From the NCBI GenBank assembly GCA_900319235.1, contig ONNR01000018.1, positions 1 through 64,000 of the forward strand: a stretch of 64,000 bases of DNA. Reading direction: 5' to 3'. The notes beneath the pieces are model-generated. The model worked only from the letters and a program-made list of their open reading frames with translations. It had not been told where the DNA came from and searched no databases. Positions within the stretch are counted from its first letter, which is position 1. Every line of letters starts with the position of its first letter. This DNA is from an uncultured Prevotellaceae bacterium (GTDB lineage: Bacteria; Bacteroidota; Bacteroidia; Bacteroidales; UBA3663). The position numbers and the translations under genes were made by a program. Below, one piece after another: positions 1-64,000 of the stretch.

Positions 1-1
1 C

Positions 2-103
2 AGGTATCCCTTCAACCAATCGGCGCACGACCGCAAGATGCTCCTCGAAAAAGTTGCCGAACTCAAGTCGCGCAACGACGAGCCCACTCCAAACGCAGAG
101 TAA
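2..103 (+). CDS. 3' end of an unidentified gene (partial)
   Basis: An open frame enters from the left edge and ends at TAA 101-103, giving 33 residues that finish DEPTPNAE. The visible tail is charged and probably helical (KMLLEKVAELKSRN), like many soluble protein C-termini. Codon use is normal for the window. No family can be assigned from so short a piece. The 42-bp tandem array begins 17 bp after the stop codon. Confidence 0.55.
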   Translation, partial: RYPFNQSAHDRKMLLEKVAELKSRNDEPTPNAE

Positions 104-120
104 CTCTTCCCCAATCGAGG

Positions 121-491
121 CATACAGATTCCATCGACCAAATCTTTATTCTCCGCTCGGACCATACAGATTTCATCTACCAAAACTGTATGCCGCGCCC
201 GGAGCATACAGATTCTATCTACCAAAACTGTATGCCTCGATTGGAGCATACAGATTCCATCTACCAAAACTGTATGCCGCGCTCGGACCATACAGATTCT
301 ATCTACCAAAACTGTATGCCTCGCTTGGACCATACAGATTTCATCTACCAAATATGTATGCCGCGCTCGGACCATACAGATTTCATCTGCCAAATATGTA
401 TGCTACGATCGGACCATACAGATTCTATCTATCAAAACTGTATGCTCCTATAAGAGTATAAAGATTTCGCATGCCAAATCTGTATGCTACA
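121..491. repeat. 42-bp tandem hairpin array, eight units plus a degenerate ninth
   Basis: Units start at 121, 163, 205, 247, 289, 331, 373 and 415, exactly 42 bp apart, with a decayed ninth at 457. Each opens with CATACAGATT and, 16 nt after the CATACAG arm, carries the inverted copy CTGTATG, so every unit can fold as a hairpin. Variant units change both arms toward CATACA...TGTATG, with GATTT facing AAATA. Two frames stay open because 42 is a multiple of three and the unit has no stop, but the translation is a bare 14-residue repeat with no signal peptide or start context. I treat it as non-coding. Confidence 0.9.
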
Positions 492-497
492 ATGTAA

Positions 498-529
498 CGG
501 GTCCAATTCACGATTCAGAATTGGACCCG
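498..529 (-). terminator. Hairpin downstream of the AAA-ATPase gene
   Basis: Arms 498-509 (CGGGTCCAATTC) and 518-529 (GAATTGGACCCG) form a perfect 12-bp stem with an 8-nt loop, 37 bp after the stop codon of the leftward ATPase gene. No strong T-run follows on the minus strand, so termination or mRNA end protection is inferred from position. Confidence 0.5.
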
Positions 530-565
530 CTACTGAGAAATAGACTTATACTATTGTTTTTGCAG

Positions 566-2116
566 CTAAACAATCACTTCATAGATACGTTTGCCGTTCC
601 AATCAATCCATTGCGGATTGATGTTTTTCTTGTCCTTCGAAAAGTCAAACGTGACTAAAAAACCTTCGTCCATGTTGCGGGTGGAGAGATAGGCTGCCAA
701 TTGATCACGACCGCTCTCCTCGTACTTGTCTCCTCTCCAAATCTTCAATTCGATGATGAATTCCTGTCGACCGTAAGTCACTACCAGATCCATGCGACGG
801 TTGTCGCGTGTCTGTGGTTCTACATAATAGAAGCCGGTGCCGTTGATAATGGGTTTAAGAAAAGTGAGGAATAGCAATCTTCCCTCTCGCTCAAGGAAGG
901 GCACGGTGCTGTCGCGATATTCCTCGTGCATTAGGTCGGCAAAGCGTCGGATAACGAAATCCATCTGTAGTTGTCCGTCGCGAACGTAGTTGAGTTGTGG
1001 ACGTAGTTTGCCCATGTCGGCGATGCTTTGCTCAGCGATGAAGTAGTTGTTCAACACCTCTTCAAAGATAATGTTATGGATGCGTACTTTGCGCGAGGCA
1101 TCGTACCGGATGATGCTGAACATAGTGGCAAAGTCCATCACCGGATTGTTGGCATCGTAAGTAATTGTGTCGCCCAATATGGAAAGAGAATAGATGAATC
1201 GTTTCAATTCTGGGTACTCCTCCAAGTTCTTTGTCAAACTGGTGAAGAGGGTATTCTTTTCCAAAATGGTCTGCTTGGTGGCAGTTTGCACTCCTTCCAA
1301 GGTCCAATTTTTATCCAATTCTTCATCGATGACTTTGCACAATTTGCTCACCAAAAACGGGTAACCATTGGTATATTTGTAAATCTCTTCACTGATGGCC
1401 TTGATGTCCATACCTGTATGGAAATCGGTTTCGTAGTCAGATAGCATCTGAGCTATCTCGTCGGCTTGGAAGGTCATATCAACTTTGAAGTCGGCTGCGA
1501 TGTTCCAAGGCGAGTTATATTTCTTTTCGGCATCAGGACGCAACTTCAATTTCAGGTTCTTCACGTCATATACACCTGCCAACACAATGCTGAAAAAAGT
1601 GGAATCCATACCGCTTAAACTGCGCTCCAAATATTTGTTTCGCAGCATCCCGAGGAAGTTGAGAAACAATTGATTGTCACTGCTCTTATCAACTTCATCA
1701 ATAGTCAACACAACAGGCTTTGCGCTTGTCTTGCAAAATTTCGTGATTATCGAAGCCAATTCTTCAATCGACTTGGCTGCGCTTTCTTGCCAGATACTTA
1801 CCAGTTCATCATCTGTTTTTATGGAAGCGAGACGGTTTGACATCATCTTGGAGAAGGTCCCTACGAATGCCTCTTCAGAGGCAAATGCACTATCGCCCAA
1901 TCCTTCGAAGCTCATTGGTACAACAAGGTAGCGATCTGACATTCGGCGCCAGATCATCATCAGCGTGGTAGTCTTTCCGTATTGACGTGCACGATTAATG
2001 GTAAAGTATTCTCCCATATCAACCAATTCTTCCACAAATTTGAATCTTTTGGCAGAATCGACCATATAGTGCCATTCGGGGTTACAACTACCTGTAATGT
2101 TGAATCTTTTTCTCAT
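566..2116 (-). CDS. AAA-ATPase-like / PD-(D/E)XK nuclease-like protein
   Basis: A 516-residue protein of the AAA-ATPase-like family (PF09820 type) that is multicopy in Bacteroidota and whose role is not established. Residues 44-50 (RQYGKTT) form an abbreviated Walker A, and a Walker B (VLTIDEVDK) lies near 135-145. The C-terminal part has the PD-(D/E)XK pattern: an Asp in RRMDLVV, then an E-x-K pair in IIELKIWRG, a domain associated with DUF1703/PF08011. The protein is full length. It is monocistronic, with a TATATTTG promoter at 2167-2174 on the minus strand. It flanks the 42-bp hairpin array, but nothing visible shows a functional link. Family call is confident; function is unknown. Confidence 0.85.
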   Translation of the reverse strand: MRKRFNITGSCNPEWHYMVDSAKRFKFVEELVDMGEYFTINRARQYGKTTTLMMIWRRMSDRYLVVPMSFEGLGDSAFASEEAFVGTFSKMMSNRLASIKTDDELVSIWQESAAKSIEELASIITKFCKTSAKPVVLTIDEVDKSSDNQLFLNFLGMLRNKYLERSLSGMDSTFFSIVLAGVYDVKNLKLKLRPDAEKKYNSPWNIAADFKVDMTFQADEIAQMLSDYETDFHTGMDIKAISEEIYKYTNGYPFLVSKLCKVIDEELDKNWTLEGVQTATKQTILEKNTLFTSLTKNLEEYPELKRFIYSLSILGDTITYDANNPVMDFATMFSIIRYDASRKVRIHNIIFEEVLNNYFIAEQSIADMGKLRPQLNYVRDGQLQMDFVIRRFADLMHEEYRDSTVPFLEREGRLLFLTFLKPIINGTGFYYVEPQTRDNRRMDLVVTYGRQEFIIELKIWRGDKYEESGRDQLAAYLSTRNMDEGFLVTFDFSKDKKNINPQWIDWNGKRIYEVIV

Positions 2117-2166
2117 AGTTCAAACTCTTAGAATTCGCGAAAGCCGTTTCTAGCTATTTCACGGTG

Positions 2167-2197
2167 CAAATATACGATTTATTTTTCAAAATGCAAA
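2167..2197 (-). promoter_or_regulatory. Bacteroidota promoter for the AAA-ATPase gene
   Basis: On the minus strand the -7 element TATATTTG lies at 2174-2167 and TTTG at 2197-2194, 19 nt apart. This matches the Bacteroidota sigma-ABfr consensus and sits about 50 bp upstream of the start codon. Confidence 0.7.
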
Positions 2198-2289
2198 AGA
2201 AATTCATAGGAATTGTGTTATTTTTCTGTTTCCTGTGCTTTTCGACCACTACTTCCATATTTTGTAAAAAGCTAATTATCAGAAAATAA

Positions 2290-2325
2290 TTTGCGATGGA
2301 TAGCCTGATGGCTTTCCATCGCAAA
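2290..2325 (-). terminator. Rho-independent terminator of the uxuB-like gene
   Basis: Arms 2290-2300 and 2315-2325 (TTTGCGATGGA / TCCATCGCAAA) pair, and the stem continues after one T-T mismatch through AGCC/GGCT to a 4-nt loop. The minus-strand exit is T-rich. It lies 22 bp past the stop of the leftward gene. Confidence 0.8.
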
Positions 2326-2347
2326 TCGAAACGGTCAATTCAAGCGA

Positions 2348-3937
2348 TCAACGAGCACTTACGTACTTGTGGAGTGTAGCACGCACGGCACCGGGACCGG
2401 CGTAGAGTTCCTTGACCATACCCTCGATCTTTTCGCCGAGGCCGACTTCGTAGAGATCGACAGCGAAGACATCCTTGCGGCTGAAGAGCTGGCGCAGGCA
2501 GCTGAAGTCCTGGTCGGGCTTGCCGAGTTCGAGCGGAGCCACGATGGCCTGGAGTTCGGCGAGCAGCGGGTCGGTGGAAGGAGTGAAAGGTTCGCCCATA
2601 TCGTCGAGGCCCTTCAGATAGCGTGCATAGCCTGCCAAGGTGAGCGGGATGAGCACGAGGTTGTCCTTGTCGAGGCCACGTGCCACGTACTTCTTGATGG
2701 TCTCACCGAAGCGGATGGGCAGCTTCTGCGACGTGTCGGTGGCGATACGCTGCGGAGCATCGGGCATGAACGGGTTGGGCAGACGACGGTTGATGACGGT
2801 GCCGATGAACTCGTAGGGATTCAGTACACCGGGATCGGTAACCACTGGCATTGCCTCGATGTAGCCAATCTTCTGGATGAAGGCACGCAGGTCGGGGTCG
2901 GCCATCTCGGCTGAGATGAGCGTGTAGCCGAGCATGCAGCCATAGATCGACATGGCGGTGTGGAGCGGATTGAGGCAGGTGGTCACCTTCATGGTCTCGA
3001 CCTTATCGACGGTCTCGCGGGTGGTGTAGAGTGCGCCACCGAGTTCGAGCGGTGGACGACCGTTGGTGTAGTTGTCCTCCACAACGAGGTACTGCACCTC
3101 TTCGGCATTGACGAAAGGAGCGGTGTAGGTGTGACGCTCGGTGATGATGGTCTGGTTGTCCTCGAAGCCATCGGCAGCAAGCATGGCCTGTACCTTCTCG
3201 TGTGGACGTGGAGTGATCTTGTCGATCATCGACCAGGGATAGGTCACCTTGGTCGAATCCTGCAGATAACCGAGGAAGTCGGCAGGAACAAGCTCCTGCT
3301 CAACCCACTTGCGTGCATAGGCCTGCACACCTGCCTTTACCTTGTCGCCATTGTGCGAGCAGTTGTCGGTGCTCTGCAGGGTGATGGGCAGCTGTCCTGC
3401 CTTGAAGCGAGCGAGCATCAGCACGGCGAGCTTACCCATGGCGAAGACGGGCTTGAGGCCGCGCTCGAGGTCAGCTGGAGCCACGCTGTAGCCCTTCTCG
3501 GTGATGGTGAAGGTCACCATCTGGAGGCTTGGCTGACGGAAGATCTCGACGAGGCGTGCCCAGTCGTCGGCAAACTGATAGTCGGCCTTGAGGCTCTCGG
3601 TAACTGAGGCGATGACCTTCTTCTCGATGGTGCCCGTCGATTGGAGGCTGACGAGGAGCGACAGGTTGTCGTAAGGACGATAGGCCTTGTCGATGATCTC
3701 GTAGTCGAAGCTCTCGGCCACGATGACGCCACGGTCGTACTTGCCGCTGTTGAGGGCATCGTTGAGGATGGCAGCGGGGAAGGCACGGAAGATGTTGCCG
3801 GCACCGAAGTGCACCCAGGTGGGTTCGTCGTGCGTCTTCTTTGCCACTGCTGCGATGTCAAACTTTGGAAGCTCATATCCTTTGGCTTCCCATTCGGCAG
3901 CGTTGAAGCTGCCCGAAGTGATTTCTTTTAATTTCAT
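2348..3937 (-). CDS. uxuB: Mannitol dehydrogenase-family oxidoreductase, probable fructuronate reductase
   Basis: A 529-residue long-chain polyol dehydrogenase, the family that contains UxuB (D-mannonate/D-fructuronate oxidoreductase), UxaB and mannitol 2-dehydrogenase. The NAD-binding loop HFGAGNIFRAF spans residues 43-53. A Lys...Asn-Pro-Leu-His motif near residue 320 (KVTTCLNPLHT) matches the family's catalytic Lys/Asn/His cluster. It lies 94 bp downstream of the GH115 alpha-glucuronidase on the same strand, so reduction of fructuronate derived from xylan glucuronic acid is the best reading. UxuC and UxuA are not in the window. The MGx(N)-type family is certain; the exact substrate is inferred from context. 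Confidence 0.82.
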   Translation of the reverse strand: MKLKEITSGSFNAAEWEAKGYELPKFDIAAVAKKTHDEPTWVHFGAGNIFRAFPAAILNDALNSGKYDRGVIVAESFDYEIIDKAYRPYDNLSLLVSLQSTGTIEKKVIASVTESLKADYQFADDWARLVEIFRQPSLQMVTFTITEKGYSVAPADLERGLKPVFAMGKLAVLMLARFKAGQLPITLQSTDNCSHNGDKVKAGVQAYARKWVEQELVPADFLGYLQDSTKVTYPWSMIDKITPRPHEKVQAMLAADGFEDNQTIITERHTYTAPFVNAEEVQYLVVEDNYTNGRPPLELGGALYTTRETVDKVETMKVTTCLNPLHTAMSIYGCMLGYTLISAEMADPDLRAFIQKIGYIEAMPVVTDPGVLNPYEFIGTVINRRLPNPFMPDAPQRIATDTSQKLPIRFGETIKKYVARGLDKDNLVLIPLTLAGYARYLKGLDDMGEPFTPSTDPLLAELQAIVAPLELGKPDQDFSCLRQLFSRKDVFAVDLYEVGLGEKIEGMVKELYAGPGAVRATLHKYVSAR

Positions 3938-3970
3938 GAGACTATAATTAAAGATATTTGGTGGCTTGAG

Positions 3971-4024
3971 GATCTAGAGATTCTAGAAGATCTAGACTAT
4001 CTAGAATATCTAGAGAATCTAGAG
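3971..4024. repeat. 9-bp CTAGA array between GH115 and uxuB
   Basis: Six back-to-back 9-bp units share an NNTCTAGAN core (GATCTAGAG, ATTCTAGAA, GATCTAGAC and so on). Because TCTAGA is itself palindromic, the whole array reads alike on both strands. It sits in the 94-bp spacer inside a presumed operon. Confidence 0.88.
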
Positions 4025-4031
4025 AAAAAAA

Positions 4032-6767
4032 CTACTTCTCCCTTGGGCTCTCGACCCCCTTCAGGTGCGAGGGGTCGTAGCCGCCGAGGTCGATGACGAC
4101 CTTTTCGACCACAAGACCCGGGTCGAGCGGACGGATGGTGAGGTGGTGGAGGTCGGCGGGCGAGATGGGCAGCTCGGTGACCGTCTCGATAATGCGGGTG
4201 GCGGCGATGGCGTACATCTCGTTGGTGTTCTCCTCGATGTAGCGGCTGTTGTAGTTGACTTCAACGGCCTCGCCATTGTCGAGCTGAAGCGTATAGCGAT
4301 GGCCTTCCTTGCGCAGGAAGGGCAAGGTGCTGTTGGTGATGATGTGCACCTTGACGCTTGTTCCCTCGAAGCCTTCGGCACGGAAGGCATAGTCGAGCGA
4401 AGCGCCTTCGCAGGCTGCATTGTGCGGCAGCAGGGCAACGCCCGAAAGGGTGCGGCCCAAGGTGGGCAGAATGGTCCACGTGCCGTCGGCACTGGGACTC
4501 GCCTCGAAGTAATGTTCGGCCTCGATGCTCACCTGTCCGTTGTAGGCCTTGAAGACGTAGTGCGGGGCTTCGGGCTTGGCTGGCTTGTCGGCATCGACAC
4601 GAACGACCTTCGGGCATACCTGCACATCGGGCTGCTGCCATGATCTGTAGCCGATATGGGTCTGATCCATCAGATGGTTCCACTTGCCTCCTCCGATGCT
4701 GTGATATTCACGCGTCAGCTCGTCGTCACGGGCGAAGCATTGCTCCACAAGGTCGGCATAACAGTTGGCACGCGGGTCACCGAGGGCAGCGAGATAGAGG
4801 TTCTGCGCCTGGGCATAGTACATCTCGTAGAGGTTGGCCATCGACTGGATGGGGAACAGGATGAGCTGATGATAGGCGTCGCGTGCCGGGGCGGGCACCT
4901 TCTGCCACAGGCGATAGGCATCGGCCTCGAGCGCCTTGTACTGTAGCATCGCCTGCTCCCACTCTCCGCTCTGCAGGTTGTAGGTGCGCCAATTCAAGAG
5001 CTCGGGGGTGACGCGGCTGTTGTAGCGGAGGTAGGTCTCCAAGAGACGAGCCGCTTCGCGGGAAAGGTTTGAGGGGTTTGAGGGGTTCGAAAGGTTCTCA
5101 CCCAGCATCTGAGCGCAGAAGTCGAGGGCGTGCTGGTGGACGCTGCTGATGTCGGCGTAGTCATCGGGACGCCAGGCCATCTTGAGGAAAAGGTCGATGG
5201 GATGCTCCATGGGCTTGAGGTCGCCCACATTGAGAATCCAGAGGTCGTCGATGCCATATTCGTAGCACAGGCGCATCTGTTCCCACAAGTGGTTGGTGGT
5301 GGTGACGTTGGCCCACTTGGTGTTGCGCGGACCACCCACGTAATCGACGTGGTAGTACATGCCCCATCCGCCCTTGCGGTTCATGAGTGCCTCCTTGGTG
5401 CGCGTAGCTGAAACGTTGGCTTCGGGTACACGACGAATGTCGCCCCAGTTGTCGTCGCAAAGCATGATAAGCACATCGTCGGGCACATCGAGGCCCAGGT
5501 CATAGAGGTGCTGCACCTCCTTGTAGAGTGCCCACATCTGAGGCGTGCGGTCGGCCTTCTTGCCTGTCACCTCGGCGATGATGCGGCGCTGGTTGCTGAT
5601 GATGTTCTCGAGGAGCTTCTTGTTGTAGTCGTCAAGGTTCTGGGTGAGGTGGTCGAAGCCCTCCTTGCCTCCCAGGCCCGTGTCGCCATCGCCTCGCATA
5701 CCGATGGTAATCAGGTCCTCGGTGCCACGGGCGCGTTCGATGCCTTCGCGGAAGAACTGGTCGATGACGGGCTTGTTGACTGCATAATCCCAACGAGCCT
5801 CGGCAGGCGCCTCATCGTCATTACGGGCACCTGCTTCCTTCATCTTTGCGCGCTTGTAGCGCACCCATTCCTGATGGTTGCGAGCCATGGGTTCATGATG
5901 GGAAGTGCCCATAATGATACCCATCTCGTCTGCCAATGGTCCGTTGAGCGGATCGTCGAAATAGAAGGCATTGCCCCACATCGCGGGCCACAAATAGTTG
6001 CCTTTCAAGCGGAGCAGCAGTTCGAAGACGTGTTCGTAGAAAAGGTGGTTGAAGCCGCGGGCATAGGTGTTGCCCCAAGGATCGACGGGAAGGTTCTCGC
6101 ACTGGCTGTCGGGAAACTTCTCCTTCACCCAACCCGAAAGACAGGGAGCCTCGTCGTTGAGAAAGATGCCACGATAGCGAACTATGGGTTCCCCATCGGT
6201 GTAAATACCTGGAAGGAGGAAGATGCTATCGCGCTTAACAATGGGCATATCGGCCCACCATGCCCATGGCGAAACGCCCAACTGACGGCTCAGTTCGTAG
6301 ATTCCATATTCGGTGCCTCGCTTGTCGCTGCCTGCGATGACGAGCATCCGGCCAGTCTTGCCTTTGTACAAGACACCAGCATCAAGCAATGTGATGATAT
6401 ACTTCTCGCGCTTGTCTTTCAGTTCCTTGGCATCAATGGCCTTGCGCTTGACCAATTGCTGAATGCAACTGCTCTTCTCAAGCGAACCGACAAGGAGAAT
6501 CGGCGCATCGCCTTCGGCCTGGGTCAGAATCCTGGCAACACTTTGACCGGTCACCTGTTCGAAGTCCTTGCTTAGGTTATCGAGTGCACGACGGATGCCG
6601 GGATAGTCGTTCTGGTCGAAGACAATCTGGACCGGGCCCTGCTGTGTAGGATAGATGCAGAGGGCATTGTCCTGGTCTTGGAAAGTGACAAACTGATCGG
6701 CCGCCTGCATCGCAGTTGTCAAAGACAGTGCTAAAAGAAGCACTATGGATGTTAGAATCTGTTTCAT
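4032..6767 (-). CDS. GH115 xylan alpha-1,2-glucuronidase
   Basis: A 911-residue exported enzyme with an N-terminal signal peptide ending near AMQA/AD (residues 1-23). It carries the GH115 hallmark blocks GIYELSRQLGVSPWAWWAD, LLLRLKGNYLWPAMWGN, GTSHHEPM and GMRGDGDTGLGG in the family order. GH115 enzymes remove (4-O-methyl)glucuronic acid from glucuronoxylan. Length is normal for the family (about 830-970 residues). A TATCTTTG promoter lies at 6809-6816 on the minus strand. One oddity is an in-frame 36-bp insert at 5063-5098 that encodes a SNPSNPSNLS run and is built of the same 9-bp units seen between genes elsewhere. It falls in a helix-linker region and should be tolerated. Family call is secure. 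Confidence 0.95.
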   Translation of the reverse strand: MKQILTSIVLLLALSLTTAMQAADQFVTFQDQDNALCIYPTQQGPVQIVFDQNDYPGIRRALDNLSKDFEQVTGQSVARILTQAEGDAPILLVGSLEKSSCIQQLVKRKAIDAKELKDKREKYIITLLDAGVLYKGKTGRMLVIAGSDKRGTEYGIYELSRQLGVSPWAWWADMPIVKRDSIFLLPGIYTDGEPIVRYRGIFLNDEAPCLSGWVKEKFPDSQCENLPVDPWGNTYARGFNHLFYEHVFELLLRLKGNYLWPAMWGNAFYFDDPLNGPLADEMGIIMGTSHHEPMARNHQEWVRYKRAKMKEAGARNDDEAPAEARWDYAVNKPVIDQFFREGIERARGTEDLITIGMRGDGDTGLGGKEGFDHLTQNLDDYNKKLLENIISNQRRIIAEVTGKKADRTPQMWALYKEVQHLYDLGLDVPDDVLIMLCDDNWGDIRRVPEANVSATRTKEALMNRKGGWGMYYHVDYVGGPRNTKWANVTTTNHLWEQMRLCYEYGIDDLWILNVGDLKPMEHPIDLFLKMAWRPDDYADISSVHQHALDFCAQMLGENLSNPSNPSNLSREAARLLETYLRYNSRVTPELLNWRTYNLQSGEWEQAMLQYKALEADAYRLWQKVPAPARDAYHQLILFPIQSMANLYEMYYAQAQNLYLAALGDPRANCYADLVEQCFARDDELTREYHSIGGGKWNHLMDQTHIGYRSWQQPDVQVCPKVVRVDADKPAKPEAPHYVFKAYNGQVSIEAEHYFEASPSADGTWTILPTLGRTLSGVALLPHNAACEGASLDYAFRAEGFEGTSVKVHIITNSTLPFLRKEGHRYTLQLDNGEAVEVNYNSRYIEENTNEMYAIAATRIIETVTELPISPADLHHLTIRPLDPGLVVEKVVIDLGGYDPSHLKGVESPREK
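5063..5098. repeat. In-frame 9-bp array inside the GH115 gene
   Basis: Four 9-bp units (AAAGGTTTG, AGGGGTTTG, AGGGGTTCG, AAAGGTTCT) follow one another within the coding sequence. They encode a Ser-Asn-Pro/Leu triplet repeat. The same unit type forms the intergenic array at 51260-51336. Confidence 0.85.
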
Positions 6768-6808
6768 GTAATAGGTGAAAAATAAGGCTTCGATTAAGAA
6801 ATACGGTG

Positions 6809-6816
6809 CAAAGATA
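6809..6816 (-). promoter_or_regulatory. Promoter -7 element for the GH115 gene
   Basis: TATCTTTG on the minus strand lies 42 bp upstream of the GH115 ATG. No clear TTTG -33 element is visible at the standard spacing, which may indicate activator dependence (inference). Confidence 0.6.
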
Positions 6817-6937
6817 GTAAATTCCTGGGATTATTCGCCTATCGGGATGCGATTTTTTTGCATTTTACACCTTTTAAATATAAATAAAAAAGAAAATGCA
6901 ACAAAATCTATAATGATTTACGCGAACTTGCAACCCA

Positions 6938-6963
6938 TTTGCAAACAAAATGGCCTACCTTTG
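6938..6963 (+). promoter_or_regulatory. Promoter for the P-type ATPase
   Basis: TTTG at 6938-6941 and TACCTTTG at 6956-6963 form a Bacteroidota promoter with slightly short spacing (14 nt). It lies 21 bp upstream of the ATG, so the leader is very short. Confidence 0.6.
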
Positions 6964-6983
6964 CAGCGTAAAAACTAAAAAAT

Positions 6984-9065
6984 ATGGCACACGAACATCA
7001 TCACCATCATCATCATGATGAAGACGAAGAGGCATGCAAGAGCTGCATGCATCAGCACGAACATCATCACCATCACCACGACGAACATGATGAAGAAGGG
7101 CATCATCACCACGACCACGATGAAGAAGGACATCATCACCACCACCATCACGACGATGGAATGAGGGAATCGGTCATCAAGATTGCAGTGGCCGTCGTTC
7201 TGCTCCTCATCGCAGTATATATCGAGCACAACTTCGCATTGCCCACGTGGCAACTGCTGCTCATCTATCTTGTCCCCTACCTCGTGGTAGGACTTGACAC
7301 CATCAAGGAAGCCATCGAAGGCGTGATGGAAGGCGAACCATTTGACGAAAACTTCCTCATGACCATCGCCACACTGGGCGCTCTCTGCATCGGATTCCTC
7401 CCAGGTGCCGAGACACAGTTCCCCGAAGCCGTCTTCGTAATGCTCTTCTTCCAGATCGGCGAACTCTTTGAAGGCTATGCCGAAGGAAAGAGCCGCGAAT
7501 CGATTTCGCACCTGATGGACATCCGTCCCGATACGGCCAACGTGGAACGTGAGGGCAAGGTGGTGGCCATTGCTCCCGAAGAGGTAGCCGTGGGCGAAAC
7601 CATCGTCATCCGTCCGGGCGAAAAGGTGCCCCTCGATGGAGAGATCATCGAAGGGCAGACCAGCCTCAACACCGTGGCATTGACGGGCGAAAGCGCTCCA
7701 CGCGATGTAGTGGAGGGCGACGAGGTCATCTCGGGTTGCATCAACATTTCGGGACTCATCCGCGTGAGGACCAGCAAGACTTTCGGCGAATCGACCGTTT
7801 CGAAGATTATCCAACTGGTCGAAAGCGCATCGGACCACAAGTCGAAGAGCGAAGCCTTCATCACGCGTTTTGCCCGCATCTACACACCTATCGTGGTCTT
7901 TGCAGCCATCGCCCTGGCTCTGCTCCCACCCCTGTTCTGCACAGGCGGATTCATGGCGAACTTCCCCACCTGGCTCTACCGCGGATTGATGTTCCTCGTA
8001 GTAAGTTGTCCCTGCGCCCTGGTCATCAGCGTTCCACTCACCTTCTTTGGTGGCATCGGTGGCGCCTCACGCAATGGCATCCTCATCAAAGGCGCCAACT
8101 ACATCGACCAACTGGCGAAGATCAATACTGTCGTATTCGACAAGACCGGCACCCTCACCGAAGGAGTATTTGCCGTCACTGCCGTGCATCCCGACAAATA
8201 CGACGAAGAACATCTGCTGCACCTGGCTGCACACGTTGAACACTACTCCACCCACCCCATCGCACAGGCGCTGCGCGACGCCTATCCGGAAGCCGATCAC
8301 GACGGATGCAGCCTGGAAGAGGTCGAGGAAATTGCCGGACATGGCATCAAGGCCAAGGTCAATGGTCGCAAGGTATGCGTGGGCAACAACAAGATGATGC
8401 AGGCCCTCGGCATCGGGGAACACACCTGCGAACTGGTGGGCACCATCATCCACATCGCCATCGACGGCATCTATGCCGGTCACATCGTCATCAACGACCG
8501 CGTGAAAGCCGATGCCAAGGAGGCCATCGACCAACTACACCAAGCGGGTGTCAGCAAGGCTGTGATGTTGACGGGCGACCGACAGGAGGTGGCCGAAGAT
8601 GTTGCCAAGGCATTGGGCCTCGACGAAGTGCATGCCGAACTGCTGCCGACCGACAAGGTTGCGCTCTTCGACAAACTCGTACAGGAAGCCAAGGGTCCAA
8701 ACAACGAAAAAGACCAAGCACAGGGCCTGGCCTTTGTGGGCGACGGCATCAACGATGCGCCGGTACTGGCACGCGCAGACGTGGGTATCGCCATGGGTGG
8801 ACTGGGCAGCGATGCTGCCATCGAGGCTGCCGACGTGGTGCTGATGGACGACAAACCTTCGAAGGTTGCCCTGGCTATCAGGATTGCACGCCGCACCATT
8901 GGCATCGCCAATCAGAACGTGATCTTCGCCATCGGGGTGAAGGTGCTGGTGCTCCTGCTTGCCGCCTTCGGTCTGGCTACAATGTGGATGGCCGTCTTCG
9001 CCGATGTCGGTGTCACCGTCCTGGCGGTGCTCAATGCGATGAGAGCACTCAAGGTGAAAGAATAG
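6984..9065 (+). CDS. P1B-type heavy-metal ATPase (Zn/Cd exporter type) with a His-rich N-terminus
   Basis: A 693-residue P-type ATPase that pumps divalent metal out of the cytoplasm, ZntA/CadA-like. Visible motifs are the CPC metal-site motif (SCPCALVIS, near 341-349), TGES in the actuator domain, the phosphorylation loop DKTGTLTEG (near 386), the HP pair (STHPIAQAL, near 424) and GDGINDAP (near 585). The first ~58 residues hold some 30 histidines mixed with Asp/Glu and one Cys-x-x-Cys, replacing the usual HMA ferredoxin-like domain. It has its own promoter and a strong terminator, and it interrupts the xylan locus on the opposite strand. CPC favours Zn/Cd/Pb over Cu, though CPC also occurs in Cu pumps. 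Confidence 0.93.
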   Translation: MAHEHHHHHHHDEDEEACKSCMHQHEHHHHHHDEHDEEGHHHHDHDEEGHHHHHHHDDGMRESVIKIAVAVVLLLIAVYIEHNFALPTWQLLLIYLVPYLVVGLDTIKEAIEGVMEGEPFDENFLMTIATLGALCIGFLPGAETQFPEAVFVMLFFQIGELFEGYAEGKSRESISHLMDIRPDTANVEREGKVVAIAPEEVAVGETIVIRPGEKVPLDGEIIEGQTSLNTVALTGESAPRDVVEGDEVISGCINISGLIRVRTSKTFGESTVSKIIQLVESASDHKSKSEAFITRFARIYTPIVVFAAIALALLPPLFCTGGFMANFPTWLYRGLMFLVVSCPCALVISVPLTFFGGIGGASRNGILIKGANYIDQLAKINTVVFDKTGTLTEGVFAVTAVHPDKYDEEHLLHLAAHVEHYSTHPIAQALRDAYPEADHDGCSLEEVEEIAGHGIKAKVNGRKVCVGNNKMMQALGIGEHTCELVGTIIHIAIDGIYAGHIVINDRVKADAKEAIDQLHQAGVSKAVMLTGDRQEVAEDVAKALGLDEVHAELLPTDKVALFDKLVQEAKGPNNEKDQAQGLAFVGDGINDAPVLARADVGIAMGGLGSDAAIEAADVVLMDDKPSKVALAIRIARRTIGIANQNVIFAIGVKVLVLLLAAFGLATMWMAVFADVGVTVLAVLNAMRALKVKE

Positions 9066-9070
9066 ACAAC

Positions 9071-9110
9071 AGCGCGACATGAAATGAAACTCATGCCGCG
9101 CTAGTTTTAT
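9071..9110 (+). terminator. Terminator of the P-type ATPase gene
   Basis: AGCGCGACATGA (9071-9082) pairs with TCATGCCGCGCT (9091-9102) with one mismatch, and AGTTTTAT follows. It begins 5 bp after the stop codon. Confidence 0.78.
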
Positions 9111-9113
9111 AGA

Positions 9114-9158
9114 AGATCTAGATAATCTAGAAAATCTAGAGAGTCTAGACAGCCTAGA
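9114..9158. repeat. 9-bp CTAGA array between convergent genes
   Basis: Five 9-bp units (AGATCTAGA, TAATCTAGA, AAATCTAGA, GAGTCTAGA, CAGCCTAGA) lie between the ATPase terminator and the GH10 stop codon. The core matches the arrays at 3971 and 52120. Confidence 0.88.
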
Positions 9159-9160
9159 TA

Positions 9161-10282
9161 TTACATAAGTCCCTTCTTCTTCATCCTTTCAACGAGGAAG
9201 GGCTTCATCTGACCCTTGCGGTCGAACCAGAGCGGATAATCGGAGCGACCCTTGATGGGCCAATCGTTCTTCCAGGAGTCGGCATCGGTGACGCCCCAAG
9301 CGGTGACGCGACGCACGTTCTTGGCATACTTATCGACAATGCCGAGGAAGGTGGTCATACGCTCGTTCCAAACAGCAGATACGCTGTCGGGCAAGGCTTC
9401 GGCATAAGGATTGAGCTCGGCACGATACTCCTCGGTGTCGCTCACGTTAGCGCCAAAGTTTACAGAAGGCAATGCACTCATATCGACTTCAGTGAACTGC
9501 ACATCCACACCGGCTCCGATGAATGCCTTGATGCTGGCCTCAAATTCCTCCCAAGAAGGATGATCCATGCCCATGTGGCTTTGCAAGCCTACAGCATCGA
9601 TGCGGATGCCACGTGCCTTGAGCTTCTTGACAAGTTCGACCACGCCTGCACGCTTACCGGGCTGAGCCATCGAATAGTCGTTGTAGTAGAGTTCAGCATC
9701 GGGGTCAGCCTCCATAGCACACTGGAATGCCCAGGGGATGAACTCCTCGCCAAGAATCTGATAGAAAAGTGAAGGACGATAACTTCCATCGTCGAGGATA
9801 GCCTCATTGACAACATCATAGCCCGTGATGCGACCCTTATAGCGAGTCATGACGGTGGTGATATGATCCTTCATGCGCTGCTTCAACACTTCTGGCTTCA
9901 CCTGCTTGCCCTTGTCATCGACAAAGAACCAGGGAGCGCACTGGCTGTGCCAGATGAGGCAATGGCCGATGATCTGCATATTGTTGTCCTCGCCAAACTT
10001 CACAAAGCGGTCGGCATCGTCCCAGAAATAGGTGTTCTCCTCGGGATGAATCTCCTCGCACTTCATGCAGTTTTCGGCCACGATGCTGTTGAAGTGCTGC
10101 TTGATGATGGCAACACCCTCGGCATCCTTCTGGTTACTCTGGTTCACATTGATGGCCACGCCGACGGTATAGTCGGGGAAGGCATCGGTAAGCTTAGGTT
10201 CTACAACCTCAGCGGTCTTTGGCTTTGAGCCACAGGCTGCAAGAAGCAGGGCGCTGACTGACAGGAAAAGGAATTTTTTCAT
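9161..10282 (-). CDS. GH10 endo-1,4-beta-xylanase, lipoprotein
   Basis: A 373-residue retaining xylanase. The signal peptide ends in a lipobox (LLAAC, Cys17). The catalytic acid/base is Glu160 in YDVVNEAI, the nucleophile is Glu265 in VQFTEVD, and the substrate-binding GHCLIWHSQ block is at 106-114. It is a single-domain GH10 with no carbohydrate-binding module. The residues after Cys17 are not acidic, unlike the SusD lipoproteins here, so a periplasmic-facing anchor is possible. It is the last gene of a leftward GH43, GPH transporter, GH35-like, GH10 series, the same activities as the P. bryantii xyn cluster. Role: cutting the xylan backbone to oligosaccharides for import. Confidence 0.95.
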
Positions 10283-10306
10283 TGTTTAATTATTTGGGGT
10301 TTAGGA

Positions 10307-10387
10307 ATCGGAGTAATCGGATTTTTCGGAGGGTTCGGAATAATCGGAGGAATCAGAGTAATCGGAATACTCCGAGTACTCAGAGTC
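10307..10387. repeat. 9-bp ATCGGAGTA-type array in the xylan operon
   Basis: Nine consecutive 9-bp units with core NTCGGANNN (ATCGGAGTA, ATCGGATTT, TTCGGAGGG, TTCGGAATA and so on) fill most of the 103-bp gap between two operon genes. The last unit overlaps the stop codon of the GH35-like gene (10386-10388). Confidence 0.88.
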
Positions 10388-12125
10388 ACTTGTACTCATA
10401 GAGCTTTACATGCAGGATCTGCCAGTCGTCCACACCGATACGGATGTGGCGGCCCTGGTGGTCCTGATCGCCATTGAGGCGACGAAGGTATTTGAGCGAA
10501 CCATCGCTAGCAACCTCCACCTGATCGCAGTAGGCAATGCCGATGCGACGGGCACCACTCCATTGGTCTTCGGTGGTGCGTTGGTTGGTGCCAGCTTCGA
10601 CAAAGCCGTCTTCGCCCAGTTTCTTCTGTATCTGCCGTTCGCCCTCGTTCTCGAACTGCACGACGACACCATTGCCTGCGAGCAGATACTCGTACTTGTT
10701 GAGACGGATGAGCATAGCACCGGCTACGGGCCAGGGTGTGCCGTCGGTGGCACGCGGATCCCAAGGCAGGGTGAAGAAGTGACGACAGGTAATCTTCATG
10801 CCATCCTCATGGATGATGCGTTCCACAGCTTCGTTGCCCGAAGGGTCCTGTCCTTTTTGGAGCGTACCATCGAAATAAAGACCGTGCATCTGACCTTGAC
10901 CCTGCCGTTCGGTGATGATGGGCATCAGACTGCGCAGCATCGCGTAAGCCTGCGTGGGCTTGTAGTCGGGGCTGTCGGGCCCATCCTCGATGGCAAAGGG
11001 ACTGAAACTGATGGCATCGTGTTCGGCAAAAACATAACAGGCTTGTGCACCATTGGCCTCCGAACGACGTATCTCGGGTATGAAGAGCGGGTTGTCGGGC
11101 AATGCATACTGACGCGTCCAGGAAGTGAAACCAGAATCGTAGAGGTCGGGCGCCAGACAAAGCAACGAGGGGGCAGCAGCATGCCAGATGTCCTTGAGAT
11201 GGGCCAAAGGACCAGCAGCCGGATATTGCCCGGGCTTGCGTCCTCGACTGTTCATCGCCGCGTTCACATAGACAGGCAGTGGATAGATGGCCTTCACGGA
11301 TTGCGCCATGCGCTCGACATATCGGGCATAGTAGTAGGCTGTGAAGTACTCGTCGCCATAGACATCGGTTCCGAAAGCCTCGCCCCAAGTAGGATTCTTC
11401 AGTTTTTCGGTCCCAAGCGAATCCAAGCGGGCCTTCAACTGGGGATGGAGGGTCTGACGATTCTTCTTGAGGAAGGTCATCAGTTCCTGAGGAACGGCCG
11501 ACTGATACTGCTTGACAGCCTCGGGACTGTAGTCGCGAGCATCTTCGAGCATGCCAATCTCGTTCTCGATCTGTACCATCAGGACGGTTCCACGTTCGCC
11601 ATCGACCTCCTTCAGATGCCTGAGCCAGGCCTCAAAGGCACGATTGTCGGCCTTGAAGACATTTTCGGAGAATGCCGAAGCTATCTCCAGCGGTTTGCCA
11701 GCCTTGGTATGGGCTCGCGGAAAACGCTTGTAATCGACCTTGAACCATTCGGGCGCATAGCAGGACATCGAGTTTTTCCAAGCACCGAACCACAGATAAA
11801 CCACGCGAAGGTCATTCCTGCGTGCCTCGTTGATGACAGCATCGACCAACGAGAAGTCATACTGCCCTTCGACTGGCTCGAAGAGGTCCCAATAGTTGGG
11901 CACCAGCACCGTATTCAGTCCCATGCGATGCAGATGGGCAAAACAGCGGGCGATGTCGTCGGGACTTGACGCAGCGCTATTGGATGTCTCGCCACCGATG
12001 ATCAGATAGGGAGCGCCATCGACCACGAGCTGGGTCGCCGTCCCATGCTGGCGCACGGTAGTCTGTTGTGCCAGGATCCCGATACAGATGGCAAAGAAAG
12101 AGATGAGAGACAAAACACGTTTCAT
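10386..12125 (-). CDS. GH35-family (DUF5597-type) beta-galactosidase-like enzyme
   Basis: A 579-residue secreted protein with a signal peptide (about 1-20). The catalytic domain starts with VDGAPYLIIGGETSNSAAS, and the acid/base motif VQIENEIG places Glu189 as the proton donor. A later LFIPEIRRSE is a good candidate for the nucleophile strand. The C-terminal ~150 residues fit the DUF5597 beta domain. Such enzymes remove terminal beta-galactosyl or related residues from hemicellulose side chains. The substrate here is inferred from neighbours and could be a decorated xylan side chain. The C-terminal codons run directly into a 9-bp repeat array. Confidence 0.87.
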   Translation of the reverse strand: MKRVLSLISFFAICIGILAQQTTVRQHGTATQLVVDGAPYLIIGGETSNSAASSPDDIARCFAHLHRMGLNTVLVPNYWDLFEPVEGQYDFSLVDAVINEARRNDLRVVYLWFGAWKNSMSCYAPEWFKVDYKRFPRAHTKAGKPLEIASAFSENVFKADNRAFEAWLRHLKEVDGERGTVLMVQIENEIGMLEDARDYSPEAVKQYQSAVPQELMTFLKKNRQTLHPQLKARLDSLGTEKLKNPTWGEAFGTDVYGDEYFTAYYYARYVERMAQSVKAIYPLPVYVNAAMNSRGRKPGQYPAAGPLAHLKDIWHAAAPSLLCLAPDLYDSGFTSWTRQYALPDNPLFIPEIRRSEANGAQACYVFAEHDAISFSPFAIEDGPDSPDYKPTQAYAMLRSLMPIITERQGQGQMHGLYFDGTLQKGQDPSGNEAVERIIHEDGMKITCRHFFTLPWDPRATDGTPWPVAGAMLIRLNKYEYLLAGNGVVVQFENEGERQIQKKLGEDGFVEAGTNQRTTEDQWSGARRIGIAYCDQVEVASDGSLKYLRRLNGDQDHQGRHIRIGVDDWQILHVKLYEYK

Positions 12126-12211
12126 AAGATGTGCAAAGAATAATGTGTAATCAATATAAAAGACACGGAGAAACGGGAATTAGCCATCCCGCCTCTCCGT
12201 TATAAAGGTAA

Positions 12212-13609
12212 TTAGTTGTTTGTACGACGTGCTTCGATCTCCTTGTTGATCTGGTCGATCTTCTCGTCGGTCAGTTCATACTTGGAGATGATGAACATGG
12301 CCAGGCACAACAGAGCAGCCGGGATGACGCACACCATCCAAAGGATACCTTCCTGAGCGAAAGGAGTCTGCTCGATGGTCTTGCTATTGTAACCCACGAA
12401 GCCGAGAATTGCCGGATTAACAATGCTACCGAAGGTCATACCTGCCTTGAAGAACAGACCGGTGAGGGCGTTGACGATGCCCGAAATGCGACGACCGGTG
12501 GTGTATTCGCCATAGGAAATAACCTCAGGAACCAAAGCCCACATGTAACCAGTAGCCACAATCACACCCGTACTCTTGATGAACTGGGCGATATAGACCA
12601 TCATCATGTTCGGATGCTCCATCTTGGCAATGAAATAGAGCATTGCCATACCCACGACGGCTGCGCCGAGGAAGAGGTAGAACATATTCTTCTTGCCTAC
12701 TGCCTTCTTGATGGCAGGAACGAGTGGCATGAAGATGAATGCAGGAATAGAGCCGAGAGCCATGAAGATGGACAGCTGCTGAGCCGTACCACCGAGGTTG
12801 CTGTTGATGAAGTAAGCACCAGCTGCATTGCCTACCGACATCATGGCGAAAGCCGTAATGAAGAAGAAAGCGATGACACGCAATGGACGGTTACGCACAA
12901 ACTCCATCCAGAGGTCGCTCACCTTCACGTCTTCGGTGTCCTTGGCATCCATCACGACGCGTTCCTTACACTGCGAGAAGCAGAATACGAGCAGGCACAA
13001 ACCAACGAGGGCATAGATGGTCATTGCGGTAAACCATGCCGATGGCTCCTTGGGAAGGCTGTCGGAAGCCGAACTTGCAATCCAGGCAATGATCAACGGC
13101 AGACCCGAGTTGACGGCAAGACCGCCAACATTTGCCATGAACATACGCACGGAGGTGAGAATGGTGATCTCATCGGTGTCGCGCGTAAGCGAAGAGTTAA
13201 GTGCGCCGTAGGGCACATTGATGAAGGTATAGAGCAACTGCATGCCCACATACGTCACGTAAGCGTAGAGCAGCGAGGGTGCGAATCCGTTGTAGAAACA
13301 AAGGATTGCGAATCCTGAAAGCGGAATACCTACATAAAGCAGGTAGGAGCGATATTTGCCGTAACGTGGATTGCTCTTGTCGATGAGCGTGCCCACAATG
13401 GGGTCCCAGATGACGTTTGCCACGTTGCCTACCGTAAACATCACAGCCACAGCCGAAGGAGTGAGTCCGTAGATGTCGGTGTAGAAGAACAGCAGGTAGG
13501 TGCAAATTACCTGGAAGATCAAGTTCTGTGCAAGGTCACCCGAGCCGAAGCCGATGCGCTGCAACCAACTAAGTTTGTAGAAGCCTTTTGCCTCTTGTTC
13601 GTTTGACAT
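12212..13609 (-). CDS. GPH-family sugar:cation symporter (XynP/UidB-like)
   Basis: A 465-residue, twelve-helix MFS carrier of the glycoside-pentoside-hexuronide:cation symporter family. The N-terminal block RIGFGSGDLAQN and the loop DPIVGTLIDKSNPRYGKYR are classic GPH signatures. It would move xylo-oligosaccharides, or free glucuronate or xylose, across the inner membrane. It lies between the GH43 and GH35-like genes on the same strand, matching xynD of the P. bryantii cluster. Family certain; substrate inferred. Confidence 0.93.
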   Translation of the reverse strand: MSNEQEAKGFYKLSWLQRIGFGSGDLAQNLIFQVICTYLLFFYTDIYGLTPSAVAVMFTVGNVANVIWDPIVGTLIDKSNPRYGKYRSYLLYVGIPLSGFAILCFYNGFAPSLLYAYVTYVGMQLLYTFINVPYGALNSSLTRDTDEITILTSVRMFMANVGGLAVNSGLPLIIAWIASSASDSLPKEPSAWFTAMTIYALVGLCLLVFCFSQCKERVVMDAKDTEDVKVSDLWMEFVRNRPLRVIAFFFITAFAMMSVGNAAGAYFINSNLGGTAQQLSIFMALGSIPAFIFMPLVPAIKKAVGKKNMFYLFLGAAVVGMAMLYFIAKMEHPNMMMVYIAQFIKSTGVIVATGYMWALVPEVISYGEYTTGRRISGIVNALTGLFFKAGMTFGSIVNPAILGFVGYNSKTIEQTPFAQEGILWMVCVIPAALLCLAMFIISKYELTDEKIDQINKEIEARRTNN

Positions 13610-13615
13610 AATTAT

Positions 13616-13637
13616 ATTAGGGATATTAAGGGATTAG
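13616..13637. repeat. Two-unit AGGGATATTA repeat at the GH43/transporter junction
   Basis: The 24-bp spacer between transporter start and GH43 stop holds TTAGGGATATT and AAGGGATTAG, the same 10-bp unit that builds the three long palindromes. The GH43 stop codon (13634-13636) lies inside the second unit. Confidence 0.7.
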
Positions 13638-14605
13638 TCCTCCATTCCGTCAATCGTAATGATCTTGCCATTCTCGTCGTAATGCAGTTCGCAAACCTTG
13701 AGGGAGCGAAGTGGAGTATAGCCCTTCGAAGGCTTGCAGTCGTGGTGGAAGAGATACCACTTGCCCTCATACTCCACGATGCAGTGATGGGTGGTCCATC
13801 CCTCGACAGGAGTGAGGATGACGCCCTGGTAAACGAATGGTCCATCCGGCTTATCGCCTATAGCGTAGCAGAGGAAGTGGGTATCACCCGTTGACCAGCT
13901 GTAGTAGTATTTGCCATTGTATTTGTGCATCCACGAAGCCTCGAAGAAGTGATGAGGATCTCCTGCCTTGAGTGGTGTTCCATCCTCATAGACGATACGA
14001 ATGGGCTTTGGCTCGCAAGCGAAACCAAGCATATCGTCGCTGAGCTTCACGATGCGTGGAGAGATGCAAGGCTCATCGCCCTGTGGGAAACGAATGTCAT
14101 TGACTGCCTCGTTGTCCTCACCATAGCGCTGGAGCTGGCCGCCAAAGATTCCGCCAAAATACATGTAGTAGGTTCCGTCGTCATCCTTGAAGATGGCATA
14201 ATCAATCGAATAGCTGCCCTCGATGGGATGTGGCTCGGGGATGAATGGGCCTTCGGGCTTGTCGCTGATGGCAACACCGCAACGGAAGATGCCAGTCTTG
14301 TCCTTGGCAGGGAAATACATGTAGTATTTGCCATCCTTCTCCTGGACGTCGCAGTCCCAAAGCTGCTTTTTGGCCCACGGAATCTGCTCACGGGTAAGGA
14401 CAACGCCTTCGTCCTTCACTTCACCTGTCATTGGGTCGCCGGTGATCGAAAGCACATGATAATCCTTCATGTCGAAGTGAATGCCCCAATCATCCTCGGG
14501 GATGCCAGAATAATAGTCGTGCGATGGGTAGATGTAAATCTTACCGTTAAAGACATGCACCGATGGGTCGGCCATGTAGTCTTGGGGGAAAAGGTATCTT
14601 TTCAT
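13634..14605 (-). CDS. GH43-family beta-xylosidase/exo-xylanase, cytosolic
   Basis: A 323-residue five-bladed propeller enzyme with all three GH43 catalytic acids: Asp13 (MADPSVHVF, general base), Asp135 (IDYAIFKDDDG, pKa modulator) and Glu222 (HHFFEASWMH, acid). There is no signal peptide and no accessory domain. Location is therefore cytoplasmic, acting on oligosaccharides brought in by the GPH carrier, as with XynB of P. bryantii. It is the first gene of the leftward series, with a TATCTTTG promoter at 14649-14656. Arabinofuranosidase activity cannot be excluded. Confidence 0.93.
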   Translation of the reverse strand: MKRYLFPQDYMADPSVHVFNGKIYIYPSHDYYSGIPEDDWGIHFDMKDYHVLSITGDPMTGEVKDEGVVLTREQIPWAKKQLWDCDVQEKDGKYYMYFPAKDKTGIFRCGVAISDKPEGPFIPEPHPIEGSYSIDYAIFKDDDGTYYMYFGGIFGGQLQRYGEDNEAVNDIRFPQGDEPCISPRIVKLSDDMLGFACEPKPIRIVYEDGTPLKAGDPHHFFEASWMHKYNGKYYYSWSTGDTHFLCYAIGDKPDGPFVYQGVILTPVEGWTTHHCIVEYEGKWYLFHHDCKPSKGYTPLRSLKVCELHYDENGKIITIDGMED

Positions 14606-14648
14606 GATTTGGTAATGAGTTTATGAATATTAATTTTTAAAACCGGTG

Positions 14649-14656
14649 CAAAGATA
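14649..14656 (-). promoter_or_regulatory. Promoter -7 element of the GH43-GPH-GH35-GH10 operon
   Basis: TATCTTTG on the minus strand lies 44 bp upstream of the GH43 ATG. It diverges from the esterase promoter at 14763. Confidence 0.65.
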
Positions 14657-14710
14657 ACGATTTTTAGGGAAACTCCGAACATTTTTTGTTACATTATTAA
14701 TAAAAATCGT

Positions 14711-14770
14711 TACATTTGCAAAAAAATATTATTCTGCGGGGGCAATGTACAACAAAAATTCGTATATTTG
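14711..14770 (+). promoter_or_regulatory. Tandem rightward -7 elements for the acetylesterase gene
   Basis: TACATTTG (14711-14718) and TATATTTG (14763-14770) both fit TAnnTTTG. The second is 26 bp from the ATG and is the better placed. Confidence 0.55.
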
Positions 14771-14795
14771 CCACGTAAAACCAAACTAAATACGT

Positions 14796-16772
14796 ATGAA
14801 ATACAATAAAATTCTCACTTTATTCACGCTATTCGCCGTTCTGCCGATTCTATCTTTGCAGGCAGAAGTCAAGACTCCACGCTTCATTTCGGATGGCATG
14901 GTGCTGCAACGCAATGAGACAGTTCGCATCTGGGGAACTGCCGACCCTGGCGAAAAAGTTACCGTTACCTTTTTAAAAAAGAAATATGTAGGCACTGCGG
15001 ATGCTGAAGGCAACTGGATGGTGTACATCCCGACCACAAAGAAGAACATGGTGGGCGGTCCCTACACGATGACCATCAACGAACGGAAACTGTCGGACAT
15101 CTATGTGGGCGACGTCTGGCTCTGCTCGGGCCAATCAAACATGGACCTTCACACCGCACGTCTGGTTGACCTCTACAAGGATGAGTTCGACACCGACGTC
15201 AATCCCGCCATCCATCTGATGCAGACGGGTCGCAACCCATCAATCAAAGGTCCACAGGACGATATCGACGAGCAGGGCAGTTATCCCTGGGAGTCGCTGA
15301 GCCCCGACAAGGTGGGACACTGGTCGGGCATCGGCTATTTCTTTGCCAAGGAGATGTATAAGCGTTCGGGCGGCGTACCGCAGGGCATCATCAACTGCAG
15401 CATGGGCGGCTCGGACATCGTGGCATGGATCCCTACCGACCTGCTTCGCGAAAATGCTCCACGTCACGTCCAGACCGTCGAGCATCTCAAGCAGCCAGGA
15501 TATCTGGAGCGCTGTGCAGCACTCAACCGCGTCATCGGACAGACCTACAACCAACTGCTCGAAGAGGATCCAGGACTGAAAGGTCAATGGATGCAGACCG
15601 ACCTCGACGACTCCGACTGGGAAATCGTGAACCAATATGACCCACACCTGGGCGATGCCGACGGACGCACATGGGTAGGCACACTCTGGTTCCGCAAGGA
15701 ATTCAACGTGCCGCAGGAACTCGTCGGCAAGGATTCCCTGCTCCGTCTGGGCTGTCTCGTCGATGCCGATGTGGCTTATCTGAACGGTGTGAAGGTGGGC
15801 GAAATCACCTACCAGTATCCTCCGCGCAAATATACGCTGCCCGCCGGCCTGCTCAAGGCAGGACGCAACGTCCTCGTCATCAAGCTGCGCACCAATGGCA
15901 GCCCTGAGAAGTTTGTCAAGGAGAAACCCTACAAACTCTTCTTCCATGGTGGCAAAACCATTAACCTCGAAGGCAACTGGCGAATGAAACGAGGCATCCT
16001 GATGCCGCGTCAGCCAGGTGTCGAAGGTGTCAACAACGGCAATGCCTCCGCACTCTACGACAATACCATCTATCCGCTCCGCAACTACCGCATCGCCGGC
16101 ATCCTCTGGAACCAGGGCGAGACCAATGCCGGTCGTCCCGACGAATACCGCAAGCTGCTCCCCGTGCTGATTGAGGGTTGGCGTCGCGACTTCGGCAATG
16201 TACCTGCCGTCATCTTTGGCTTGGCCAATTATATGGAGCGCCATCCGAATGCCAACTTCGACGGAGGATGGGCAAAGATCCGCGAATCGCAGCGCTTGGG
16301 CACCCAAGCACTCGACAAGGCTGCCCTCGTGACTGCCATCGACCTCGGCGAATGGAACGACATCCATCCACTCAACAAGAAGGAGTCGGCTCGTCGTGCA
16401 GCCCTGCAGATGCAGCGTCTCTATCTGGGCAATACCCAGGAGGTCTGCGAAGGTCCATCGTTTGAAAGCGTGACTTTCGGCGAAGGCAAGGCGCGCATCA
16501 CGTTCAAGCCAGGCACAGCCGAAGGACTTGAACTGCGTGAAGCCAAGCCCCACAGCAAAGAAAACCCCTGCCTCGTCTCGAAAGGTTTCAGCATCGCCGG
16601 TGCTGATGGCGTCTTCCATTGGGCCGAAGCACGGGTCGAAGGCAATGAACTCATCGTCTGGAGCGATGAAGTAAAGGACCCGAAGGCCGTTCGCTATGCC
16701 TGGGATGACGATCCCATCGTCACGCTCTACAATGGTGCGGGGCTTCCCGCTCCTTCGTTCTCGACGAAGTAA
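14796..16772 (+). CDS. SGNH acetylesterase (sialate O-acetylesterase/CE20-like)
   Basis: A 658-residue exported esterase with a signal peptide ending near LQAE. The catalytic block LCSGQSNM puts the nucleophile at Ser114; GGSDIVAWIP and WNQGETNAG supply the oxyanion hole residues, and NDIHPLNK near 521 the Asp/His pair. A jelly-roll insert at about 265-360 (TLWFRKEFNVP ... YLNGVKVGEI) splits the esterase fold, the architecture reported for CE20 acetylesterases. Sialate esterase is the usual automatic name, but next to GH10/GH115 an O-acetyl-xylan substrate is more likely (inference), matching XynE. Confidence 0.88.
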   Translation: MKYNKILTLFTLFAVLPILSLQAEVKTPRFISDGMVLQRNETVRIWGTADPGEKVTVTFLKKKYVGTADAEGNWMVYIPTTKKNMVGGPYTMTINERKLSDIYVGDVWLCSGQSNMDLHTARLVDLYKDEFDTDVNPAIHLMQTGRNPSIKGPQDDIDEQGSYPWESLSPDKVGHWSGIGYFFAKEMYKRSGGVPQGIINCSMGGSDIVAWIPTDLLRENAPRHVQTVEHLKQPGYLERCAALNRVIGQTYNQLLEEDPGLKGQWMQTDLDDSDWEIVNQYDPHLGDADGRTWVGTLWFRKEFNVPQELVGKDSLLRLGCLVDADVAYLNGVKVGEITYQYPPRKYTLPAGLLKAGRNVLVIKLRTNGSPEKFVKEKPYKLFFHGGKTINLEGNWRMKRGILMPRQPGVEGVNNGNASALYDNTIYPLRNYRIAGILWNQGETNAGRPDEYRKLLPVLIEGWRRDFGNVPAVIFGLANYMERHPNANFDGGWAKIRESQRLGTQALDKAALVTAIDLGEWNDIHPLNKKESARRAALQMQRLYLGNTQEVCEGPSFESVTFGEGKARITFKPGTAEGLELREAKPHSKENPCLVSKGFSIAGADGVFHWAEARVEGNELIVWSDEVKDPKAVRYAWDDDPIVTLYNGAGLPAPSFSTK

Positions 16773-16781
16773 GGGTTGTTT

Positions 16782-16921
16782 AAAGGGATACTAAGGGATA
16801 TTTGGGGACTTTAAGGGATATTAAGGGACGATACATTCGCCTGTAGAAAAAGAGGCAAAAAAAGTATCGTCCCTTAATATCCCTTAATATCCCTTTTTTC
16901 TCTTAAAATCCCTTAGTTTTT
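16782..16921. repeat. Long palindromic element, copy A
   Basis: Arms built of AAGGGATATT units face their inverted copies. The inner 24 bp (16811-16834 and 16864-16887) are perfectly complementary, with a 29-nt loop that carries ATTCGCCTGTAGA. The outer units extend the pairing imperfectly to about 140 bp, and T-rich tracts follow. Copies B (28354) and C (33884) share the unit and the loop core. It lies downstream of the esterase gene, upstream of the SusC promoter. Confidence 0.88.
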
Positions 16922-17111
16922 TCTCTCAAAAGAAGTACAAAACGGTACAATAACTCGTCAAAATGGCGAACAGAACCATACACGAACTCGTCAAGGAGGG
17001 CATCAAGTAAAGATTTTTTATCAATTATGACCAAAAATGAAAGCAAAACGGTCGTAAAAAAGCATTTTTTTGCATTTTTTGACAAAAAACGTCATTTTTT
17101 TTATTTTTTTC

Positions 17112-17142
17112 TTTGCAGTTATTTTTTTTATACATATCTTTG
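17112..17142 (+). promoter_or_regulatory. Promoter of the SusC/SusD operon
   Basis: TTTG at 17112-17115, a 19-nt spacer, then TATCTTTG at 17135-17142 match the consensus fully. Transcription should start near 17149, giving a ~130-nt leader that contains a small hairpin (GGCTT CAGA AAGCC). This rules out any translation start upstream of 17149. Confidence 0.8.
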
Positions 17143-17278
17143 CACCCAAATTTCGAGTCAGAAGGCTTCAGAAAGCCATATGGTCTTCTCTTCTGCTAGA
17201 AAAGCAAACTGCACAATAAGTGATTTCTTGTCGAAACAATATACAATGTGTTCAATAAATATTATTAATGTATCAGTT

Positions 17279-20200
17279 ATGAGAAAACTCTTATCTATCA
17301 TTGCCATGCTCGTCCTGAGCTTGTCAATGTTGATGGCGCAAAACAGAACCGTTACAGGTAGCGTCATCTCAGCCGAAGATGGAGAGCCAGTCATCGGTGC
17401 GACTGTCATTGTCCCCGGCACGAACATCGGTACTGTTACCGGCCTCGACGGCAAGTTCTCACTCAATGTTCCCGAGAATGCCAAGCAGTTGACCATCTCT
17501 TATGTAGGTATGGCCAGCCAGACCGTCAACATCAGGAACAACAAGGTCAATGTCAATCTCGAAGCAGATGACAAGATTCTTGATGACGTGGTAGTAACAG
17601 CTTTAGGTCTGAAGAAGTCCGAGAAGTCCATTGGTTATGCCGCCACGAACCTCAAGTCGGAGGACCTCCACGTAGTTCCTGTCAGCAACGTAGGTGACGC
17701 TATTGCCGGTAAGGTAGCTGGTGTAAGTGTTTCCACTACATCGACTTCTCCAGGTGCTGCTTCTTCTATCACAATCCGTTCCTTCAGCTCACTGACTGGA
17801 AGCAACCAGCCTCTTTGGGTTGTCGATGGTGTACCGATTGTCAACAATAACATCGGTTCCGACCAGGGTGACAACACCATGGGTGGTGGTGTCACGAACC
17901 TCAATCAGGACGACATCGAGAGCATGACCATCCTCAAGGGTGCAGCCGCTACTGCCCTTTATGGTAGCCGTGCCGCAAATGGTGTAATTCTTGTTACCAC
18001 CAAGTCCGGCAGCAGTCTTAGGGACAAGAACTTCATGGTAGAACTGAATGCAGGTATGCAGTGGTCAACCGTCGGCATCCTTCCTCAGTTGCAGAACGTC
18101 TTCGGACAGGGTTGGGACGGTAACCGTACACTTGACGAAAACGGCTCATGGGGTCCTCAGATGGATGGCAAAGAACGTGTATATGGTGCCATCTACGACA
18201 ACGCCCAGCTTCTCCAGAAGTTCCAGGCCGTAGAAGACAATGTCAGAGGATTCTTTGACACAGGTGTTTCCTACAACACTTCGATCAGCGTGTCTGGAAA
18301 AAGCGACAAGACCGACTATTACCTTTCATATTCACGCGTAGGAGATGATGGCATCATGCCCACCGATGCAGACTCTTATGGACGTAACACCATTTCGATG
18401 AATGGTAGTCATCGCTGCACAGATTGGCTGAAGTTCTCGAGCAACATCAACTTTGCAAACTCCCTCACCAAGACGGTTCTTACCGATCAGGGTACCACCG
18501 TAATCGATGGTCTTTATGAGATGCCACGTAACATCAGTGTGGCCGACCTTGCTGATCTCAGCAGCCCATTCAATACCCCTCTCGCCTACTACACCGAGTA
18601 TGGTATTACCAATCCCTATTGGGCATTGGAGAACAATTACAGCCAGCTCAGCCAGAAGAAGATCTACGGTAAGGTTCAGGCTGATATCAATCCTATCAAG
18701 GATCTGACCCTCACCTACCGCTTTGGCTTCGACTATTCCGACTATGACCTCAAGGAAGGTATGGCCAAGATTTCGGTCGACAATCCATCCACTTCGGGCG
18801 ACAACAAGCAGGATGGTACGGTATATGCACTGTATCAGCGTCGTTACGAAATCAATCACGATTTCCTCGCTAATTATACCCACACATGGGGAGACTTCGA
18901 ATTCAACGCCACTGCCGGTGTGAATATGAACGAACGTTATGCCACCCAGATGTCAACTTCCGCCTCAGACCTCACAATCGAAAGTGGCTGGTGGCACCTC
19001 GCAAATGCAGCCTCGCTCACTCCCTCTGAGTCTTCGAGCAAGCGTCGTCTGGTTGGTGTCCTCGGTGACTTCTCGCTGGGTTGGAAGGACATGCTCTTCC
19101 TGGATGTTACCGGACGTAACGACTGGTCGTCCACCCTTCCAAAGGACGGCAATCACTTCTTCTATCCTGGTGTCACCGTTAGCTGGCTCTTCTCTGAGCT
19201 GCTTTCTGACAAGATGAAGGATTACATTTCATATGGCAAACTCCGTGCTGCATACGGTAAGACCGGTAATGATGCCGATCCATACTTGACCAACAATACA
19301 TTCGTAAGCGGTTTTGCCAACAATGTTTATACCGAAGCTACCAACTTCCCAATGTCGAATGGCACAAACGCCTTCAAGACCTCAGCCACCCTCGGTTCCA
19401 ACACCCTGACTCCTGAGATGACGACTGAATGGGAACTTGGTGCAGACCTCTACTTCCTTAAGAACCGTGTTCACGTTGACTTCTCGTACTACGACCGTAC
19501 TACCGACGACATGATCATGACGCTCAATGCCGACCCAGCTTCTGGCTACAGCTTTATCGTCACGAACTTCGGTTCGATTCGCAACCACGGTGTCGAACTC
19601 ATGGTCAACTTCACTCCAGTACGCACCAAGGACTGGCAGTGGGATGTAAACTTCAACTGGAACAAGAACTACAACAACGTAGAGAAACTTCCTGAGGAAC
19701 TGGGTGGAGAATATGTTATCAATAGCTTCTCGACCTCAAAAAATGCAGTCCGCATGAAGGCTGTTGTCGGTCAGGAACTGGGCCAGTTCTACACCTACGA
19801 ACCTCAATATGTTGATGCAAACGGCAATTTGAAGTATATCGTCATTGACGATGTTCTTCAGAGCAACCCAGCCTACTCGGGCGAAGGCAATATTGTTGTC
19901 AATGAAAGCGACGGTCTTCCCGTCCTCACCACAGATGTTGTTGCTTCCGGCAAATCCACTCAGAACAAGTGGACGGGCGGTTTCGGCACCAGCCTTCGCT
20001 ACAAGGGATTCTCCATCAGTGCCAACTTCGACGTACGCTATGGCGGCTACATGTTCTCGCGCACCAAGAACCTGATGCGCTTCACCGGCAACGGCATCGA
20101 GACCATTTACAACCAGCGTCGCGCTTATATCATCCCAGGTTCTGTTAACGTCACTACTGACGATAACGGCAAGAATATTGTCAGCGAAAACTACACTGCC

Positions 20201-20530
20201 ATCGACACCTATGGTGATGGTATCCAGGCGCTTTATGACCTTGGCGGTATCGCAGGTGGTGAAGAACTTCTCATCGACCGCACCTATTTGAAACTTCGCA
20301 CGCTTGCAGTTTCCTACACTTTGCCTAAGGCATGGTCCAAGAAAGTCTTCCTCGACGACGTTCGCGTATCGTTCGTGGCCAACAATCTCTTCACCTGGAC
20401 ACCTGCCAGCAACTGCTACATCGATCCAGATGTATCTTCCTACGGTACCGACCTCTCCGGCTCGTTCGGCGAACTCTACTCCAACCCTTCGTGCCGCAAG
20501 TATGGTTTCAACATCGCTGTTAAGTTCTAA
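17279..20530 (+). CDS. SusC/RagA-family TonB-linked outer membrane transporter
   Basis: A 1083-residue TonB-dependent porter. I start it at ATG 17279 (MRKLLSIIAMLVLSLS..., signal peptide to about residue 20); the open frame continues back to 17027, but that part precedes the promoter and lacks a signal peptide. Domains: CarboxypepD_reg-like N-terminal extension (about 22-105, with VTGLDGKFSLNV), plug with DDVVVTALGLKK and GVILVTTKSG, then a large beta-barrel ending in KYGFNIAVKF, a typical terminal strand. It pairs with the adjacent SusD and imports oligomers bound at the surface. Substrate is not visible from sequence; glycan or peptide are both possible in this family. Confidence 0.93.
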   Translation: MRKLLSIIAMLVLSLSMLMAQNRTVTGSVISAEDGEPVIGATVIVPGTNIGTVTGLDGKFSLNVPENAKQLTISYVGMASQTVNIRNNKVNVNLEADDKILDDVVVTALGLKKSEKSIGYAATNLKSEDLHVVPVSNVGDAIAGKVAGVSVSTTSTSPGAASSITIRSFSSLTGSNQPLWVVDGVPIVNNNIGSDQGDNTMGGGVTNLNQDDIESMTILKGAAATALYGSRAANGVILVTTKSGSSLRDKNFMVELNAGMQWSTVGILPQLQNVFGQGWDGNRTLDENGSWGPQMDGKERVYGAIYDNAQLLQKFQAVEDNVRGFFDTGVSYNTSISVSGKSDKTDYYLSYSRVGDDGIMPTDADSYGRNTISMNGSHRCTDWLKFSSNINFANSLTKTVLTDQGTTVIDGLYEMPRNISVADLADLSSPFNTPLAYYTEYGITNPYWALENNYSQLSQKKIYGKVQADINPIKDLTLTYRFGFDYSDYDLKEGMAKISVDNPSTSGDNKQDGTVYALYQRRYEINHDFLANYTHTWGDFEFNATAGVNMNERYATQMSTSASDLTIESGWWHLANAASLTPSESSSKRRLVGVLGDFSLGWKDMLFLDVTGRNDWSSTLPKDGNHFFYPGVTVSWLFSELLSDKMKDYISYGKLRAAYGKTGNDADPYLTNNTFVSGFANNVYTEATNFPMSNGTNAFKTSATLGSNTLTPEMTTEWELGADLYFLKNRVHVDFSYYDRTTDDMIMTLNADPASGYSFIVTNFGSIRNHGVELMVNFTPVRTKDWQWDVNFNWNKNYNNVEKLPEELGGEYVINSFSTSKNAVRMKAVVGQELGQFYTYEPQYVDANGNLKYIVIDDVLQSNPAYSGEGNIVVNESDGLPVLTTDVVASGKSTQNKWTGGFGTSLRYKGFSISANFDVRYGGYMFSRTKNLMRFTGNGIETIYNQRRAYIIPGSVNVTTDDNGKNIVSENYTAIDTYGDGIQALYDLGGIAGGEELLIDRTYLKLRTLAVSYTLPKAWSKKVFLDDVRVSFVANNLFTWTPASNCYIDPDVSSYGTDLSGSFGELYSNPSCRKYGFNIAVKF

Positions 20531-20551
20531 TTCTAACGAAGTGCATTCATT

Positions 20552-22042
20552 ATGAAAAAGATTATATTTTCCCTGGCATGCATGGGTCTGACGACCCTTA
20601 CGGCTTGCGATGACTATCTTGACATCAATGACAGCCCCAATGCCATTTCGAGTGTCGAGAATGACTACCTTCTTCCGACACCAGAAGTCAACATCGCCGC
20701 AACAGTTGGCGTTCATTTCAACGTATTGGGCGGCTACAATGCCCAAGTATATGGACAAAATGCAGGTTGCTCCAACTACCTCGACTATTCACGTTTCCTT
20801 GTGACAGCCAGCAACTGCCAAGGCGCATGGACCCAGCTCTATTCTCGCGCACTCCAGCAGCTCGAGGTTATTCGCACTCAGTCAGCTGAAGAGCCCGGCA
20901 CCTATCTTGCAGCTACCGTACTGCGCGCTTATGCTTTCCAGCTCATCGTTGACGCTTGGGGCGAAGCACCCTTTACGGAGGCCCTCAATCCCAACATCAC
21001 CCAGCCCGTCTATGACGATGGTGCAGCCATCTATGCCAGCATCATTGCCGAACTCGAAGCTGCCAAGGCTGCTGCTCAACCAGGCGATGCCGTCTGCGCA
21101 AACCTTCTCTTCGGCAAGACTTCAGCAAAGGCTGGCACTGCTGCCAACTGGATCAAGTTTGCCAACACCCTGCTCCTCAAGCTCTACATGCGCGAACATA
21201 ATGCTGTGAGCGTCAACGACAAGTTGAACGCCCTTGTCTCCGAAGGCAACTTCATCACCGAGGATGTCACCTATGACATGTGCTGGGGCAATTCTGCCGG
21301 CTCCTATAGCCCACTCTTCGCCGAGAGCAAGACCATCAGCAACGATATGGCACTCAACGTAGCCCTGCAGGGTACAACCCTTTCCTCTCCTGGTGATCAG
21401 CGTCTTTCCTATAACTTTAAGCCAACCGCCAATGGTTACATCGGTGTCGTATCGGGTACGAACCTTTCTGCCGAGATTGGAGGCGCCAACACCAGCGACT
21501 TTTCTCAGCCCAACTACCGCTTCGACATGCCTGTCAATCTGCTTACCGTATTCGAGCTGGACTTCTTCCTTGCTGAATACTATGCTACTGTCGCTGGAAA
21601 CCACGCTCAGGCCGAGGCATATTATCGTGCAGCCGTCGCTGCTTCGTGTGCTCTTTGTGGTGTGGAGGATGCTTCCAATGCCGTCCTAGCAGCCTATCCT
21701 TATGAGCAGGCCAACCCGATGAAGAACATCGGCATCCAGAAATGGGTGGCCCTCGGCACTGCCTTCTCTGGTTTTGAGGCATGGTGCGAAGTACGTCGTC
21801 TCGGATATCCCGAGTTCTCTGACGTGAAGGCTGATGACATCATCAACAACGATGTTGCCAACTTCAACACGGTGCCCAACACCTACATAGCCGGCACCCT
21901 CTACACCCCCAAGAACGTAGTTGCAGAGGTCGGAGCCAAGACTCTCCGCCAGCGTCTGCCTTATCCATCTAGTTCGACAAGCTACAACAATAACGTTCCT
22001 GCCACCAAGGGTGCTACCGTCAAGGTCTTCTGGGCTAAATAA
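20552..22042 (+). CDS. SusD/RagB-family surface lipoprotein (SusD-like_2 type)
   Basis: A 496-residue lipoprotein, lipobox LTAC (Cys19), followed by acidic DDYLDIND, the kind of tail that directs Bacteroidota lipoproteins to the surface. The pattern NSPNAI...LLPTPEVN and the AYAFQLIVDAWGEAPF helix are typical of the SusD-like_2 (PF12771) branch. It starts 21 bp after SusC, so the two are co-transcribed and should form the lidded import complex. Confidence 0.92.
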   Translation: MKKIIFSLACMGLTTLTACDDYLDINDSPNAISSVENDYLLPTPEVNIAATVGVHFNVLGGYNAQVYGQNAGCSNYLDYSRFLVTASNCQGAWTQLYSRALQQLEVIRTQSAEEPGTYLAATVLRAYAFQLIVDAWGEAPFTEALNPNITQPVYDDGAAIYASIIAELEAAKAAAQPGDAVCANLLFGKTSAKAGTAANWIKFANTLLLKLYMREHNAVSVNDKLNALVSEGNFITEDVTYDMCWGNSAGSYSPLFAESKTISNDMALNVALQGTTLSSPGDQRLSYNFKPTANGYIGVVSGTNLSAEIGGANTSDFSQPNYRFDMPVNLLTVFELDFFLAEYYATVAGNHAQAEAYYRAAVAASCALCGVEDASNAVLAAYPYEQANPMKNIGIQKWVALGTAFSGFEAWCEVRRLGYPEFSDVKADDIINNDVANFNTVPNTYIAGTLYTPKNVVAEVGAKTLRQRLPYPSSSTSYNNNVPATKGATVKVFWAK

Positions 22043-22072
22043 TCAATGTAAAACAATTAGAACATTGAAGAT

Positions 22073-22828
22073 ATGAAAAAGACTATCAAATACAGCATAT
22101 TAGGCGTCATTGCAGGTGCTATGCTCGCATCCTGTGAAACCGACCCCGAAACAGGTCTGGTGAGACTCACCCACTATGCCACCTTCGATCTGACTGGGGG
22201 CGAAATCTACTCAGTTCCAATCGGTGGCTCGTATTCCGAACCCGGTGTGGTTTGCATGGAAGGTACAGAAGATATCTCCGACAAAGTCAAGACCACCATC
22301 TACGACATCACTGGCCAAGTGGTCAATTCCATCAAGACCGATGAAATTACGTTCTACAATGTAGAATACTCAGCCGTCAATGTCGATGGATTCTCGTCTT
22401 CTGCCACACGTACTGTATTCATCTATAACCCTGAAGTAAAGGGCAGCTGTGCCGGCACGTTCGATGTCGATATGAATAATACCACATACGGCGGCAACCC
22501 CATTTTCGATGAAGCAACAAAACGTGGCTATAAGACTTCGGCTGAGATAACCGTCACCGAACTTTGTCCTGGCATCTTCTACATCAACGACTTCCTTGCC
22601 GGCTGGTACGAACAGATGCGCGGAATCGGCGCTAGTTACGCTATGTACGGCTACTTCAAGCTCAATCCCGATAATACCATCGATTTGATGTACAGCCACG
22701 TCAATGGTTGGGGTGATGGCCTCGACTATATCCAAAATGGCAAGTGGGACGAAGAAACCGGCACACTCTCCTACGAATCCGGTTATGCTGGTGTTATCTA
22801 CATCAACCCAGTCCTCATACGTAAATAA
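22073..22828 (+). CDS. Surface lipoprotein with Ig-like (DUF5011/5012-type) domain
   Basis: A 251-residue lipoprotein (lipobox LASC, Cys21, followed by ETDPETG). Residues ~40-120 look like an Ig-like/HYR domain (GGSYSEPGVVCMEG, EYSAVNVDGFSSSATRTV), and the rest is a beta-rich, lipocalin-like part. Such proteins are common third partners of SusC/SusD pairs, where they often bind ligand at the cell surface. It follows SusD by 30 bp. The ligand is unknown. Confidence 0.75.
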   Translation: MKKTIKYSILGVIAGAMLASCETDPETGLVRLTHYATFDLTGGEIYSVPIGGSYSEPGVVCMEGTEDISDKVKTTIYDITGQVVNSIKTDEITFYNVEYSAVNVDGFSSSATRTVFIYNPEVKGSCAGTFDVDMNNTTYGGNPIFDEATKRGYKTSAEITVTELCPGIFYINDFLAGWYEQMRGIGASYAMYGYFKLNPDNTIDLMYSHVNGWGDGLDYIQNGKWDEETGTLSYESGYAGVIYINPVLIRK

Positions 22829-22849
22829 TACTTAATCCGCAAAGCAATT

Positions 22850-23578
22850 ATGAAAAAGATACTATTTTCAGCTTTTGTACTCGCTGGTGCTCTTACAATG
22901 AGCTCTTGCAGCGATGGCGCCTTCGGAGGAGACTTCGAGGTGGACAATACTGAACTGGTTGATATGGCTGGTACCTGGTGCTGCACCGTTGAAGCCAACG
23001 ATGCCTATTACACCACACAGTATTATATTTACAATGGCTACACAGCAGAATTCCTTAACTCTTATTTCGGTGATCCTGTAGGCTACTACAATCCGGATGT
23101 CAATGGTGACGGGAAAGTAGATATGACCGACCTTGAGAGTGACGAATACGCCAACTGGTGGGCCGAAAGGTCAGAAGGTGTCTTCGTGTTCCGCACTTTC
23201 AATACAGCCGCCAACAACGTCACCGAGATGTGGGTGGAAGATGGTTACTGGGGCACACAGACCAGAGTGAATGTGGATTTCAACAACATGACCTTCGAAG
23301 CCCCCGGCACACTGGAACAGGGCGTCAACGAGGTAGAGACCGCTCCTGGCGTAATTACCAAACTTGATGAATATTCCAACAAGGCTAATGATGTTGCCTA
23401 TGGTTGCGGTGTCGTGATTGTAGGTGGCAAGATTCTGAAGGGCGCTGCCCACGCTCCAGGCTCGGGCATGCAGACCGACTCCATTTTCTTCTACATCAAG
23501 TATGACGATGATTATGGCCAGAATATTTACACCAAGGTTTCTGGTTATCGTAAGACCGGTTATACCGAGGACGATTGA
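22850..23578 (+). CDS. Lipoprotein of unknown function with an EF-hand/dockerin-like loop
   Basis: A 242-residue lipoprotein (lipobox MSSC, Cys20) that closes the SusC/D operon and ends 24 bp before a strong terminator. It is Trp/Tyr/Asp-rich and beta-sheet-like. Around residue 83 it has PDVNGDGKVDMTDLE, an exact match to the Ca2+-binding D-x-N/D-x-D-G loop of EF-hand and dockerin type I modules, but only one copy is present and no paired loop is seen. No family name can be given with confidence; a lipid- or ligand-binding calycin-like fold is possible. Confidence 0.7.
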   Translation: MKKILFSAFVLAGALTMSSCSDGAFGGDFEVDNTELVDMAGTWCCTVEANDAYYTTQYYIYNGYTAEFLNSYFGDPVGYYNPDVNGDGKVDMTDLESDEYANWWAERSEGVFVFRTFNTAANNVTEMWVEDGYWGTQTRVNVDFNNMTFEAPGTLEQGVNEVETAPGVITKLDEYSNKANDVAYGCGVVIVGGKILKGAAHAPGSGMQTDSIFFYIKYDDDYGQNIYTKVSGYRKTGYTEDD

Positions 23579-23601
23579 TTCGCCTATCGTATTTCTATAA
23601 T

Positions 23602-23642
23602 AAATGCCCCGAGGATTGATTCCTCGGGGCATTTCTTTTTTT
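23602..23642 (+). terminator. Terminator of the SusC/D operon
   Basis: AAATGCCCCGAGGA (23602-23615) pairs perfectly with TCCTCGGGGCATTT (23621-23634) and is followed by CTTTTTTT. Confidence 0.92.
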
Positions 23643-23666
23643 AATATATATAATGTATAAATCCTT

Positions 23667-24101
23667 TTAGTACCTATTGAACGTCAACTCAAGCAAAGAG
23701 GAACGGAGAGAAAGGTGTTTATTGTCGAGCCTAAGGATCTCAAACCGTTCGTCAAGGCTCTGGATACCGTAGGGTTGCAGGACTGTGGCATCGTCGAGCG
23801 GCTTGTCTCCTTCGTTGCGAGCCGATAGAAAAGGGTCATAGACGCGCAAATGGGCATCGTCCTGCTGGAAACGCAGCAGGTAGGTGCTGTTCCTTCCACT
23901 GTGGTCAGAAAGTTGCAGCAGATGAAGTTGTACTGACCAGAAGATGCGCGACGAAACCATATCGCATCCTCCCCCACCGATGGTGTCGATGCGGGCCAAT
24001 TGCCAGAATCCGTCGAGTTTCCCATTGTCCGACATCTCAAGGTCGCAGGAACTGAAGGAGAGAAGGCCGAGAAGCGGGAGGGTGAGAAGTATGCGTTTCA
24101 T
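23667..24101 (-). CDS. Lipocalin-like lipoprotein (DUF4847 type)
   Basis: A 144-residue lipoprotein (lipobox SFSSC, Cys19). The line GKLDGFWQLARIDT after a short acidic linker is the opening strand of the lipocalin-like DUF4847 family of Bacteroidota. It overlaps the Wzi gene by one base at 24101, so the two are translationally coupled. The function of the family is not known. Confidence 0.75.
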   Translation of the reverse strand: MKRILLTLPLLGLLSFSSCDLEMSDNGKLDGFWQLARIDTIGGGGCDMVSSRIFWSVQLHLLQLSDHSGRNSTYLLRFQQDDAHLRVYDPFLSARNEGDKPLDDATVLQPYGIQSLDERFEILRLDNKHLSLRSSLLELTFNRY

Positions 24102-25627
24102 TATTGTTTATACCTTATATTATATATTATAGTCCACTGGGTTCCCAGGTTATTGCCCAGCAGTTCGCCGTGGTCGTAGCCAATGCCGACGCGGAGGGAG
24201 AAACCTCGCAGCGAACCATTATCCGGGAAACAGTATGTAGCCTCAGCGAGGAGGCTGAGGTTGCGCTGTGGCTCGAGGAAGGGAGTGCCATAGGTTCCTA
24301 ATCCTTCCTGCCAAGATGCCAACAAGCGATAGCGCAGACCTTCAAGCGGGGAACCTGCCAGGCCAATATGCCAAGCTGTAAAACGATTATCCTTGACAGA
24401 AAGCGAGCCATCCTCGTTGTAAATGGGCGAGCGATAGAGGGGATTGCCCATTACCTGCCCCCAATGACTCCATCCGGGATAGAGACGATGGTTATAATAG
24501 TTGTCAGTTCCTCCGATATGATCGTTCAAGCCAGGATTGTGGTCGTGATAGATAGGGCCACTCTGATAGCGTGTATTGAGGAACTCGACCACCACAGCAT
24601 CTACCCAAGGTGAATCATTCAACTTCAGCTCTGCGCCCAGCAGAATATCCTTGAGCGGATAGAGCAGGTAACGGTTCTTCTTGCGGTTGTCCCAATCTGG
24701 GCCCGAGCCATAACCATCGTAATCGAGGAAGAACATGGCAGAATGATCCTCAAAGTAGTGGTCGGCATAGAGAGCAACGCTCATTTCGTCATCCATATAA
24801 TTAAGCCGAGCGACCCAACTGCCCAAATGATCACCACCAACGTTGGTATAGACCTCATCCACCTCGTCATCGCCCGAGGCAAAGAAAGCATCCACGTAGT
24901 CCTTGAAGCCTCTACCTACCTCCAAGGTATTCGATGGAGACAGATAGAGCGTACCACCAAATTCGCAGGCCATCTCAAGTCCCAGTTCCACACTGAACGG
25001 ATGTTCCTCATCGGCAGGACCGATGCGCAGATAGCCCGACTTGCTGTGATAGCGAACATCCTCGGCATAATGCATCTTGTTCCGGGTCCAATCCTTCTGG
25101 AAATGGCTATCAGTGAGCCATCCGTACGAAAGATGTCCCTTGATGGCCAACCAACCGCCCAAGCCGGGTATATTCCAATAGTCGGGAAACGACAGACGAA
25201 CCTCGGGAATCGGTCGGGCATTGATACCGAAAGTTTGCGAGCCGCTACTCAGTTCCATGTTCTTAAGTTGCATGGGCTGCTGCTTTTGCCCGAGAGTCAG
25301 GATGCCGTGCTTGTAACGCACTTCGGCATAGCATTGCTGAATAACGAAGTCGCTGGTATAATGCAGCGGAACCGCCAGATCGAGGCCATACCCTATCCCC
25401 CACTCCTTATCTGTATCCACACACAAAGGACGCTCCACACGACCACGCGCATAACCATTGGTCGAGCTGAGCGAACTTAGTCCATAACGATTCGCATTGA
25501 GCCAAAGAGGAGTCAGATTCGTGCTTGCCGACATCTGCAGTTCATACGTCTGCTCCAGACCCTCGGAGAGTGTCTGGGACAATACAGGCATCGAAATCAG
25601 CATCAGAAGCAGACCGGCGATTCGCAT
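24101..25627 (-). CDS. Capsule assembly Wzi-family outer membrane protein
   Basis: A 508-residue outer membrane beta-barrel with a signal peptide ending near VLSQ. The N-terminal pattern LMSAST.LTPLWLNANRYG, alternating aromatic strands throughout, and LGQKQQP/FPDYWNIPGLGGW blocks match PF14052, which in Bacteroidota is annotated as capsule assembly Wzi. E. coli Wzi anchors group 1 capsule at the surface; whether this homologue does so is not known. It is preceded by a small membrane protein 11 bp away and overlaps the next gene, in a run with the DivIC-like gene. Confidence 0.82.
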   Translation of the reverse strand: MRIAGLLLMLISMPVLSQTLSEGLEQTYELQMSASTNLTPLWLNANRYGLSSLSSTNGYARGRVERPLCVDTDKEWGIGYGLDLAVPLHYTSDFVIQQCYAEVRYKHGILTLGQKQQPMQLKNMELSSGSQTFGINARPIPEVRLSFPDYWNIPGLGGWLAIKGHLSYGWLTDSHFQKDWTRNKMHYAEDVRYHSKSGYLRIGPADEEHPFSVELGLEMACEFGGTLYLSPSNTLEVGRGFKDYVDAFFASGDDEVDEVYTNVGGDHLGSWVARLNYMDDEMSVALYADHYFEDHSAMFFLDYDGYGSGPDWDNRKKNRYLLYPLKDILLGAELKLNDSPWVDAVVVEFLNTRYQSGPIYHDHNPGLNDHIGGTDNYYNHRLYPGWSHWGQVMGNPLYRSPIYNEDGSLSVKDNRFTAWHIGLAGSPLEGLRYRLLASWQEGLGTYGTPFLEPQRNLSLLAEATYCFPDNGSLRGFSLRVGIGYDHGELLGNNLGTQWTIIYNIRYKQ

Positions 25628-25638
25628 GAGAGAGGGTT

Positions 25639-25959
25639 TCAGTCGTCGGTTTCGGTCTTCGAAATGACAAAAAGCGTATAGAGTTCAATCACTACGGTGA
25701 TGCAGAGGAAAGGCAGCCATTCCATCCCGCCCTTGAACATGAAATAGGCAGTGACGCAATAGAACAAGCCGAGCATCCAGCGCATACGCACGATGCGACG
25801 CCTGCGCAGATTCTTTCCATCGTAACGTTCACGCAGATGAGTGGCCAACACGCCAAGAGCACCCACGGCCATCAGCCAAGGAGCAATCGTTCGCGAAAAC
25901 GTCCAAACGATGGCTGAAGCGAGTATCAAGAGATATGCGATTCGTTCTAAGATTTTCAT
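25639..25959 (-). CDS. Small inner-membrane protein of unknown function
   Basis: A 106-residue protein with about four hydrophobic segments (ILERIAYLLILASAIVW, PWLMAVGALGVLA, MLGLFYCVTAYFM, LPFLCITVVIELY) and a basic cytosolic loop KNLRRRRIVR. It sits between the DivIC-like gene and the Wzi gene on one strand. No family is recognised; probably translated, given good codon use and its position. Confidence 0.65.
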   Translation of the reverse strand: MKILERIAYLLILASAIVWTFSRTIAPWLMAVGALGVLATHLRERYDGKNLRRRRIVRMRWMLGLFYCVTAYFMFKGGMEWLPFLCITVVIELYTLFVISKTETDD

Positions 25960-25971
25960 AGATCAACAGAA

Positions 25972-26012
25972 ACTATAGTGACTATAGTTATTATAGTTAC
26001 TATAGCCACTAC
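25972..26012. repeat. 9-bp ACTATAGTN array
   Basis: Units ACTATAGTG, ACTATAGTT, ATTATAGTT, ACTATAGCC and a decayed fifth fill the gap between two leftward genes. The core CTATAG is palindromic. Confidence 0.82.
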
Positions 26013-26022
26013 AAGATTAAAA

Positions 26023-26319
26023 CTAGTCTTCAATAATATAAAGGTCTTCGTTTTCGCGATGCATACGCATCCGCTCGCGAGCATGGCGTTCGAGTTGTTC
26101 GCTATCGACACTCACTTCGTCGATGCGACGCTCGAAATTGCTGATCGAGTCCTTATACTCCTCTATCTCCTTGCGCAATGCCGCCTCCTGCGAATGCAAG
26201 GCGACGATATTCTTCAGGCTATACTCTCCTCCAAAACACATATACAGGACGAAAGTGAAGCAAAGGATACCAAACCAATGACGCGATATGAAACGACTTG
26301 TAGTCTTTATCTTATTCAT
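26023..26319 (-). CDS. FtsB/DivIC-family septum formation initiator
   Basis: A 98-residue bitopic protein: short cytosolic N-terminus, one transmembrane helix (WFGILCFTFVLYMCF, about 15-29), then a coiled coil (LHSQEAALRKEIEEYKDSI) and the conserved end LERHARERMRMHRENED with the ARE-x-Y/M-like motif. The family links FtsL and FtsQ in the divisome. The size fits exactly. It has its own minus-strand promoter at 26340. Confidence 0.85.
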   Translation of the reverse strand: MNKIKTTSRFISRHWFGILCFTFVLYMCFGGEYSLKNIVALHSQEAALRKEIEEYKDSISNFERRIDEVSVDSEQLERHARERMRMHRENEDLYIIED

Positions 26320-26339
26320 TATTCTTTCATTTTATGCTG

Positions 26340-26347
26340 CAAATTTA
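26340..26347 (-). promoter_or_regulatory. Promoter -7 element of the DivIC-like gene
   Basis: TAAATTTG on the minus strand, 21 bp upstream of the ATG. Confidence 0.5.
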
Positions 26348-26415
26348 CGCTTTTTCGATGAGAATGTAAAGTTTTACACAAAAAAACTGCTTATTTATTG
26401 AAAAAAAACCTTCGA

Positions 26416-26449
26416 TTTGCTTATTTTGTCGAAGTTTTCGTTATCTTTG
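26416..26449 (+). promoter_or_regulatory. Promoter of the 26469-28348 operon
   Basis: TTTG at 26416-26419 and TATCTTTG at 26442-26449 (22-nt spacing), with the ATG only 20 bp further on. Confidence 0.65.
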
Positions 26450-26468
26450 CACCAATAAATAGACCTAA

Positions 26469-27236
26469 ATGACAGAACTAAACGAACTCATCGAGCGTCT
26501 CTACAGCGAAACCATCGAACGAGGCGAGTTGCCAAAGCCTTCCATCGAAACGTCATCCATCTCCGTCAAGCACGAAGAAGAAGCCGACACCCAGCGTATG
26601 CTTCATGTGCTCAACGAAATGGGAGCGCTACTCAACGAAGATGACCAGCCGAAGATTGAAGAGAGTCCTTCTGAAGAGGCCCTCCTCCGCGTCCTGAACC
26701 ATTGGGAAGCAATGATACATTCGGTGCAAGGCATCAAGGAACATATGCAGAGCCTCGAACAGGACATCGTCAAGATGCAGCCATGGGGCGACTTCGACGT
26801 GATGAAAGTGGAACAACTCGCTCACAATGGATGCTACATCCGTTTCTGGAAGATGGACAGCGTTCGGTTGTCGTCGCAGTTTACCGAACCTTGGTTCATC
26901 GATGGCAATGTGCTTATTGTGACACAAGATGCCGAGACTTCCTATTTTGTGACGGTTACCGACAGAAACGATCATCTGCCCGTACCTGCCGATGTCGAAG
27001 AGATAAGCATCTGCCCATGTCCTGTCAGCACACTCATCATGCTTCAGACACGCGACAAGGACTCGCTGAAGAAGATGGAGACACTGCTCGGCGACTATGC
27101 ACTGGTTCACTATGGCGAAGTCTATTCCGCGCTGCGCAAGAAGTTGCCCAAAGGCACCGAACTCCCCCATCTTGCTGTCCGTCGCGAAACGCTGAGTGAC
27201 AAGATTCGCCGCTTCTTCAAAAAGACAAAAAAATAG
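26469..27236 (+). CDS. Hypothetical protein with a V-type ATP synthase subunit I-like segment
   Basis: A 255-residue soluble protein with an acidic N-terminal half and a very basic C-terminus (KIRRFFKKTKK). The central segment MQPWGDFDVMKVEQLAHNG followed by YIRFWKM recalls the conserved PWGDF...L...G region in the cytosolic domain of V/A-type ATPase subunit I/a. No transmembrane region follows, so it is not a functional subunit I. It forms an operon with agmatine deiminase (8-bp gap). The role is unknown and the similarity is from memory only. Confidence 0.6.
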   Translation: MTELNELIERLYSETIERGELPKPSIETSSISVKHEEEADTQRMLHVLNEMGALLNEDDQPKIEESPSEEALLRVLNHWEAMIHSVQGIKEHMQSLEQDIVKMQPWGDFDVMKVEQLAHNGCYIRFWKMDSVRLSSQFTEPWFIDGNVLIVTQDAETSYFVTVTDRNDHLPVPADVEEISICPCPVSTLIMLQTRDKDSLKKMETLLGDYALVHYGEVYSALRKKLPKGTELPHLAVRRETLSDKIRRFFKKTKK

Positions 27237-27244
27237 ATACAAAT

Positions 27245-28348
27245 ATGCTTCCAGCCGAATGGGAACCGCAAAGGTTCGTACAACTGACTTGGCCTCATGC
27301 CGACACTGACTGGGCTCCTTATCTGGATGCAGCCCAAGAATGTTTCCTGAACATCGCCCGTGCCATCACTCGACACGAGCCATTGCTTGTGGTCACTCCC
27401 ACGCCAGAAGACGTGGAAGCGCAACTGCGCGAAGGAGGTGTGGATATGAGTCAAGTGGTGATTGAAGAATGTCCGACCAATGATACCTGGGCTCGCGACC
27501 ATGCCTTCATCTGCACTCGCGAACCCGACAAAATCGGGGGCTCAACCGATGATTATGTGGAAGGTGGTGGAAACATCATCCTTCATGACTTCACCTTCAA
27601 CGGTTGGGGCATGAAGTTTGCAGCCAACCTCGACAATCAGATCAATCGCACCATCTACGACGACGACACTTTCGCAGACAACGACATTCTCGACATCTGG
27701 GATGCTACCTACCAGGATAATCGCGACAAGATCCTTGAGGGTGGCTCGATTGAAAGCGACGGCAAGGGGACCATCCTCACAACCACCGAATGCCTGCTCT
27801 CGGCCAACCGAAATATCTTCGAGGGCAAATCATCGTTCAAGCGCTGGTTCTTCGATGACTTCGGTGCACAACGTGTCCTTTGGCTCGACGATGGCTTCCT
27901 CTTGGGTGACGACACCGACTCCCACATCGACACCTTGGCCCGATTCTGCCCCAACGACACCATCGTCTATGTGAAGTGCGAAGATCCTGACGACATTCAT
28001 TACGACGCCCTGAAGCAAATGGAAGAGCAACTCAAAGGATTTAGCACTGTCGATGGCAAACCCTTCCGTCTTCTGGCTCTACCTCTCCCTGCTCCCATCC
28101 TCGAATCAGACTTCCCCGATGCAGTAGCCAGCGAAGGCGACCAGCGTCTGCCTGCCACCTATGCCAACTTCCTCGTCATCAATGGTGCCGTGCTCTATCC
28201 GACCTATAATCAGCCTGACAACGACCAGCGTGCTGCCGAGGTGCTGCACGACGCCTTCCCCGACCGCGAGATCATCGGCATCGATTGCCGCGTCCTCATT
28301 CGCCAGCATGGTTCGTTGCACTGCGTGACGATGCAGTATCCCAAGTGA
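27245..28348 (+). CDS. aguA: Agmatine deiminase / peptidyl-arginine deiminase family protein
   Basis: A 367-residue enzyme of the guanidino-group-modifying superfamily that converts agmatine to N-carbamoylputrescine and ammonia in polyamine synthesis. The signatures are NDTWARDH (substrate Asp/His), EGGSIESDGKG, and the nucleophile Cys360 in LHCVTMQYPK near the C-terminus. There is no signal peptide, unlike secreted Porphyromonas PAD. Length is right for AguA. The usual partner (N-carbamoylputrescine amidase) is not in the window. Confidence 0.92.
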   Translation: MLPAEWEPQRFVQLTWPHADTDWAPYLDAAQECFLNIARAITRHEPLLVVTPTPEDVEAQLREGGVDMSQVVIEECPTNDTWARDHAFICTREPDKIGGSTDDYVEGGGNIILHDFTFNGWGMKFAANLDNQINRTIYDDDTFADNDILDIWDATYQDNRDKILEGGSIESDGKGTILTTTECLLSANRNIFEGKSSFKRWFFDDFGAQRVLWLDDGFLLGDDTDSHIDTLARFCPNDTIVYVKCEDPDDIHYDALKQMEEQLKGFSTVDGKPFRLLALPLPAPILESDFPDAVASEGDQRLPATYANFLVINGAVLYPTYNQPDNDQRAAEVLHDAFPDREIIGIDCRVLIRQHGSLHCVTMQYPK

Positions 28349-28353
28349 AAGTC

Positions 28354-28492
28354 TAAGGGACATTAAAGGATATTAAGGGATATTAAGGGATTCTAAGGGA
28401 CGTATGTTTCTTGGGCCCCCATTCTCTACAGGCGAAGGTAACGTCCCTAAATATCCCTTAATATCCCCAATATCCCTTAATATCCCTAAAAA
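28354..28492. repeat. Long palindromic element, copy B (inverted orientation)
   Basis: Left-arm AAGGGATATT units end in AAGGGACGT (28395-28403), and the right arm begins ACGTCCCTAAATATCCC (28441). About 20 of the inner 23 bp pair. The 37-nt loop read on the minus strand contains ACCTTCGCCTGTAGAGAA, matching the loop of copy A, so this copy is inserted in reverse. It lies between convergent aguA and gapA. Confidence 0.87.
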
Positions 28493-28493
28493 A

Positions 28494-28521
28494 GACCGCC
28501 ACTCCTTTTGGAATGGCGGTC
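28494..28521 (-). terminator. Terminator of gapA
   Basis: GACCGCCACTCC (28494-28505) and GGAATGGCGGTC (28510-28521) pair with one mismatch around a TTTT loop. On the minus strand CTTTTTTAG follows. Confidence 0.85.
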
Positions 28522-28549
28522 AATTATTGTTTTGAATATCTTCCTGAGA

Positions 28550-29617
28550 TTATTTGAGCTCAGCGAGGTACTTAATGGTGCGAACCATCTGAGAGGTGTA
28601 AGAGTTCTCATTGTCGTACCAAGAAACAACCTGTACCTGGAAGGTATCGTCGTCGATCTTGCTAACCATGGTCTGGGTAGCGTCGAAGAGTGAACCGAAC
28701 TTCATACCGATGATATCGGAAGAAACGATCTGATCCTCGCAGTAGCCGAAGCTCTCGTTGGCAGCAGCCTTCATGGCAGCGTTGATGCCCTCTACGGTTA
28801 CGTAGTTGCCCTTAACGACAGCAACAAGGATGGTGGTTGAGCCAGTTGGAGTTGGAACACGCTGAGCAGAACCGATGAGCTTGCCGTTGAGCTCTGGGAT
28901 AACGAGGCCGATAGCCTTGGCAGCGCCAGTAGAGTTAGGAACGATGTTCTGAGCACCAGCACGTGAACGACGGAGGTCACCCTTACGCTGTGGGCCATCA
29001 AGAATCATCTGGTCGCCTGTGTAAGCGTGGATGGTTGACATGATGCCAGAAACGATAGGAGCATAGTTGTTCAGGGCAGCTGCCATAGGAGCAAGGCAGT
29101 TGGTGGTGCAGGAAGCAGCAGAGATAACAGTATCCTCTGGCTTAAGGGTCTTGTGGTTGGTGTTGTAAACGATGGTTGGGAGGTCCTTGCCTGCAGGAGC
29201 AGAGATAACGACCTTCTTGGCACCAGCCTTAATGTGAGCAGAAGCCTTCTCCTTAGATGTATAGAAACCTGTGCACTCGAGCACTACATCTACATTGAGT
29301 TCGCCCCAGGGAAGCTCAGCTGCATTTGGCTTGGCATAGATGGTGATCTCCTTGCCGTCAACAGTGATAGAACCAGGAGTAACAACGGTCTTGCCGTCCT
29401 CAGCCAAAACAGCATCCTTGTAAGAAACACAGTGCTTGCCCTCACCGAACTTGCCAGCGAAGCCACCCTGAGCGGTGTCATACTTGAGAAGGTGAGCAAG
29501 CATCTTTGGGCTGGTGAGGTCGTTGATAGCAACTACTTCATAACCCTCTGCTTCAAACATCTGACGGAAAGCGAGACGACCGATACGACCGAAACCGTTG
29601 ATAGCTACATTTGTCAT
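28550..29617 (-). CDS. gapA: Glyceraldehyde-3-phosphate dehydrogenase, type I
   Basis: A 355-residue cytosolic glycolytic enzyme that oxidises glyceraldehyde-3-phosphate with NAD and phosphate. The nucleotide fold starts NGFGRIGR (7-14); the catalytic Cys170 is in SAASCTTNC, with the activating His in [21 protein letters not shown] and WYDNENSY are the expected later blocks. It is monocistronic, with its own promoter (29687) and terminator. It is slightly longer than the usual ~335 residues owing to small loops, as in other Bacteroidota. Confidence 0.98.
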
Positions 29618-29686
29618 CTTTTTATCTTAAATTTTTTAAAGGTTTGTGAATAATGATTGATGGAACACGTGTCATAATCGACATTG

Positions 29687-29694
29687 CAAAGATA
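29687..29694 (-). promoter_or_regulatory. Promoter -7 element of gapA
   Basis: TATCTTTG on the minus strand, about 70 bp upstream of the ATG. Confidence 0.6.
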
Positions 29695-29802
29695 TAGTTT
29701 TTTGCCTAAAGTTGTGCAATAATTGAGCAATAACTATGCAAAAAAGTTACTTTGCCCTAACGATTGCCAAATAGACTTTGCTTTTTAACAATACAACATG
29801 CG

Positions 29803-31083
29803 TCACGACTGCTTGAAAAGCAAACTGGAATCCCCGTAACTGAGAAAACGGAAGTCGTGCTGAAGGGCATAGCGATAGATGTTATGCCAGTGTTCTCCCA
29901 CAAGGCTATCGCCATCGACAAATGCACTCACAAGCAACAATAAGGTGCTTTGCGGCATATGGAAATTGGTGACCATTGCCTCGACAAGTCGGAACTGGAA
30001 TCCCGGTGCAATCAGGATCTGAGTAGCAGTTACAAGATTGTCCTGTCCCGTCTGCTGAAGGTAGTCGATGATTGTTTTCAGAGCGGTCTCCAGACTAATG
30101 GTGTGCACTTCGTCATAAGGCTCCCACTGATGCACCACGAGGTCCTCTGGATGGACGTTTTCGAAGTCCTTCATCCCGGCAAGTTTCTCGCCGATGTAAT
30201 ACAGACTCTCCAACGTTCGGACACTGGTCGTTCCAGTGGCTACAAACCGTGCTCCCTCTGGGCGATGGATTTCAAAAGCATAGATATCCTCAATAACCGA
30301 ACGGGGCACCGAGATGAATTCGGTGTGCATGTCATGCCCCTCTATCGTCTCGCTCTTGACGGGCTTGAAGGTTCCTGCCCCCACATGGAGTGTCAGGTAT
30401 TCCAGGCGAATGTCTTTCTGCTGAAGCGCTTCGAGCACCTCCTGCGTATAGTGAAGGCCAGCCGTCGGAGCTGCCACACTGCCCTTGATGCGCGAATAGA
30501 CGGTCTGATAGGTCTCCTTGTCCTTCTCTTCGGTTGCACGATTGAGGTAGGGAGGGATGGGTAGTTCGCCCATCGCATCGAGCAGTTGTGCGAAACTGAC
30601 TGCCGTTCCGCCCACGGGCTGTTTCCAATAGAAATGAATCAACTGGCTCGGTCCAAGACTTCCTGCTCGTTCGCAATACAAGGTGACCGATTGGCCGTCG
30701 GGCATAGTGACACTCAACGAAAGGGGGCCGTCCTTCCACTTCTTGCTGTTGCCCACGAGGCATGTCCAGGTACATTCCGTTTCGCTGGCAAAGTTCTGCT
30801 GATAGTCCTTCGGCGATTCCGGTTCGAGGCAAAACACCTCGACAATACCTCCCGTAGGCTTGCGGAAGTGCAGACGTGCCTGGATCACCTTCGTATTGTT
30901 GAACACAATCATCGAACCGGCAGGTATCTGCGAGGGCAGGTCGCAAAAGTGATGTTCCACAATCTCGCCCTTCCATACCAGCAGCTTGCTCTGGTCGCGC
31001 TGCTCCAATGGATATTTGGCAATACGCTCTTCGGGGAGGTTATAATCGTAATTCTTGATCTCTAGATTACGTGGATTAATCAT
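29803..31083 (-). CDS. queA: S-adenosylmethionine:tRNA ribosyltransferase-isomerase
   Basis: A 426-residue enzyme that transfers and isomerises the ribosyl group of AdoMet onto preQ1-tRNA to form epoxyqueuosine. Family blocks: NYDYNLPEERIAKYPLEQRD near the start, VFNNTKVIQARL, APTAGLHYT, LHVGAGTFKPV and NFHMPQSTLLLLVSAF. I start at ATG 31083; the frame is open to 31155, but the promoter -7 element (31125-31132) lies inside that extension, so the longer form could not be fully transcribed. It stands alone on the minus strand, divergent from the Smr gene. Confidence 0.95.
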   Translation of the reverse strand: MINPRNLEIKNYDYNLPEERIAKYPLEQRDQSKLLVWKGEIVEHHFCDLPSQIPAGSMIVFNNTKVIQARLHFRKPTGGIVEVFCLEPESPKDYQQNFASETECTWTCLVGNSKKWKDGPLSLSVTMPDGQSVTLYCERAGSLGPSQLIHFYWKQPVGGTAVSFAQLLDAMGELPIPPYLNRATEEKDKETYQTVYSRIKGSVAAPTAGLHYTQEVLEALQQKDIRLEYLTLHVGAGTFKPVKSETIEGHDMHTEFISVPRSVIEDIYAFEIHRPEGARFVATGTTSVRTLESLYYIGEKLAGMKDFENVHPEDLVVHQWEPYDEVHTISLETALKTIIDYLQQTGQDNLVTATQILIAPGFQFRLVEAMVTNFHMPQSTLLLLVSAFVDGDSLVGEHWHNIYRYALQHDFRFLSYGDSSLLFKQS

Positions 31084-31124
31084 TATAATATAAAATGTGT
31101 AACGTTCAACTGAATTTTCGACTG

Positions 31125-31192
31125 CAAAGATAGAGCGAAAATAATTATTTCCCAAATTTATTTGGCAAATTGTGCAAAAACACCTATCTTTG
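31125..31192. promoter_or_regulatory. Compact divergent promoters of queA and the Smr gene
   Basis: Minus strand: TATCTTTG at 31132-31125 for queA. Plus strand: TTTG at 31161-31164, 20 nt, TATCTTTG at 31185-31192 for the Smr gene. The two cores are about 50 bp apart. Confidence 0.75.
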
Positions 31193-31211
31193 TGCCCAAA
31201 TACAAACGAAA

Positions 31212-31913
31212 ATGAAAATCGGAGATAGAGTCAGGTTCCTCGATGCCCAAGGAGGAGGCATCGTAAAAGGCTTCAACAGCAATGGCCTTGTGATGGTGGA
31301 AGACGAAGACGGATTTGAGATCCCAACCATGGCGTCGCAATGTGTCGTTGTCAGCCAGGAGGACGATGATCGTCAAGCAGGCCATGCCCCCGTACATCAG
31401 GCACCGTTGACACGTGCCCAGAAGGCTGCACGCGAAGCGATGACCGAAGTTGACAAGCTCAAGGAGGAGAATGGCCAACTCAAGGCCAGGATTCACGAGC
31501 TGGAGACCGAGATGAACAATCTCAAACTGCAACTGCTCAAGGCACAGTACCAGAGTGCCGAACAGCAGAAACAGGGCAAGGGCGGAGTTCATCAGGCCAT
31601 CAAGACCAATCCCTACGAGGTGTTGCGCAACGGCATCATCGAAGTCGATCTGCACATCAACCAGCTCGTCGATAGCACAGCCGGTATGAACAATGCCGAC
31701 ATGCTGCGTCATCAGCTCCACATCTTCCGTCAAACCATGGATTCCTACAAGCACGCCAAGGGGCAGAAGATTGTCTTCATCCACGGCAAGGGTGAAGGTG
31801 TGCTGCGCAAGGCCATCATCGACGAACTCAAGCTGCATTATCCCAAATGCGATTACCAAGATGCATCGTTCCAGCAATATGGTTTCGGTGCCACCATGGT
31901 CACAGTACATTAA
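31212..31913 (+). CDS. DUF2027/Smr-domain protein
   Basis: A 233-residue protein with an N-terminal SH3-like DUF2027 segment (MKIGDRVRFLDAQGGGIVKG), a coiled coil (about 75-110), and a C-terminal Smr endonuclease-like domain (EVDLHINQLVD, KIVFIHGKGEGVLR, KAIIDEL). Smr domains nick or cut nucleic acid in MutS2 and related proteins; the DUF2027-Smr combination is a Bacteroidota form of unknown role. I start at ATG 31212 because the 14 upstream codons lie in the promoter. Confidence 0.88.
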   Translation: MKIGDRVRFLDAQGGGIVKGFNSNGLVMVEDEDGFEIPTMASQCVVVSQEDDDRQAGHAPVHQAPLTRAQKAAREAMTEVDKLKEENGQLKARIHELETEMNNLKLQLLKAQYQSAEQQKQGKGGVHQAIKTNPYEVLRNGIIEVDLHINQLVDSTAGMNNADMLRHQLHIFRQTMDSYKHAKGQKIVFIHGKGEGVLRKAIIDELKLHYPKCDYQDASFQQYGFGATMVTVH

Positions 31914-31918
31914 TAAGT

Positions 31919-32809
31919 ATGAAAAGATTCACTAAAATCATCCAGCAACGCCAGTTGAAGCAGATGGCCAAGGACTATGTCTTCATCTTCGTCGGCATCT
32001 GTCTTTACAGCGTGGGCTATTGTGCCTTTCTATTGCCTGAAAAAATCGTGATGGGTGGCGTCACCGGTATCTCGACCCTTTTCTACTACTCATTGGGGTG
32101 GAACCCTGCCATCATGTTGTGGGTCATCAATGTCCTTTTGCTGGCCATTGCCTTCCGCTTCATCAGTATGGAGTTCACTATCCGCACCATCGTCGGAGTA
32201 ACATTGCTGTCGCTCACCATTGGTGTGATGCAACCCATCTTTGAGGCCCATCCCGTCATTACCGCTGGCGAAGACAAGTTCATGCACGTCTTGATTGCCG
32301 GACTATTGGGTGGCGCCGGACTCGGATTGGCCTTTGTACACAACGGATCGACTGGCGGCACCGACATCGTCGTGGCACTTATCAGCAAGTTCTCGCGCAT
32401 GTCGCTAGGTCGTGCGCTGCAACTCACCGACATCTGCATCATCTCCAGCTCCTACTTCCTCTTCCACTCCGCCGAACTCATCGTCTATGGTGTCTGCTTC
32501 ACACTCGTCGCTTCGTTCATGATCGACTATGTCGTCAGAGGCACGCATCAGACCGTTCAGTTCCTCATCATCTCCAAGCGTTATGAAAAAATTGCCGACG
32601 CAATGAACAACAGTCTCCATCGCGGCGTGACCATTCTGCATGGCGAAGGTTGGTATTCGAAGTCCGACGTAGAGGTGGTGATGGTGCTTTGCCGCAAATA
32701 CGAGAGTCAGTACGTTTTCAACCTCGTCAAGGCCATCGACCCCAATGCCATGGTCAGTCAGACGTTCTGTCAGGGCGTGTTTGGCGAGGGCTTTGATAAG
32801 ATAAAATAA
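31919..32809 (+). CDS. YitT-family membrane protein
   Basis: A 296-residue protein with five or six N-terminal membrane helices (PF02588; conserved KIVMGGVTGIST and GLGLAFVHNGSTGGTD) and a C-terminal cytosolic DUF2179 domain (GVTILHGEGWYSKSDVEVV). Function in the family is not settled; transport is suspected. Start at ATG 31919, 5 bp after the Smr gene stop; the upstream in-frame codons overlap the Smr gene. It forms an operon with the GT4 gene one base downstream. Confidence 0.9.
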   Translation: MKRFTKIIQQRQLKQMAKDYVFIFVGICLYSVGYCAFLLPEKIVMGGVTGISTLFYYSLGWNPAIMLWVINVLLLAIAFRFISMEFTIRTIVGVTLLSLTIGVMQPIFEAHPVITAGEDKFMHVLIAGLLGGAGLGLAFVHNGSTGGTDIVVALISKFSRMSLGRALQLTDICIISSSYFLFHSAELIVYGVCFTLVASFMIDYVVRGTHQTVQFLIISKRYEKIADAMNNSLHRGVTILHGEGWYSKSDVEVVMVLCRKYESQYVFNLVKAIDPNAMVSQTFCQGVFGEGFDKIK

Positions 32810-32810
32810 T

Positions 32811-33884
32811 ATGAAAATCGGTTTCGACGCCAAACGCTATTACCATAATCACACAGGCATCGGCAATTACAGCCGTGCCATCATCAAGGGATTGCAAGCG
32901 CTCTATCCCGACGATGACTATCTCCTCTATGACGAGAAGACCTTCTCGCGCACCTTCCGACTGGGACGAAAGGCAGCACGCGACGGCTGTGAACTCTTCC
33001 ATGGCCTCTCCAACGAACTTCCTGCCGACATTCTGAAGAGTGGCGTGCGTTCCATCGTCACCCTGCACGACACGGCATGGCGCACCTACCCGCAGATGTA
33101 CCATTGGATCGATCGCCAAATCTACGACTACAAATATGGTCGCAGTTGCCACATCGCCAACCATGTGCTTGCCATCTCCGAAAGTACCAAGAAGGATGTG
33201 ATGCGCTTCTACGACATTCCCGAAGTCAAGATTTCGGTCATCTATCAGCCCGTCCAGGAACTTTTCTACAAACCACTCTCCAGCGACGAAGCCGACCGGC
33301 TCATTGCCGATGCGGTTTCATCGGGAATGCTTTCGGCTGCCCTTCCCAAAGACTTCATTCTCAACGTGGGCAGCATCAACAGCCGCAAGAACCTACTGGG
33401 ACTCGTCCAGGCCCTCGAGCTCATTCCTGCCGAGCAGCGTCCCCCGCTTCTCGTTGTCGGCAACGGCCACGAATATAAGCGCGACGTAATGAATTACATC
33501 GCAAAGCATCATCTCGAGCGGTATGTCCGTATCGAGACTGGTGTCAGCGACAACAAGGTGTTGCAAGCCCTCTATTCCAAAGCACTCCTGATGGCCTATC
33601 CTTCCCATTATGAAGGTTTCGGACTGCCCGTGGTCGAAGCAGCCCTCCAAGGCTGTCCCATTCTGACCAGCAATGTCAGTTCTCTCCCCGAAGCAGCAGG
33701 ACCAGGTGCCCTACTCTGCGACCCCGCCGATATCGAATCCATCCACAAATATCTCACCGAACTGCTCGACGACAGCAGCATGGCACAACGTCTGGCCGAA
33801 GTAGCCGAGGAATATGCCCGCTGCCATTTCGACCCGCGCACACTCACCGAGCAGCTGCATGAGCTTTACCTAAAAATCTGTTAG
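32811..33884 (+). CDS. GT4-family glycosyltransferase
   Basis: A 357-residue GT-B fold glycosyltransferase. Near the N-terminus GFDAKRYYHNHTGIGNYSR is the family's Gly-rich acceptor loop, and the C-terminal donor site has HYEGFGLPVVEAALQGCP with the E-x7-E motif, followed by SSLPEAAG. No membrane helix. It is probably involved in lipopolysaccharide, capsule or exopolysaccharide synthesis; donor and acceptor cannot be told. Starts one base after the YitT stop codon, so translation is coupled. Confidence 0.9.
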   Translation: MKIGFDAKRYYHNHTGIGNYSRAIIKGLQALYPDDDYLLYDEKTFSRTFRLGRKAARDGCELFHGLSNELPADILKSGVRSIVTLHDTAWRTYPQMYHWIDRQIYDYKYGRSCHIANHVLAISESTKKDVMRFYDIPEVKISVIYQPVQELFYKPLSSDEADRLIADAVSSGMLSAALPKDFILNVGSINSRKNLLGLVQALELIPAEQRPPLLVVGNGHEYKRDVMNYIAKHHLERYVRIETGVSDNKVLQALYSKALLMAYPSHYEGFGLPVVEAALQGCPILTSNVSSLPEAAGPGALLCDPADIESIHKYLTELLDDSSMAQRLAEVAEEYARCHFDPRTLTEQLHELYLKIC

Positions 33885-34026
33885 GGATTTTATAGATATT
33901 AAGGGATTCTAAGGGATATTAAGGGACATCACCTTCGCCTTTCAAGACTTTTTGGCCAAGAAAAACAAACGTCCCTTAATATCCCTAAATATCCCTTAGA
34001 ATCCCCAAGAATCCCTTAGAATCCTA
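33884..34026. repeat. Long palindromic element, copy C
   Basis: TATTAAGGGATTCTAAGG units lead into AAGGGAC (33921-33927), and the right arm opens GTCCCTTAATATCCCT (33971-33986). The inner 16 bp pair perfectly, and further units pair in shifted register. The loop holds CACCTTCGCCTTTCAAGA and GGCCAAGAAA, matching copies A and B. It sits between the convergent GT4 gene and the broken sulfatase; its first bases touch the GT4 stop codon. Confidence 0.85.
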
Positions 34027-35875
34027 TCTTTTATCCAAATCGTCAAACAATCGCTGGAGGAAAGCCTTGCCCCAGCGCTGCGCTTGATGTTCAGGATCAT
34101 AGCTCCACTTGAGCGGCACATCCACCTGACGGTTGTCCTGTGTATAGCAGATGGTCTTTACGCCCGTAGTGTCACACACATCGGCAAGGAGGCCGAAACC
34201 ATCGGGGTAATCGTAGAATGCATAGCGAGGCGTCGTGAATCTCCACGCCTTCGGTGTCCAATGGCAACTGCAGAGCTCCACCTGTCCAAACCATCGGGAT
34301 ATGGTATCGGTCGGGCTCCTGGAACTCCAAATTCTCGGGATAATAACTGCAATGGTCAGGTAGGACGACTACGAGCAGGTCGTTCCAAACCTGAGTATCG
34401 GCTTTCAACTCGTCAATAAATCTGCCCAAGCAGGAATCTGCATACGCAAAAGAATTGGCAAACGGATGCTCGAGCCGGTTGAACGAAGGCACGTCAAATG
34501 GCTCGTGACTCGACAAAGTAAGCACGACCTTGAAGAATGGCTCTTCCTCTCCCTTAGATTCAGAACCCTTCGCACCTTTCCGAACATCCTCCAATATCCT
34601 ATTATACACCACTTCATCGGGAGCACCCCATTGCTGCATACGTTCTGCTCTTGAGAAGTTGTTCATGCTGACCACTTCTTCGATGCCTCCAGCACGCAGG
34701 AAGCCCAACATGTTGGTGAAATTGGCATCACCACCATAATAGAACTGAGGATGATATCCCTCTTCCTTCAGTCGTTGGGGCAGATACTGCAGATGATTGC
34801 ACTTCGACTGGTCCTTCATCACCGTCGTGGTGGGTTGAGCAGGATAACTGGCCAATATCGAAGCTACGCCACGGTCGGTGCGCCACGAGGTACAGTAAAA
34901 GCGCGTCCAGCCCAGTCCCTCCTTGTAGAGTCGCGTCAATTCGGGCATCACGCGTGGATCGGCATCAGGATATAGGGCTGTGCAGGCCTTTCCGCTGAAT
35001 CCTTCGAGAATGATGAGCAAGATGTTCGGGCGATTGGTCTTCAACAATGTCTGTCGGTTACTTCTCAGCGAATCGGAAGTGTTCACCGTAAGTCGATTCA
35101 GCTCGTCAAGGGCCTCATCACACTCCTCATCAGTCATGAAGCGATACATCTCGTCGTAATTCTTCTGCTTACTCAGAGAATAAAGGAACGAAAAGACGGG
35201 ATTGACAGCCGCCTGGTTAAGATTCATCTCGGTCGAGAAATATGCCCTGCCCACATTCATCGTGCTTTCGCTCACTCCTCCACGGATGCAGAGGAAAACG
35301 ATTCCCGCAAACAGCAAGCCCTGCAGCGTGTGAATGATTCGTCTTCGAAGCGGTTCGGGACGATTGGAGCATGCCTCACGCCACAAGTGGCTATGACTGC
35401 GCTGAGGTGACGGCATCAGTTTGTGCAGCAACCATTCGACGACATAAAGTATCAGGAGGATACCTCCGATGCCCAAAACGTACATCCACCAGGGAGCCGA
35501 AGCCAAAGCCTCGGCAGGATTGTCGAGCAGATAGATGAGTGGTGTAGCATCAAGTCGGAATCCCCAATAACCAAACAGCACCAGGTCGGTGAGCCACAAG
35601 AAAAGGACGACGAAGAACAGGATACCCAGCACCCAATACATCAGATGACGATACCAGTTGCCCGGCAGCCATAGGTGAAACAGTTTCACAATCAGGGGGA
35701 CAGCCACGACATATCCAGCCACTGTGAGATCCTGTGGCACGCTGTGGATGAGCACCTGCAGCCAATCGCCTATACCATATTGTCCATATACCCCGTAGTG
35801 GAACACCATAAAGATGATGGTTCCGACAAGGAAAAAGCCCACCACCGAGGCAAATATGATCATTAATTTTCGCAT
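34024..35875 (-). pseudogene. LTA synthase-like membrane sulfatase, C-terminus frameshifted
   Basis: The frame 35875-34172 gives 567 residues: five N-terminal membrane helices, then an alkaline phosphatase-fold sulfatase domain with LIILEGFSGKA (metal/nucleophile region), SSHEPF, LPDHCSYYPEN and DRYHIPMVW. After WTGGALQLPLDTEG the product turns into an unrelated Arg/Cys-rich tail and stops. A second frame (34281-34024) resumes the expected end, AFYDYPDGFGLLAD to FDDLDKR. The segment between, which in such proteins holds the Q-x-D-x-x-x-T-x-L helix, is absent. The intact paralogue at 36097 still has it (QQIDVMPTVLSAL). I infer a deletion of tens of bases, not a multiple of three, near 34225-34250. 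Residual activity or a sequencing fault is possible. Confidence 0.75.
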
Positions 35876-35936
35876 AATACCTTTTTTATATATAACCCAA
35901 CATCCCCTATCGTTTTCGAATGTTGAAAAAACGCCG

Positions 35937-35944
35937 CAAAGTTA
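35937..35944 (-). promoter_or_regulatory. Promoter -7 element of the broken sulfatase
   Basis: TAACTTTG on the minus strand, 62 bp upstream of the ATG. Confidence 0.55.
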
Positions 35945-36024
35945 ACAAAAGAAAAGAAAACCGCAAAACTTGGACGTGCAAAAATGAATTATCTTTGAAT
36001 AATTTTGAAATAATGTGCAATTCA

Positions 36025-36056
36025 TTTGGCATTTTGCAAAATAAAGACTAACTTTG
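36025..36056 (+). promoter_or_regulatory. Promoter of the intact sulfatase
   Basis: TTTG at 36025-36028, a 20-nt spacer and TAACTTTG at 36049-36056, 41 bp upstream of the TTG start. Confidence 0.7.
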
Positions 36057-36096
36057 CACCCGATATTCGAAAGTTACCCTCAAACAATTAACTACT

Positions 36097-38088
36097 TTGA
36101 AACCTATAGATTCTCTCCGACGTTCGGCCCCAGGGGTCATCGTAGCCTATCTTCTTAACATGTTGATGGCCTACGTGGCATTCATGATCTGCCGCGTCGT
36201 ATATGTTGCCCTTAACTGGACCGCCTTCCATGAAGGTTTGTTCCAGAATTCGTGGAGCGACCTGCTGGCCGGATCGCTGTTGTTCGACACCTCAGCCTTG
36301 CTCTATCTCAATGCGCTCTATCTGTTACTGATGCTCCTGCCCATCCACCTGAAGGAGCATGCACGCTATCATCGCGTGGTACGCATCGTCTATCTGGTAT
36401 TCAATGGCATCGGCATCATTGCCAATCTTGCCGATGCGGTCTATTTCCCTTTCACGGGACGTCGCACCACAGCCACGGTCTTTAGCGAATTCTCCAACGA
36501 AGGCAATCTAGGAGACATCGTGGGCACCGAGATTTTGCACAGTTGGTACCTCGTTCTGCTGTTCGTCGTACTCATTTGGGCAATGTATAAACTGTACGTC
36601 CTGCCCTGCCGCGAAGAGGATGAAGCCAAGCCTATTCGGCTCCGCAACTACTACCCCACCCTCACTGCTGCATTGCTCGTCATGGTGGGACTCACCGTGG
36701 CCGGTATGCGCGGAGGCTTCACCACTGCTGTGCGACCCATTACCATCTCCAACGCCAATCAGTACGTCAGCCGTCCGGCCGATGCCGCAATCGTGCTCAA
36801 CACGCCCTTCTCGATCATTCGCACGCTGGGCAAGAAGACGTTTGTCGATCCCGGATATTTCGCTTCACAGGAAGAACTCGATGCCATCTTCACCCCCGAG
36901 CATTACCCTGCCGATACCACGGCCTTCGTTCCGCGCAATGTGGTCGTCATCATTGTCGAGAGTCTGGGCCGCGAATACATTGGCGCACTCAACGACCTCG
37001 GTCAATGCGGCGATGACTACCAGGGTTATACACCATTCATCGACCAGATCTGCCGCCACGCCTTCACCACCGACTGGTCGTTTTCCAACGGGCGCAAATC
37101 CATCGATGCCATGCCCTCCATTCTCAGTGGTATACCGATGTTCGTCGAACCCTTCTTCCTTACTTCCGCTTCGCTCAACGAAGTAGGTGGCTTGGCACGC
37201 TGCCTTGGCGGCAAAGGTTATGAAACGGCCTTCTTCCATGGTGCACAAAACGGCTCGATGGGCTTCCAGGCGTTCAGTCGTGCCACCGGTTTCGACTCCT
37301 ACTATGGTCGTACCGAGTATGATGCCGATCCAGCTTTCGGAGGCGAAGACGATTTTGATGGCACATGGGCCATCTGGGACGAACCGTTCCTGCAGTTCTA
37401 TGGCAAGAAGATGTCCGAGATGCGCGAACCGTTCATGACCACCGTCTTCACGGCCTCTTCGCATCACCCGTTTGCCATCCCCGAACAGTACCGCGACACT
37501 TTCCCCGAAGAAGGCATCGCCATGCATAAGTGCATCCGTTACCTTGACCATTCGTTGCGCCGTTTCTTCGAACGCGTCAGCACTGAGCCCTGGTACGAAC
37601 GCACCCTATTCGTCATCGCAGGCGACCACACCAACCTCACCGACCAGGCCTTTTACCAGACCGACCTTGGATACTTCGGCTCGCCTTTCATTCTCTTCGA
37701 CCCCACAGGCACGCTCGTCGCTCCACAGCGTCGTCATGCCATCGCCCAGCAAATCGACGTGATGCCCACTGTCCTCTCGGCCCTTCATTACGATGAGCCA
37801 TACGTCGCCTTCGGATGCGATCTGCTCACCACGCCCGACAACCTCACCTGGGCCATCAACTATGCAGGAGGTATCTACCAGTATGTCGAGGATGGCTATC
37901 TCCTCCAGTTCGACGGCGAGCAACCCCGTGCCCTCTATGACATCCTGGGTGACTGGTATCAGACCCACGACCTCAAGGACGATCCAGCGGCTCAAACCAT
38001 CCTCGAAGCCCGCCTCAAACGCACCAAGGCCATCATCCAAAGCTATATGCAGCGTATGGTAAATGATAGCCTTATCATTAGGCGATAA
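36097..38088 (+). CDS. LTA synthase family membrane sulfatase/phosphoglycerol transferase
   Basis: A 663-residue integral membrane enzyme: five N-terminal helices (about 12-200) and an extracytoplasmic sulfatase-fold domain with VVIIVESLGREY (metal/Thr-Ser region), FSNGRKSIDAMPS, SSHHPFAIPE, GDHTNLTD and QQIDVMPTVL. This family moves phosphoglycerol or phosphoethanolamine groups onto surface glycans or lipids. Start codon is TTG (36097): no ATG occurs before residue 22, and a later start would cut the first membrane helix. It is divergent from, and paralogous to, the broken sulfatase. Confidence 0.88.
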   Translation: MKPIDSLRRSAPGVIVAYLLNMLMAYVAFMICRVVYVALNWTAFHEGLFQNSWSDLLAGSLLFDTSALLYLNALYLLLMLLPIHLKEHARYHRVVRIVYLVFNGIGIIANLADAVYFPFTGRRTTATVFSEFSNEGNLGDIVGTEILHSWYLVLLFVVLIWAMYKLYVLPCREEDEAKPIRLRNYYPTLTAALLVMVGLTVAGMRGGFTTAVRPITISNANQYVSRPADAAIVLNTPFSIIRTLGKKTFVDPGYFASQEELDAIFTPEHYPADTTAFVPRNVVVIIVESLGREYIGALNDLGQCGDDYQGYTPFIDQICRHAFTTDWSFSNGRKSIDAMPSILSGIPMFVEPFFLTSASLNEVGGLARCLGGKGYETAFFHGAQNGSMGFQAFSRATGFDSYYGRTEYDADPAFGGEDDFDGTWAIWDEPFLQFYGKKMSEMREPFMTTVFTASSHHPFAIPEQYRDTFPEEGIAMHKCIRYLDHSLRRFFERVSTEPWYERTLFVIAGDHTNLTDQAFYQTDLGYFGSPFILFDPTGTLVAPQRRHAIAQQIDVMPTVLSALHYDEPYVAFGCDLLTTPDNLTWAINYAGGIYQYVEDGYLLQFDGEQPRALYDILGDWYQTHDLKDDPAAQTILEARLKRTKAIIQSYMQRMVNDSLIIRR

Positions 38089-38100
38089 TTTTTCGAAATA

Positions 38101-38170
38101 ACGACATTCCGGTATACCGGTATACCGTTATATCGGATTTTCGGTATCACGGCATTACGAAATCCCGAAC
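38101..38170. repeat. 8-9 bp CCGGTAT-type array
   Basis: Units of the type TTCCGGTAT, ACCGGTAT, ACCGTTAT, ATCGGATTT, TCGGTATCA run through most of the 101-bp gap between two rightward genes. GGTATACC is palindromic. A related set follows the dnaB array at 51341. Confidence 0.7.
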
Positions 38171-38189
38171 CCCGTCAAAAAATAAAACA

Positions 38190-39149
38190 ATGGCAAAAAA
38201 GCAAGACAATATCTTCTACCGGGTGCTCTACTACATCATCCTCGTGCCAGGCTATGCCGTTTCGCTGCTCCCGATGTGGTGGCATTACTTCTGGTCCGAT
38301 GTGCTCTACCTTTTAATTTATCGCGTAGTGCGTTATCGTCGAAAGGTGGTGCGCCGCAACCTGACGGACAGTTTTCCCGACAAGACAGAAGGCGAACTCC
38401 GCAAGGTGGAGAGGGATTTCTATCACTACTTCTGCGACCTGCTTGTCGAAGCCATCAAGTTCATCTCCATCAGCCGTGAAGAGATGCGTCGTCGCATGAA
38501 CTTCGAAGACATCGAACCTGTCCTCGACTCCTGTCGTCGCGGCAAGAACTGCGCTGTCTATCTTGGCCACTACGGCAACTGGGAGTGGATCAGTTCCCTG
38601 CAACTTTGGATCGACCCGAAGATAGGTCAATGCACACAACTTTACCATCCGCTTGAAAACCCCGCGATGGACCGACTTATGGGATATATCCGACAGCGTA
38701 TGGGTGACATCAACATCCCCGTCGAGCAGTCGGTGCGTCACTTTGTCCGCTATCGTCAGCAGGGCAGGCCTGTCCTCGTAGGCTTTATCGCCGACCAGGT
38801 GCCCCATTGGCGCAACATACACTATTGGACGAACTTCCTTAACCATCCCAAGACGCCCATCTTCACGGGTTCCGAACGACTCACACGCCAGTTCGACATG
38901 GATGCCTACTACCTCCACGTCACCCGACCTCGTCGCGGATATTGGAACGTGCGTTTCGTGCCTATGGCGCGCGACTGCAAGCAGACGCAGGAATTCGAGA
39001 TTACCGAACTCTACACGCGTCTCCTTGAAAAGAACATCCTCGAAGCGCCCCAATACTGGCTGTGGACCCACAACCGCTGGAAGCGTACTTACGAGGAATG
39101 GCTCGTCAAGAAGGAATCCTGGGAAAAGAAGTCCACCCAATCTGAATAA
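38190..39149 (+). CDS. Lipid A acyltransferase (LpxL/HtrB family)
   Basis: A 319-residue inner-membrane enzyme with one N-terminal anchor (VLYYIILVPGYAVSLLPMWW) and the catalytic H-x4-E motif in LGHYGNWEW near residue 127. It also has VRRNLTDSFPDKTE and the RPRRGYWNVRF/YTRLLE... blocks of the lysophospholipid/Kdo2-lipid IVA acyltransferase family. It adds a secondary acyl chain to lipid A. The final residues QSE and the stop codon are encoded by the first unit of a 9-bp repeat array. Confidence 0.9.
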   Translation: MAKKQDNIFYRVLYYIILVPGYAVSLLPMWWHYFWSDVLYLLIYRVVRYRRKVVRRNLTDSFPDKTEGELRKVERDFYHYFCDLLVEAIKFISISREEMRRRMNFEDIEPVLDSCRRGKNCAVYLGHYGNWEWISSLQLWIDPKIGQCTQLYHPLENPAMDRLMGYIRQRMGDINIPVEQSVRHFVRYRQQGRPVLVGFIADQVPHWRNIHYWTNFLNHPKTPIFTGSERLTRQFDMDAYYLHVTRPRRGYWNVRFVPMARDCKQTQEFEITELYTRLLEKNILEAPQYWLWTHNRWKRTYEEWLVKKESWEKKSTQSE

Positions 39150-39223
39150 TCCGAGAACTCTGAGTACTCCGAATAATCCGAAACTCTGAGGACTCCGAAT
39201 AGTCCGAGTACTCCGAGAACTCC
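39141..39223. repeat. 9-bp TCCGAGTAC-type array that supplies the LpxL stop codon
   Basis: Nine units (TCTGAATAA, TCCGAGAAC, TCTGAGTAC, TCCGAATAA, an 8-bp TCCGAAAC, and so on), all 9 bp except one. The TAA of the first unit is the stop of the acyltransferase gene. It ends 13 bp before the helicase ATG. Confidence 0.88.
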
Positions 39224-39235
39224 AACGAAGACATT

Positions 39236-41629
39236 ATGGACGACTATATCAGCAGCCTCAACAGCAGGCAACGCGAAGCAGTAGAGGCCACCGAGGGCAG
39301 AATCCGCGTGGTGGCCGGAGCGGGGTCAGGCAAGACCAAGGCGCTCACCTGCCGCTATGCCTATCTGGTCAACGTGCTGGGTGTCGATCCTGCCAACATC
39401 CTCTGCCTCACCTTCACCAACAAGGCTGCACAGGAGATGCGTCAGCGCATCCACAAGCTGGTGGGTAGCGGCGACTACAACGACTTCGTCTGCACCATCC
39501 ATGGCTTCTGCGTCAAGTTCCTGCGTCAGGAAATTCATCGCCTCGGTTATCCCAAGTCGTTCACCATCCTCGACGAAGACGACCAGAAACAACTTGCCAA
39601 GCAGGTAATGGAAGAACTGGGATTGAACCGCACCGTCGAAACCGTCGGACAGTTCCTCGACGCTGCCGCCAACCGTAAGGTGGCACTCTTCCTGCAACAG
39701 CCCAACTATATCGACCGCATGATGCTCACCGAAGGGCTCAGCGAGCATTTCGACCCATCAGCGCTCGAACCTGAGCAAGCCGCCGAGATGGCCTTTGCAC
39801 GTTACCTGCAATTGCAGAAGAAGACATTGGGACTCGACTTCCAGGACCTCATCTTCTTCACCATCCATATCCTCAAGCGCTTTCCCGACGCGTGCCAATA
39901 CTGGCAGAACGAGATGGAGTACATCATGCTCGACGAGGCTCAGGACTGCAACAAGAGCGACTGGACCATCGTCGAAACTTTGCAAGGCATCCACCACAAC
40001 CTCTTCATCGTGGGCGACCCCGACCAGGCCATCTACGAGTGGCGCGGTGCACGACCCAAGATGTTCATCGAGTTCCAGAACGACAAGACCATCGTCCTCG
40101 ACCAGAACTATCGCTCCACCTCCCCCATCCTCAACGTTGCCAATTCGGTCATCAGCCGTAATCGTAACCGCGTCCCCAAGAACCTCTTCACCACCCGCGA
40201 CGGCGGCACCAAGGTAACCCACTTCCACGGGCGCAGCGACGAGGAGGAAGCCCGCTGGATTGTCGGCAAGATCCGCTCGCTCTGCCCATCTGCCGACACC
40301 GACTCAGTCGGTCCCGCCTCTGTTGATGTCGGAGCCAAGCTTGGCTCCGAACGCCAACCGCAACCCACCCTCAGCGACTTCGCCATCCTCTATCGCGCCA
40401 GTTATCTGAGCCGAGGCATCGAACAGGCGCTTGTCCACGCTGGCATCGACTACGTCATCTGGGGCAGCGTCCGCTTCTTTGACCGCGCCGAAATCAAGGA
40501 TGCCCTCTCCTATCTGCGCCTCATCGACCAGGGCGATGACCTCTCCTTCCTGCGCATCTGCAACGTGCCCAGCCGCAAAGTGGGCAAGGCATACCTGAGT
40601 CGCCTCAAGGCTTTTGCCGATCAGGATGGCACGACGCTCTACGAGGCACTCAAACGTCACATCAGCGCCCGCGAACTCTACAAGGAGACGATGATTGCCT
40701 TCATCGACCTCATCGAGCGCTGCCGCCAGCTCGTCGAAGAACGCATGAAACTGCCCATCCTCCTCGACCAGCACGGCACCGTGGTCAGCACGCAGCGCCG
40801 CGACCACGTCATCAGCGATGTGCTCGACATGGTGCTCGAAGAAAGTGGTTACAAGAAACTGCTGCGTGAGGATGACGACACCGACCGTCTTGAAAACCTC
40901 ACCGAACTGCTCCAAAGTGTGCAGACCTACGAGGAGGCACATCAGCAGGATGAAGTGCTCACCATTAGCAGTTACCTTCAGGAGATTGCCCTCTACACCA
41001 ATATGGACCTCGACGAAATGAAGCAAGGCAAGTCAGCAGCCAAGGGCCAAGGTTCGACTGCCGATGCCCAAGCAAAGAAGGCAAGGCCGAAAGTACGCCT
41101 CATGACCATCCACCAGGCCAAGGGCCTCGAGTTCCCCTACGTATTCGTCACAGGACTGAGCGAAGGCATCTTCCCCAGTATGAAGACGTTGCGCGAACGC
41201 AAGGGCGACGGCGAAGAAGAGGAACGACGACTGATGTACGTGGCGGTGACACGTGCCGAACGAGAACTCTTCCTCACCGAAAGCGAAGGGTTCAGCGCAG
41301 CAGCACGACTCTCGAAGTATCCCAGCCGCTTCCTGCGCGAAATCAAGCGCAGTCTCTTCGTCACCGAAGGCGATATGGACGAATTGCTTTGGCAGGAGTC
41401 CTCGAAGATGGTTCGCTCGCTGGGTCTCGATTTCAGCCAAGGTGGAATCACGGCCGATGGTTGCACCGCTCCCTCGGGCAGCGACATCCTTGCCCCTGGC
41501 ACTCGCGTCAAGCACGACGTCTTGGGCGAAGGCATCATCCAGGACTACAATGAAGCACGCGGCTCCTACACCGTACAGTTCGGCAACGGCACCCGCAACA
41601 TCCGACGAAACTTTTTGAAACCCCTCTGA
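39236..41629 (+). CDS. UvrD/PcrA-like 3'-5' DNA helicase
   Basis: A 797-residue SF1A helicase. The motifs, in order: Walker A AGAGSGKT (27-34), motif II LDEAQDCN, motif III GDPDQAIYEWRGA, motif V MTIHQAKGLEFPYVF, motif VI RRLMYVAVTRAE; the C-terminus has the RVKHDVLGEGII Tudor-like tail. It unwinds DNA in excision and mismatch repair and in dealing with stalled forks. Around residues 350-375 an extra stretch (DTDSVGP...GAKLGSERQPQPT) coincides with a 22-bp perfect palindrome at 40329-40350 and looks like an in-frame insertion. The ClpS gene follows after one base. Confidence 0.95.
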   Translation: MDDYISSLNSRQREAVEATEGRIRVVAGAGSGKTKALTCRYAYLVNVLGVDPANILCLTFTNKAAQEMRQRIHKLVGSGDYNDFVCTIHGFCVKFLRQEIHRLGYPKSFTILDEDDQKQLAKQVMEELGLNRTVETVGQFLDAAANRKVALFLQQPNYIDRMMLTEGLSEHFDPSALEPEQAAEMAFARYLQLQKKTLGLDFQDLIFFTIHILKRFPDACQYWQNEMEYIMLDEAQDCNKSDWTIVETLQGIHHNLFIVGDPDQAIYEWRGARPKMFIEFQNDKTIVLDQNYRSTSPILNVANSVISRNRNRVPKNLFTTRDGGTKVTHFHGRSDEEEARWIVGKIRSLCPSADTDSVGPASVDVGAKLGSERQPQPTLSDFAILYRASYLSRGIEQALVHAGIDYVIWGSVRFFDRAEIKDALSYLRLIDQGDDLSFLRICNVPSRKVGKAYLSRLKAFADQDGTTLYEALKRHISARELYKETMIAFIDLIERCRQLVEERMKLPILLDQHGTVVSTQRRDHVISDVLDMVLEESGYKKLLREDDDTDRLENLTELLQSVQTYEEAHQQDEVLTISSYLQEIALYTNMDLDEMKQGKSAAKGQGSTADAQAKKARPKVRLMTIHQAKGLEFPYVFVTGLSEGIFPSMKTLRERKGDGEEEERRLMYVAVTRAERELFLTESEGFSAAARLSKYPSRFLREIKRSLFVTEGDMDELLWQESSKMVRSLGLDFSQGGITADGCTAPSGSDILAPGTRVKHDVLGEGIIQDYNEARGSYTVQFGNGTRNIRRNFLKPL
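40329..40350. repeat. 22-bp perfect palindrome in the helicase gene
   Basis: TCGGAGCCAAG (40329-40339) is followed at once by its exact complement CTTGGCTCCGA (40340-40350). It falls in the apparently inserted stretch of the helicase and keeps the reading frame. Confidence 0.9.
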
Positions 41630-41630
41630 A

Positions 41631-41951
41631 ATGGCAAAACAACAATCTGACGTCCGTGAGCGCACTCGCCTCTCGCACGACATACCCCGCATGTACCGCG
41701 TCATCATGCACAACGACGACTTCACCACCATGGAGTTTGTCGTCGAAGTGCTCCGCAAGGTCTTCTTCAAGCCCGAAGAAGAGGCAAACCAACTCATGCT
41801 AAAAGTCCATAAGGAAGGCAAGGCCATCGTTGGCCTCTACACCCTCGACATCGCCGTCAGCAAGAGCCAGAAGGCCATGCGCATGGCACGCGACAAAGGT
41901 TTCCCCTTCAAACTCACTTGGGAACCCGAAGAAAGGGATATTCCTTTTTAA
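41631..41951 (+). CDS. clpS: ATP-dependent Clp protease adaptor ClpS
   Basis: A 106-residue N-end-rule adaptor. The conserved MHNDDFTTMEFVVEVL (about 26-41) forms the Asn-Asp-Asp binding pocket, followed by a helix with ANQLMLKVHKEGKAIVG and a final KLTWEPEE. It hands substrates with N-terminal bulky residues to ClpAP. It lies directly before clpA, its partner. Confidence 0.96.
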   Translation: MAKQQSDVRERTRLSHDIPRMYRVIMHNDDFTTMEFVVEVLRKVFFKPEEEANQLMLKVHKEGKAIVGLYTLDIAVSKSQKAMRMARDKGFPFKLTWEPEERDIPF

Positions 41952-41985
41952 AATAACAATTAATAATTAACAAATAACAATTGGA
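41944..41985. repeat. 10-bp AATAACAATT repeat before clpA
   Basis: AATAACAATT, AATAATTAAC and AAATAACAATT follow each other in the 56-bp clpS-clpA gap. A like set (TTGTTAATTA units) precedes the zinc-ribbon gene at 48836. Confidence 0.6.
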
Positions 41986-42007
41986 ATCATAGAGGAGAAA
42001 AAACAAG

Positions 42008-44305
42008 ATGAACAGAACAGAACGGCTGAACAAAGCCTACGAAATAGCATTCAAATATGCATGGAGCAACCGCCACGAGTTCGTGACGCCCGAACATTTA
42101 TTGTTTGGCATTGTCAAGCAACCCGAATTTGAAGCCATATTCCGCAGTTATCAGTACGACAAGGAAGTCTTTTGCAACAATTTGGAATGTGCAATGAACG
42201 AGAGTTCCAACGAGGTGCCCGAAGACGTTGGCGACTACGAGCTGCTCGCCTCAGCCCAACTCATCCAGGTTATCGCCATCAGCGAACAGATGGCAGCCAG
42301 TTCTGGGCACGACGAGGTGGATATCCCCCATGCACTCAATGCCATCATGCACCTCGAAGACTCGCAAGCACTTTATGATATTGTCCATTCCTTCACCGAC
42401 GATCCCGGGGAGTTCCTCAATTGCGTGGTCATGGCCATGAATGGGGAAACGTTGCCACTACATGCTTCGCCCCAAAGCGATCGTTACGATGACGATTTCG
42501 ATGACATCCCGACCGACTTCGACACCGAACGCGATCCCGACCGTGACGTCAGATGGCGCAACCTCGTCACCTGCATCAACGATCAACTCGACCAGCACAA
42601 TCCGCTCATCGGACGTGAAGCCGAACTCGATCGCACCATCCAGGTACTCTGCCGACGCGAGAAAAACAACCCGCTGCATGTGGGAGAACCTGGTGTCGGA
42701 AAGACTGCACTCGTCTATGGCTTGGCCGAACGCATTGAGCGCGGCGATGTGCCCGAACGTCTGCGTGGAGCCACCATCTACCAGATGGATATGGGCTCGA
42801 TGGTGGCTGGAACGACCTATCGCGGCGACTTCGAGAAGCGCATCAAGGCCGTGATGGAAGGCGTTATCGCCGAAGGCAATGCCATCGTCTATATCGACGA
42901 GATTCACACCCTGGTTGGCTCGGGCTCGGCTGGTGATGGCTCGCTCGACGGTTCCAATATGCTCAAGCCCTACCTCGAAGGCGGACAGATACGTTTTATC
43001 GGCTCCACCACCTACCAGGAGTACAACCGCTACTTCCAGAAGAGCAAGGGTATGGTGCGTCGATTCCAGCAGATCGACATCCCCGAACCTTCTGTCGAAG
43101 AGACCATCCGCATCCTCGAAGGGCTGCAAACCAAGTACGAGGAGTTCCATGGCGTGAAGTATGCTAAGGGCGTGCTGCGCTATGCCGTGGAAGCTTCGGC
43201 CAAGCACATCAGCGACCGCTTCCTGCCAGACAAGGCCATCGACCTCATCGACGAGGCCGGTGCCTACCGTGAACTGCATCCTCTGATGCGCAAACTCAAA
43301 GGCAAGATGGTGGCGCAGAAGACACAATGGGTCGATCGCGACCTCATCAACGACGTGCTGGCCCGTGTCTGCAAGATCGACCCCAAGTCGCTGCACGAGG
43401 AGGATAGCCAGAACCTCGAAACGCTCTACGAGCGCATCACCGCACAGATCTACGGACAGGACCATGCCGTGCGTCAGGTGGTCGAAGCCGTGCAGATGGG
43501 CAAGGCAGGTCTGCTCGAAGACCAGAAGCCTATTGCCTCGCTCCTCTTCGTAGGTCCCACGGGTGTGGGCAAGACCGAAGTCTGCCGTGTGCTCGCCCAG
43601 GAGCTGGGCATCCAGCTTGTACGCTTTGATATGTCGGAATATACCGAGAAGCACACCGTGGCCAAACTCATCGGTTCTCCCGCCGGCTATGTAGGCTACG
43701 AGGATGGTGGATTGCTCACCGATGCTATCCGCAAAACGCCCAACTGTGTGCTTCTCCTCGACGAGATCGAGAAGGCGCATAGCGACATCTACAACATCCT
43801 GCTCCAAGTGATGGACTATGCCCGACTCACCGACAACAAGGGCCAGAAGGCCGACTTCCGCCACGTCATCCTCGTGATGACCTCCAACGCCGGTGCACAG
43901 TATGCTCATCGTGCCAACATCGGCTTCGGCAGCACTGTCTCGGCTGGCCAGGCCATGCTCGGCTCGGTCAAGAAGACGTTCAAGCCCGAGTTCCTCAACC
44001 GACTCTCGGGCACCGTGGTCTTCAACGATATGGATCACACCATGGCAGGTATGATTCTCGACAAGAAATTGCGCCAGCTCAGCCAGCGCCTCGCCGCTCG
44101 AAATGTCACCCTCGAACTCACCCCTGCAGCACATGACCTGCTACTCCAAAAGGGCTATACCCGCGAGATGGGAGCACGCGAAATGGATCGACAGATCAAC
44201 CAGCTGCTCAATCCTATGCTGATGCGCGAGATACTCTTCGGCAGCCTCAAGAAAGGCGGCACAGCACGCGTGGATGTCGAGGGCGATACGCTGAAATTGC
44301 TTTAA
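42008..44305 (+). CDS. clpA: ATP-dependent Clp protease ATP-binding subunit ClpA
   Basis: A 765-residue unfoldase with two AAA+ modules. The N-domain (1-145, [11 protein letters not shown]) binds ClpS; D1 has Walker A GEPGVGKT near 226, D2 has GPTGVGKTE near 515 and [12 protein letters not shown] as Walker B. The IGF loop that docks on ClpP is visible in RANIGFGST near 637, so it is a true ClpP partner rather than ClpB; the long ClpB middle coiled coil is missing. It has a rare good Shine-Dalgarno (AGGAG at 41993-41997), unusual in this phylum. clpP is not in the window. Confidence 0.95.
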
Positions 44306-44372
44306 AACACGCTAATTTGTCATACATCTTTTCTAAAAATCATTTCGAACAAGGAATGACCTATTTTAAATC

Positions 44373-44415
44373 ACGGCATGACCAATCTTGGCTAAGAATG
44401 GTTATGCCGTTTTTG
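44373..44415 (+). terminator. Terminator of clpA
   Basis: ACGGCATGACCAATCTT (44373-44389) pairs with AAGAATGGTTATGCCGT (44394-44410) with two mismatches around a short loop, followed by TTTTG. It lies 68 bp past the stop codon. Confidence 0.8.
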
Positions 44416-44419
44416 TTGC

Positions 44420-44815
44420 AAGCATTATGTCGCCCGTCAGAGTGCTATTTCCCGTAGAAGAAAGCATCGCGTCGGCCGTCAGAGTACTATTTCCCGTAGA
44501 AGAAAGCATCACGTCGGCCGTCAGAGTACTATCTCCCGTAGAAGAAAGCATCGCGTCGGCCGTCAGAGTGCTATTTCCCGTAGAAGCAAGCATCATGTCG
44601 GCCGTCAAAGTGCTATTTTCTTTAGAAGAAAGCATCGTGTCAGCTGTCAGAGTACTATCTCCCGTAGAAGAAAGTATTATGTCGGCCGTCAGAGTGTTAT
44701 TTCCTGTAGAAGAAAGCATCCTGTCGGCCGTCAGAGTGCTATTTCCCGTAATAGGAAGCATTATGTCGGCCGTCAGAGTGACATTTCCGTTGGAGCAAGC
44801 CTCGTGTCGCGCAAC
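44420..44815. repeat. 42-bp tandem array, nine units
   Basis: Units begin with AAGCAT at 44420, 44462, 44504, 44546, 44588, 44630 (as AAGCAT), 44672 (AAGTAT), 44714 and 44756, exactly 42 bp apart, with a partial tenth near 44797. Each carries GTCGGCCGTCAGAGT and CCCGTAGAAGAAAGC, and differences between units are single-base. Frames on both strands stay open (143 and 119 codons) only because the unit lacks stops. The palindromic cores CGGCCG and AGTACT are present but no long hairpin arm, unlike the arrays at 121 and 44860. Confidence 0.9.
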
Positions 44816-44859
44816 TTAATGCTCTATGACGTTGACGGTACTAGTTGCGGACAAATAGT

Positions 44860-45150
44860 ACCATCTCACCACAATATTGCACTACTTGTGTACACGTGGA
44901 ACAATCTCCGCCGCAATATTGTACTGCCCGTGTACACTTGATACCATCTCACGGCAAGATTGCACTGCTTGTGTACACTTGGTACAATCTCGCCGCAATA
45001 TTGTACTGCCTGTGTACACTTGATACAATCTCACGGCAAGATTGCACTACTTGTGCGCAATTGATACAATCCTCTTCGCAAGATTGTACTACTTGTGTAC
45101 ACTTAGTACCATCTCACCGCAAGATTGCACCATTTGCGAACAGATAGTAC
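44860..45150. repeat. 41-bp tandem hairpin array, seven units
   Basis: Units start at 44860, 44901, 44943, 44984, 45025, 45066 and 45108, mostly 41 bp and twice 42 bp where one base is inserted. Each holds an inverted pair such as GTACAAT...ATTGTAC or CAATCT...AGATTG around a CGCCG-rich loop, plus the palindrome GTGTACAC. The 41-bp step shifts the reading frame in each unit, which argues strongly against a protein. Confidence 0.9.
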
Positions 45151-45152
45151 AA

Positions 45153-45996
45153 TAATCAAAAAAGGTGCAGCACCACACGATGCCACGCCTTGATGTAAGA
45201 CAATCCGTTCTGCTCTAAAAGGCATTATAGGAGAACTCGAATCGAGGCAGAGCGTTCCAGTTGTTCCAATTGTTCCAATTAATTATAAGCATATTAAAAA
45301 CGACAATTTTCTTCCTTTATTATTATATATATAATTAATATATAGATAGTTATATAATAAAAGAAATGACAAATTGGGTTCCTGAATCATCAAAAAAAAC
45401 TGGAACAACTGGAACAACTGGAACACTCGAGTATTACAAATTACCTAAAAGGCTGAATTACAACAAAATACAAACAAGCAGATGCTCTTTCCCTATGATG
45501 CAAAACCTTGAAAAACGACCAGAAATCATAAAAATTCTGCTCGCATAGGCATCAAAAGACATATAAAACCTCCTTGTTCCAATACTTTTCCCCATTCTCA
45601 GAGCACATTTCAGCGGGACATTTTTTCAGTATCCGGGTCTCGTTTGTAAGGAAAAGATCACCATGATGGCCCATTCAGGGGCCAATAGTGGCTGAAACAA
45701 GAGTCAATTGGAACATCTTTTCAAAGCTCTTTGCCGCGAATTCTATCCATATTCTATGCTTCGATGAAGAAAAAGGCCAAGTTATTTCAAGAAAAACACA
45801 AAAGTGTAAACTTTCTTAGTGTATAGCAGAATACCAAATAACTATCACCACCATTTGGTGAAGTAGTTGGTCTAATCCATACAACATCCAATATGGTTTA
45901 TGTCGATTGTCTGACAAATATAGAAATCGGATACAGTCGGCTGATGTCCATATTGTCTTCCAGGTCAGCAGTCTTCGCCTCCCTTCCAAGATGAAA
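45153..45996. other. Gene-poor stretch of 844 bp
   Basis: No convincing gene. It contains a perfect GGTGCAGCACC palindrome (about 45163), an inverted pair of 9-bp repeats (45252-45282 against 45399-45426) around a very AT-rich centre, and a GC-poor region with several stops in all frames. A 60-codon frame at 45366-45548 includes the GGAACAACT repeat and has no family resemblance. Higher A+T and loss of coding signal suggest decayed or inserted DNA. Confidence 0.5.
45252..45426. repeat. Inverted pair of 9-bp TTCCAATTG / CAACTGGAA repeats
   Basis: Three units TTCCAGTTG, TTCCAATTG, TTCCAATTA (45255-45281) face AACTGGAAC-type units (about 45399-45425) in the opposite orientation. They could form a ~26-bp stem with a ~120-nt AT-rich loop. 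Confidence 0.7.
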
Positions 45997-46560
45997 TTAT
46001 ATGATCAATGGCATCAACGTCTCTTCAACGACTTGCCTATTCAAACGATGTTCTCCATGAAAGTGAATCACGTTTTTATAGTATTTGCAAAAGATATCCT
46101 CGCAATTGACTGTGGTGTCGTTGTCTGCAAAAAGGCCATAGACATTCTCACGATCTTCATCGGTAATGCCGTCAAATTGGTGCGCCTCCATCTCAGCGAA
46201 ATGTTGGATGATTTCGGGTGTGATAGTGAAAGTAGTTTTTCCATCCTTCCGCGGATTGAAGAACTCAAAGGTGCCTTCATACAAAATATCTTTATGTTGG
46301 GGCAGGTCGAACGCAGGGTTGACACAGATGCGATTGAAGCCCCGCATCTGCTGAGCATACATTCCACCCATACTGGTGCCAACAATCACATTGGGCTGCT
46401 CCCTTTCACATAACATCTTCAAAAAAGGTAACGCTTCTTTTGGATCAACAGGAATGTCAGGTGCGATTACAGTCCAGTGAGGTAAAAGTTCTCTAAGAGT
46501 TCTCACCGTACTTCCTTCTCCTGATGAACCAAAGCCATGGAAATAAATAAGTTTTTTCAT
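45997..46560 (-). CDS. YqiA/YcfP-family alpha/beta-hydrolase
   Basis: A 187-residue small esterase of the UPF0227 family. The nucleophile elbow is GTSMGG (Ser63), with HGFGSSGEGST as the oxyanion loop, and Asp in FADNDTTV and His in HFHGEHRLN complete the triad. Cytosolic. It is transcribed alone from a TATATTTG promoter at 46608-46615. Natural substrate unknown. Confidence 0.88.
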   Translation of the reverse strand: MKKLIYFHGFGSSGEGSTVRTLRELLPHWTVIAPDIPVDPKEALPFLKMLCEREQPNVIVGTSMGGMYAQQMRGFNRICVNPAFDLPQHKDILYEGTFEFFNPRKDGKTTFTITPEIIQHFAEMEAHQFDGITDEDRENVYGLFADNDTTVNCEDIFCKYYKNVIHFHGEHRLNRQVVEETLMPLII

Positions 46561-46607
46561 CTATAGGGTCAGTTAGTAAGTTTGGTTATGCAGATGATTC
46601 TTCGCTG

Positions 46608-46615
46608 CAAATATA
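46608..46615 (-). promoter_or_regulatory. Promoter -7 element of the YqiA-like gene
   Basis: TATATTTG on the minus strand, 48 bp upstream of the ATG. Confidence 0.6.
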
Positions 46616-46643
46616 ATACTTTTTTCGATTCTACAATCAAAAA

Positions 46644-46683
46644 GACTGCTTTTTTTTCATTCAAAAGATGAAAAAAAGCAGTC
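46644..46683 (-). terminator. Terminator downstream of the Nif3 gene
   Basis: GACTGCTTTTTTTTCAT (46644-46660) and ATGAAAAAAAGCAGTC (46668-46683) pair over about 16 bp. The U-rich arm on either strand allows it to act both ways. Confidence 0.75.
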
Positions 46684-46736
46684 ATTTCGTCTCTTACGCT
46701 GAAAAAACTGATTAATTTTTTAACCTTCAAAGGATC

Positions 46737-47543
46737 TCAAACAAACAGTGTCGGGCTATGATGGCAGTTGGACGTGAGACATTCCACGTCAGGACAAGCC
46801 TCTGAGATGATATCGGCCAGCAGAGCGGGAGCAATCTGCTCGGTCTCGAAATGACCGGCTTCGATGAGGAGGATGTCGGGATGGCCAAACCAACTATGAT
46901 AATGCATTTCTCCCGTGAGATAGGCATCAGCACTCAATGACTCGGCTTCAGCGATGAAGTCGCTGCCGGAGCCTCCGCAAAGGGCAAGACAGTTGATTGG
47001 AGAAGCGTCTGGACGAAGACAAGCGGCTTCGCGATTATAGCGCAAAATACAGGATGAGGTGGCATCAGCAATCCCGGCCGAGAGTTTCGTCCGGAGATAT
47101 ACAAGCAGCTCTTGTGCAGACATGGAGCGAGGAAGTTTTCCTAGAACGCCACACTCCGACATCGGACGTACGTCGGTGAGTTCGAGCAAAGCTGCCAAAC
47201 GATGATTGATACCTCCCTGAGCCTTGTCGAGGTTGGTGTGGGCGCTGTAGATGCCGATACCATAACGGATGGCAGCCATGAGGATACGGCTGATGTAGTC
47301 GCTCTCAGGATTGACGACCTTCAGCCCGTGGAAGAGCAGCGGATGATGACTCACCACCATCTGACAGTTGCGCTGACGAGCCTCCTCAATCACCTCTTCG
47401 GTGATGTCGAGACAGATAAGGACGCGACTGACCTCCATGCGGGGATCACCGCATTGGAGGCCAGCGTTGTCATACGATTCCTGCAGTTCACGAGGCGCAA
47501 AGGCTTCGATGGCGCAGGCGATGTCATAAAGTTTCATTACCAC
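46737..47543 (-). CDS. Nif3-like dinuclear metal centre protein
   Basis: A 268-residue protein of PF01784 (Nif3/YbgI), hexameric in known structures with a two-metal site. The metal ligands are visible in VVSHHPLLFHG (about 63-73), SAHTNLDKA, and the late TGEMHYHSW and EAGHFETE. The biochemical role of the family is not settled. The start is MVM at 47543 or MK at 47537; it overlaps the upstream DUF3078 gene end by a few bases, so translation is coupled. Confidence 0.92.
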   Translation of the reverse strand: MVMKLYDIACAIEAFAPRELQESYDNAGLQCGDPRMEVSRVLICLDITEEVIEEARQRNCQMVVSHHPLLFHGLKVVNPESDYISRILMAAIRYGIGIYSAHTNLDKAQGGINHRLAALLELTDVRPMSECGVLGKLPRSMSAQELLVYLRTKLSAGIADATSSCILRYNREAACLRPDASPINCLALCGGSGSDFIAEAESLSADAYLTGEMHYHSWFGHPDILLIEAGHFETEQIAPALLADIISEACPDVECLTSNCHHSPTLFV

Positions 47544-48484
47544 TTGTATGAAAGACCGAAGCTGAGGAGCTCGGTGAACTGGAAGTAACCCCAGCCCTCA
47601 CCCTTTTTCTCAGGAGCTACAGCGTCGTCGAAACGAAGGTGCGTGTAGAGCTTGGTCGAGAAATACTTGTTGAGAGGCATATCGAAGGTGTTCTCCCAAT
47701 CGACCTCGGTATATACGTTGTTCTTGTACTTGCCGCAATCCCAAAGAGGAGAATAGTAGGTAGCCTGGCTGTTCCAAGTCAAATACTTGCAGACCTTGTA
47801 CTCGAGGGTAGCCTTGGCACCCACACCGAAGTCATACAGGTTGAAGTCTCCGGGATGCAGACCAAACTGGGTGCCATCGATGCGACCCTTATGCCAAACG
47901 CCGTCTGAATCGTATGCACGACGAGGATCACTGACGAACTTGAGGTTGTAGCCAAAGGGCGACATGTAAACTGAGAACTTGATCTTCTCGGTCTCCTTCT
48001 TCCAGTCCATACCGACAGAAAGGTTGATGGTTCCTGGGTTGAGGAACTTCGAAATCTCGACCACATCATTGTCTACCTCCTGCCAGCCAGTGCAGAACTG
48101 TGTCTGAGCAATACCTTGCACGGTATAGTACCAATGCTCGGTGGCCTGATAACCAAGTTTGGTGGTCCACTTGAGAATATCGTTATTGGTGATGAACGTG
48201 CGATACTGACTGCTTGCGTTCACGAAACCGAGTTTGGCCTCGATAGCGTTGTCCCAAGCGAACTTCTCATACTTGTAGTTGAATGTGTAATCAGCAGTAC
48301 CGAGCAGAGCAAAACTCGACACGCCGCCCTTGTACCAGTTCTTCGAAATGTAGCCCTGGGTGAACTGCAGGCTGGCATTGCCCGACTTGGTCCAGTGCTT
48401 GTTGGCATCTTCGGCAGCATCTTCTGCCATTACACTTGTTGCCGCCATCGACAAGACGATGGCCGAAAGAATCAGTTTTTTCAT
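47537..48484 (-). CDS. DUF3078 outer membrane beta-barrel protein
   Basis: A 315-residue exported protein with a signal peptide ending SVMAE. The opening HWTKSGNASLQFTQGYISKNWYKGG is the DUF3078 signature, and alternating aromatic beta-strands continue to a C-terminal LLSFGLSYKW, the usual terminal strand of an outer membrane barrel. Restricted to Bacteroidota; function unknown. Its 3' end overlaps the Nif3 gene. Confidence 0.88.
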   Translation of the reverse strand: MKKLILSAIVLSMAATSVMAEDAAEDANKHWTKSGNASLQFTQGYISKNWYKGGVSSFALLGTADYTFNYKYEKFAWDNAIEAKLGFVNASSQYRTFITNNDILKWTTKLGYQATEHWYYTVQGIAQTQFCTGWQEVDNDVVEISKFLNPGTINLSVGMDWKKETEKIKFSVYMSPFGYNLKFVSDPRRAYDSDGVWHKGRIDGTQFGLHPGDFNLYDFGVGAKATLEYKVCKYLTWNSQATYYSPLWDCGKYKNNVYTEVDWENTFDMPLNKYFSTKLYTHLRFDDAVAPEKKGEGWGYFQFTELLSFGLSYKW

Positions 48485-48584
48485 AATTTTATTGGTTTTA
48501 GTTATGAATTTTGAGTTCTAGATTGATGAATAGTGGGGAAGCCCCAATTGTAATTTGACATTTGTCAATTGTTAAATACAAATG

Positions 48585-48592
48585 CAAAATTA
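48585..48592 (-). promoter_or_regulatory. Promoter -7 element of the DUF3078-Nif3 operon
   Basis: TAATTTTG on the minus strand, about 100 bp upstream of the ATG. Confidence 0.45.
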
Positions 48593-48641
48593 TAACAATT
48601 ATTCCTTATTTGCAAAAAAATTTGATAAAACGACCAAAAAA

Positions 48642-48673
48642 TTTGTTTTTTTGGCATTTTTGTCCTATCTTTG
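48642..48673 (+). promoter_or_regulatory. Promoter of the zinc-ribbon/dnaB genes
   Basis: TTTG at 48642-48645, a 20-nt spacer and TATCTTTG at 48666-48673. The transcript would begin near 48680, about 200 nt before the ATG. Confidence 0.75.
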
Positions 48674-48746
48674 CAACCGCTAAAAGACAAAAGATGCTAT
48701 ATAAACGTCCGCCCACGCGACCTGATCTACTCGGCCGAATGGGAAT

Positions 48747-48800
48747 GGTGACCAGGGGTTATGACAAAATCACGTCATGACCAATGGTTTAGACCAAAAA
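48747..48800 (+). promoter_or_regulatory. Structured leader upstream of the zinc-ribbon gene
   Basis: Within the ~200-nt leader, GGTTATGAC (48757-48765) pairs with GTCATGACC (48774-48782) through one G-U, and TGGTTTAGACCA (48785-48796) folds as a second hairpin. Runs of 10-bp TTGTTAATTA units follow at 48836-48870. No known riboswitch is recognised; the role is open. Confidence 0.4.
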
Positions 48801-48877
48801 CGACGGGTATATGGCTTTTTTGTGTCCCAAAACAAAATTGTTAATTATTAATTGTTAATTGTTATTTTTATATTATT

Positions 48878-49669
48878 ATGCCAAAGATTGAAAAAGAATT
48901 CAGTGTAGAAGAGAAGCTGGCTAACCTTTACAAGCTGCAGCTTTACGTTTCGGAAATCGACCGTATCAAGGGTCTGCGTGGTGAACTGCCACAGGAAGTG
49001 GAGGATATGGAACGCGAGGTGGAAGAACTCAACGCCCGCATTGCCAAGTTCCACGAGGACATCGAGGCCTGCCATCACAAGATCCAGGATATGCAGGAGA
49101 AGATCACCCAGGCCGAAGAGCTGATTGAGCAGTACACCCATCAGCAGGATGATGTACAGAACAACAAGCAGTATGAGTTCCTGACCAAGGAGATCGAGTA
49201 TCAGGGTCTGGAAATCGAACTGGCCAACAAGCGCATCCGCGAGAACCTCGACCAGATTGCCTTGTTCGAAGAGAGAGAGGCCAACTGCCGCAAGGAAGTG
49301 GAGGAGCGCCGTGGCGACCTTGAGACCAAGAAGGGCGAGTTGGACGAGATCATCGCCGAGACCCGCAACGAGGAGGAAGTAATGCGAGAGAAGGCCAAGA
49401 AGATCGAGAACTCGATGACCGACAAGAGCCTGATGACAACGTTCCAGCGCATCCACCGCAAGGCACACAACGGCCTGGCTATCGTTCCCATCGAGCGCGA
49501 ATCGTGCTCGGGTTGCTTCAACAAGGTGACCCCACAACGTCAGATTGATGTGAAGCTCCGCAAAAAGATCATTACCTGCGAATACTGCGGCCGTATCCTC
49601 ATCGACGAAGACCTGGCCAACCAGAACGAGATGCGTCGCCGCAAGAAGGGACTCCTGGCCGGCCTCTAA
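48878..49669 (+). CDS. Coiled-coil C4 zinc-ribbon protein (PF02591 type)
   Basis: A 263-residue protein: a long antiparallel coiled coil (about 10-190, heptad-rich, Glu/Lys) and a C-terminal C4 zinc ribbon with Cys pairs CSGC and CEYC. In many Bacteroidota the gene sits directly after nif3; here nif3 is nearby but on the other strand with DUF3078 between. A nucleic acid- or protein-bridging role is suspected for the family. dnaB follows after 6 bp. Confidence 0.88.
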   Translation: MPKIEKEFSVEEKLANLYKLQLYVSEIDRIKGLRGELPQEVEDMEREVEELNARIAKFHEDIEACHHKIQDMQEKITQAEELIEQYTHQQDDVQNNKQYEFLTKEIEYQGLEIELANKRIRENLDQIALFEEREANCRKEVEERRGDLETKKGELDEIIAETRNEEEVMREKAKKIENSMTDKSLMTTFQRIHRKAHNGLAIVPIERESCSGCFNKVTPQRQIDVKLRKKIITCEYCGRILIDEDLANQNEMRRRKKGLLAGL

Positions 49670-49675
49670 TGCGAC

Positions 49676-51259
49676 ATGCCTACGAACAACAACTTTAGTC
49701 CAAACGGAGGTGCGCCGGCCAACCGTCGCAATACCCGTACACAATCGCCCCAGCAACCTGCTTTGGGCAAGGTACAGCCTCAAGCCACCGAGGTGGAAGA
49801 GGCTGTGCTGGGTGCCCTTATGCTCGAAAAGGACGCCTACTCGGTAATCTCCGACCTGCTGAAGCCCGAATCTTTCTACGACCACAAGCACCAGCTGATC
49901 TTTGCTGCCATCCAGGAACTGGCATTCAACCAGGAACCTATCGACATGCTGACGGTGACCAACCGTCTGCAACGCAATGGTGTGATCGAAGAGGTGGGCG
50001 GTGCCTACTACATCGCCACTCTGACGGGCAAGGTGGGCTCGGCGGCCAACATCGAGTATCATGCGAAAATCATCGCCCAGAAGTCGCTGGCACGCCAACT
50101 GATCAACTATGCAGGCAAACTCGAGTCGGCAGCATTCGACGAGACGACCGACATCGACGCCTTGATGCAAAGTGCCGAAGGAGAGCTGTTCCAACTCTCG
50201 CAGCACAACATCAAGAAGGACGTCATCCAGATTGACCCTGTGATTCAGGATGCGCTGAAGAAGATCGAGCAGGCTTCGAATCGCGACGACGGCCTATCGG
50301 GTCTGCCTTCTGGCTTCCACGACCTTGACAAGATCACCTCCGGTTGGCAGAACACCGACCTGGTGATTATCGCAGCACGCCCTGCCATGGGCAAGACGGC
50401 GCTGGTGCTTTCGATGGTGAAGAACATGGCGGTGAACTACAACATTCCCGTCGGCATGTTCAGCTTGGAGATGAGTAACCTTCAGCTCGTGAACCGATTG
50501 CTGCAGAACGTCTGCGAAATCTCGGGCGAGAAGGTGAAGAGCGGTAGGCTGACCAGCGATGAGTGGACCAAACTGACCACTCGAATCACCCAACTGCAAG
50601 GTGCCCCCATTTATGTAGACGACACCCCAGGTCTGTCGGTATTCGAACTTCGCACGAAAGCCCGCCGACTGGTGCGCGAACATGGCGTGAAGATCATTAT
50701 GATCGACTACCTGCAGCTGATGACGGCCGCTGGTATGCAATTCGGTTCGCGCGAACAGGAGGTTTCGACCATTTCGCGTTCGCTGAAAGGATTGGCCAAG
50801 GAACTCGACATCCCGATCATCGCACTGTCGCAGTTGAACCGTGGTGTCGAGACTCGCCAAGGCGAGGGAAAGCGTCCCCAGTTGGCCGACCTTCGCGAGT
50901 CGGGTGCCATCGAACAGGATGCCGATATGGTGTGCTTTATCCATCGTCCCGAGTACTACAAGATCTTCGAGGATGAGAAAGGCAACGACCTGCGCGGCCT
51001 GGCCGAAATCATCATCGCCAAGCATCGTAGCGGTTCAGTAGGCGACGTTCGCCTGAGGTTCCGTGGCGAGTTCGTTCGTTTCCAGAACCTTGACGAGGAC
51101 TCGAGCCTCACCCCCACCCTCACCCCTTGGAGCGGTGACCACGAACTGACGTCTCGTATGGACAACGAACCACGTCCCGATATGTCACAACAGCCTAATG
51201 GTTTCGAAGCTCCTTCGGGCAGCTTCGGCGCACCCGAACCAGGGGAAGCTCCATTTTAA
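49676..51259 (+). CDS. dnaB: Replicative DNA helicase DnaB
   Basis: A 527-residue hexameric replicative helicase. The N-terminal domain begins around residue 38 (EVEEAVLGALMLEKDAY) after a disordered Asn/Gln tail. The RecA-like domain has Walker A ARPAMGKTA near 233, Walker B MIDYLQLM and SQLNRGVE/RPQLADLRESGAIEQDADM; no intein is present. The C-terminus is long, Pro/Gly/Ser-rich and includes a SLTPTLTPW stretch from a CCCTCACCC-like repeat. A 9-bp array starts right at the stop codon. Confidence 0.97.
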   Translation: MPTNNNFSPNGGAPANRRNTRTQSPQQPALGKVQPQATEVEEAVLGALMLEKDAYSVISDLLKPESFYDHKHQLIFAAIQELAFNQEPIDMLTVTNRLQRNGVIEEVGGAYYIATLTGKVGSAANIEYHAKIIAQKSLARQLINYAGKLESAAFDETTDIDALMQSAEGELFQLSQHNIKKDVIQIDPVIQDALKKIEQASNRDDGLSGLPSGFHDLDKITSGWQNTDLVIIAARPAMGKTALVLSMVKNMAVNYNIPVGMFSLEMSNLQLVNRLLQNVCEISGEKVKSGRLTSDEWTKLTTRITQLQGAPIYVDDTPGLSVFELRTKARRLVREHGVKIIMIDYLQLMTAAGMQFGSREQEVSTISRSLKGLAKELDIPIIALSQLNRGVETRQGEGKRPQLADLRESGAIEQDADMVCFIHRPEYYKIFEDEKGNDLRGLAEIIIAKHRSGSVGDVRLRFRGEFVRFQNLDEDSSLTPTLTPWSGDHELTSRMDNEPRPDMSQQPNGFEAPSGSFGAPEPGEAPF

Positions 51260-51402
51260 AGGTTTAGAAAGGTTAAGAGGGGTTTTGAAAGGTTCGAAAG
51301 GTTAAGAGGAGTTTAGAAAGATTCGAAGGGTTCGTTTTTTTCGGAATACCGGAATCCCGTTATAACGTAATTTCGATATAACTTAATACCGAATCGCGTG
51401 AA
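51260..51402. repeat. Two successive 9-10 bp arrays after dnaB
   Basis: First, 51260-51336: AGGTTTAGAA, AGGTTAAGAGG, GGTTTTGAA, AGGTTCGAA and similar units. Then, after a short T-run, 51341-51402: TCGGAATAC, CGGAATCCC, CGTTATAAC, resembling the array at 38101. The first unit type also occurs inside the GH115 gene and at the 3' end of the TPR gene (56319). Confidence 0.8.
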
Positions 51403-51413
51403 GAAATAATATA

Positions 51414-52109
51414 ATGATGAATATTTCAAATAAGATAGGAATTGCATCGATTGCGCTGACCATGCTGGCAGGGCATATGACGGCACAGGAAGTCGTCGCG
51501 CCCAACTATCGCGAAATCCGCACATCGATACAGAACAGCAAGAGCCCGAACTACTATCCACAGCTCATGCGGAGATACTTGGAAAACGATACCACGCTCA
51601 CCCTCGAGCAATATCGTTGCCTCTACTATGGCTATACGCTCCAAGAGGACTTCGTGCCCTATCAGAAAGAAAGGGAGAAACTCTTCGAGATACGCCGCGA
51701 ACTGGTCAACACCAATGGCAGCAAGTCAACCTGCACCGAGGCCATCAAAGTGGCGCAATCGGCACTGGAGGACGATCCATTCGACCTGCTTGCCATCTCC
51801 ACACTCGCATTCTCGTACCTTCAGTTGAAAGACACGGTGAGCCACTTGCTGTGGAACAACAAGCAGGATGCACTACTCGATGCCATCGTGTCGAGCGGTG
51901 ATGGTACAGATGTTGATGATGCCATCCACGTTATCAACCTCGAGCATGAATACGAAGTGCTGAACCGTCTGGGTCTGCAAATCGAATCCGACTCGCTTTG
52001 CAACGACAACGTGGAATATCTGAGGGTCCAGCCGAATGCCGAGGACGTGAGAGGCGTCTTCTTCAATTTCGGCGCCTGTCGACAGGCTTATCGCAAGAAG
52101 TATGAGTGA
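51414..52109 (+). CDS. DUF4919-domain exported protein
   Basis: A 231-residue protein with a signal peptide (cleavage near MTAQE). The core PNYREIRTSIQNSKSPNYYPQLMRRY and LTLEQYRCLYYGYTLQEDFVPY is the DUF4919 pattern. Helical, TPR-like build, function unknown. MM at the start leaves ATG 51414 or 51417 possible. Confidence 0.82.
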   Translation: MMNISNKIGIASIALTMLAGHMTAQEVVAPNYREIRTSIQNSKSPNYYPQLMRRYLENDTTLTLEQYRCLYYGYTLQEDFVPYQKEREKLFEIRRELVNTNGSKSTCTEAIKVAQSALEDDPFDLLAISTLAFSYLQLKDTVSHLLWNNKQDALLDAIVSSGDGTDVDDAIHVINLEHEYEVLNRLGLQIESDSLCNDNVEYLRVQPNAEDVRGVFFNFGACRQAYRKKYE

Positions 52110-52119
52110 CAAATAGAGA

Positions 52120-52155
52120 ATCTAGTACATCTAGAATATCTAGTACATCTAGATA
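52120..52155. repeat. 9-bp ATCTAGTAC array
   Basis: Four exact 9-bp units (ATCTAGTAC, ATCTAGAAT, ATCTAGTAC, ATCTAGATA) lie between the convergent DUF4919 gene and the degP terminator. Confidence 0.85.
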
Positions 52156-52159
52156 AAAT

Positions 52160-52195
52160 TTAGGGGCGCATCACGCAATCGTGATACGCCCCTAA
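52160..52195 (-). terminator. Terminator of degP
   Basis: TTAGGGGCGCATCACG (52160-52175) and CGTGATACGCCCCTAA (52180-52195) pair with one mismatch and a 4-nt loop; AAATTTTATC follows on the minus strand. Confidence 0.85.
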
Positions 52196-52214
52196 CTATT
52201 GAAGAAAAATCACC

Positions 52215-53723
52215 TTACTTAGAAAGATCTACAGCGAAGTAACCCACACGGCCTTGAGCAGTAACTGCGGCGATGAACATCACAGGATCCTGATCGGCAG
52301 AACGCTTGGTGGTAAGCTGGTTGAAGATATTCTCGATGTCCTTGTCGCTCTTCACGGCCTGGTCATTGATCTTGATGATGACCATCTTCTCACGCAGACC
52401 CGCACGGTAGAATAGTCCGTTGGTCTCAAGCTTATCAATCTGTACGCCTGTACGAACGCCATAGCGGATGAGTTCCTCGGAAGAGAGGTTCTTGAATGTG
52501 GCACCCAATTTGTCAATACCCTTGGTCTGGATCACGTCGGTGTTGCCCTTGGTGTTCTTGAGCGTGACGGTGAAGTTTTTCTTGTCACCCTTACGATCGA
52601 CTACGACCTTCACCTTATCGCCTGGACGATAGCGGGCAATTTCGCCTTGGAGTTGAGCCATAGTATTGATGGTGGTTCCGTTGACCGAAGTGATGACGTC
52701 ACCTGGCTTGATGCCTGCCTCTGCAGCGCCTCCATCTTCAGATACCTGATCGACATAAACGCCCTCGTTGACCTTCAGATCCTTCTGCTCAACCACGTCG
52801 GCATTGACATCGCCACCGATGATTCCGAGCAGTGCACGCTGAACGGTGCCGTACTGCTTCAAGTCGGTCACAACCTTGCTCACGATGCTCGAAGGCACTG
52901 CGAAGGAATAACCTGCATAGTTGCCAGTCTGCGAATAGATGGCAGTATTGATGCCCACAAGTTCGCCGGCCGTATTGACGAGGGCACCACCCGAGTTACC
53001 GGGATTGACGGCTGCATCGGTCTGGATGAAACTTTCAATACCGAGCTTGCTGCTGCCTACGCTGATGCTACGTGCCTTGGCGCTGACGATACCCGCGGTG
53101 ACAGTGCTGGTGAGGTTGAATGGATTGCCCACGGCAAGTACCCATTCGCCAATCTTCAGCGCATCACTCTGACCTATCGGAATTGTGGGAAGGTCTTTGG
53201 CATCAATCTTGAGCAAAGCGATGTCTGTGGTAGGATCAGTGCCCACAAGAGTTGCGGAGAACTGACGACGATCGTTGAGGGTGACGGTGAGCTCGTCAGC
53301 CTTGTCAATCACGTGATTGTTGGTAACGATATATCCGTCGCTCGAGATGATGACACCCGAACCGGCGCCAACGGGCATCGGATCGCTCGACTGAGGCTCC
53401 TGCTGACGCTGGCCACGCTGACCGAAGAAGAAGTCGAAGAAAGGATCGTTCATACCACCGAACGACTGCGTCTGACGTACCTGCTTGTTGGTGATGCCCA
53501 CCACGGCATTCACCGTCTTCTCGGCTGCACGCGTGAAGTCATTATCGGTCACCGAACCCGTGGAGGTGGTGAAAAAGCCAGTAGGTGTTAGTGATATCGA
53601 ACTATCCTGCTGGGCAAGGGTATTTACCATCCTGCCCTCCATTACCTTAAATGTGGCTACAGCAGTCACACCGCTCACTACAACCATTGCTCCTAAGAGC
53701 TTTAATACACTACTTGTTTTCAT
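52215..53723 (-). CDS. degP: Do/DegP-family periplasmic serine protease
   Basis: A 502-residue envelope protease/chaperone. It has a signal anchor (LKLLGAMVVVSGVTAVATF), catalytic triad His137 (TNNHVID), Asp167 (TTDIALLKI), Ser244 (NPGNSGGAL), then two PDZ domains (GVYVDQVSEDGGAAEAGIKPGD and a diverged second). The segment FFGQRGQRQQEPQ is the Q-rich loop. I start at ATG 53723: the frame runs to 53792, but the promoter -7 element (53780-53787) is inside that extension. Monocistronic. Confidence 0.95.
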   Translation of the reverse strand: MKTSSVLKLLGAMVVVSGVTAVATFKVMEGRMVNTLAQQDSSISLTPTGFFTTSTGSVTDNDFTRAAEKTVNAVVGITNKQVRQTQSFGGMNDPFFDFFFGQRGQRQQEPQSSDPMPVGAGSGVIISSDGYIVTNNHVIDKADELTVTLNDRRQFSATLVGTDPTTDIALLKIDAKDLPTIPIGQSDALKIGEWVLAVGNPFNLTSTVTAGIVSAKARSISVGSSKLGIESFIQTDAAVNPGNSGGALVNTAGELVGINTAIYSQTGNYAGYSFAVPSSIVSKVVTDLKQYGTVQRALLGIIGGDVNADVVEQKDLKVNEGVYVDQVSEDGGAAEAGIKPGDVITSVNGTTINTMAQLQGEIARYRPGDKVKVVVDRKGDKKNFTVTLKNTKGNTDVIQTKGIDKLGATFKNLSSEELIRYGVRTGVQIDKLETNGLFYRAGLREKMVIIKINDQAVKSDKDIENIFNQLTTKRSADQDPVMFIAAVTAQGRVGYFAVDLSK

Positions 53724-53779
53724 AACTATTTTTGAATTTTTAATTGTTGATTTCTTGTTTTTCGTCTTATTTGACGATG

Positions 53780-53787
53780 CAAAGATA
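53780..53787 (-). promoter_or_regulatory. Promoter -7 element of degP
   Basis: TATCTTTG on the minus strand, 57 bp upstream of the chosen ATG. Confidence 0.65.
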
Positions 53788-53903
53788 CACAAGTTTAAGC
53801 TAATTAAGTTAAAATGGGACGAAATTTTAACATTTTCTATTAAAAAAGGGGCAAAGAATTAAAATTTTGATTTCCGTTTACATTCATTTTAAATAATTTT
53901 GCG

Positions 53904-53911
53904 TATCTTTG
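53904..53911 (+). promoter_or_regulatory. Promoter -7 element of rnpB
   Basis: TATCTTTG ending 6 nt before the first base of the RNA, the correct distance for the start site. Confidence 0.7.
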
Positions 53912-53916
53912 CGCCC

Positions 53917-54294
53917 GCAGTAGGCCTGTCTGTCGCTCGCTCCACGCGAGAGGAAAGTCCGGGCTACACAGGGCTCCATGCCGGTTAACAGCCGGTAGGC
54001 GGCGACGTTTAGGTTAACGTAACAGAAAATAACCGCCCCGCAAGGGGTAAGGGTGAAAAGGCGAGGTAAGAGCTCACCGCACACTTGGTAACAAGGCGTG
54101 GCTGTACGTCCCATGGGTTGTAAGATCATGTATACTGGTGGTTGGTACGTGTCGGAAACGATACTGTGTCCATGAAGGGCGGCCCGTCCAAGCCAGGGGG
54201 TAGATTGCTAAAGTGCGTCAGTAATGGCGAACTCAGATCAATGGCAGACACCTGTCGAAAGACAGGGACGGAACCCGGCTTATCAGCCTACTGC
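53917..54294 (+). ncRNA. rnpB: RNase P RNA, bacterial class A
   Basis: A 378-nt RNA, the catalytic subunit that removes 5' leaders from tRNA precursors. The ends pair as P1 (GCAGTAGGC with GCCTACTGC). The universal cores are present: GAGGAAAGTCCGGGC near the 5' end, ACAGAAAATAACCGCC, AAGGGTGAAAAGGCG with GGTAAGAGCTCACCG, and GACGGAACCCGGCTTATC near the 3' end. A T-run (54296-54301) ends transcription 22 bp before the next gene. Exact ends are by pairing. Confidence 0.97.
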
Positions 54295-54315
54295 ATTTTT
54301 TACTAAAAACCGAGA

Positions 54316-56334
54316 ATGGCGGACAAAGACAAGCAGGCTAGGACATACGAAAAAGTAGTGCGGCGGCTGGTGAACGGACAACTGCAAAATGCATTGACGT
54401 TGATCAGCAAGCATTGTGTTTTGGAGCCACGTCTTTATTCCATTGGCGAAGAGGCCGAAACGGTGCAGAAGGACTACGACCGCATGCTCTCCTTTTTGGC
54501 AAAAGGAACTCACGACCCCAAACTTCAGGAACAACACGACATCCTGATGGAGCGTGCCTGGAAACTTGCCGAAAGCCTTTACGATGCCGAACAACCTGTG
54601 GAGTTACCCTTCGAGGAAAACGTCAGTGTACTCCTCGAGCAACTTCTGGCCGAGCCGGAAGATGACCATTGCCTCAACCGCATCTTCGAGCAAGTGGCAG
54701 AAAGCAGACATATACCTAAGGCAGATCGCAAGGAGCTGCATAAGGCCATGCTCAACGACGGTATACCCGAATATGTGCGTGCCACCATCCTTTCGGCCAT
54801 CACGCTGCACCTGACACAGAACTTCGATGCCCGCATGGTGGAGGATCTCTACACCTATACGCTCGACGATCAGCCGGTGCAACTTCAGATGCAGGCGTGG
54901 ATCACATTGGTTTTTGTCGCCCTCATCCATACCCATCGCATCGAACATCTGCCCCGTCTGCGCGAGCAATACCAGTTCATCTGCGAGAGCCAGCCCGATT
55001 TGCTATTCGACATACAGATTGCTCTTTTGCAGTGCCGTGAGGCATTCTCCTTCGACAAGAAACTGCACAAGATCATCAACCAGGATGGCGAAGAGGATGA
55101 ATTCAGCGAGCAGGAACGCGTCAGGGAATTCTTCGAGTTCATCACTGAAGGCATCGACACCACCCTATCGATGTTCTCCCACCTCAAGAAAATCAAGTTC
55201 TTCAGCGGCGAAGGTACACGTCACCATTGGCTCGAACCCTTCAGCCTTACGCAACCCGACATCAAGGCCGTGCTCGACGAGAACCCCAAGGCACTGCCGT
55301 GGACGCGGATGATGATGGCTTCGGTTGCCCAATGCAACACCGACAAGTACGGTTCGTTTATGACCATGCAGGCCTACAACAAGGACTTGATGGCCAACAT
55401 CAGCGAGAAACTGCAAGAGAAAGGGTTGGTCTTCGACGACATCCTGCCGGTAAGTCCACTCTATGTAATGCGCAACTATCTGCATGACCTTTTCCGCTAC
55501 TGCAATATGCATCCCAAGGGCGAAGAGATGCGTTATCCACTCTTCGATCGCAACCTCGACTTGAGCCAGAACAAATGGCTCTGCAACGGCATTAGCCACC
55601 CTGACCAGTTGAAGAAGACCGCTGAGTTCCTTTTCCGCAAGGAACGTTGGGACGAGGCATGCATCACTTATAGTACCCTACTCAAGCACGAAGTGACCGA
55701 GGAGACCCTGCAGAAACTCTACTACGCTATGTGGAACGGCGAAAGCAGCTACGACAAACGCAAGGCCACGCAGACGCTCATCAAGTGCAACACCCTCTTC
55801 CCCAGCAACAAGTGGACACTTCGCCATCTGGCTGATGCTTATCACGAAGCACAGGAATATGAGATAGAGGGACAAGTGCTCCACGAGGCGCTCGATCATT
55901 TCCCCGACGACCCGACGATGCTGATGCGCCTGGGACGATGCCTCACCTGTCAGGACCGCATAGATGAAGCCATCGAGATACTCTACAAGGCCGACATCAA
56001 GAAGGAAGGGCAACTGCGCGTGCATCGCGAATTGGCCAACGCCCTCTTCCTGACCTGCGACCATACGCGAGCCGAGCGATTCATTCGTATGGTGCTGAGC
56101 CGTCCTGAGCCCGATATGGACGATTGGATTCTGGGCGGTCATATTGCCCTCCAGGACCAAGACATCCCTCTTGCCGTCGAACGATACAAGAAGGCAAACG
56201 ACACCGCGTATGCCTATAACGGAATACTCCGCGACAAACCTAAACTCATACGTGCCGGCATCGCCGAACACATCATCCTCCTAGTGATGGAACTTTTGTT
56301 AAAGGATTTGCAGGCCACTTCGAACCCCTCTTAA
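54316..56334 (+). CDS. TPR-like protein of unknown function
   Basis: A 672-residue soluble helical protein. The N-terminal half is charged and helical with no recognised domain; the C-terminal third has TPR-like helices (WTLRHLADAYHEAQEYEIEG, LMRLGRCLTCQDRIDEAIE, RVHRELANALFLTCDHTRAE). This gene next to rnpB and leuS is common in Bacteroidota. The final ATSNPS residues and the stop codon come from TTCGAACCCCTCTTAAC units, the reverse of the type seen at 51260. Function unknown. Confidence 0.8.
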   Translation: MADKDKQARTYEKVVRRLVNGQLQNALTLISKHCVLEPRLYSIGEEAETVQKDYDRMLSFLAKGTHDPKLQEQHDILMERAWKLAESLYDAEQPVELPFEENVSVLLEQLLAEPEDDHCLNRIFEQVAESRHIPKADRKELHKAMLNDGIPEYVRATILSAITLHLTQNFDARMVEDLYTYTLDDQPVQLQMQAWITLVFVALIHTHRIEHLPRLREQYQFICESQPDLLFDIQIALLQCREAFSFDKKLHKIINQDGEEDEFSEQERVREFFEFITEGIDTTLSMFSHLKKIKFFSGEGTRHHWLEPFSLTQPDIKAVLDENPKALPWTRMMMASVAQCNTDKYGSFMTMQAYNKDLMANISEKLQEKGLVFDDILPVSPLYVMRNYLHDLFRYCNMHPKGEEMRYPLFDRNLDLSQNKWLCNGISHPDQLKKTAEFLFRKERWDEACITYSTLLKHEVTEETLQKLYYAMWNGESSYDKRKATQTLIKCNTLFPSNKWTLRHLADAYHEAQEYEIEGQVLHEALDHFPDDPTMLMRLGRCLTCQDRIDEAIEILYKADIKKEGQLRVHRELANALFLTCDHTRAERFIRMVLSRPEPDMDDWILGGHIALQDQDIPLAVERYKKANDTAYAYNGILRDKPKLIRAGIAEHIILLVMELLLKDLQATSNPS

Positions 56335-56357
56335 CTCTTCGAACAATTATTAACTCT
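56319..56357. repeat. Short TTCGAAC repeat at the TPR gene stop codon
   Basis: TTCGAACCCCTCTTAAC and TTCGAACAATTATTAAC follow each other; the first supplies the last codons and TAA of the TPR gene. Confidence 0.6.
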
Positions 56358-56365
56358 ACATAAAA

Positions 56366-59209
56366 ATGGAATACAACTTCAGAGAAATCGAGCCGCGCTG
56401 GCAGGCTCAGTGGGTCAAGGATCAGACCTACAAGGTCGAGATTGACCACAAGAAGCCCAAGTACTACGTGCTCGACATGTTCCCCTATCCTTCGGGAGCG
56501 GGTCTTCACGTAGGCCACCCACTCGGCTACATTGCTTCAGACATCTTCTCACGCTACAAGCGCCTCTGTGGCTTCAACGTTCTTCACCCGATGGGCTACG
56601 ATGCCTATGGCCTGCCCGCCGAACAATATGCCATCCAGACGGGACAGCACCCCGCCATCACCACCGATAAGAACATTGCGCGTTACCGCGAGCAACTCGA
56701 CCGTATCGGCTTCTGCTTCGACTGGAGCCGCGAGGTACGCACCTGCGACCCTGGCTACTACAAGTGGACACAGTGGGCCTTTGCGCAGATGTTCGAAGCC
56801 TATTACGACAACGATGCGCAGAAAGCTAAGCCCATCGCCGACCTTGTCGCTCGATTTGAGGCCAATGGCAGCAAGGGCGTTAATGCCGCCTGCTCCGTCG
56901 AGCTCGACTTCACTGCCGAAGCCTGGAAGGCCAAGACCGAAGTGGAGAAGCAGCAGACCCTGATGAACTATCGCATCGCCTATCTGGGCGAGACAATGGT
57001 GAACTGGTGTCCCATGCTCGGCACCGTGCTGGCCAACGACGAGGTTGTCAATGGCGTGAGCGAACGTGGCGGTTATCCCGTCGAGCAGAAACTCATGCGC
57101 CAGTGGTGCCTCCGCGTCTCTGCTTATGCCCAGCGTCTGCTCGACGGTCTGGAGACCATCGACTGGACCTATGCCTTGAAGGAGACCCAGCGCAACTGGA
57201 TAGGACGTTCGGAAGGTACCGAGGCACAGTTCAAGGTGGTGCCCAACGACAACCCACAGACACTGACCGCTGACGGCAAGCCTCTCGAGTTCACCATCTT
57301 TACCACTCGCGCCGATACCATGTTCGGTGTAACCTTCATGGTGCTTGCTCCTGAAAGCGAATATGTGCAGATGGTAACCACGTCCGACCACAAGGCCGAA
57401 GTGGAGGCTTACCTCGACAAGTGCAAGCACAAGACCGAACTGGAGCGCCAGGCCGGACATGAGGTGACGGGCGTCTTCAGCGGTGCCTACGCCATCAACC
57501 CAATTACGGGCGATGAGATACCAATCTGGATTGCCGAATACGTGCTCGCCGGCTATGGCACAGGTGCCATCATGGCTGTTCCGGCCCACGACTCGCGCGA
57601 CTGGGCTTTTGCCAAGCACTTCAACCTCCCCATCATCCCGCTCATCGAAGGCGACTATGACCTCAACGAGGGTTCGTTCGATGCCAAGGAAGGCATCATG
57701 AAGAACTCGTCGAACGCCGAACTCAGCCTCAACGGTCTCTGCGTCAAGGACTCCATCCAAGCCATGAAGGAGTACGTCACCCGCAAGGGCCTGGGACGCG
57801 TGAAGGTCAACTATCGTCTGCGCGACGCTATCTTCAGCCGCCAGCGCTACTGGGGCGAGCCCTTCCCTATCTATTACAAGGATGGCATGCCATACGTGCT
57901 GCCTGAGGAGTGCCTGCCACTCCAACTGCCCGAGGTGAAGAACTTCAAGCCTACCTCAACAGGCGAACCACCGCTCGGCAACGCTCAGGTTTGGGCTTGG
58001 GACGAGGCCAACAAGAAGGTTGTGGACAAGGCTTTGATCGACAACAAGACCGTCTTCCCACTCGAACTCTGCACCATGCCAGGTTTCGCAGGCTCGTCGG
58101 CCTACTACACCCGTTATACTGACCCGCACAACGATGAAGCACTCGTCAGCCACGAAGCCAACGAGTACTGGGACAACGTCGATCTCTATCTCGGCGGTTC
58201 AGAGCACGCTACTGGTCACCTCATCTACAGCCGCTTCTGGAACAAGTTCCTCAAGGACTGGGGCGTAGTTAAGAGCGAGGAGCCTTTCAAGAAGCTCATC
58301 AACCAGGGTATGATTCAAGGCAGCAGCCGTTTCGCACTGCGTTTGAAGGGTACCCAGAAGTATGTCAGCGCCGACATCGCTGCCGAATACGGCGAATGCG
58401 ACCCCGTACATGTGGACGTGAACTTCGTCAATGGTCTGGAAATGGATGTCGAGAAGTTCCACCAGTGGACTCCCGAGTTCAAGGATGTGGAGGTAATCTG
58501 CAATGCTGATGGCAAGTTCATTACGACTGCCGCCGTTGAGAAGATGTCGAAGTCGAAATACAATGTGGTTAATCCCGACGACATCTGCGAGCGTTACGGT
58601 GCCGACACGCTGCGTCTTTATGAGATGTTCCTCGGCCCCATCGAGCAGTCGAAGCCTTGGGACACCGCAGGTATCGATGGAGCCTTCCGCTTCCTCAAGA
58701 AGTTCTGGAACCTCTATCAGACCCCAACCGACGCTGCTCCTTCGGCTGACAACCTCAAGTCGCTCCACAAACTGATCAAGAAGGTGACGGGCGACATCGA
58801 GCAGTTCTCGTACAACACTGCCATCTCGGCATTCATGGTAGCTGTCAACGAGCTCACCCAGCAGAAGTGCAGCAGCAAGGCTATCCTCGAACAACTCGTC
58901 GTGCTCATCGCTCCTTTTGCTCCACACATCGCCGAAGAACTCTGGCACCAGCTTGGCAACACCACTACCGTCTGCGACGCCCAGTGGCCCAAGTGCGAAG
59001 AGAAGTACCTTGTCGAAAGCACTATCAAGTACCCCGTCCAGATCGGTGGTAAGATGCGCTTCACCATCGACATCCCAGCCGATGCCACCTCCGACGAAGT
59101 ACAGGCCGCTGTCCTCGCGCATCCCGATGCCCAGAAGTGGATTGCCGGCAAGACCGTCCGCAAGTTCATCTTCGTGCCCAAGAAGATCGTCAACCTCGTT
59201 GTAGGCTAA
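56366..59209 (+). CDS. leuS: Leucyl-tRNA synthetase
   Basis: A 947-residue class Ia synthetase that charges tRNA-Leu. The HIGH motif is in [12 protein letters not shown] near residue 47; the CP1 editing domain (about 240-440) has [12 protein letters not shown] and [21 protein letters not shown] is near residue 725 (EKMSKSKYN). The C-terminal TA/anticodon domain is complete. It is longer than the E. coli enzyme (860), as in other Bacteroidota. It ends at a perfect bidirectional terminator. Confidence 0.98.
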
Positions 59210-59232
59210 GCACACACATTATATATATTAAT

Positions 59233-59269
59233 ATTACAGGCTGCAAGCAAAAAGCTTGCAGCCTGTAAT
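59233..59269. terminator. Bidirectional terminator between leuS and asnS
   Basis: ATTACAGGCTGCAAGC (59233-59248) pairs perfectly with GCTTGCAGCCTGTAAT (59254-59269) over 16 bp with an AAAAA loop. A/T-rich flanks on both sides serve the two convergent genes. Confidence 0.9.
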
Positions 59270-59289
59270 TTATTATCACTTTAGTAGAT

Positions 59290-60714
59290 TTAGAACTCAG
59301 CCGACTTGGGAGTGCGGGGGAACGGGATGACGTCGCGGATGTTCTGCATGCCGGTAACGAAGAGGATGAGGCGCTCGAAGCCGAGGCCGAAACCTGCGTG
59401 TGGGCAAGTGCCGAAGCGACGGGTATCGAGATACCACCACATATCCTTCATCGGAATGTGACGCGTCGTGATTTCGTTCATAAGCTTGTCATAGTTCTCC
59501 TCACGCACCGAACCGCCAATGATCTCGCCGATCTGTGGGAAGAGGACGTCGGTACCCTGTACGGTCTCCTCCTTCTCCTCGCCATTGAAGATAGGACGCT
59601 TGTCATCAATCTTCATATAGAACGACTTGATCTTCTTGGGGTAGTTGGTCATGATGACAGGCTTCTTGAAGTACTCCTCAACGAGGAAGCGCTCGTGCTC
59701 GGAAGCAAGGTCGTCGCCCCAGTTGCAGGGGAACTCGAACTTCTTGCCATCCTTGATGGCCTGCTGCAAAATCTCGATGCCCTTGGTGTAAGGAAGATGT
59801 ACGAAGCTGTCCTTCAACACACCTTCGAGACGCTCGATGAGCGTTGGGTCGATGAGCTTGTTGAGGAACTCGAGCTCCTCGCGACAGTTGTCGAGTGCCC
59901 AACGTACGCAATGCTTGATGAAGTCCTCTTCGAGTGCCATCAGGTCGTCCATGTCATAGAAGGCAACCTCCGGCTCGATCATCCAGAACTCAGCCAAGTG
60001 ACGTGGCGTATTGGAGTTCTCTGCACGGAAGGTAGGACCAAAGGTGTAGATCTGACCCAGTGCCGTAGCTCCCAGTTCGCCTTCGAGCTGACCGGAAACG
60101 GTGAGCGACGTCATCTTACCGAAGAAGTCGTCATCGTAGATGATGGAACCATTCTCATCCTTCTTGAGGTCATAGAGATTCTTGGTGGTCACCTGGAACA
60201 TCTGGCCTGCGCCTTCGCAGTCACTGGCGGTGATGAGGGGCGAGTGGAAATAATAGAAGCCGTGCTCGTGGAAGTACTGGTGAATAGCAATAGCCATATT
60301 GTGGCGGATGCGAAGGATGCAACCAAAGAGGTTGGTACGTGGACGCAGATGTGCCTTCTCGCGGAGGAATTCCATAGAGTGGCCCTTCTTCTGCAAAGGA
60401 TACTCATTGGGATCGCAGTCGCCAAGCACCTCGATGGTGCTGGCCTGGATCTCGCACTTCTGGTTGCCGCCCTGGCTGGCCACAAGTTTGCCAACGACCT
60501 TGAGACAGGCACCTGTGGTGATACGCTTCAGGAGTTCTTCGTCGAACTTGGCAACGTCGGCTACGATCTGCACGCCTGAAACGCAGGAACCATCATTGAG
60601 AGCTATAAATTTAATGACCTTGTTGCCACGCATCGAACGGACCCATCCGCACACGGTGACTTCACGGTCGAGGACCTCCGACTTCAGGAGACCTTTGATG
60701 ATTTCTCTTTTCAT
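59290..60714 (-). CDS. asnS: Asparaginyl-tRNA synthetase
   Basis: A 474-residue class IIb synthetase: N-terminal OB-fold ([14 protein letters not shown]), then the catalytic core with motif 2 [17 protein letters not shown] and motif 3 [15 protein letters not shown] ... [10 protein letters not shown]. The residues favour asparagine over aspartate. The third gene of a leftward purB, pseudouridine synthase, asnS run found in many Bacteroidota. Confidence 0.97.
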
Positions 60715-60758
60715 ACAATATACTTAAATAACACTGTTCGGGATTAGGCTAAATAGAA

Positions 60759-60795
60759 AGATACCTCACCCTTCCACCAGGAAGGGCAAGGATCT
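60759..60795 (-). terminator. Hairpin between the pseudouridine synthase and asnS genes
   Basis: AAGATACCTCACCCTTCC and GGAAGGGCAAGGATCTT pair around ACCA with one or two mismatches. Weak T-run, so attenuation within the run rather than full termination is possible. Confidence 0.5.
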
Positions 60796-60805
60796 TGAAC
60801 ATTCA

Positions 60806-62422
60806 TTATTCGAATGCACCCATCTTGAGCATGCTTACCTCCTGCTGGGTGAGGTGACGCCAGCGGCCACGTGGCAGGTTCTTCTTGGTGAGTCCTGCGA
60901 AATAAACGCGGTCGAGCTTCACGACACGATAGCCGAGGTGCTCGAAGATACGACGCACGATACGGTTCTTGCCCGAGTGGATCTCGATACCAACCTGGTT
61001 CTTGTCCTCTTCGTTGGCATAAGCAATGGCATCAGCATGGATGGGACCATCGTCGAGTTCGATGCCTGCTGCAATGCGAGCGAGATCGGTCTCAGCCACA
61101 TCCTTGTCAAGCCATACGTGATAGATCTTCTTCTTGATGTACTTGGGATGGGTGAGTTTCGAAGCGAGGTCACCATCGTTGGTGAGGAGCAGCACACCAG
61201 TGGTGTTGCGGTCGAGACGACCAACAGGATAGATGCGCTCGCGGCTTGCATTGCGCACCAGATCCATAACGGTCTGACGGCCCTGTGGATCATCGCTGGT
61301 GGTGACGGTATCCTTCGGCTTGTTGAGGAGTACATAGACCTTGCGCTCGAGGCTTACGGGCTGGTCGTTGAAGGTCACCTGATCCTTGCGGGTCACCTTG
61401 GTGCCGAGTTCGGTAACAACCTCACCGTTTACCTTGACCAAACCAGCTGCGATGTGCTCGTCGGCTTCACGACGCGAGCAAACGCCTGCATTGGCCAAAT
61501 ACTTGTTGAGACGCAGTTCCTCATTCGGATCGACGATTGCCTCGGTGTATTCCACCGGACGATGTGGGTTGTAGCCCTGATGCTTGCGATTGGGTTTCTG
61601 CTTCTGAGGACGTCCGAAACCGCCCTGCTGGGGACGACCGTAGCCACCCTGCTGGGGACGACCATAACCTCCCTGCTGGGGACGGCCATAACCGCCCTGC
61701 TGGGGACGACCGTAGCCACCCTGCTGGGGACGGCCATAACCACCCTGCTGACGACCGTAACCGCCCTGCGGACGGCCGTAACCACCCTGCTGAGGACGCT
61801 GATAGCCGCGTGGCTGGTAACCGCCCTGTGGCTGATAGTTCTGAACATATCCACCTTCCTGTGGCTGCTGATTCTCCTGAGCCTTGCCTTCCTGAGGCTC
61901 GCCCTGTGGATGCTGATAGCCCTGATTATCGTTGTAGCGCTGGTAGCCGTTATTGGGACGCTGTGGACGCTGGTAGCTCTGATAACCGCCCTGCTCGCCA
62001 TCCTGGTTGTAACGACGATAGCCGCCCTGGGGACGCTGTGGACGCTGATAGCTGCCCTGGTAGCCGCCGCCCTGTGGACGCTGGTAGCCACCACCCTGCT
62101 GATAGCCGCCTTCGCCTTCCTGTGGGCGCTGATAGCCTTCGCCATCCTGCATTGGACGCTGGTAACCGCCACCACGCTGATAGCCGCCACCACGCTGGTA
62201 GCCGCCACCACGCTGATAACCGCCGCCACGACCATATCCGCTATAGTCGTTGGCGCCACCGCGCTGATAAGAGTTACGTGACTGTGGATCATAGGCGGCT
62301 GCGTTACCGAAGCGGCTCTCGCCGATTCTGGGACGACGCTTTGGCGCCTGCTGTGATGCACCTTCTGGTGCTGCATTACCCTCCTGTGGGGTATTTGCCT
62401 GTGGGTTCTGATTTTCTTCCAT
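60806..62422 (-). CDS. RluB/RsuA-family pseudouridine synthase with a long disordered N-terminus
   Basis: A 538-residue protein. Residues ~295-355 are an S4 RNA-binding domain (LRLNKYLANAGVCSRREADE), and the rest is the RsuA/RluB catalytic domain with catalytic Asp near 403 in VGRLDRNTTGVLLL. It isomerises a uridine in ribosomal RNA. The first ~290 residues are unusual: a low-complexity tail of GGYQR, GYQRPQ and GGYGRPQQ repeats, at DNA level a 24-bp tandem repeat near 61610-61790. I choose ATG 62422; the open frame begins two codons earlier at a TTG. purB ends 2 bp upstream. Confidence 0.92.
   Translation of the reverse strand: MEENQNPQANTPQEGNAAPEGASQQAPKRRPRIGESRFGNAAAYDPQSRNSYQRGGANDYSGYGRGGGYQRGGGYQRGGGYQRGGGYQRPMQDGEGYQRPQEGEGGYQQGGGYQRPQGGGYQGSYQRPQRPQGGYRRYNQDGEQGGYQSYQRPQRPNNGYQRYNDNQGYQHPQGEPQEGKAQENQQPQEGGYVQNYQPQGGYQPRGYQRPQQGGYGRPQGGYGRQQGGYGRPQQGGYGRPQQGGYGRPQQGGYGRPQQGGYGRPQQGGFGRPQKQKPNRKHQGYNPHRPVEYTEAIVDPNEELRLNKYLANAGVCSRREADEHIAAGLVKVNGEVVTELGTKVTRKDQVTFNDQPVSLERKVYVLLNKPKDTVTTSDDPQGRQTVMDLVRNASRERIYPVGRLDRNTTGVLLLTNDGDLASKLTHPKYIKKKIYHVWLDKDVAETDLARIAAGIELDDGPIHADAIAYANEEDKNQVGIEIHSGKNRIVRRIFEHLGYRVVKLDRVYFAGLTKKNLPRGRWRHLTQQEVSMLKMGAFE
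61610..61790. repeat. 24-bp coding tandem repeat (GGYGRPQQ)
   Basis: About seven nearly identical 24-bp units encode GGYGRPQQ inside the N-terminal tail of the pseudouridine synthase. The unit, a multiple of three, lets copy number change without frameshift. A second, looser set of GGGYQR codons lies at 62160-62230. Confidence 0.85.
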
Positions 62423-62424
62423 AA

Positions 62425-63774
62425 TCAAATTCCGGTGTAGTTAGTTGGAGAAAGCGCATGCAACTCTGCTTTCACTGACTCCGATACGTTTAATGAATCT
62501 ATAAAATTAGCAATGGTTTGTTCGTTCATACCCGTATTGACACGGGTCAAAGCTTTAAGTGTCTCGTAAGGCTTGGGATAGCCTTCGCGACGAAGAATGG
62601 TTTGGATGCCCTCGGCTACGACAGCCCAGGCATTGTCAAGATCGCGACGGATAGCGTTCTCATTGAGCAGAAGTTTGCCAAGTCCTTTCTTTGTCGATGC
62701 CAAGGCAATGAGCATATGGCCCATGGGGACACCGACATTACGCAAGACTGTCGAATCGGTGAGGTCGCGCTGGAGACGGCTTACCGGCAACTTGGTGGCA
62801 AGGTGATCGAGGATGGCGTTGGCAATGCCAAGGTTGCCCTCCGAATTCTCATAGTCGATGGGATTGACCTTATGAGGCATAGCGCTGGAACCTACCTCGC
62901 CGGCCTTGATCTGCTGCTTGAAATACTCCATCGAGATGTACTGCCAGAAGTCACGGTCGAGGTCAAGGAGAACTACATTGATGCGACGCATGGCGTCGAA
63001 AAGAGCCGCAAGGTTATCATAATTAGAAATCTGCGTAGTCCATTCCTCACGTTCGATACCAAGGCGCTCGTGGAGGAACGCGTTGCCGAAGGCACGCCAA
63101 TCGCGGTTGGGATAAGCGATGTGATGAGCATTGAAGTTGCCTGTAGCACCGCCGAACTTACCGCTGATCTTCACCTGGCGCAGGTTCTCGAGCTGCTGGT
63201 TCAAACGATAGACAAAGACCATCACCTCTTTACCAAGGCGTGTGGGTGAAGCGGGCTGACCATGAGTGCGGGCAAGCATTGGAATGTCCTTCCACTCTTC
63301 GGCATAGCGAGCAAGGATAACGATCACTTCCTGGAGTGCAGGAATATAGACCTCATAGATGGCCTCCTTGATCGACATGGGTACAGAAGTGTTATTGATG
63401 TCCTGGCTGGTAAGACCGAAGTGGATGAACTCCTTGTACTTCTCAAGACCAAGACGGTCGAACTCCTCCTTGAGGAGATATTCTACAGCCTTCACATCGT
63501 GATTGGTCACCTTCTCGATGTCCTTGACACGCTGGGCTTCGGCTGGGGTAAAATTGCGATAGATATCGCGAAGACTGTCGAAAATACGACTATCGACACT
63601 GGACAATTGTGGCAACGGAAGTTCACAAAGTGCTATGAAATACTCGACTTCCACACGAACGCGATACTTGATGAGGGCAAACTCGGAAAAGTATTCGCTA
63701 AGGACCTCCGTCTTGGAATGATAACGTCCATCGATAGGCGAGACAGCCGTCAGTGGACTGAATGAAAATTCCAT
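62425..63774 (-). CDS. purB: Adenylosuccinate lyase
   Basis: A 449-residue enzyme of the fumarase/aspartase superfamily that acts twice in purine synthesis (SAICAR to AICAR; adenylosuccinate to AMP). Signatures: SPIDGRYHSKT at the start, FIHFGLTSQDINNT, the catalytic His in ARTHGQPASPT and the mobile loop GSSAMPHKVNP near 295-305. Normal length. First gene of the leftward purB, pseudouridine synthase, asnS run. Confidence 0.97.
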   Translation of the reverse strand: MEFSFSPLTAVSPIDGRYHSKTEVLSEYFSEFALIKYRVRVEVEYFIALCELPLPQLSSVDSRIFDSLRDIYRNFTPAEAQRVKDIEKVTNHDVKAVEYLLKEEFDRLGLEKYKEFIHFGLTSQDINNTSVPMSIKEAIYEVYIPALQEVIVILARYAEEWKDIPMLARTHGQPASPTRLGKEVMVFVYRLNQQLENLRQVKISGKFGGATGNFNAHHIAYPNRDWRAFGNAFLHERLGIEREEWTTQISNYDNLAALFDAMRRINVVLLDLDRDFWQYISMEYFKQQIKAGEVGSSAMPHKVNPIDYENSEGNLGIANAILDHLATKLPVSRLQRDLTDSTVLRNVGVPMGHMLIALASTKKGLGKLLLNENAIRRDLDNAWAVVAEGIQTILRREGYPKPYETLKALTRVNTGMNEQTIANFIDSLNVSESVKAELHALSPTNYTGI

Positions 63775-63896
63775 TTTCTACAAAAGATAGTTAAAAGGGG
63801 GTTAAAGGGATGTTAATGTAATACTAATGTGACGTAAATAGGGAGCAAAAGAATAGTAAAAAGGGACAAAAGTTTCTTGGGGTGAACAATTATCAC

Positions 63897-64000
63897 TTAT
63901 TTCCAGAAATGGAATCCTACGTTGAACATGAGTGCGCTGACTCTGGCCGTACTTCCGTCGATGACGTCATTCCATACACCTGGCATGTAATCGACGCCAA
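63897..64000 (-). CDS. 3' end of an outer membrane beta-barrel gene (partial)
   Basis: The last 34 codons of a leftward gene that enters from the right edge, ending at TAA (63897-63899). The translation ends ARVSALMFNVGFHFWK, with alternating hydrophobic and aromatic residues and a terminal aromatic, the usual final strand of Bacteroidota outer membrane proteins. The family cannot be given from so little. Confidence 0.6.
   Translation of the reverse strand, partial: GVDYMPGVWNDVIDGSTARVSALMFNVGFHFWK

Follow-up and report, generated by a model that had tools for sequence, protein, structure and literature searches.

The window analysed here, a stretch of 64,000 nucleotides, corresponds to contig C40 of G000, a rumen Bacteroidales MAG that comprises 3.72 Mb in 46 contigs and is 86.5% complete. 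Its left edge cuts through a small gene for a stand-alone AraC/MarA-type protein with two HTH units, leaving only the 3' end. The full protein has about 162-167 aa, and a 162-aa orthologue from the relative G007 (HTH_18/AraC) matches C40:2-94 by tblastn. This fragment is followed by a regular array of short units and then by an ATPase gene of the AAA_35/PD-(D/E)XK type (Table 1). An Rfam scan of the window gave no match at the array and found RNase P alone. All genomes used for comparison are MAGs, and the genus-mates include Bacteroidales MAGs from buffalo rumen and reindeer.

Table 1. Positions of genes, lattice arrays and other repeats within the window
Feature	Position	Strand	Remark
AraC/MarA-type two-HTH gene, 3' end (33 codons + stop)	2..103	+	recognised by tblastn with the G007 orthologue
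First lattice array, type A	121..497	+	nine 42-bp units
Type-C dyad (GGGTCCAATTC...GAATTGGACCC), tenth 42-bp unit	498..539	+	in register with the nine A units
AAA_35/PD-(D/E)XK ATPase gene	566..2116	-	bystander
Short 9-bp tandem arrays (TCTAGAGAA-like, AATCGGAGT-like)	3968-4026, 9110-9160, 10306-10386, 39144-39223		intergenic
10-bp repeat array pairs (AAGGGATATT + complement)	16783-16915, 28354-28487, 33883-34024		intergenic
Second lattice array	44378..44797	+	one F dyad, then nine D units (42 bp)
Third array, type E (41-42 bp)	44859..45153	+	TACAATCT...AGATTGTA alternating with GTGTACAC
Bacterial RNase P class A RNA	53917-54298		Rfam

Each type-A unit of the first array consists of a GCATACAG-N16-CTGTATGC dyad and a 12-bp spacer. 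The preliminary description had counted eight units at exact 42-bp spacing, each bearing the arms CATACAG/CTGTATG. The spacing holds, but the count does not: nine CATACAG units are present, the ninth (456-497) in the degenerate form GTATAAAG...CTGTATG, and an unrelated tenth unit continues them in register. In eight units the left arm CATACAG is exact, as described, whereas only five of the eight have an exact right arm CTGTATG, two of the imperfect arms reading ATGTATG and that of the first unit TTTATT. The 30-bp A dyad has eight matches in the array at up to three mismatches, against none in 100 dinucleotide shuffles. The type-C dyad of the tenth unit recurs elsewhere in the genome, in pure arrays and in arrays that alternate A with C.

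A survey of 859 kb of G000 (23%: the window, five contigs and part of another) places the first array in a much larger set. This portion contains approximately 25 intergenic arrays that share an exact 42-bp lattice and mostly have 9-11 dyads each, and the CATACAG unit forms arrays at about nine further loci of the genome. Across 34 arrays from G000 and its relatives, the spacing is exactly 42 bp in 280 of 292 cases and the number of units per array is 9.6 +/- 1.1. The dyad alphabet comprises at least eight unrelated types that can be mixed, at least six of which occur in the surveyed 859 kb. The types include A (CATACAG..CTGTATG), C (GTCCAATT..AATTGGAC), D (CACTCTGACGGCCGTCAGAGTG), E (TACAATCT..AGATTGTA), F (CCAATCTTGGCCAAGATTGG) and G (ATGTCCCC..GGGGACAT), with H and I found beside further genes of the family described below. 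Arrays are either pure or mixed, with orders such as FDFDFDFDFD, FFFDFFFDFFF, CACACACACAC and ACACACACAC. A single consensus, CTCCGATCGGAG, describes the 12-bp spacers of all arrays and dyads; because this consensus is itself a palindrome, symmetry centres recur every 21 bp, or two helical turns. Such shared spacers are the opposite of the unrelated spacers between identical repeats that characterise CRISPR arrays. Universal terminal inverted repeats were not found, and a minority of array ends carry a CTATCTCAAATCG-like motif in register. Outside arrays, no convincing solitary dyad of type A, C, D, F or G was found in the 859 kb, the few single matches being weak.

Several other repeats came to light alongside these arrays. 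The F+D and E arrays of the window lie back to back (44378-45153), and the E array, with its second dyad, resembles a partial array beside a family paralogue at G000:C30:113224 (L114). Type-A units also occur in a MAG that bears the label Pseudobutyrivibrio, on an 8.9-kb contig (L063, CAMJBT010000102.1) that most likely derives from Bacteroidales and was mis-binned. Another 42-bp array, built on a further unrelated dyad, lies at L023 997-1331 (G012:C5), a locus reached via an ATPase match. The paired 10-bp arrays of the window form long imperfect inverted repeats of ~130 bp and have similar counterparts elsewhere in G000 (C38:7543, C38:9061 and C39:54673), and the 9-bp tandem arrays are a second kind of regular repeat.

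The gene fragment at the left edge belongs to a family with 12 clear members in G000, 11 detected by BLAST and the twelfth by profile search. Full-length copies of the type-A gene end contigs C46 and C38; their C-terminal residues are the same as those of the window fragment, and the type-A protein carries HTH_18 and HTH_AraC domains. HTH_18 was detected in nine of ten G000 paralogues. No second Pfam domain, whether for an effector or for dimerisation, was found in the family proteins (126-164 aa); MarA and SoxS likewise have no separate domain of either kind. An AlphaFold model (pLDDT 77 overall, ~90 in the DNA-binding part) matches in Foldseek the DNA-binding domains of YesN, AdpA-DNA, AraC, SoxS and MarA, including MarA-DNA and SoxS complexes. 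The predicted fold of the family is thus that of an AraC-type double-HTH DNA-binding domain. A profile built from an alignment (A1) of ten G000 members, leaving out the type-C member, detected no family member outside the genus among 393 Bacteroidales genomes. An order-wide search with a more divergent alignment returned mostly AraC domains of large proteins, together with two extra members in G012. No relatives of the protein were found in IMG/VR or in phage and plasmid collections, and defence libraries gave weak, chance-level matches only. The type-A gene and its array lie inside a segmental duplication (L104, L105, L047 and window 1-540) with ~96% identity upstream. The similarity between C10 and C40 stops at the array end, and the assembly contigs are broken inside the type-A gene.

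All 12 clear G000 paralogues adjoin an array, which in one case is weak and partial. Type-A arrays accompany two gene copies, which lie at the ends of C46 and C38 and extend into C10 and C40. An F/D array lies beside the gene at C41:94271, a G array beside that at C8:2355, an H array at C46:58155 and an I array at C5. The genes at C11, C19, C43 and C35 have D or D-like arrays, that at C30 a partial 41-bp array, and that at C33 an upstream C array. When the relatives G003, G004, G006, G007, G011 and G012 are included with G000, a 41-42-bp array lies beside 34 of 34 members examined; in 30 of them its start falls from -42 to +108 bp relative to the stop codon. The three divergent members in the distant relative G012, two of them additional to the 34, each have an upstream array of their own. 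Among controls, neither 16 other AraC-domain matches in G000 nor six stand-alone AraC-domain proteins from other Bacteroidales families have a multi-unit lattice array alongside. Most home arrays lie 3' of the gene and away from its promoter, so autoregulation is not evident.

The pairing also extends to the identity of the dyad. The closest protein in another genome has the same dyad class almost always (Mantel r 0.33, P 0.001, 33 pairs). Within genomes, the correlation of protein with dyad is only suggestive in G000 (r 0.30, P 0.08) and not significant in G007 or G006; the overall signal therefore comes mostly from orthologous gene-array pairs that are inherited together. Dyads G, D and F are present in 6/6 main-family genomes and 0/9 others (Fisher P 2e-4, uncorrected for the ancestry that these genomes share).

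Arrays are concentrated at the ends of genes. With gene calls from a simple codon-usage script, arrays occupy 10 of 48 convergent intergenic regions versus 9 of 264 others (P 1e-4), the latter divided into 8 of 206 tandem and 1 of 58 divergent regions; those in tandem regions are mostly close to the stop codon of the upstream gene. An intrinsic terminator is present in 5/9 array-bearing versus 24/38 other convergent regions. One G011 locus hinted that arrays replace terminators, an idea to which these counts give no general support. Two loci illustrate turnover. In the slot after a glycerate-kinase-like gene, the array reads ACACACACAC in G000, ACFFDFCFCFFDF in G003 and DIIIIIIII in G004 and G007. 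The other slot, C39:104843, is array-free in G011, whose intergenic region there measures 125 bp and carries an intrinsic terminator, and in G003 the orthologous gene has no adjoining array. From these two comparisons, it appears that the position of an array can outlast its dyad identity and that arrays are also gained or lost; given the array-free slot in G011, no single array need be essential. G005 belongs to the genus but lacks the protein family; in a slot where its relatives hold an array, it has imperfect palindromic repeats (GGAGTTGCTG/CGGAGTTCGTG; L195, G005:C33).

The inverted arms of the window array had also been read as a possible set of cruciforms. Within each array, however, arm pairing does not exceed the expectation from independently drawn arms (168 A, 59 D and 42 F units), and the main variable arm positions show G-T and A-C mismatches equally often. 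Because the arms do not covary within units, hairpin or cruciform pairing is not the conserved feature, and the cruciform proposal is not supported. With the arrays brought into one orientation, the minor base at variable positions is often the same in both arms; agreement is complete in F (4/4 variable positions) and C (2/2) and lower in A (2/3), D (2/3) and G (4/6). This pattern suggests degenerate half-sites read by a protein rather than base-paired stems. The other proposal made at the outset, a protein-binding array facing one side of the helix, gains support from the lack of covariation, the regular spacing and the paired DNA-binding family, and is probably correct as far as sequence can indicate. 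Transcribed hairpins serving as terminators, mRNA stabilisers or structured RNA would suit the location of arrays at 3' ends and convergent junctions as well as the capacity of the dyads to fold. Such an origin is nonetheless highly improbable, given dyads without compensatory changes or an excess of G-T over A-C, an array without an Rfam match, units that are not followed by T-tracts, and a DNA spacing whose exactness it leaves unaccounted for. A coding repeat of 14-aa units is more improbable still. Although 42 is divisible by three and the window array has one frame open throughout, no frame is consistently open among arrays, and 41-bp arrays exist. The idea was rejected on a type-C array at C41:55644 that has stops in all six frames. 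The neighbouring ATPase had been named as a possible partner whose presence would track with the dyad across relatives. It adjoins the array in the window and lies near orthologous arrays in G004 and G007, but the AAA_35 family has a single match in G000 against ~25 arrays in a quarter of the genome. In G003 and G006, the flanks examined around ATPase homologues contain no array, and G006 retains the HTH-array pair with no ATPase within 2.5 kb. A general association of ATPase and array is refuted, the chance that this gene is the partner is slight, and the ATPase is a bystander; the partner is likely to be the AraC-like gene on the other side of the array.

The main rival sees the arrays as selfish interspersed repeats comparable to REP/BIME and RAYT. 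A gene together with its array would then be the autonomous element, and arrays lacking a gene would be non-autonomous copies that persist at gene ends because they do no harm there. The presence of the gene in a duplicated segment with its array (C46/C38 ends, C10/C40 starts), the loss of C10-C40 similarity past the array and the array-free orthologous site in one relative are all compatible with mobility, and genes flanked by cognate palindromes, hybrid arrays and co-presence of gene and site have parallels in RAYT/BIME (PMC2817692). Against this origin, a Y1 transposase (IS200/IS605-like, PF01797) is absent from the 86.5%-complete G000 by a search that found it in five control genomes, and the paired protein is just a DNA-binding domain, with no catalytic one. 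Moreover, array length is narrow, convincing solitary dyads are lacking, the boundary motif is confined to a minority of ends, inverted ends are not universal, and one slot keeps its array while the dyads change. The selfish explanation is accordingly considered unlikely, if less so than any other rival. Multi-site arrays can buffer regulators, and the proteins are of the MarA/SoxS activator type, so the arrays could be decoys that titrate AraC-like regulators active at ordinary promoters. This role seems improbable: with no convincing solitary A, C, D, F or G dyad in 859 kb, no promoter regulon is visible, and so many separate arrays would be excessive for it.

Comparison with described systems indicates that the parts are known, namely AraC-type domains and extragenic palindromes, and that the arrangement is apparently undescribed. 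REP/BIME elements and RAYT of Proteobacteria and other bacteria share clusters of extragenic palindromes whose orientation alternates and which frequently lie at gene 3' ends, as well as genes flanked by cognate palindromes, hybrid arrays and gene-site co-evolution (PMC2817692, PMC3733652). RAYT is a Y1 transposase, whereas the present proteins have an AraC-type DNA-binding domain. Unlike REP/BIME, the arrays keep an exact 42-bp lattice of ~10 units, have no solitary units that could be found and exchange unrelated dyads on one lattice. The compensatory changes that preserve a REP stem are not seen here, and in place of the GTAG or CGTC tag that by published definition stands at one end of a REP palindrome, the dyad consensus ends in GCAT, AGCA or GGGT. 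Stand-alone proteins of the MarA/SoxS type share the two-HTH fold of ~100 residues, and their monomer site of ~20 bp (PMC11633057) compares with the 21-bp half unit of the lattice. The described proteins of this type work at individual promoter sites, unlike the expanded paralogue family here, in which each member is linked to a multi-site array outside promoters. BrickBuilt, a minisatellite-MITE of Porphyromonas gingivalis, is also from Bacteroidales and forms intergenic tandem arrays, 19 per genome (PMC4596501). It differs in having 23-nt repeats in 1-23 copies and a leader and tail with inverted ends, and no paired protein gene is reported in the accessible portion of that account (PMC4596501); the present units are of 42 bp, with a boundary motif at a minority of ends. 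BldC of Streptomyces is a small DNA-binding protein reported to assemble on successive repeats (PMC5859096). It differs in being MerR-like and in regulating development. We know of no genome-wide phased arrays or paralogue-specific sites for BldC. No description of a comparable paralogue-array system was found in the open-access literature searched. What looks new is a paralogue family in which each member has its own phased array, together with dispersed pure or mixed arrays whose dyads are interchangeable on one lattice.

The explanation favoured here, with a probability of roughly 65%, is that the first array of the window is a phased operator array for a cognate MarA-like protein and part of a genome-wide system of such arrays. 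The protein encoded at the left edge of the window is proposed as its cognate binder. Each small AraC-like protein would bind the dyads of its own array as well as arrays of the same type elsewhere, so that about 12 paralogues, each with an own-dyad array beside its gene, would also serve the pure and mixed arrays at other loci. That the paired protein binds the array is very probable. Each 42-bp unit contains a specific dyad and the shared spacer dyad CTCCGATCGGAG. A MarA monomer occupies 20 bp and bends the DNA by 35 degrees (PMC11633057); a 21-bp lattice could therefore hold ~20 monomers with their bends in phase. At ~20 bp per MarA-like monomer, ~20 monomers would coat ~420 bp on one face of the helix, and the coated array may be bent coherently. 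The result would be an architectural nucleoprotein element at gene ends, acting as an insulator, a roadblock or a loop anchor. This architectural role is put forward tentatively, at slightly less than even odds. The position at gene ends, the fixed lattice, the narrow length and the lack of solitary promoter sites would favour architecture over classical regulation. A more speculative and rather doubtful extension is an architecture code, in which about a dozen paralogues coat and bridge the arrays of their own dyad, mixed arrays join the resulting networks, and dyad order selects which distant gene ends are joined or insulated.

Since each protein has its own multi-site array, the pairs can be tested one by one for specificity, and the regularity of the 42-bp lattice leads to a clear biophysical prediction, phase-dependent assembly. 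With eleven or twelve natural pairs of protein and dyad, all on one scaffold, the family also offers a ready-made data set on the code by which AraC-type proteins recognise DNA. If the arrays are selfish, they would show that repeats can spread together with a DNA-binding protein in a genome where no transposase is recognisable for them. If they instead organise or insulate the chromosome, they would form a multi-colour, sequence-addressed system, in contrast to general nucleoid proteins or the single-site ParB/parS. In sum, the system seems to mark or organise a bacterial chromosome in a way that has not been described.

Follow-up and report, generated by a model that had tools for sequence, protein, structure and literature searches.

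RESULTS

An in-frame array in a GH115 gene

The short tandem repeat inside the GH115 alpha-glucuronidase gene described here is best explained overall as one site of a GARRGGTTY repeat family dispersed in one clade of host-associated Bacteroidales, a reading whose probability we put at about 0.78. At the level of sequence comparison, the evidence establishes dispersal within one clade, high turnover, change by whole codons in genes, and a bias of reading frame. The window is the whole stretch of DNA that was analyzed, 64,000 nucleotides long, and corresponds to positions 1 to 64000 of contig C40 in a 3.72-Mb draft genome (G000; 46 contigs, 86.5% complete). The array and its host gene are these:

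5062 to 5097, plus strand: GARRGGTTY array of four units, antisense to the GH115 gene; in the gene's direction it reads TCR-AAC-CYY, that is, Ser-Asn-Pro/Leu
4032 to 6767, minus strand: GH115 alpha-glucuronidase gene, 911 amino acids, host of the array; Pfam PF15979 and PF17829; closest solved structure 4c90

The open reading frame was assigned to GH115 by Pfam, with PF15979 (E value, 1.1e-125) and PF17829 both present. The four units are perfect (GAAAGGTTT GAGGGGTTT GAGGGGTTC GAAAGGTTC), and the protein segment encoded by the array region is ...GENLSNPSNPSNLSREAA... An earlier note, made from the sequence of the window, had reported four units in frame within the coding sequence as an SNP/SNL repeat; the array and its (S-N-P/L)n reading were as described, and its position, given as 5063 to 5098, was one base off. 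In an AlphaFold2 model of the protein (mean pLDDT, 79.8), the array is predicted to sit in a loop between helices 541 to 554 and 567 to 582, and its two ten-residue blocks have pLDDT values of 84 and 72. The array probably has no specific catalytic role.

The earlier note had also predicted that GH115 homologues would lack the insert or would vary in steps of three residues. We retrieved 80 GH115 loci, 79 of them with a readable open reading frame, and measured lengths around the array against the protein encoded here. The array segment was exactly 9 residues shorter in 75 of the 79 homologues, as predicted; among the rest, two were shorter by 2 residues, one was longer by 1, and one, from the sister species G003, was longer by 15. 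Likewise, 4c90, the best-aligned solved structure, lacks 9 residues at the array position. The motif SN[PL]SN[PL] occurred only in the GH115 proteins of this species and G003 in the comparison of 79 homologues, so the conservation in distant genera that the note had named as evidence against its reading did not appear, and the 75 shorter homologues rule out a conserved GH115 feature. The 15 extra residues in G003 equal five further 9-bp units, and the rest of the two proteins is 90% identical. Because the homologues and 4c90 are 9 residues shorter and G003 is 15 residues longer, the aligned lengths put the insert at three codon triplets here and eight in G003 (+9 and +24 residues against the family norm). 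The array would most likely have entered the gene in an ancestor that this species and G003 have in common.

A dispersed family limited to one clade

We scanned genomes for runs of three GARRGGTTY units with at most one mismatch, using the reversed pattern as a control; three-unit matches overlap, so they outnumber arrays. This genome had 130 matches, G003 had 327, G004 had 151, G006 had 69, G007 had 214, and G011 had 70; the 9 other congeners and 45 further genomes of the order had none. The control pattern gave no match in any genome scanned. As in dispersed simple-sequence-repeat families of the heptamer type, one short tandem unit occupies many sites of one genome (130 matches versus 0). 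Separately, an array finder run on 704,617 bases returned 39 arrays, belonging to four 9-bp families, and on a Markov-shuffled copy it returned none. With zero matches to the control pattern and zero arrays in shuffled sequence, a chance origin was rejected. In a 16-row DnaB tree, two congeners having given no DnaB match, the six array-bearing species grouped together with 100/100 support.

The TCTAGANNN family gave 87 matches in this genome, 24 in G003, 46 in G004, 67 in G006, 55 in G007, and 21 in G011; beyond these six there were 2 in G010, 6 in G014, and 2 in G053, and none elsewhere. This genome also contains 9-bp TCYGARNAY, 9-bp TATAGTNAY, 7-bp TTAATTN, and 10-bp TAAGGGANNN families. The other 9-bp arrays of the window are listed here.

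51254 to 51334, plus strand: degenerate GARRGGTTY array at the 3' end of dnaB (49676 to 51259), adjoining the dnaB stop at 51259
3968 to 4026, no strand assigned: TCTAGANNN 9-bp array, 5 bp past the GH115 stop codon; the G003 site has a TCYGAR-type array
9110 to 9161, no strand assigned: TCTAGANNN array in a convergent gap, beside the stop of a GH10 gene; the G003 site has two GARRGGTTY arrays
10304 to 10386, minus strand: TCYGARNAY array beside a stop codon in a co-directional gap
25972 to 26009, plus strand: TATAGTNAY array; G003 has no array
39141 to 39229, plus strand: TCYGARNAY arrays that take up the space separating the genes for a lipid A acyltransferase and a UvrD-type helicase; G003 has no arrays
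52120 to 52156, no strand assigned: TCTAGANNN-type array in a convergent gap; none detected at the G003 site

The array after dnaB, to which the earlier note had likened the GH115 array, is indeed of the same type; it is degenerate, with three perfect units and irregular steps of 9 and 10 bp.

The window holds further repeats of other kinds. Inverted pairs of 10-bp arrays (TAAGGGATAT ... ATATCCCTTA), about 40 to 50 bp apart, lie at 16783 to 16915, 28354 to 28487, and 33883 to 34024, and the second and third of these, not the first, are also found at the G003 sites; in the 705 kb sampled, the 10-bp family of these pairs has 16 arrays, all of them outside genes. Arrays of 7-bp TTAATTR units at 41954 to 41982 and 48836 to 48864 are shorter or missing in G003, and other Bacteroidales loci carry 7-bp arrays built from different units. 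Inverted pairs of genome-specific 7- or 10-bp arrays, 65 to 420 bp apart, occur in other Bacteroidales/Phocaeicola loci (L057, 10381 to 10883; L089, 5608 to 5987; L105, 8422 to 8560). Longer tandem repeats with periods of 41 to 42 and 83 bp lie at 121 to 487 and 44420 to 45130, and the block at 44420 to 44830 is itself a dispersed repeat, as dozens of other places in G003 match it in part. Two regions carry longer in-frame repeats: a 30-bp CAT/CAC-rich repeat at 7071 to 7147, in open reading frame 6984 to 9065, would encode a His/Asp/Glu-rich stretch, and 24-bp and 18-bp repeats at 61604 to 61798 and 62156 to 62230 give a Gly/Arg/Gln/Tyr-rich tail (RGGGYQ), the 18-bp repeat being present in G003 as well.

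Arrays in genes favor two reading frames

For placement relative to genes, we used 53 GARRGGTTY arrays of this genome, drawn from a fixed sample of about 695 kb plus 27 stretches picked for containing arrays; genes were called with our own hexamer-based script, not a standard annotator. Of these arrays, 31 lay within genes (27 called genes), which bears out the claim that arrays extend beyond spacers and sets the family apart from the largely intergenic heptamer-type families. The genes hit include those for RadA (TIGR00416), TilS (TIGR02432), a LacZ-type beta-galactosidase, GH2, GH3, GH31, and GH43 enzymes, and transporters. Only 1 of the 22 intergenic arrays lay between divergent genes.

The in-gene arrays were read as Ser-Asn-Pro/Leu in 15 cases and as Ser-Lys-Gly in 10; three other frames were used 3, 2, and 1 times, and one frame was never used. 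Two of the six frames hold 25 of the 31 arrays (binomial p, 9e-8, with arrays in the same gene not independent); of the six arrays in other frames, two are found right where a called gene begins and may reflect miscalled genes.

Unit length mattered as well. In the fixed stretches, 14 of 18 GARRGGTTY arrays were in genes, as were 2 of 8 TCYGARNAY, 0 of 8 TCTAGANNN, and 0 of 5 TATAGTNAY arrays; the 7-bp (0/13) and 10-bp (0/16) families were never in genes (Fisher p versus GARRGGTTY, 9e-9). The proposal that a unit of 9 bp, being three codons, lets arrays occupy genes is borne out by these counts, 0 of 29 for the 7- and 10-bp families against 14 of 18. Arrays found by Tandem Repeats Finder were in genes in 24 of 49 cases at period 9, 9 of 10 at period 12, 3 of 15 at period 7, 1 of 8 at period 8, 2 of 29 at period 10, and 0 of 6 at period 11; periods 9 and 12 together gave 33 of 59, and periods 7, 8, 10, and 11 gave 6 of 58.

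Array sites turn over between sister species

Of the 39 arrays in 704,617 bases of this genome, 19 had a counterpart site (18 distinct) in 420,012 bases of G003. A site was scored as empty when the array finder saw fewer than three units, and several such sites keep one, two, or decayed units. With flanks 80 to 93% identical, the G003 counterparts of the 18 sites (four 9-bp families) held an array of the same family in 3 cases and of a different family in 2, and 13 were empty; array sites are for the most part not shared by these related species.

Some length changes in genes amounted to whole units: besides the 15 residues gained by GH115 in G003, a PurM-like protein has 24 additional residues (SNLSNPS...) in G003 and is 95% identical elsewhere, and a polysaccharide-synthesis protein is 9 amino acids longer here than in G003. 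RadA has 14 extra residues in this species and is 96% identical elsewhere to that of G003. The PurM-like protein matches TIGR00878 below its cut-off (92 versus 236 bits), and we take the name to be apt partly from its resemblance to PurM in sequence. At genic sites of this species, the length difference was a multiple of 3 in 6 of 7 cases and a multiple of 9 in 3 of 7, the sole exception to the multiple of 3 being a 62-amino-acid open reading frame that is mostly array. At distinct intergenic sites, 3 of 11 differed by a multiple of 3 (one by zero), matching chance. With a 9-bp unit and 6 of 7 genic differences in multiples of 3, a change in unit number does not shift the frame as in phase variation. 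By comparison of the two species, we show that arrays appear, vanish, and change length, in genes by whole codons and often by whole units. The earlier note had suggested an active insertion or expansion mechanism. Expansion, together with contraction, is borne out by this comparison of species; active insertion stays a suggestion.

Genes and spacers appear to share one pool of units

We compared unit variants between genic and intergenic copies and between species. The genic and intergenic spectra correlated with r = 0.97 in this species and r = 0.06 in G003, where the sample was partly picked through array hits. Comparing the last base in fixed stretches avoids such picking: 73% of the 62 perfect units here end in C, against 30% of the 60 in G003. 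Genome-wide, exact triples with all units ending in C made up 56 of 73 here, 10 of 60 in G004, and 2 of 31 in G011 (the G004 and G011 totals were counted by eye). Because the genic and intergenic spectra of this species agree while species differ, genes and spacers appear to draw on one unit pool. A genome-wide CpG mutation bias behind the species-specific spectra was unsupported, as observed/expected CpG was 1.01 in both this species and G003.

Isolated single units were not in clear excess: there were 70 here, where the controls averaged 42 and 8 of the 60 were as high, and 27 against 25 in G003. Because of this, we see no sign of many fresh seeds, and the idea that excess isolated units act as seeds was unsupported.

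DISCUSSION

How the arrays may spread and be kept

We propose that GARRGGTTY arrays reach new sites through a putative copying or recombination step and that they may then gain and lose 9-bp units through slipped-strand synthesis or unequal recombination. As 9 bp is three codons, copies landing in genes need not break them, and purifying selection would then keep those copies whose reading gives a flexible, hydrophilic linker, Ser-Asn-Pro/Leu or Ser-Lys-Gly, within a surface loop. No mobilizing enzyme or mechanism for the arrays was found. A RAYT/Y1 transposase as the mover, as for REP/REPIN elements, was unsupported: the REP-type Y1 transposase PF01797 is present in G007 and G011 and absent from G000, G003, G004, and G006, four of the six array-bearing genomes, including the one studied here. 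As to the terminal inverted repeats and target-site duplications of a MITE, the sites inspected in the G003 comparison showed no shared flank outside the array. More speculatively, the clade may have an active, sequence-specific process that copies or writes 9-bp units of several palindromic-core families into new sites, homogenizes them genome-wide, and generates in-frame loop insertions in ordinary enzymes, including RadA, TilS, and the PurM-like protein.

Alternative explanations

The arrays could instead work at the 3' ends of genes, as RNA or DNA, in the role of terminators, mRNA-stability hairpins, or protein-binding sites, with in-gene copies as spill-over. This is possible, if unlikely. 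Palindromic cores of 6 bp (TTCGAA, TCTAGA, and CTATAG) are seen in three of the four 9-bp families, whereas only 13% of random units would be expected to have one; most of the TCTAGA, TCYGAR, and TATAGT arrays lie no more than about 20 bp from a stop codon, and 0 of 19 were between divergent genes (p = 0.012); and arrays fold better than shuffles, with mean z-scores from -1.7 to -3.8. However, the families were chosen after the data had been seen, the folding energies of GARRGGTTY arrays are weak (-0.11 to -0.18 kcal/mol per nucleotide), and the sister species has no array at 13 of 18 sites, unlike what is expected of a needed element. With z-scores that are moderate and families picked post hoc, we set aside strong hairpins as the main point.

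Local slippage, in which each array grows from a chance unit at its own site without dispersal, we consider quite unlikely. Some empty sites do keep one or two units: the PurM-like gene has 2 unit-like steps here versus 10 in G003, and C39:188571 has 4 units here versus about 1. Yet dozens of sites across six species show one and the same degenerate consensus, and near relatives are without it, about half of the empty GARRGGTTY-family sites are by our reading free of any unit, and TCTAGA and TATAGT arrays have been gained or lost with no visible seed.

A protein-level origin, with (SNP)n as a selected linker that arises gene by gene and the DNA repeat as a by-product, is very unlikely. S-N-P/L is a plausible flexible linker and is the reading of 15 of the 31 in-gene arrays, but 22 of the 53 sampled arrays are intergenic, which already largely refutes this origin; moreover, 10 in-gene arrays are read on the opposite strand as S-K-G, one unit spectrum is common to genic and intergenic copies (r = 0.97), and the family is confined to one clade when GH115, RadA, and TilS are not. 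An assembly artefact or contamination is highly improbable: all genomes are draft assemblies (63 to 90% complete within the genus), in which array lengths may be collapsed, but six separate genomes of one clade share the families in syntenic flanks that are 80 to 93% identical.

Relation to known repeats

Cyanobacterial STRR (short tandemly repeated repetitive) sequences are dispersed tandem short units that are lineage-specific, and Rickettsia palindromic elements are repeated palindromic DNA found in frame within unrelated genes. The latter are single, long elements, unlike the 9-bp units here. The likeness to STRR sequences lies in dispersed, lineage-specific tandem short units and the difference in their heptanucleotide units, Calothrix heptanucleotide repeats being mentioned in PMC4692102.

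The nearest kind is that of the Xanthomonas GGGAATC and Nostoc GGGGAYT heptamer arrays, which have a degenerate unit in 2 to 26 copies at 183 to 186 sites per genome, lie mostly in co-directional gaps near the upstream gene, are rare in divergent gaps, can occur as inverted pairs, are 7 to 11% intragenic, and at prominent-length sites are not common to related species (PMC4692102). The arrays here are like the Xanthomonas heptamers in dispersal, heterogeneous units, placement by the upstream gene, rarity in divergent gaps, and unshared sites. They are unlike the Xanthomonas and Nostoc arrays in having a 9-bp rather than a 7-bp unit (a 7-bp TTAATTN family of 13 arrays is separate), an intragenic share of 31 of 53 sampled arrays against 7 to 11% (PMC4692102), and several coexisting 9-bp families. 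Three or more Gs in successive units, as for a G-quadruplex, are not a property of GARRGGTTY, which guarantees only GG.

TAACTGA heptamers occur in Beggiatoaceae, cyanobacteria, and five Bacteroidetes, some inside open reading frames (PMC4679880), and are similarly clade-patchy, dispersed short tandem repeats. They differ in their 7-bp unit, in having stop codons in all three forward frames, in reaching the protein periphery, and in lying mostly upstream of start codons (PMC4679880). PARCELs, which encode 25-residue repeats (PMC2996958), are also repeated palindromic DNA in frame in unrelated genes, with the 9-bp unit here as the difference. The BrickBuilt minisatellite MITE of Porphyromonas gingivalis is likewise a tandem array dispersed in a Bacteroidales genome, and differs in its 23-bp unit, leader and tail inverted ends, and always intergenic position (PMC4596501).

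That units in multiples of three favor coding regions is not new, as PMC4679880 reports it as a finding of Mrazek et al. (2007). The arrays described here differ in their 9-bp period, in the coexistence of several families, in the large share that lies in genes, in a sharp bias of frame, and in the copies in core enzymes; we found no earlier report of such arrays in Bacteroidales in the open-access literature.

Several groups of bacteria have dispersed heptamer arrays. The presence of several 9-bp families beside 7- and 10-bp families in one genome provides an internal control, in which the frame-neutral period alone enters genes and uses two of the six frames. A large number of in-gene copies in enzymes of known structure, varying between sister species, would allow a direct test of how loop insertions arise, grow, and are tolerated. 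The arrays also call for caution, as differences in the length of such proteins may reflect a genome-wide repeat process and not selection on the protein.

Follow-up and report, generated by a model that had tools for sequence, protein, structure and literature searches.

A probable MITE-like family of long hairpin elements at gene ends in one genus of Bacteroidales

The three long hairpins of the window (the whole 64,000-nucleotide stretch of DNA that was analysed) are very probably members of a non-autonomous, MITE-like mobile family with an interior that consists of one long hairpin. The family has spread recently, is restricted to one genus and gains and loses units of its arms. The preliminary description of the hairpins had proposed either a mobile element or an RNA role. 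The former is upheld by terminal inverted repeats (TIRs) and target-site duplications (TSDs) of 7-9 bp in the full-length members, by near-identical copies at unrelated sites and by empty orthologous sites; the RNA roles are not.

The hairpins of the window and the extent of the family

Copies A, B and C are each a hairpin of about 135 bp, and in RNA folding none of 200 shuffled sequences was as stable. Folds and covariance-model matches place them within a few bases of the positions first given. One correction concerns orientation: copy B points the opposite way to A and C.

16782..16914, + strand: copy A, hairpin element without TIRs; covariance model R1 129 bits; fold -70.8 kcal/mol, z -11.8
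16783..16828, + strand: left arm of copy A, tandem AAGGGATATT units, 10 bp x 4.6 (TRF)
16811..16834, + strand: 5' side of the inner stem of copy A, 24 bp (fold)
16835..16863, + strand: apical loop of copy A with ATTCGCCTGTAGA (fold and alignment)
16864..16887, + strand: 3' side of the inner stem of copy A, 24 bp (fold)
16870..16915, + strand: right arm of copy A, tandem TCCCTTAATA units (TRF)
28355..28489, - strand: copy B, hairpin element without TIRs, near the family consensus; covariance model 146 bits; fold -75.1 kcal/mol, z -10.2
28494..28521, no strand assigned: terminator-like hairpin of the convergent gene, intact beside copy B (from sequence; conserved at the empty site in genome G007)
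33881..34017, + strand: copy C, hairpin element without TIRs; covariance model 121 bits; fold -53.9 kcal/mol, z -8.1

The 24 uninterrupted inner pairs reported for copy A were recovered in the fold (16811-16834 with 16864-16887), and the arms of the window copies are 10-bp tandem arrays according to TRF. The loop motif described as conserved, CTTCGCCTGTAGA...CAAGAAACATACG, is exact in copy B but only similar in copies A (ATTCGCCTGTAGA) and C (CTTCGCCTTTCAA). TIRs and target duplications are absent from all three copies. Each copy lies 3' of a gene, as first described. Copy B is found between convergent genes, flanked on one side by a gene stop (28348) and on the other by the convergent gene's terminator, and the TAG stop (33882-33884) of the gene upstream of copy C is made up of the first bases of that copy (ORF end).

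The suggestion of a genome-wide family is supported. Copy A gives 99 BLAST matches in the source MAG (3.7 Mb), which represent about 40 places as palindromes match on both strands. Model R1 was built from 30 copies, and the search of the genome and its relatives that had been proposed found further copies, dozens of them in the source MAG and two relatives. The R1 matches, with both strands counted, number 108 in G000, 112 in G003 and 119 in G013; the remaining 12 genomes of the genus have few matches or none at all. An order-wide search of 295 genomes found the family only in this genus, apart from one weak match. The exact core pattern, searched in 84,980 species, matched only the Bacteroidales MAGs Tb.RUG.418 (JAEEUA01) and Reindeer_1_mag_244 (CAJOLH01). 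The hosts look like one group of mostly rumen bacteria, and these two MAGs appear from their names to be rumen-derived. The element core was not found in viral contigs, and the TIR pattern gave 10 matches there, by our estimate about the number expected by chance. Plasmids and phages were searched with blastn and rejected. A search of the window with the Rfam covariance models gave no match to the hairpins and identified only RNase P, a bacterial RNase P RNA of class A at 53917-54298.

The elements are about 130-330 bp long, occur in dozens of copies per genome and hold no transposase gene; many copies in G009 are about 195 bp. In the interior, two inverted arms, with 4-5 purine-rich units of 10 bp in tandem, lead to an apical stem (GGACG/CGTCC) and a loop, and together these form the long hairpin. 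The forward consensus is TTAGGGATATT AAGGGATATT TGGGGATATT AAGGGATATT AAGGGACGTTACCTTCGCCTGTAGAGAATGGGACCCAAGAAACATACGTCCCTTA, followed by GAATCCCTTA-like units. In a longer subset CTCAAGTTTCGCATTTGCTCAACTTGATGG and ATCATCAACTTTCGCATTTGCGAAAGTTGAG flank the arms on the outside.

Arm types, pairing and the favoured strand

The TIR and the GGACG/CGTCC apical stem are common across the genus while the arm units vary. Arm type CGGGAGTTAA is found in G003 and G000, type AAGGGGAGTA in G004, G009 and one copy in G000, type GGAGTTAACGG in G011, and AAGTTAAAG-like units in G001 and G011. A GTTCGGTCACGTCCGAGAG loop module and a CGCCTT loop motif are common to several arm types in G003 and G000; the loops in G004 and G009 differ beyond the apical stem. 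One loop insert is a 28-nt GTTYCCGTTCGGTCACGTCCGAGAGAAG segment. Another, an AT-rich AATTGTTAATTATTAATTG segment, is found in the loops of several copies (L030, L092 and L093), stands alone as a module at window positions 48836-48878 and replaces one arm of the copy B orthologue in G005 and G003.

The compensatory arm changes that had been proposed as a check are absent within the AAGGGATATT type, where the covariation check found no arm pair changed on both sides, but they are seen between arm types, where arms mostly pair better with their own type. In a test of eight elements, own-type pairing ranged from -36 to -65 kcal/mol (mean -46.9) and cross-type pairing had a mean of -31.2. The AAGGGATATT left arms reached only -17 to -33 kcal/mol with other types, and some other cross-type pairs overlapped the own-type range. 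The arm units are replaced wholesale between versions of the element with both arms still complementary, and this own-type pairing is the compensatory signal that is lacking inside the AAGGGATATT type.

A single hairpin with 9-bp TTAAGGGGA arm units was seen at L128 1501-1608 in a genome of another family (G218) and may have acquired this architecture independently.

The one-sided departures from Watson-Crick pairing in 90 distinct copies give, on the forward strand, 150 G-U pairs and 33 A-C pairs (115 and 29 when one pair with frequent G-U is left out). The binomial P of 2.6e-13 overstates this strand bias because the copies share ancestry. The bias favours folding of the forward strand, either as RNA or as single-stranded DNA. 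Of the 72 copies found in gaps between co-oriented genes, 52 have the forward strand antisense and 20 have it sense (P 2e-4), and this mostly antisense position of the favoured strand argues against selection on host mRNA.

Terminal repeats, orthologous sites and gene ends

Copies were gathered locus by locus with nhmmer. The full-length form is bounded by the TIR CTCAAGTTTCGCA...TGCGAAAGTTGAG, which is present on both sides in 12 of the 101 extracted copies, on one side in 6 and on neither in 83. A perfect TSD of 7-9 bp, mostly T...A, was found in 18 of the 42 TIR-bounded elements of the genus, compared with a mean of 0.73 and a maximum of 5 in 1000 shuffles of the flanks; no perfect TSD of at least 7 bp was found in the other 24. 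In the TIR-less copies TSDs are not above chance (3 against 2.5 expected). The duplications that had been named as the mark of a MITE are thus a property of the full-length, TIR-bounded form and not of the TIR-less form, which includes the window copies.

The TIR-bearing copies of G003 are 96-98% identical at different loci, and the similarity stops at the TIR or within a few bases of it. Near-identical TIR-bounded copies at different loci with TSDs indicate recent transpositions of a MITE-like element. A TIR-less composite is found at two loci with different flanks at 94.7% identity. Solo CTCAAGTTTCGCAAATGCGAAACTTGAG-type palindromes without an interior were seen at L139, L143, L153 and L163 and are possibly remnants of excision.

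Orthologues in other species were identified for 13 copies, with a flank identity of 80-97%. Arm differences between orthologues amount to entire 10-bp units, and the loops are altered or have gained inserts. The orthologue of copy B is one 10-bp unit shorter in G013 and decayed in G005 and G003, and the site is empty in G007. The site of copy C holds no element in G005, G006 and G007. The region of copy A has no recognisable element in G013 and G007, where the flank is poorly alignable. Other empty sites are those of L020 (in G003, G006, G007 and G013), L021 (four genomes), L027 (G005, G006 and G007), L039 (G013), L072 (G000) and L093 (G013). As the orthologous sites of TIR-less copies are empty, the TIR-less form also arrived by insertion. 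Unrelated short-unit arrays at some of the sites in relatives imply that local turnover also occurs. The G003 orthologue of window position 10306 carries an AAGGG element where an array of the AATCGGAGT / TCCGAGTAC type stands in the window.

The intergenic site of L039 is occupied in G007 and G005 by C-rich tandem repeats such as CCCTCGAACTCTTGAA (orthologues L289 and L291). Within the window, foldable arrays of AATCGGAGT / TCCGAGTAC units of about 9 bp lie at 10306-10386 and 39144-39223, and 9-bp arrays with TCTAGA palindromes lie at gene ends at 3968-4026, 9110-9160 and 52120-52152. The TCTAGA arrays are intergenic and have self-complementary short units like the arms of the element, with unrelated sequence. 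Further short-unit arrays are found at 25972-26005 (ACTATAGTT) and 51254-51332 (AAAGGTTTAG), and longer tandem arrays with units of 41-42 bp at 121-487, 44420-44809 and 44859-45130.

With genes called by a home-made codon model, divergent gene pairs hold 2 of 99 copies where 24% would be expected from intergenic length (P 6e-10), and the edges of the copies are concentrated around stop codons, at distances of up to about 10 bp. Because the arm units hold TAA or TAG and have a period that three does not divide, a copy can close a reading frame immediately. L020 is located in an ATGA gene overlap and, as read from the sequence, has apparently left the stop after the same residue. The location at gene ends is taken as survival at harmless sites; gene ends may also be targeted.

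Modes of spread and relation to known repeats

The full-length insertions would be the work of a transposase that acts on the TIRs in trans. The TIR-less copies, including all three in the window, would have arisen secondarily and would enter new sites with no duplication of the target, perhaps via a folded single strand, because the pairing of one strand is preserved. Copies would persist where they are least harmful, that is at gene ends, with the arm units TAAGGG and TTAGGG giving stop codons.

No autonomous partner and no transposase gene between such TIRs was found in the draft MAGs, which are 63-90% complete and make the absence of an enzyme weak evidence. Three candidate mobilisers were rejected: RAYT/IS200 matched neither element abundance nor the TIR, reverse transcriptase does not track element abundance, and the DDE_Tnp_1 genes are few and not TIR-flanked. 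A TIR next to an ATPase gene at L161 was rejected as an autonomous copy because the second TIR is missing.

It is possible, though we consider it unlikely, that the TIR-less core is the primary mobile unit, which moves as a folded single strand, in the manner of IS200/IS605-REP elements or integron attC sites, and leaves no TSD, and that the TIR form arose later as a composite. Such a history would agree with the 83 of 101 copies without TIRs, the TIR-less copies without TSDs, the recent TIR-less insertions and the one-sided arm changes that favour G-U on one strand (150 against 33). However, the Y1 transposase PF01797 is present in G003 but absent from G000 and G013, although these MAGs are 86-90% complete, the ends of the insertions vary, and the TIR-bounded copies clearly transpose with TSDs. 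A mechanism in which the hairpin core is mobile without TIRs or TSD, one strand folds and an enzyme inserts it at gene ends, while the arms are rewritten in concert, with the unit replaced in both, and the part that is recognised, apical stem plus loop, is retained, is rather doubtful.

An origin without transposition, in which slippage and palindrome-templated copying create short-unit arrays locally between genes and gene conversion or microhomology spreads them, appears improbable. Changes in the arms do comprise entire 10-bp units, gene ends in the window hold other 9-10-bp palindromic arrays, at 10306-10386 a different array replaces an element present in G003, and one empty site bears TAAAGGATATG, which resembles the arm unit. 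The loop and TIR are nevertheless common to different loci and arm types, TSDs are found at TIR-bounded copies, and no array resides at several of the empty sites.

A host-useful 3'-end RNA, with hairpins that block exonucleases, end transcription or yield a processed RNA, could account for the very stable folds, the copies at gene 3' ends and the retention of orthologous copies where flank identity is 80-97%, but it is highly improbable in view of the patchy distribution inside one genus, orthologue loops that differ or carry inserts, a strand bias that is antisense to co-oriented genes (52 of 72), the intact terminator adjoining copy B and the Rfam search without a match, and neither the protective mRNA 3' end nor the processed hairpin RNA first proposed found positive evidence. 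The arms end in CCCTTA and not in a GC-rich stem directly followed by a T run as in an intrinsic terminator, and the terminator beside copy B is a separate one.

As a MITE-like mobile family, the element is nearest in kind to BrickBuilt, from which it differs in unit length, arrangement and TIR. BrickBuilt, found in Porphyromonas gingivalis, is a MITE that contains a minisatellite; its direct repeats of 23 nt are placed between a leader and a tail, and its TIRs are ISPg1-like (PMC4596501). Both occur in the same order, have inverted-repeat ends and encode no transposase (PMC4596501), whereas the element described here has units of 10-11 bp in two inverted arms round a loop, TSDs of 7-9 bp and mostly TIR-less copies, and the BrickBuilt TIRs as printed show no evident resemblance to its own TIR, CTCAAGTTTCGCA (PMC4596501).

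REPs are 20-40 bp long with a GTAG or CGTC tag, the GTAG type being associated with RAYT (PMC3116915, PMC3733652). REPs and REPINs resemble the present family as extragenic hairpins, many of them 3' of genes, for which single-strand mobility has been proposed (PMC3116915, PMC3733652). The family differs from them in its 135-bp arms-and-loop structure, its forms with TIR and TSD and the lack of a Y1 transposase in G000 and G013. CGTC is here not a tag of the REP kind but lies in the paired apical stem. ERIC/IRU and other long palindromic enterobacterial repeats are likewise intergenic and MITE-like, with lengths of about 100-170 bp (PMC2759123). Going by their description, these repeats are not known to have arms of 10-bp units or to switch between arm types.

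The genus holds a natural series in which the TIR and the apical stem are constant, the paired arms are swapped and copies occur with or without TIR and TSD. This series makes the spread of bacterial palindromic repeats without an obvious transposase testable, an open question that has been stated also for CGTC-type REPs (PMC3733652). In these genomes short mobile DNA supplies stop codons and fills overlapping gene junctions with no visible damage.
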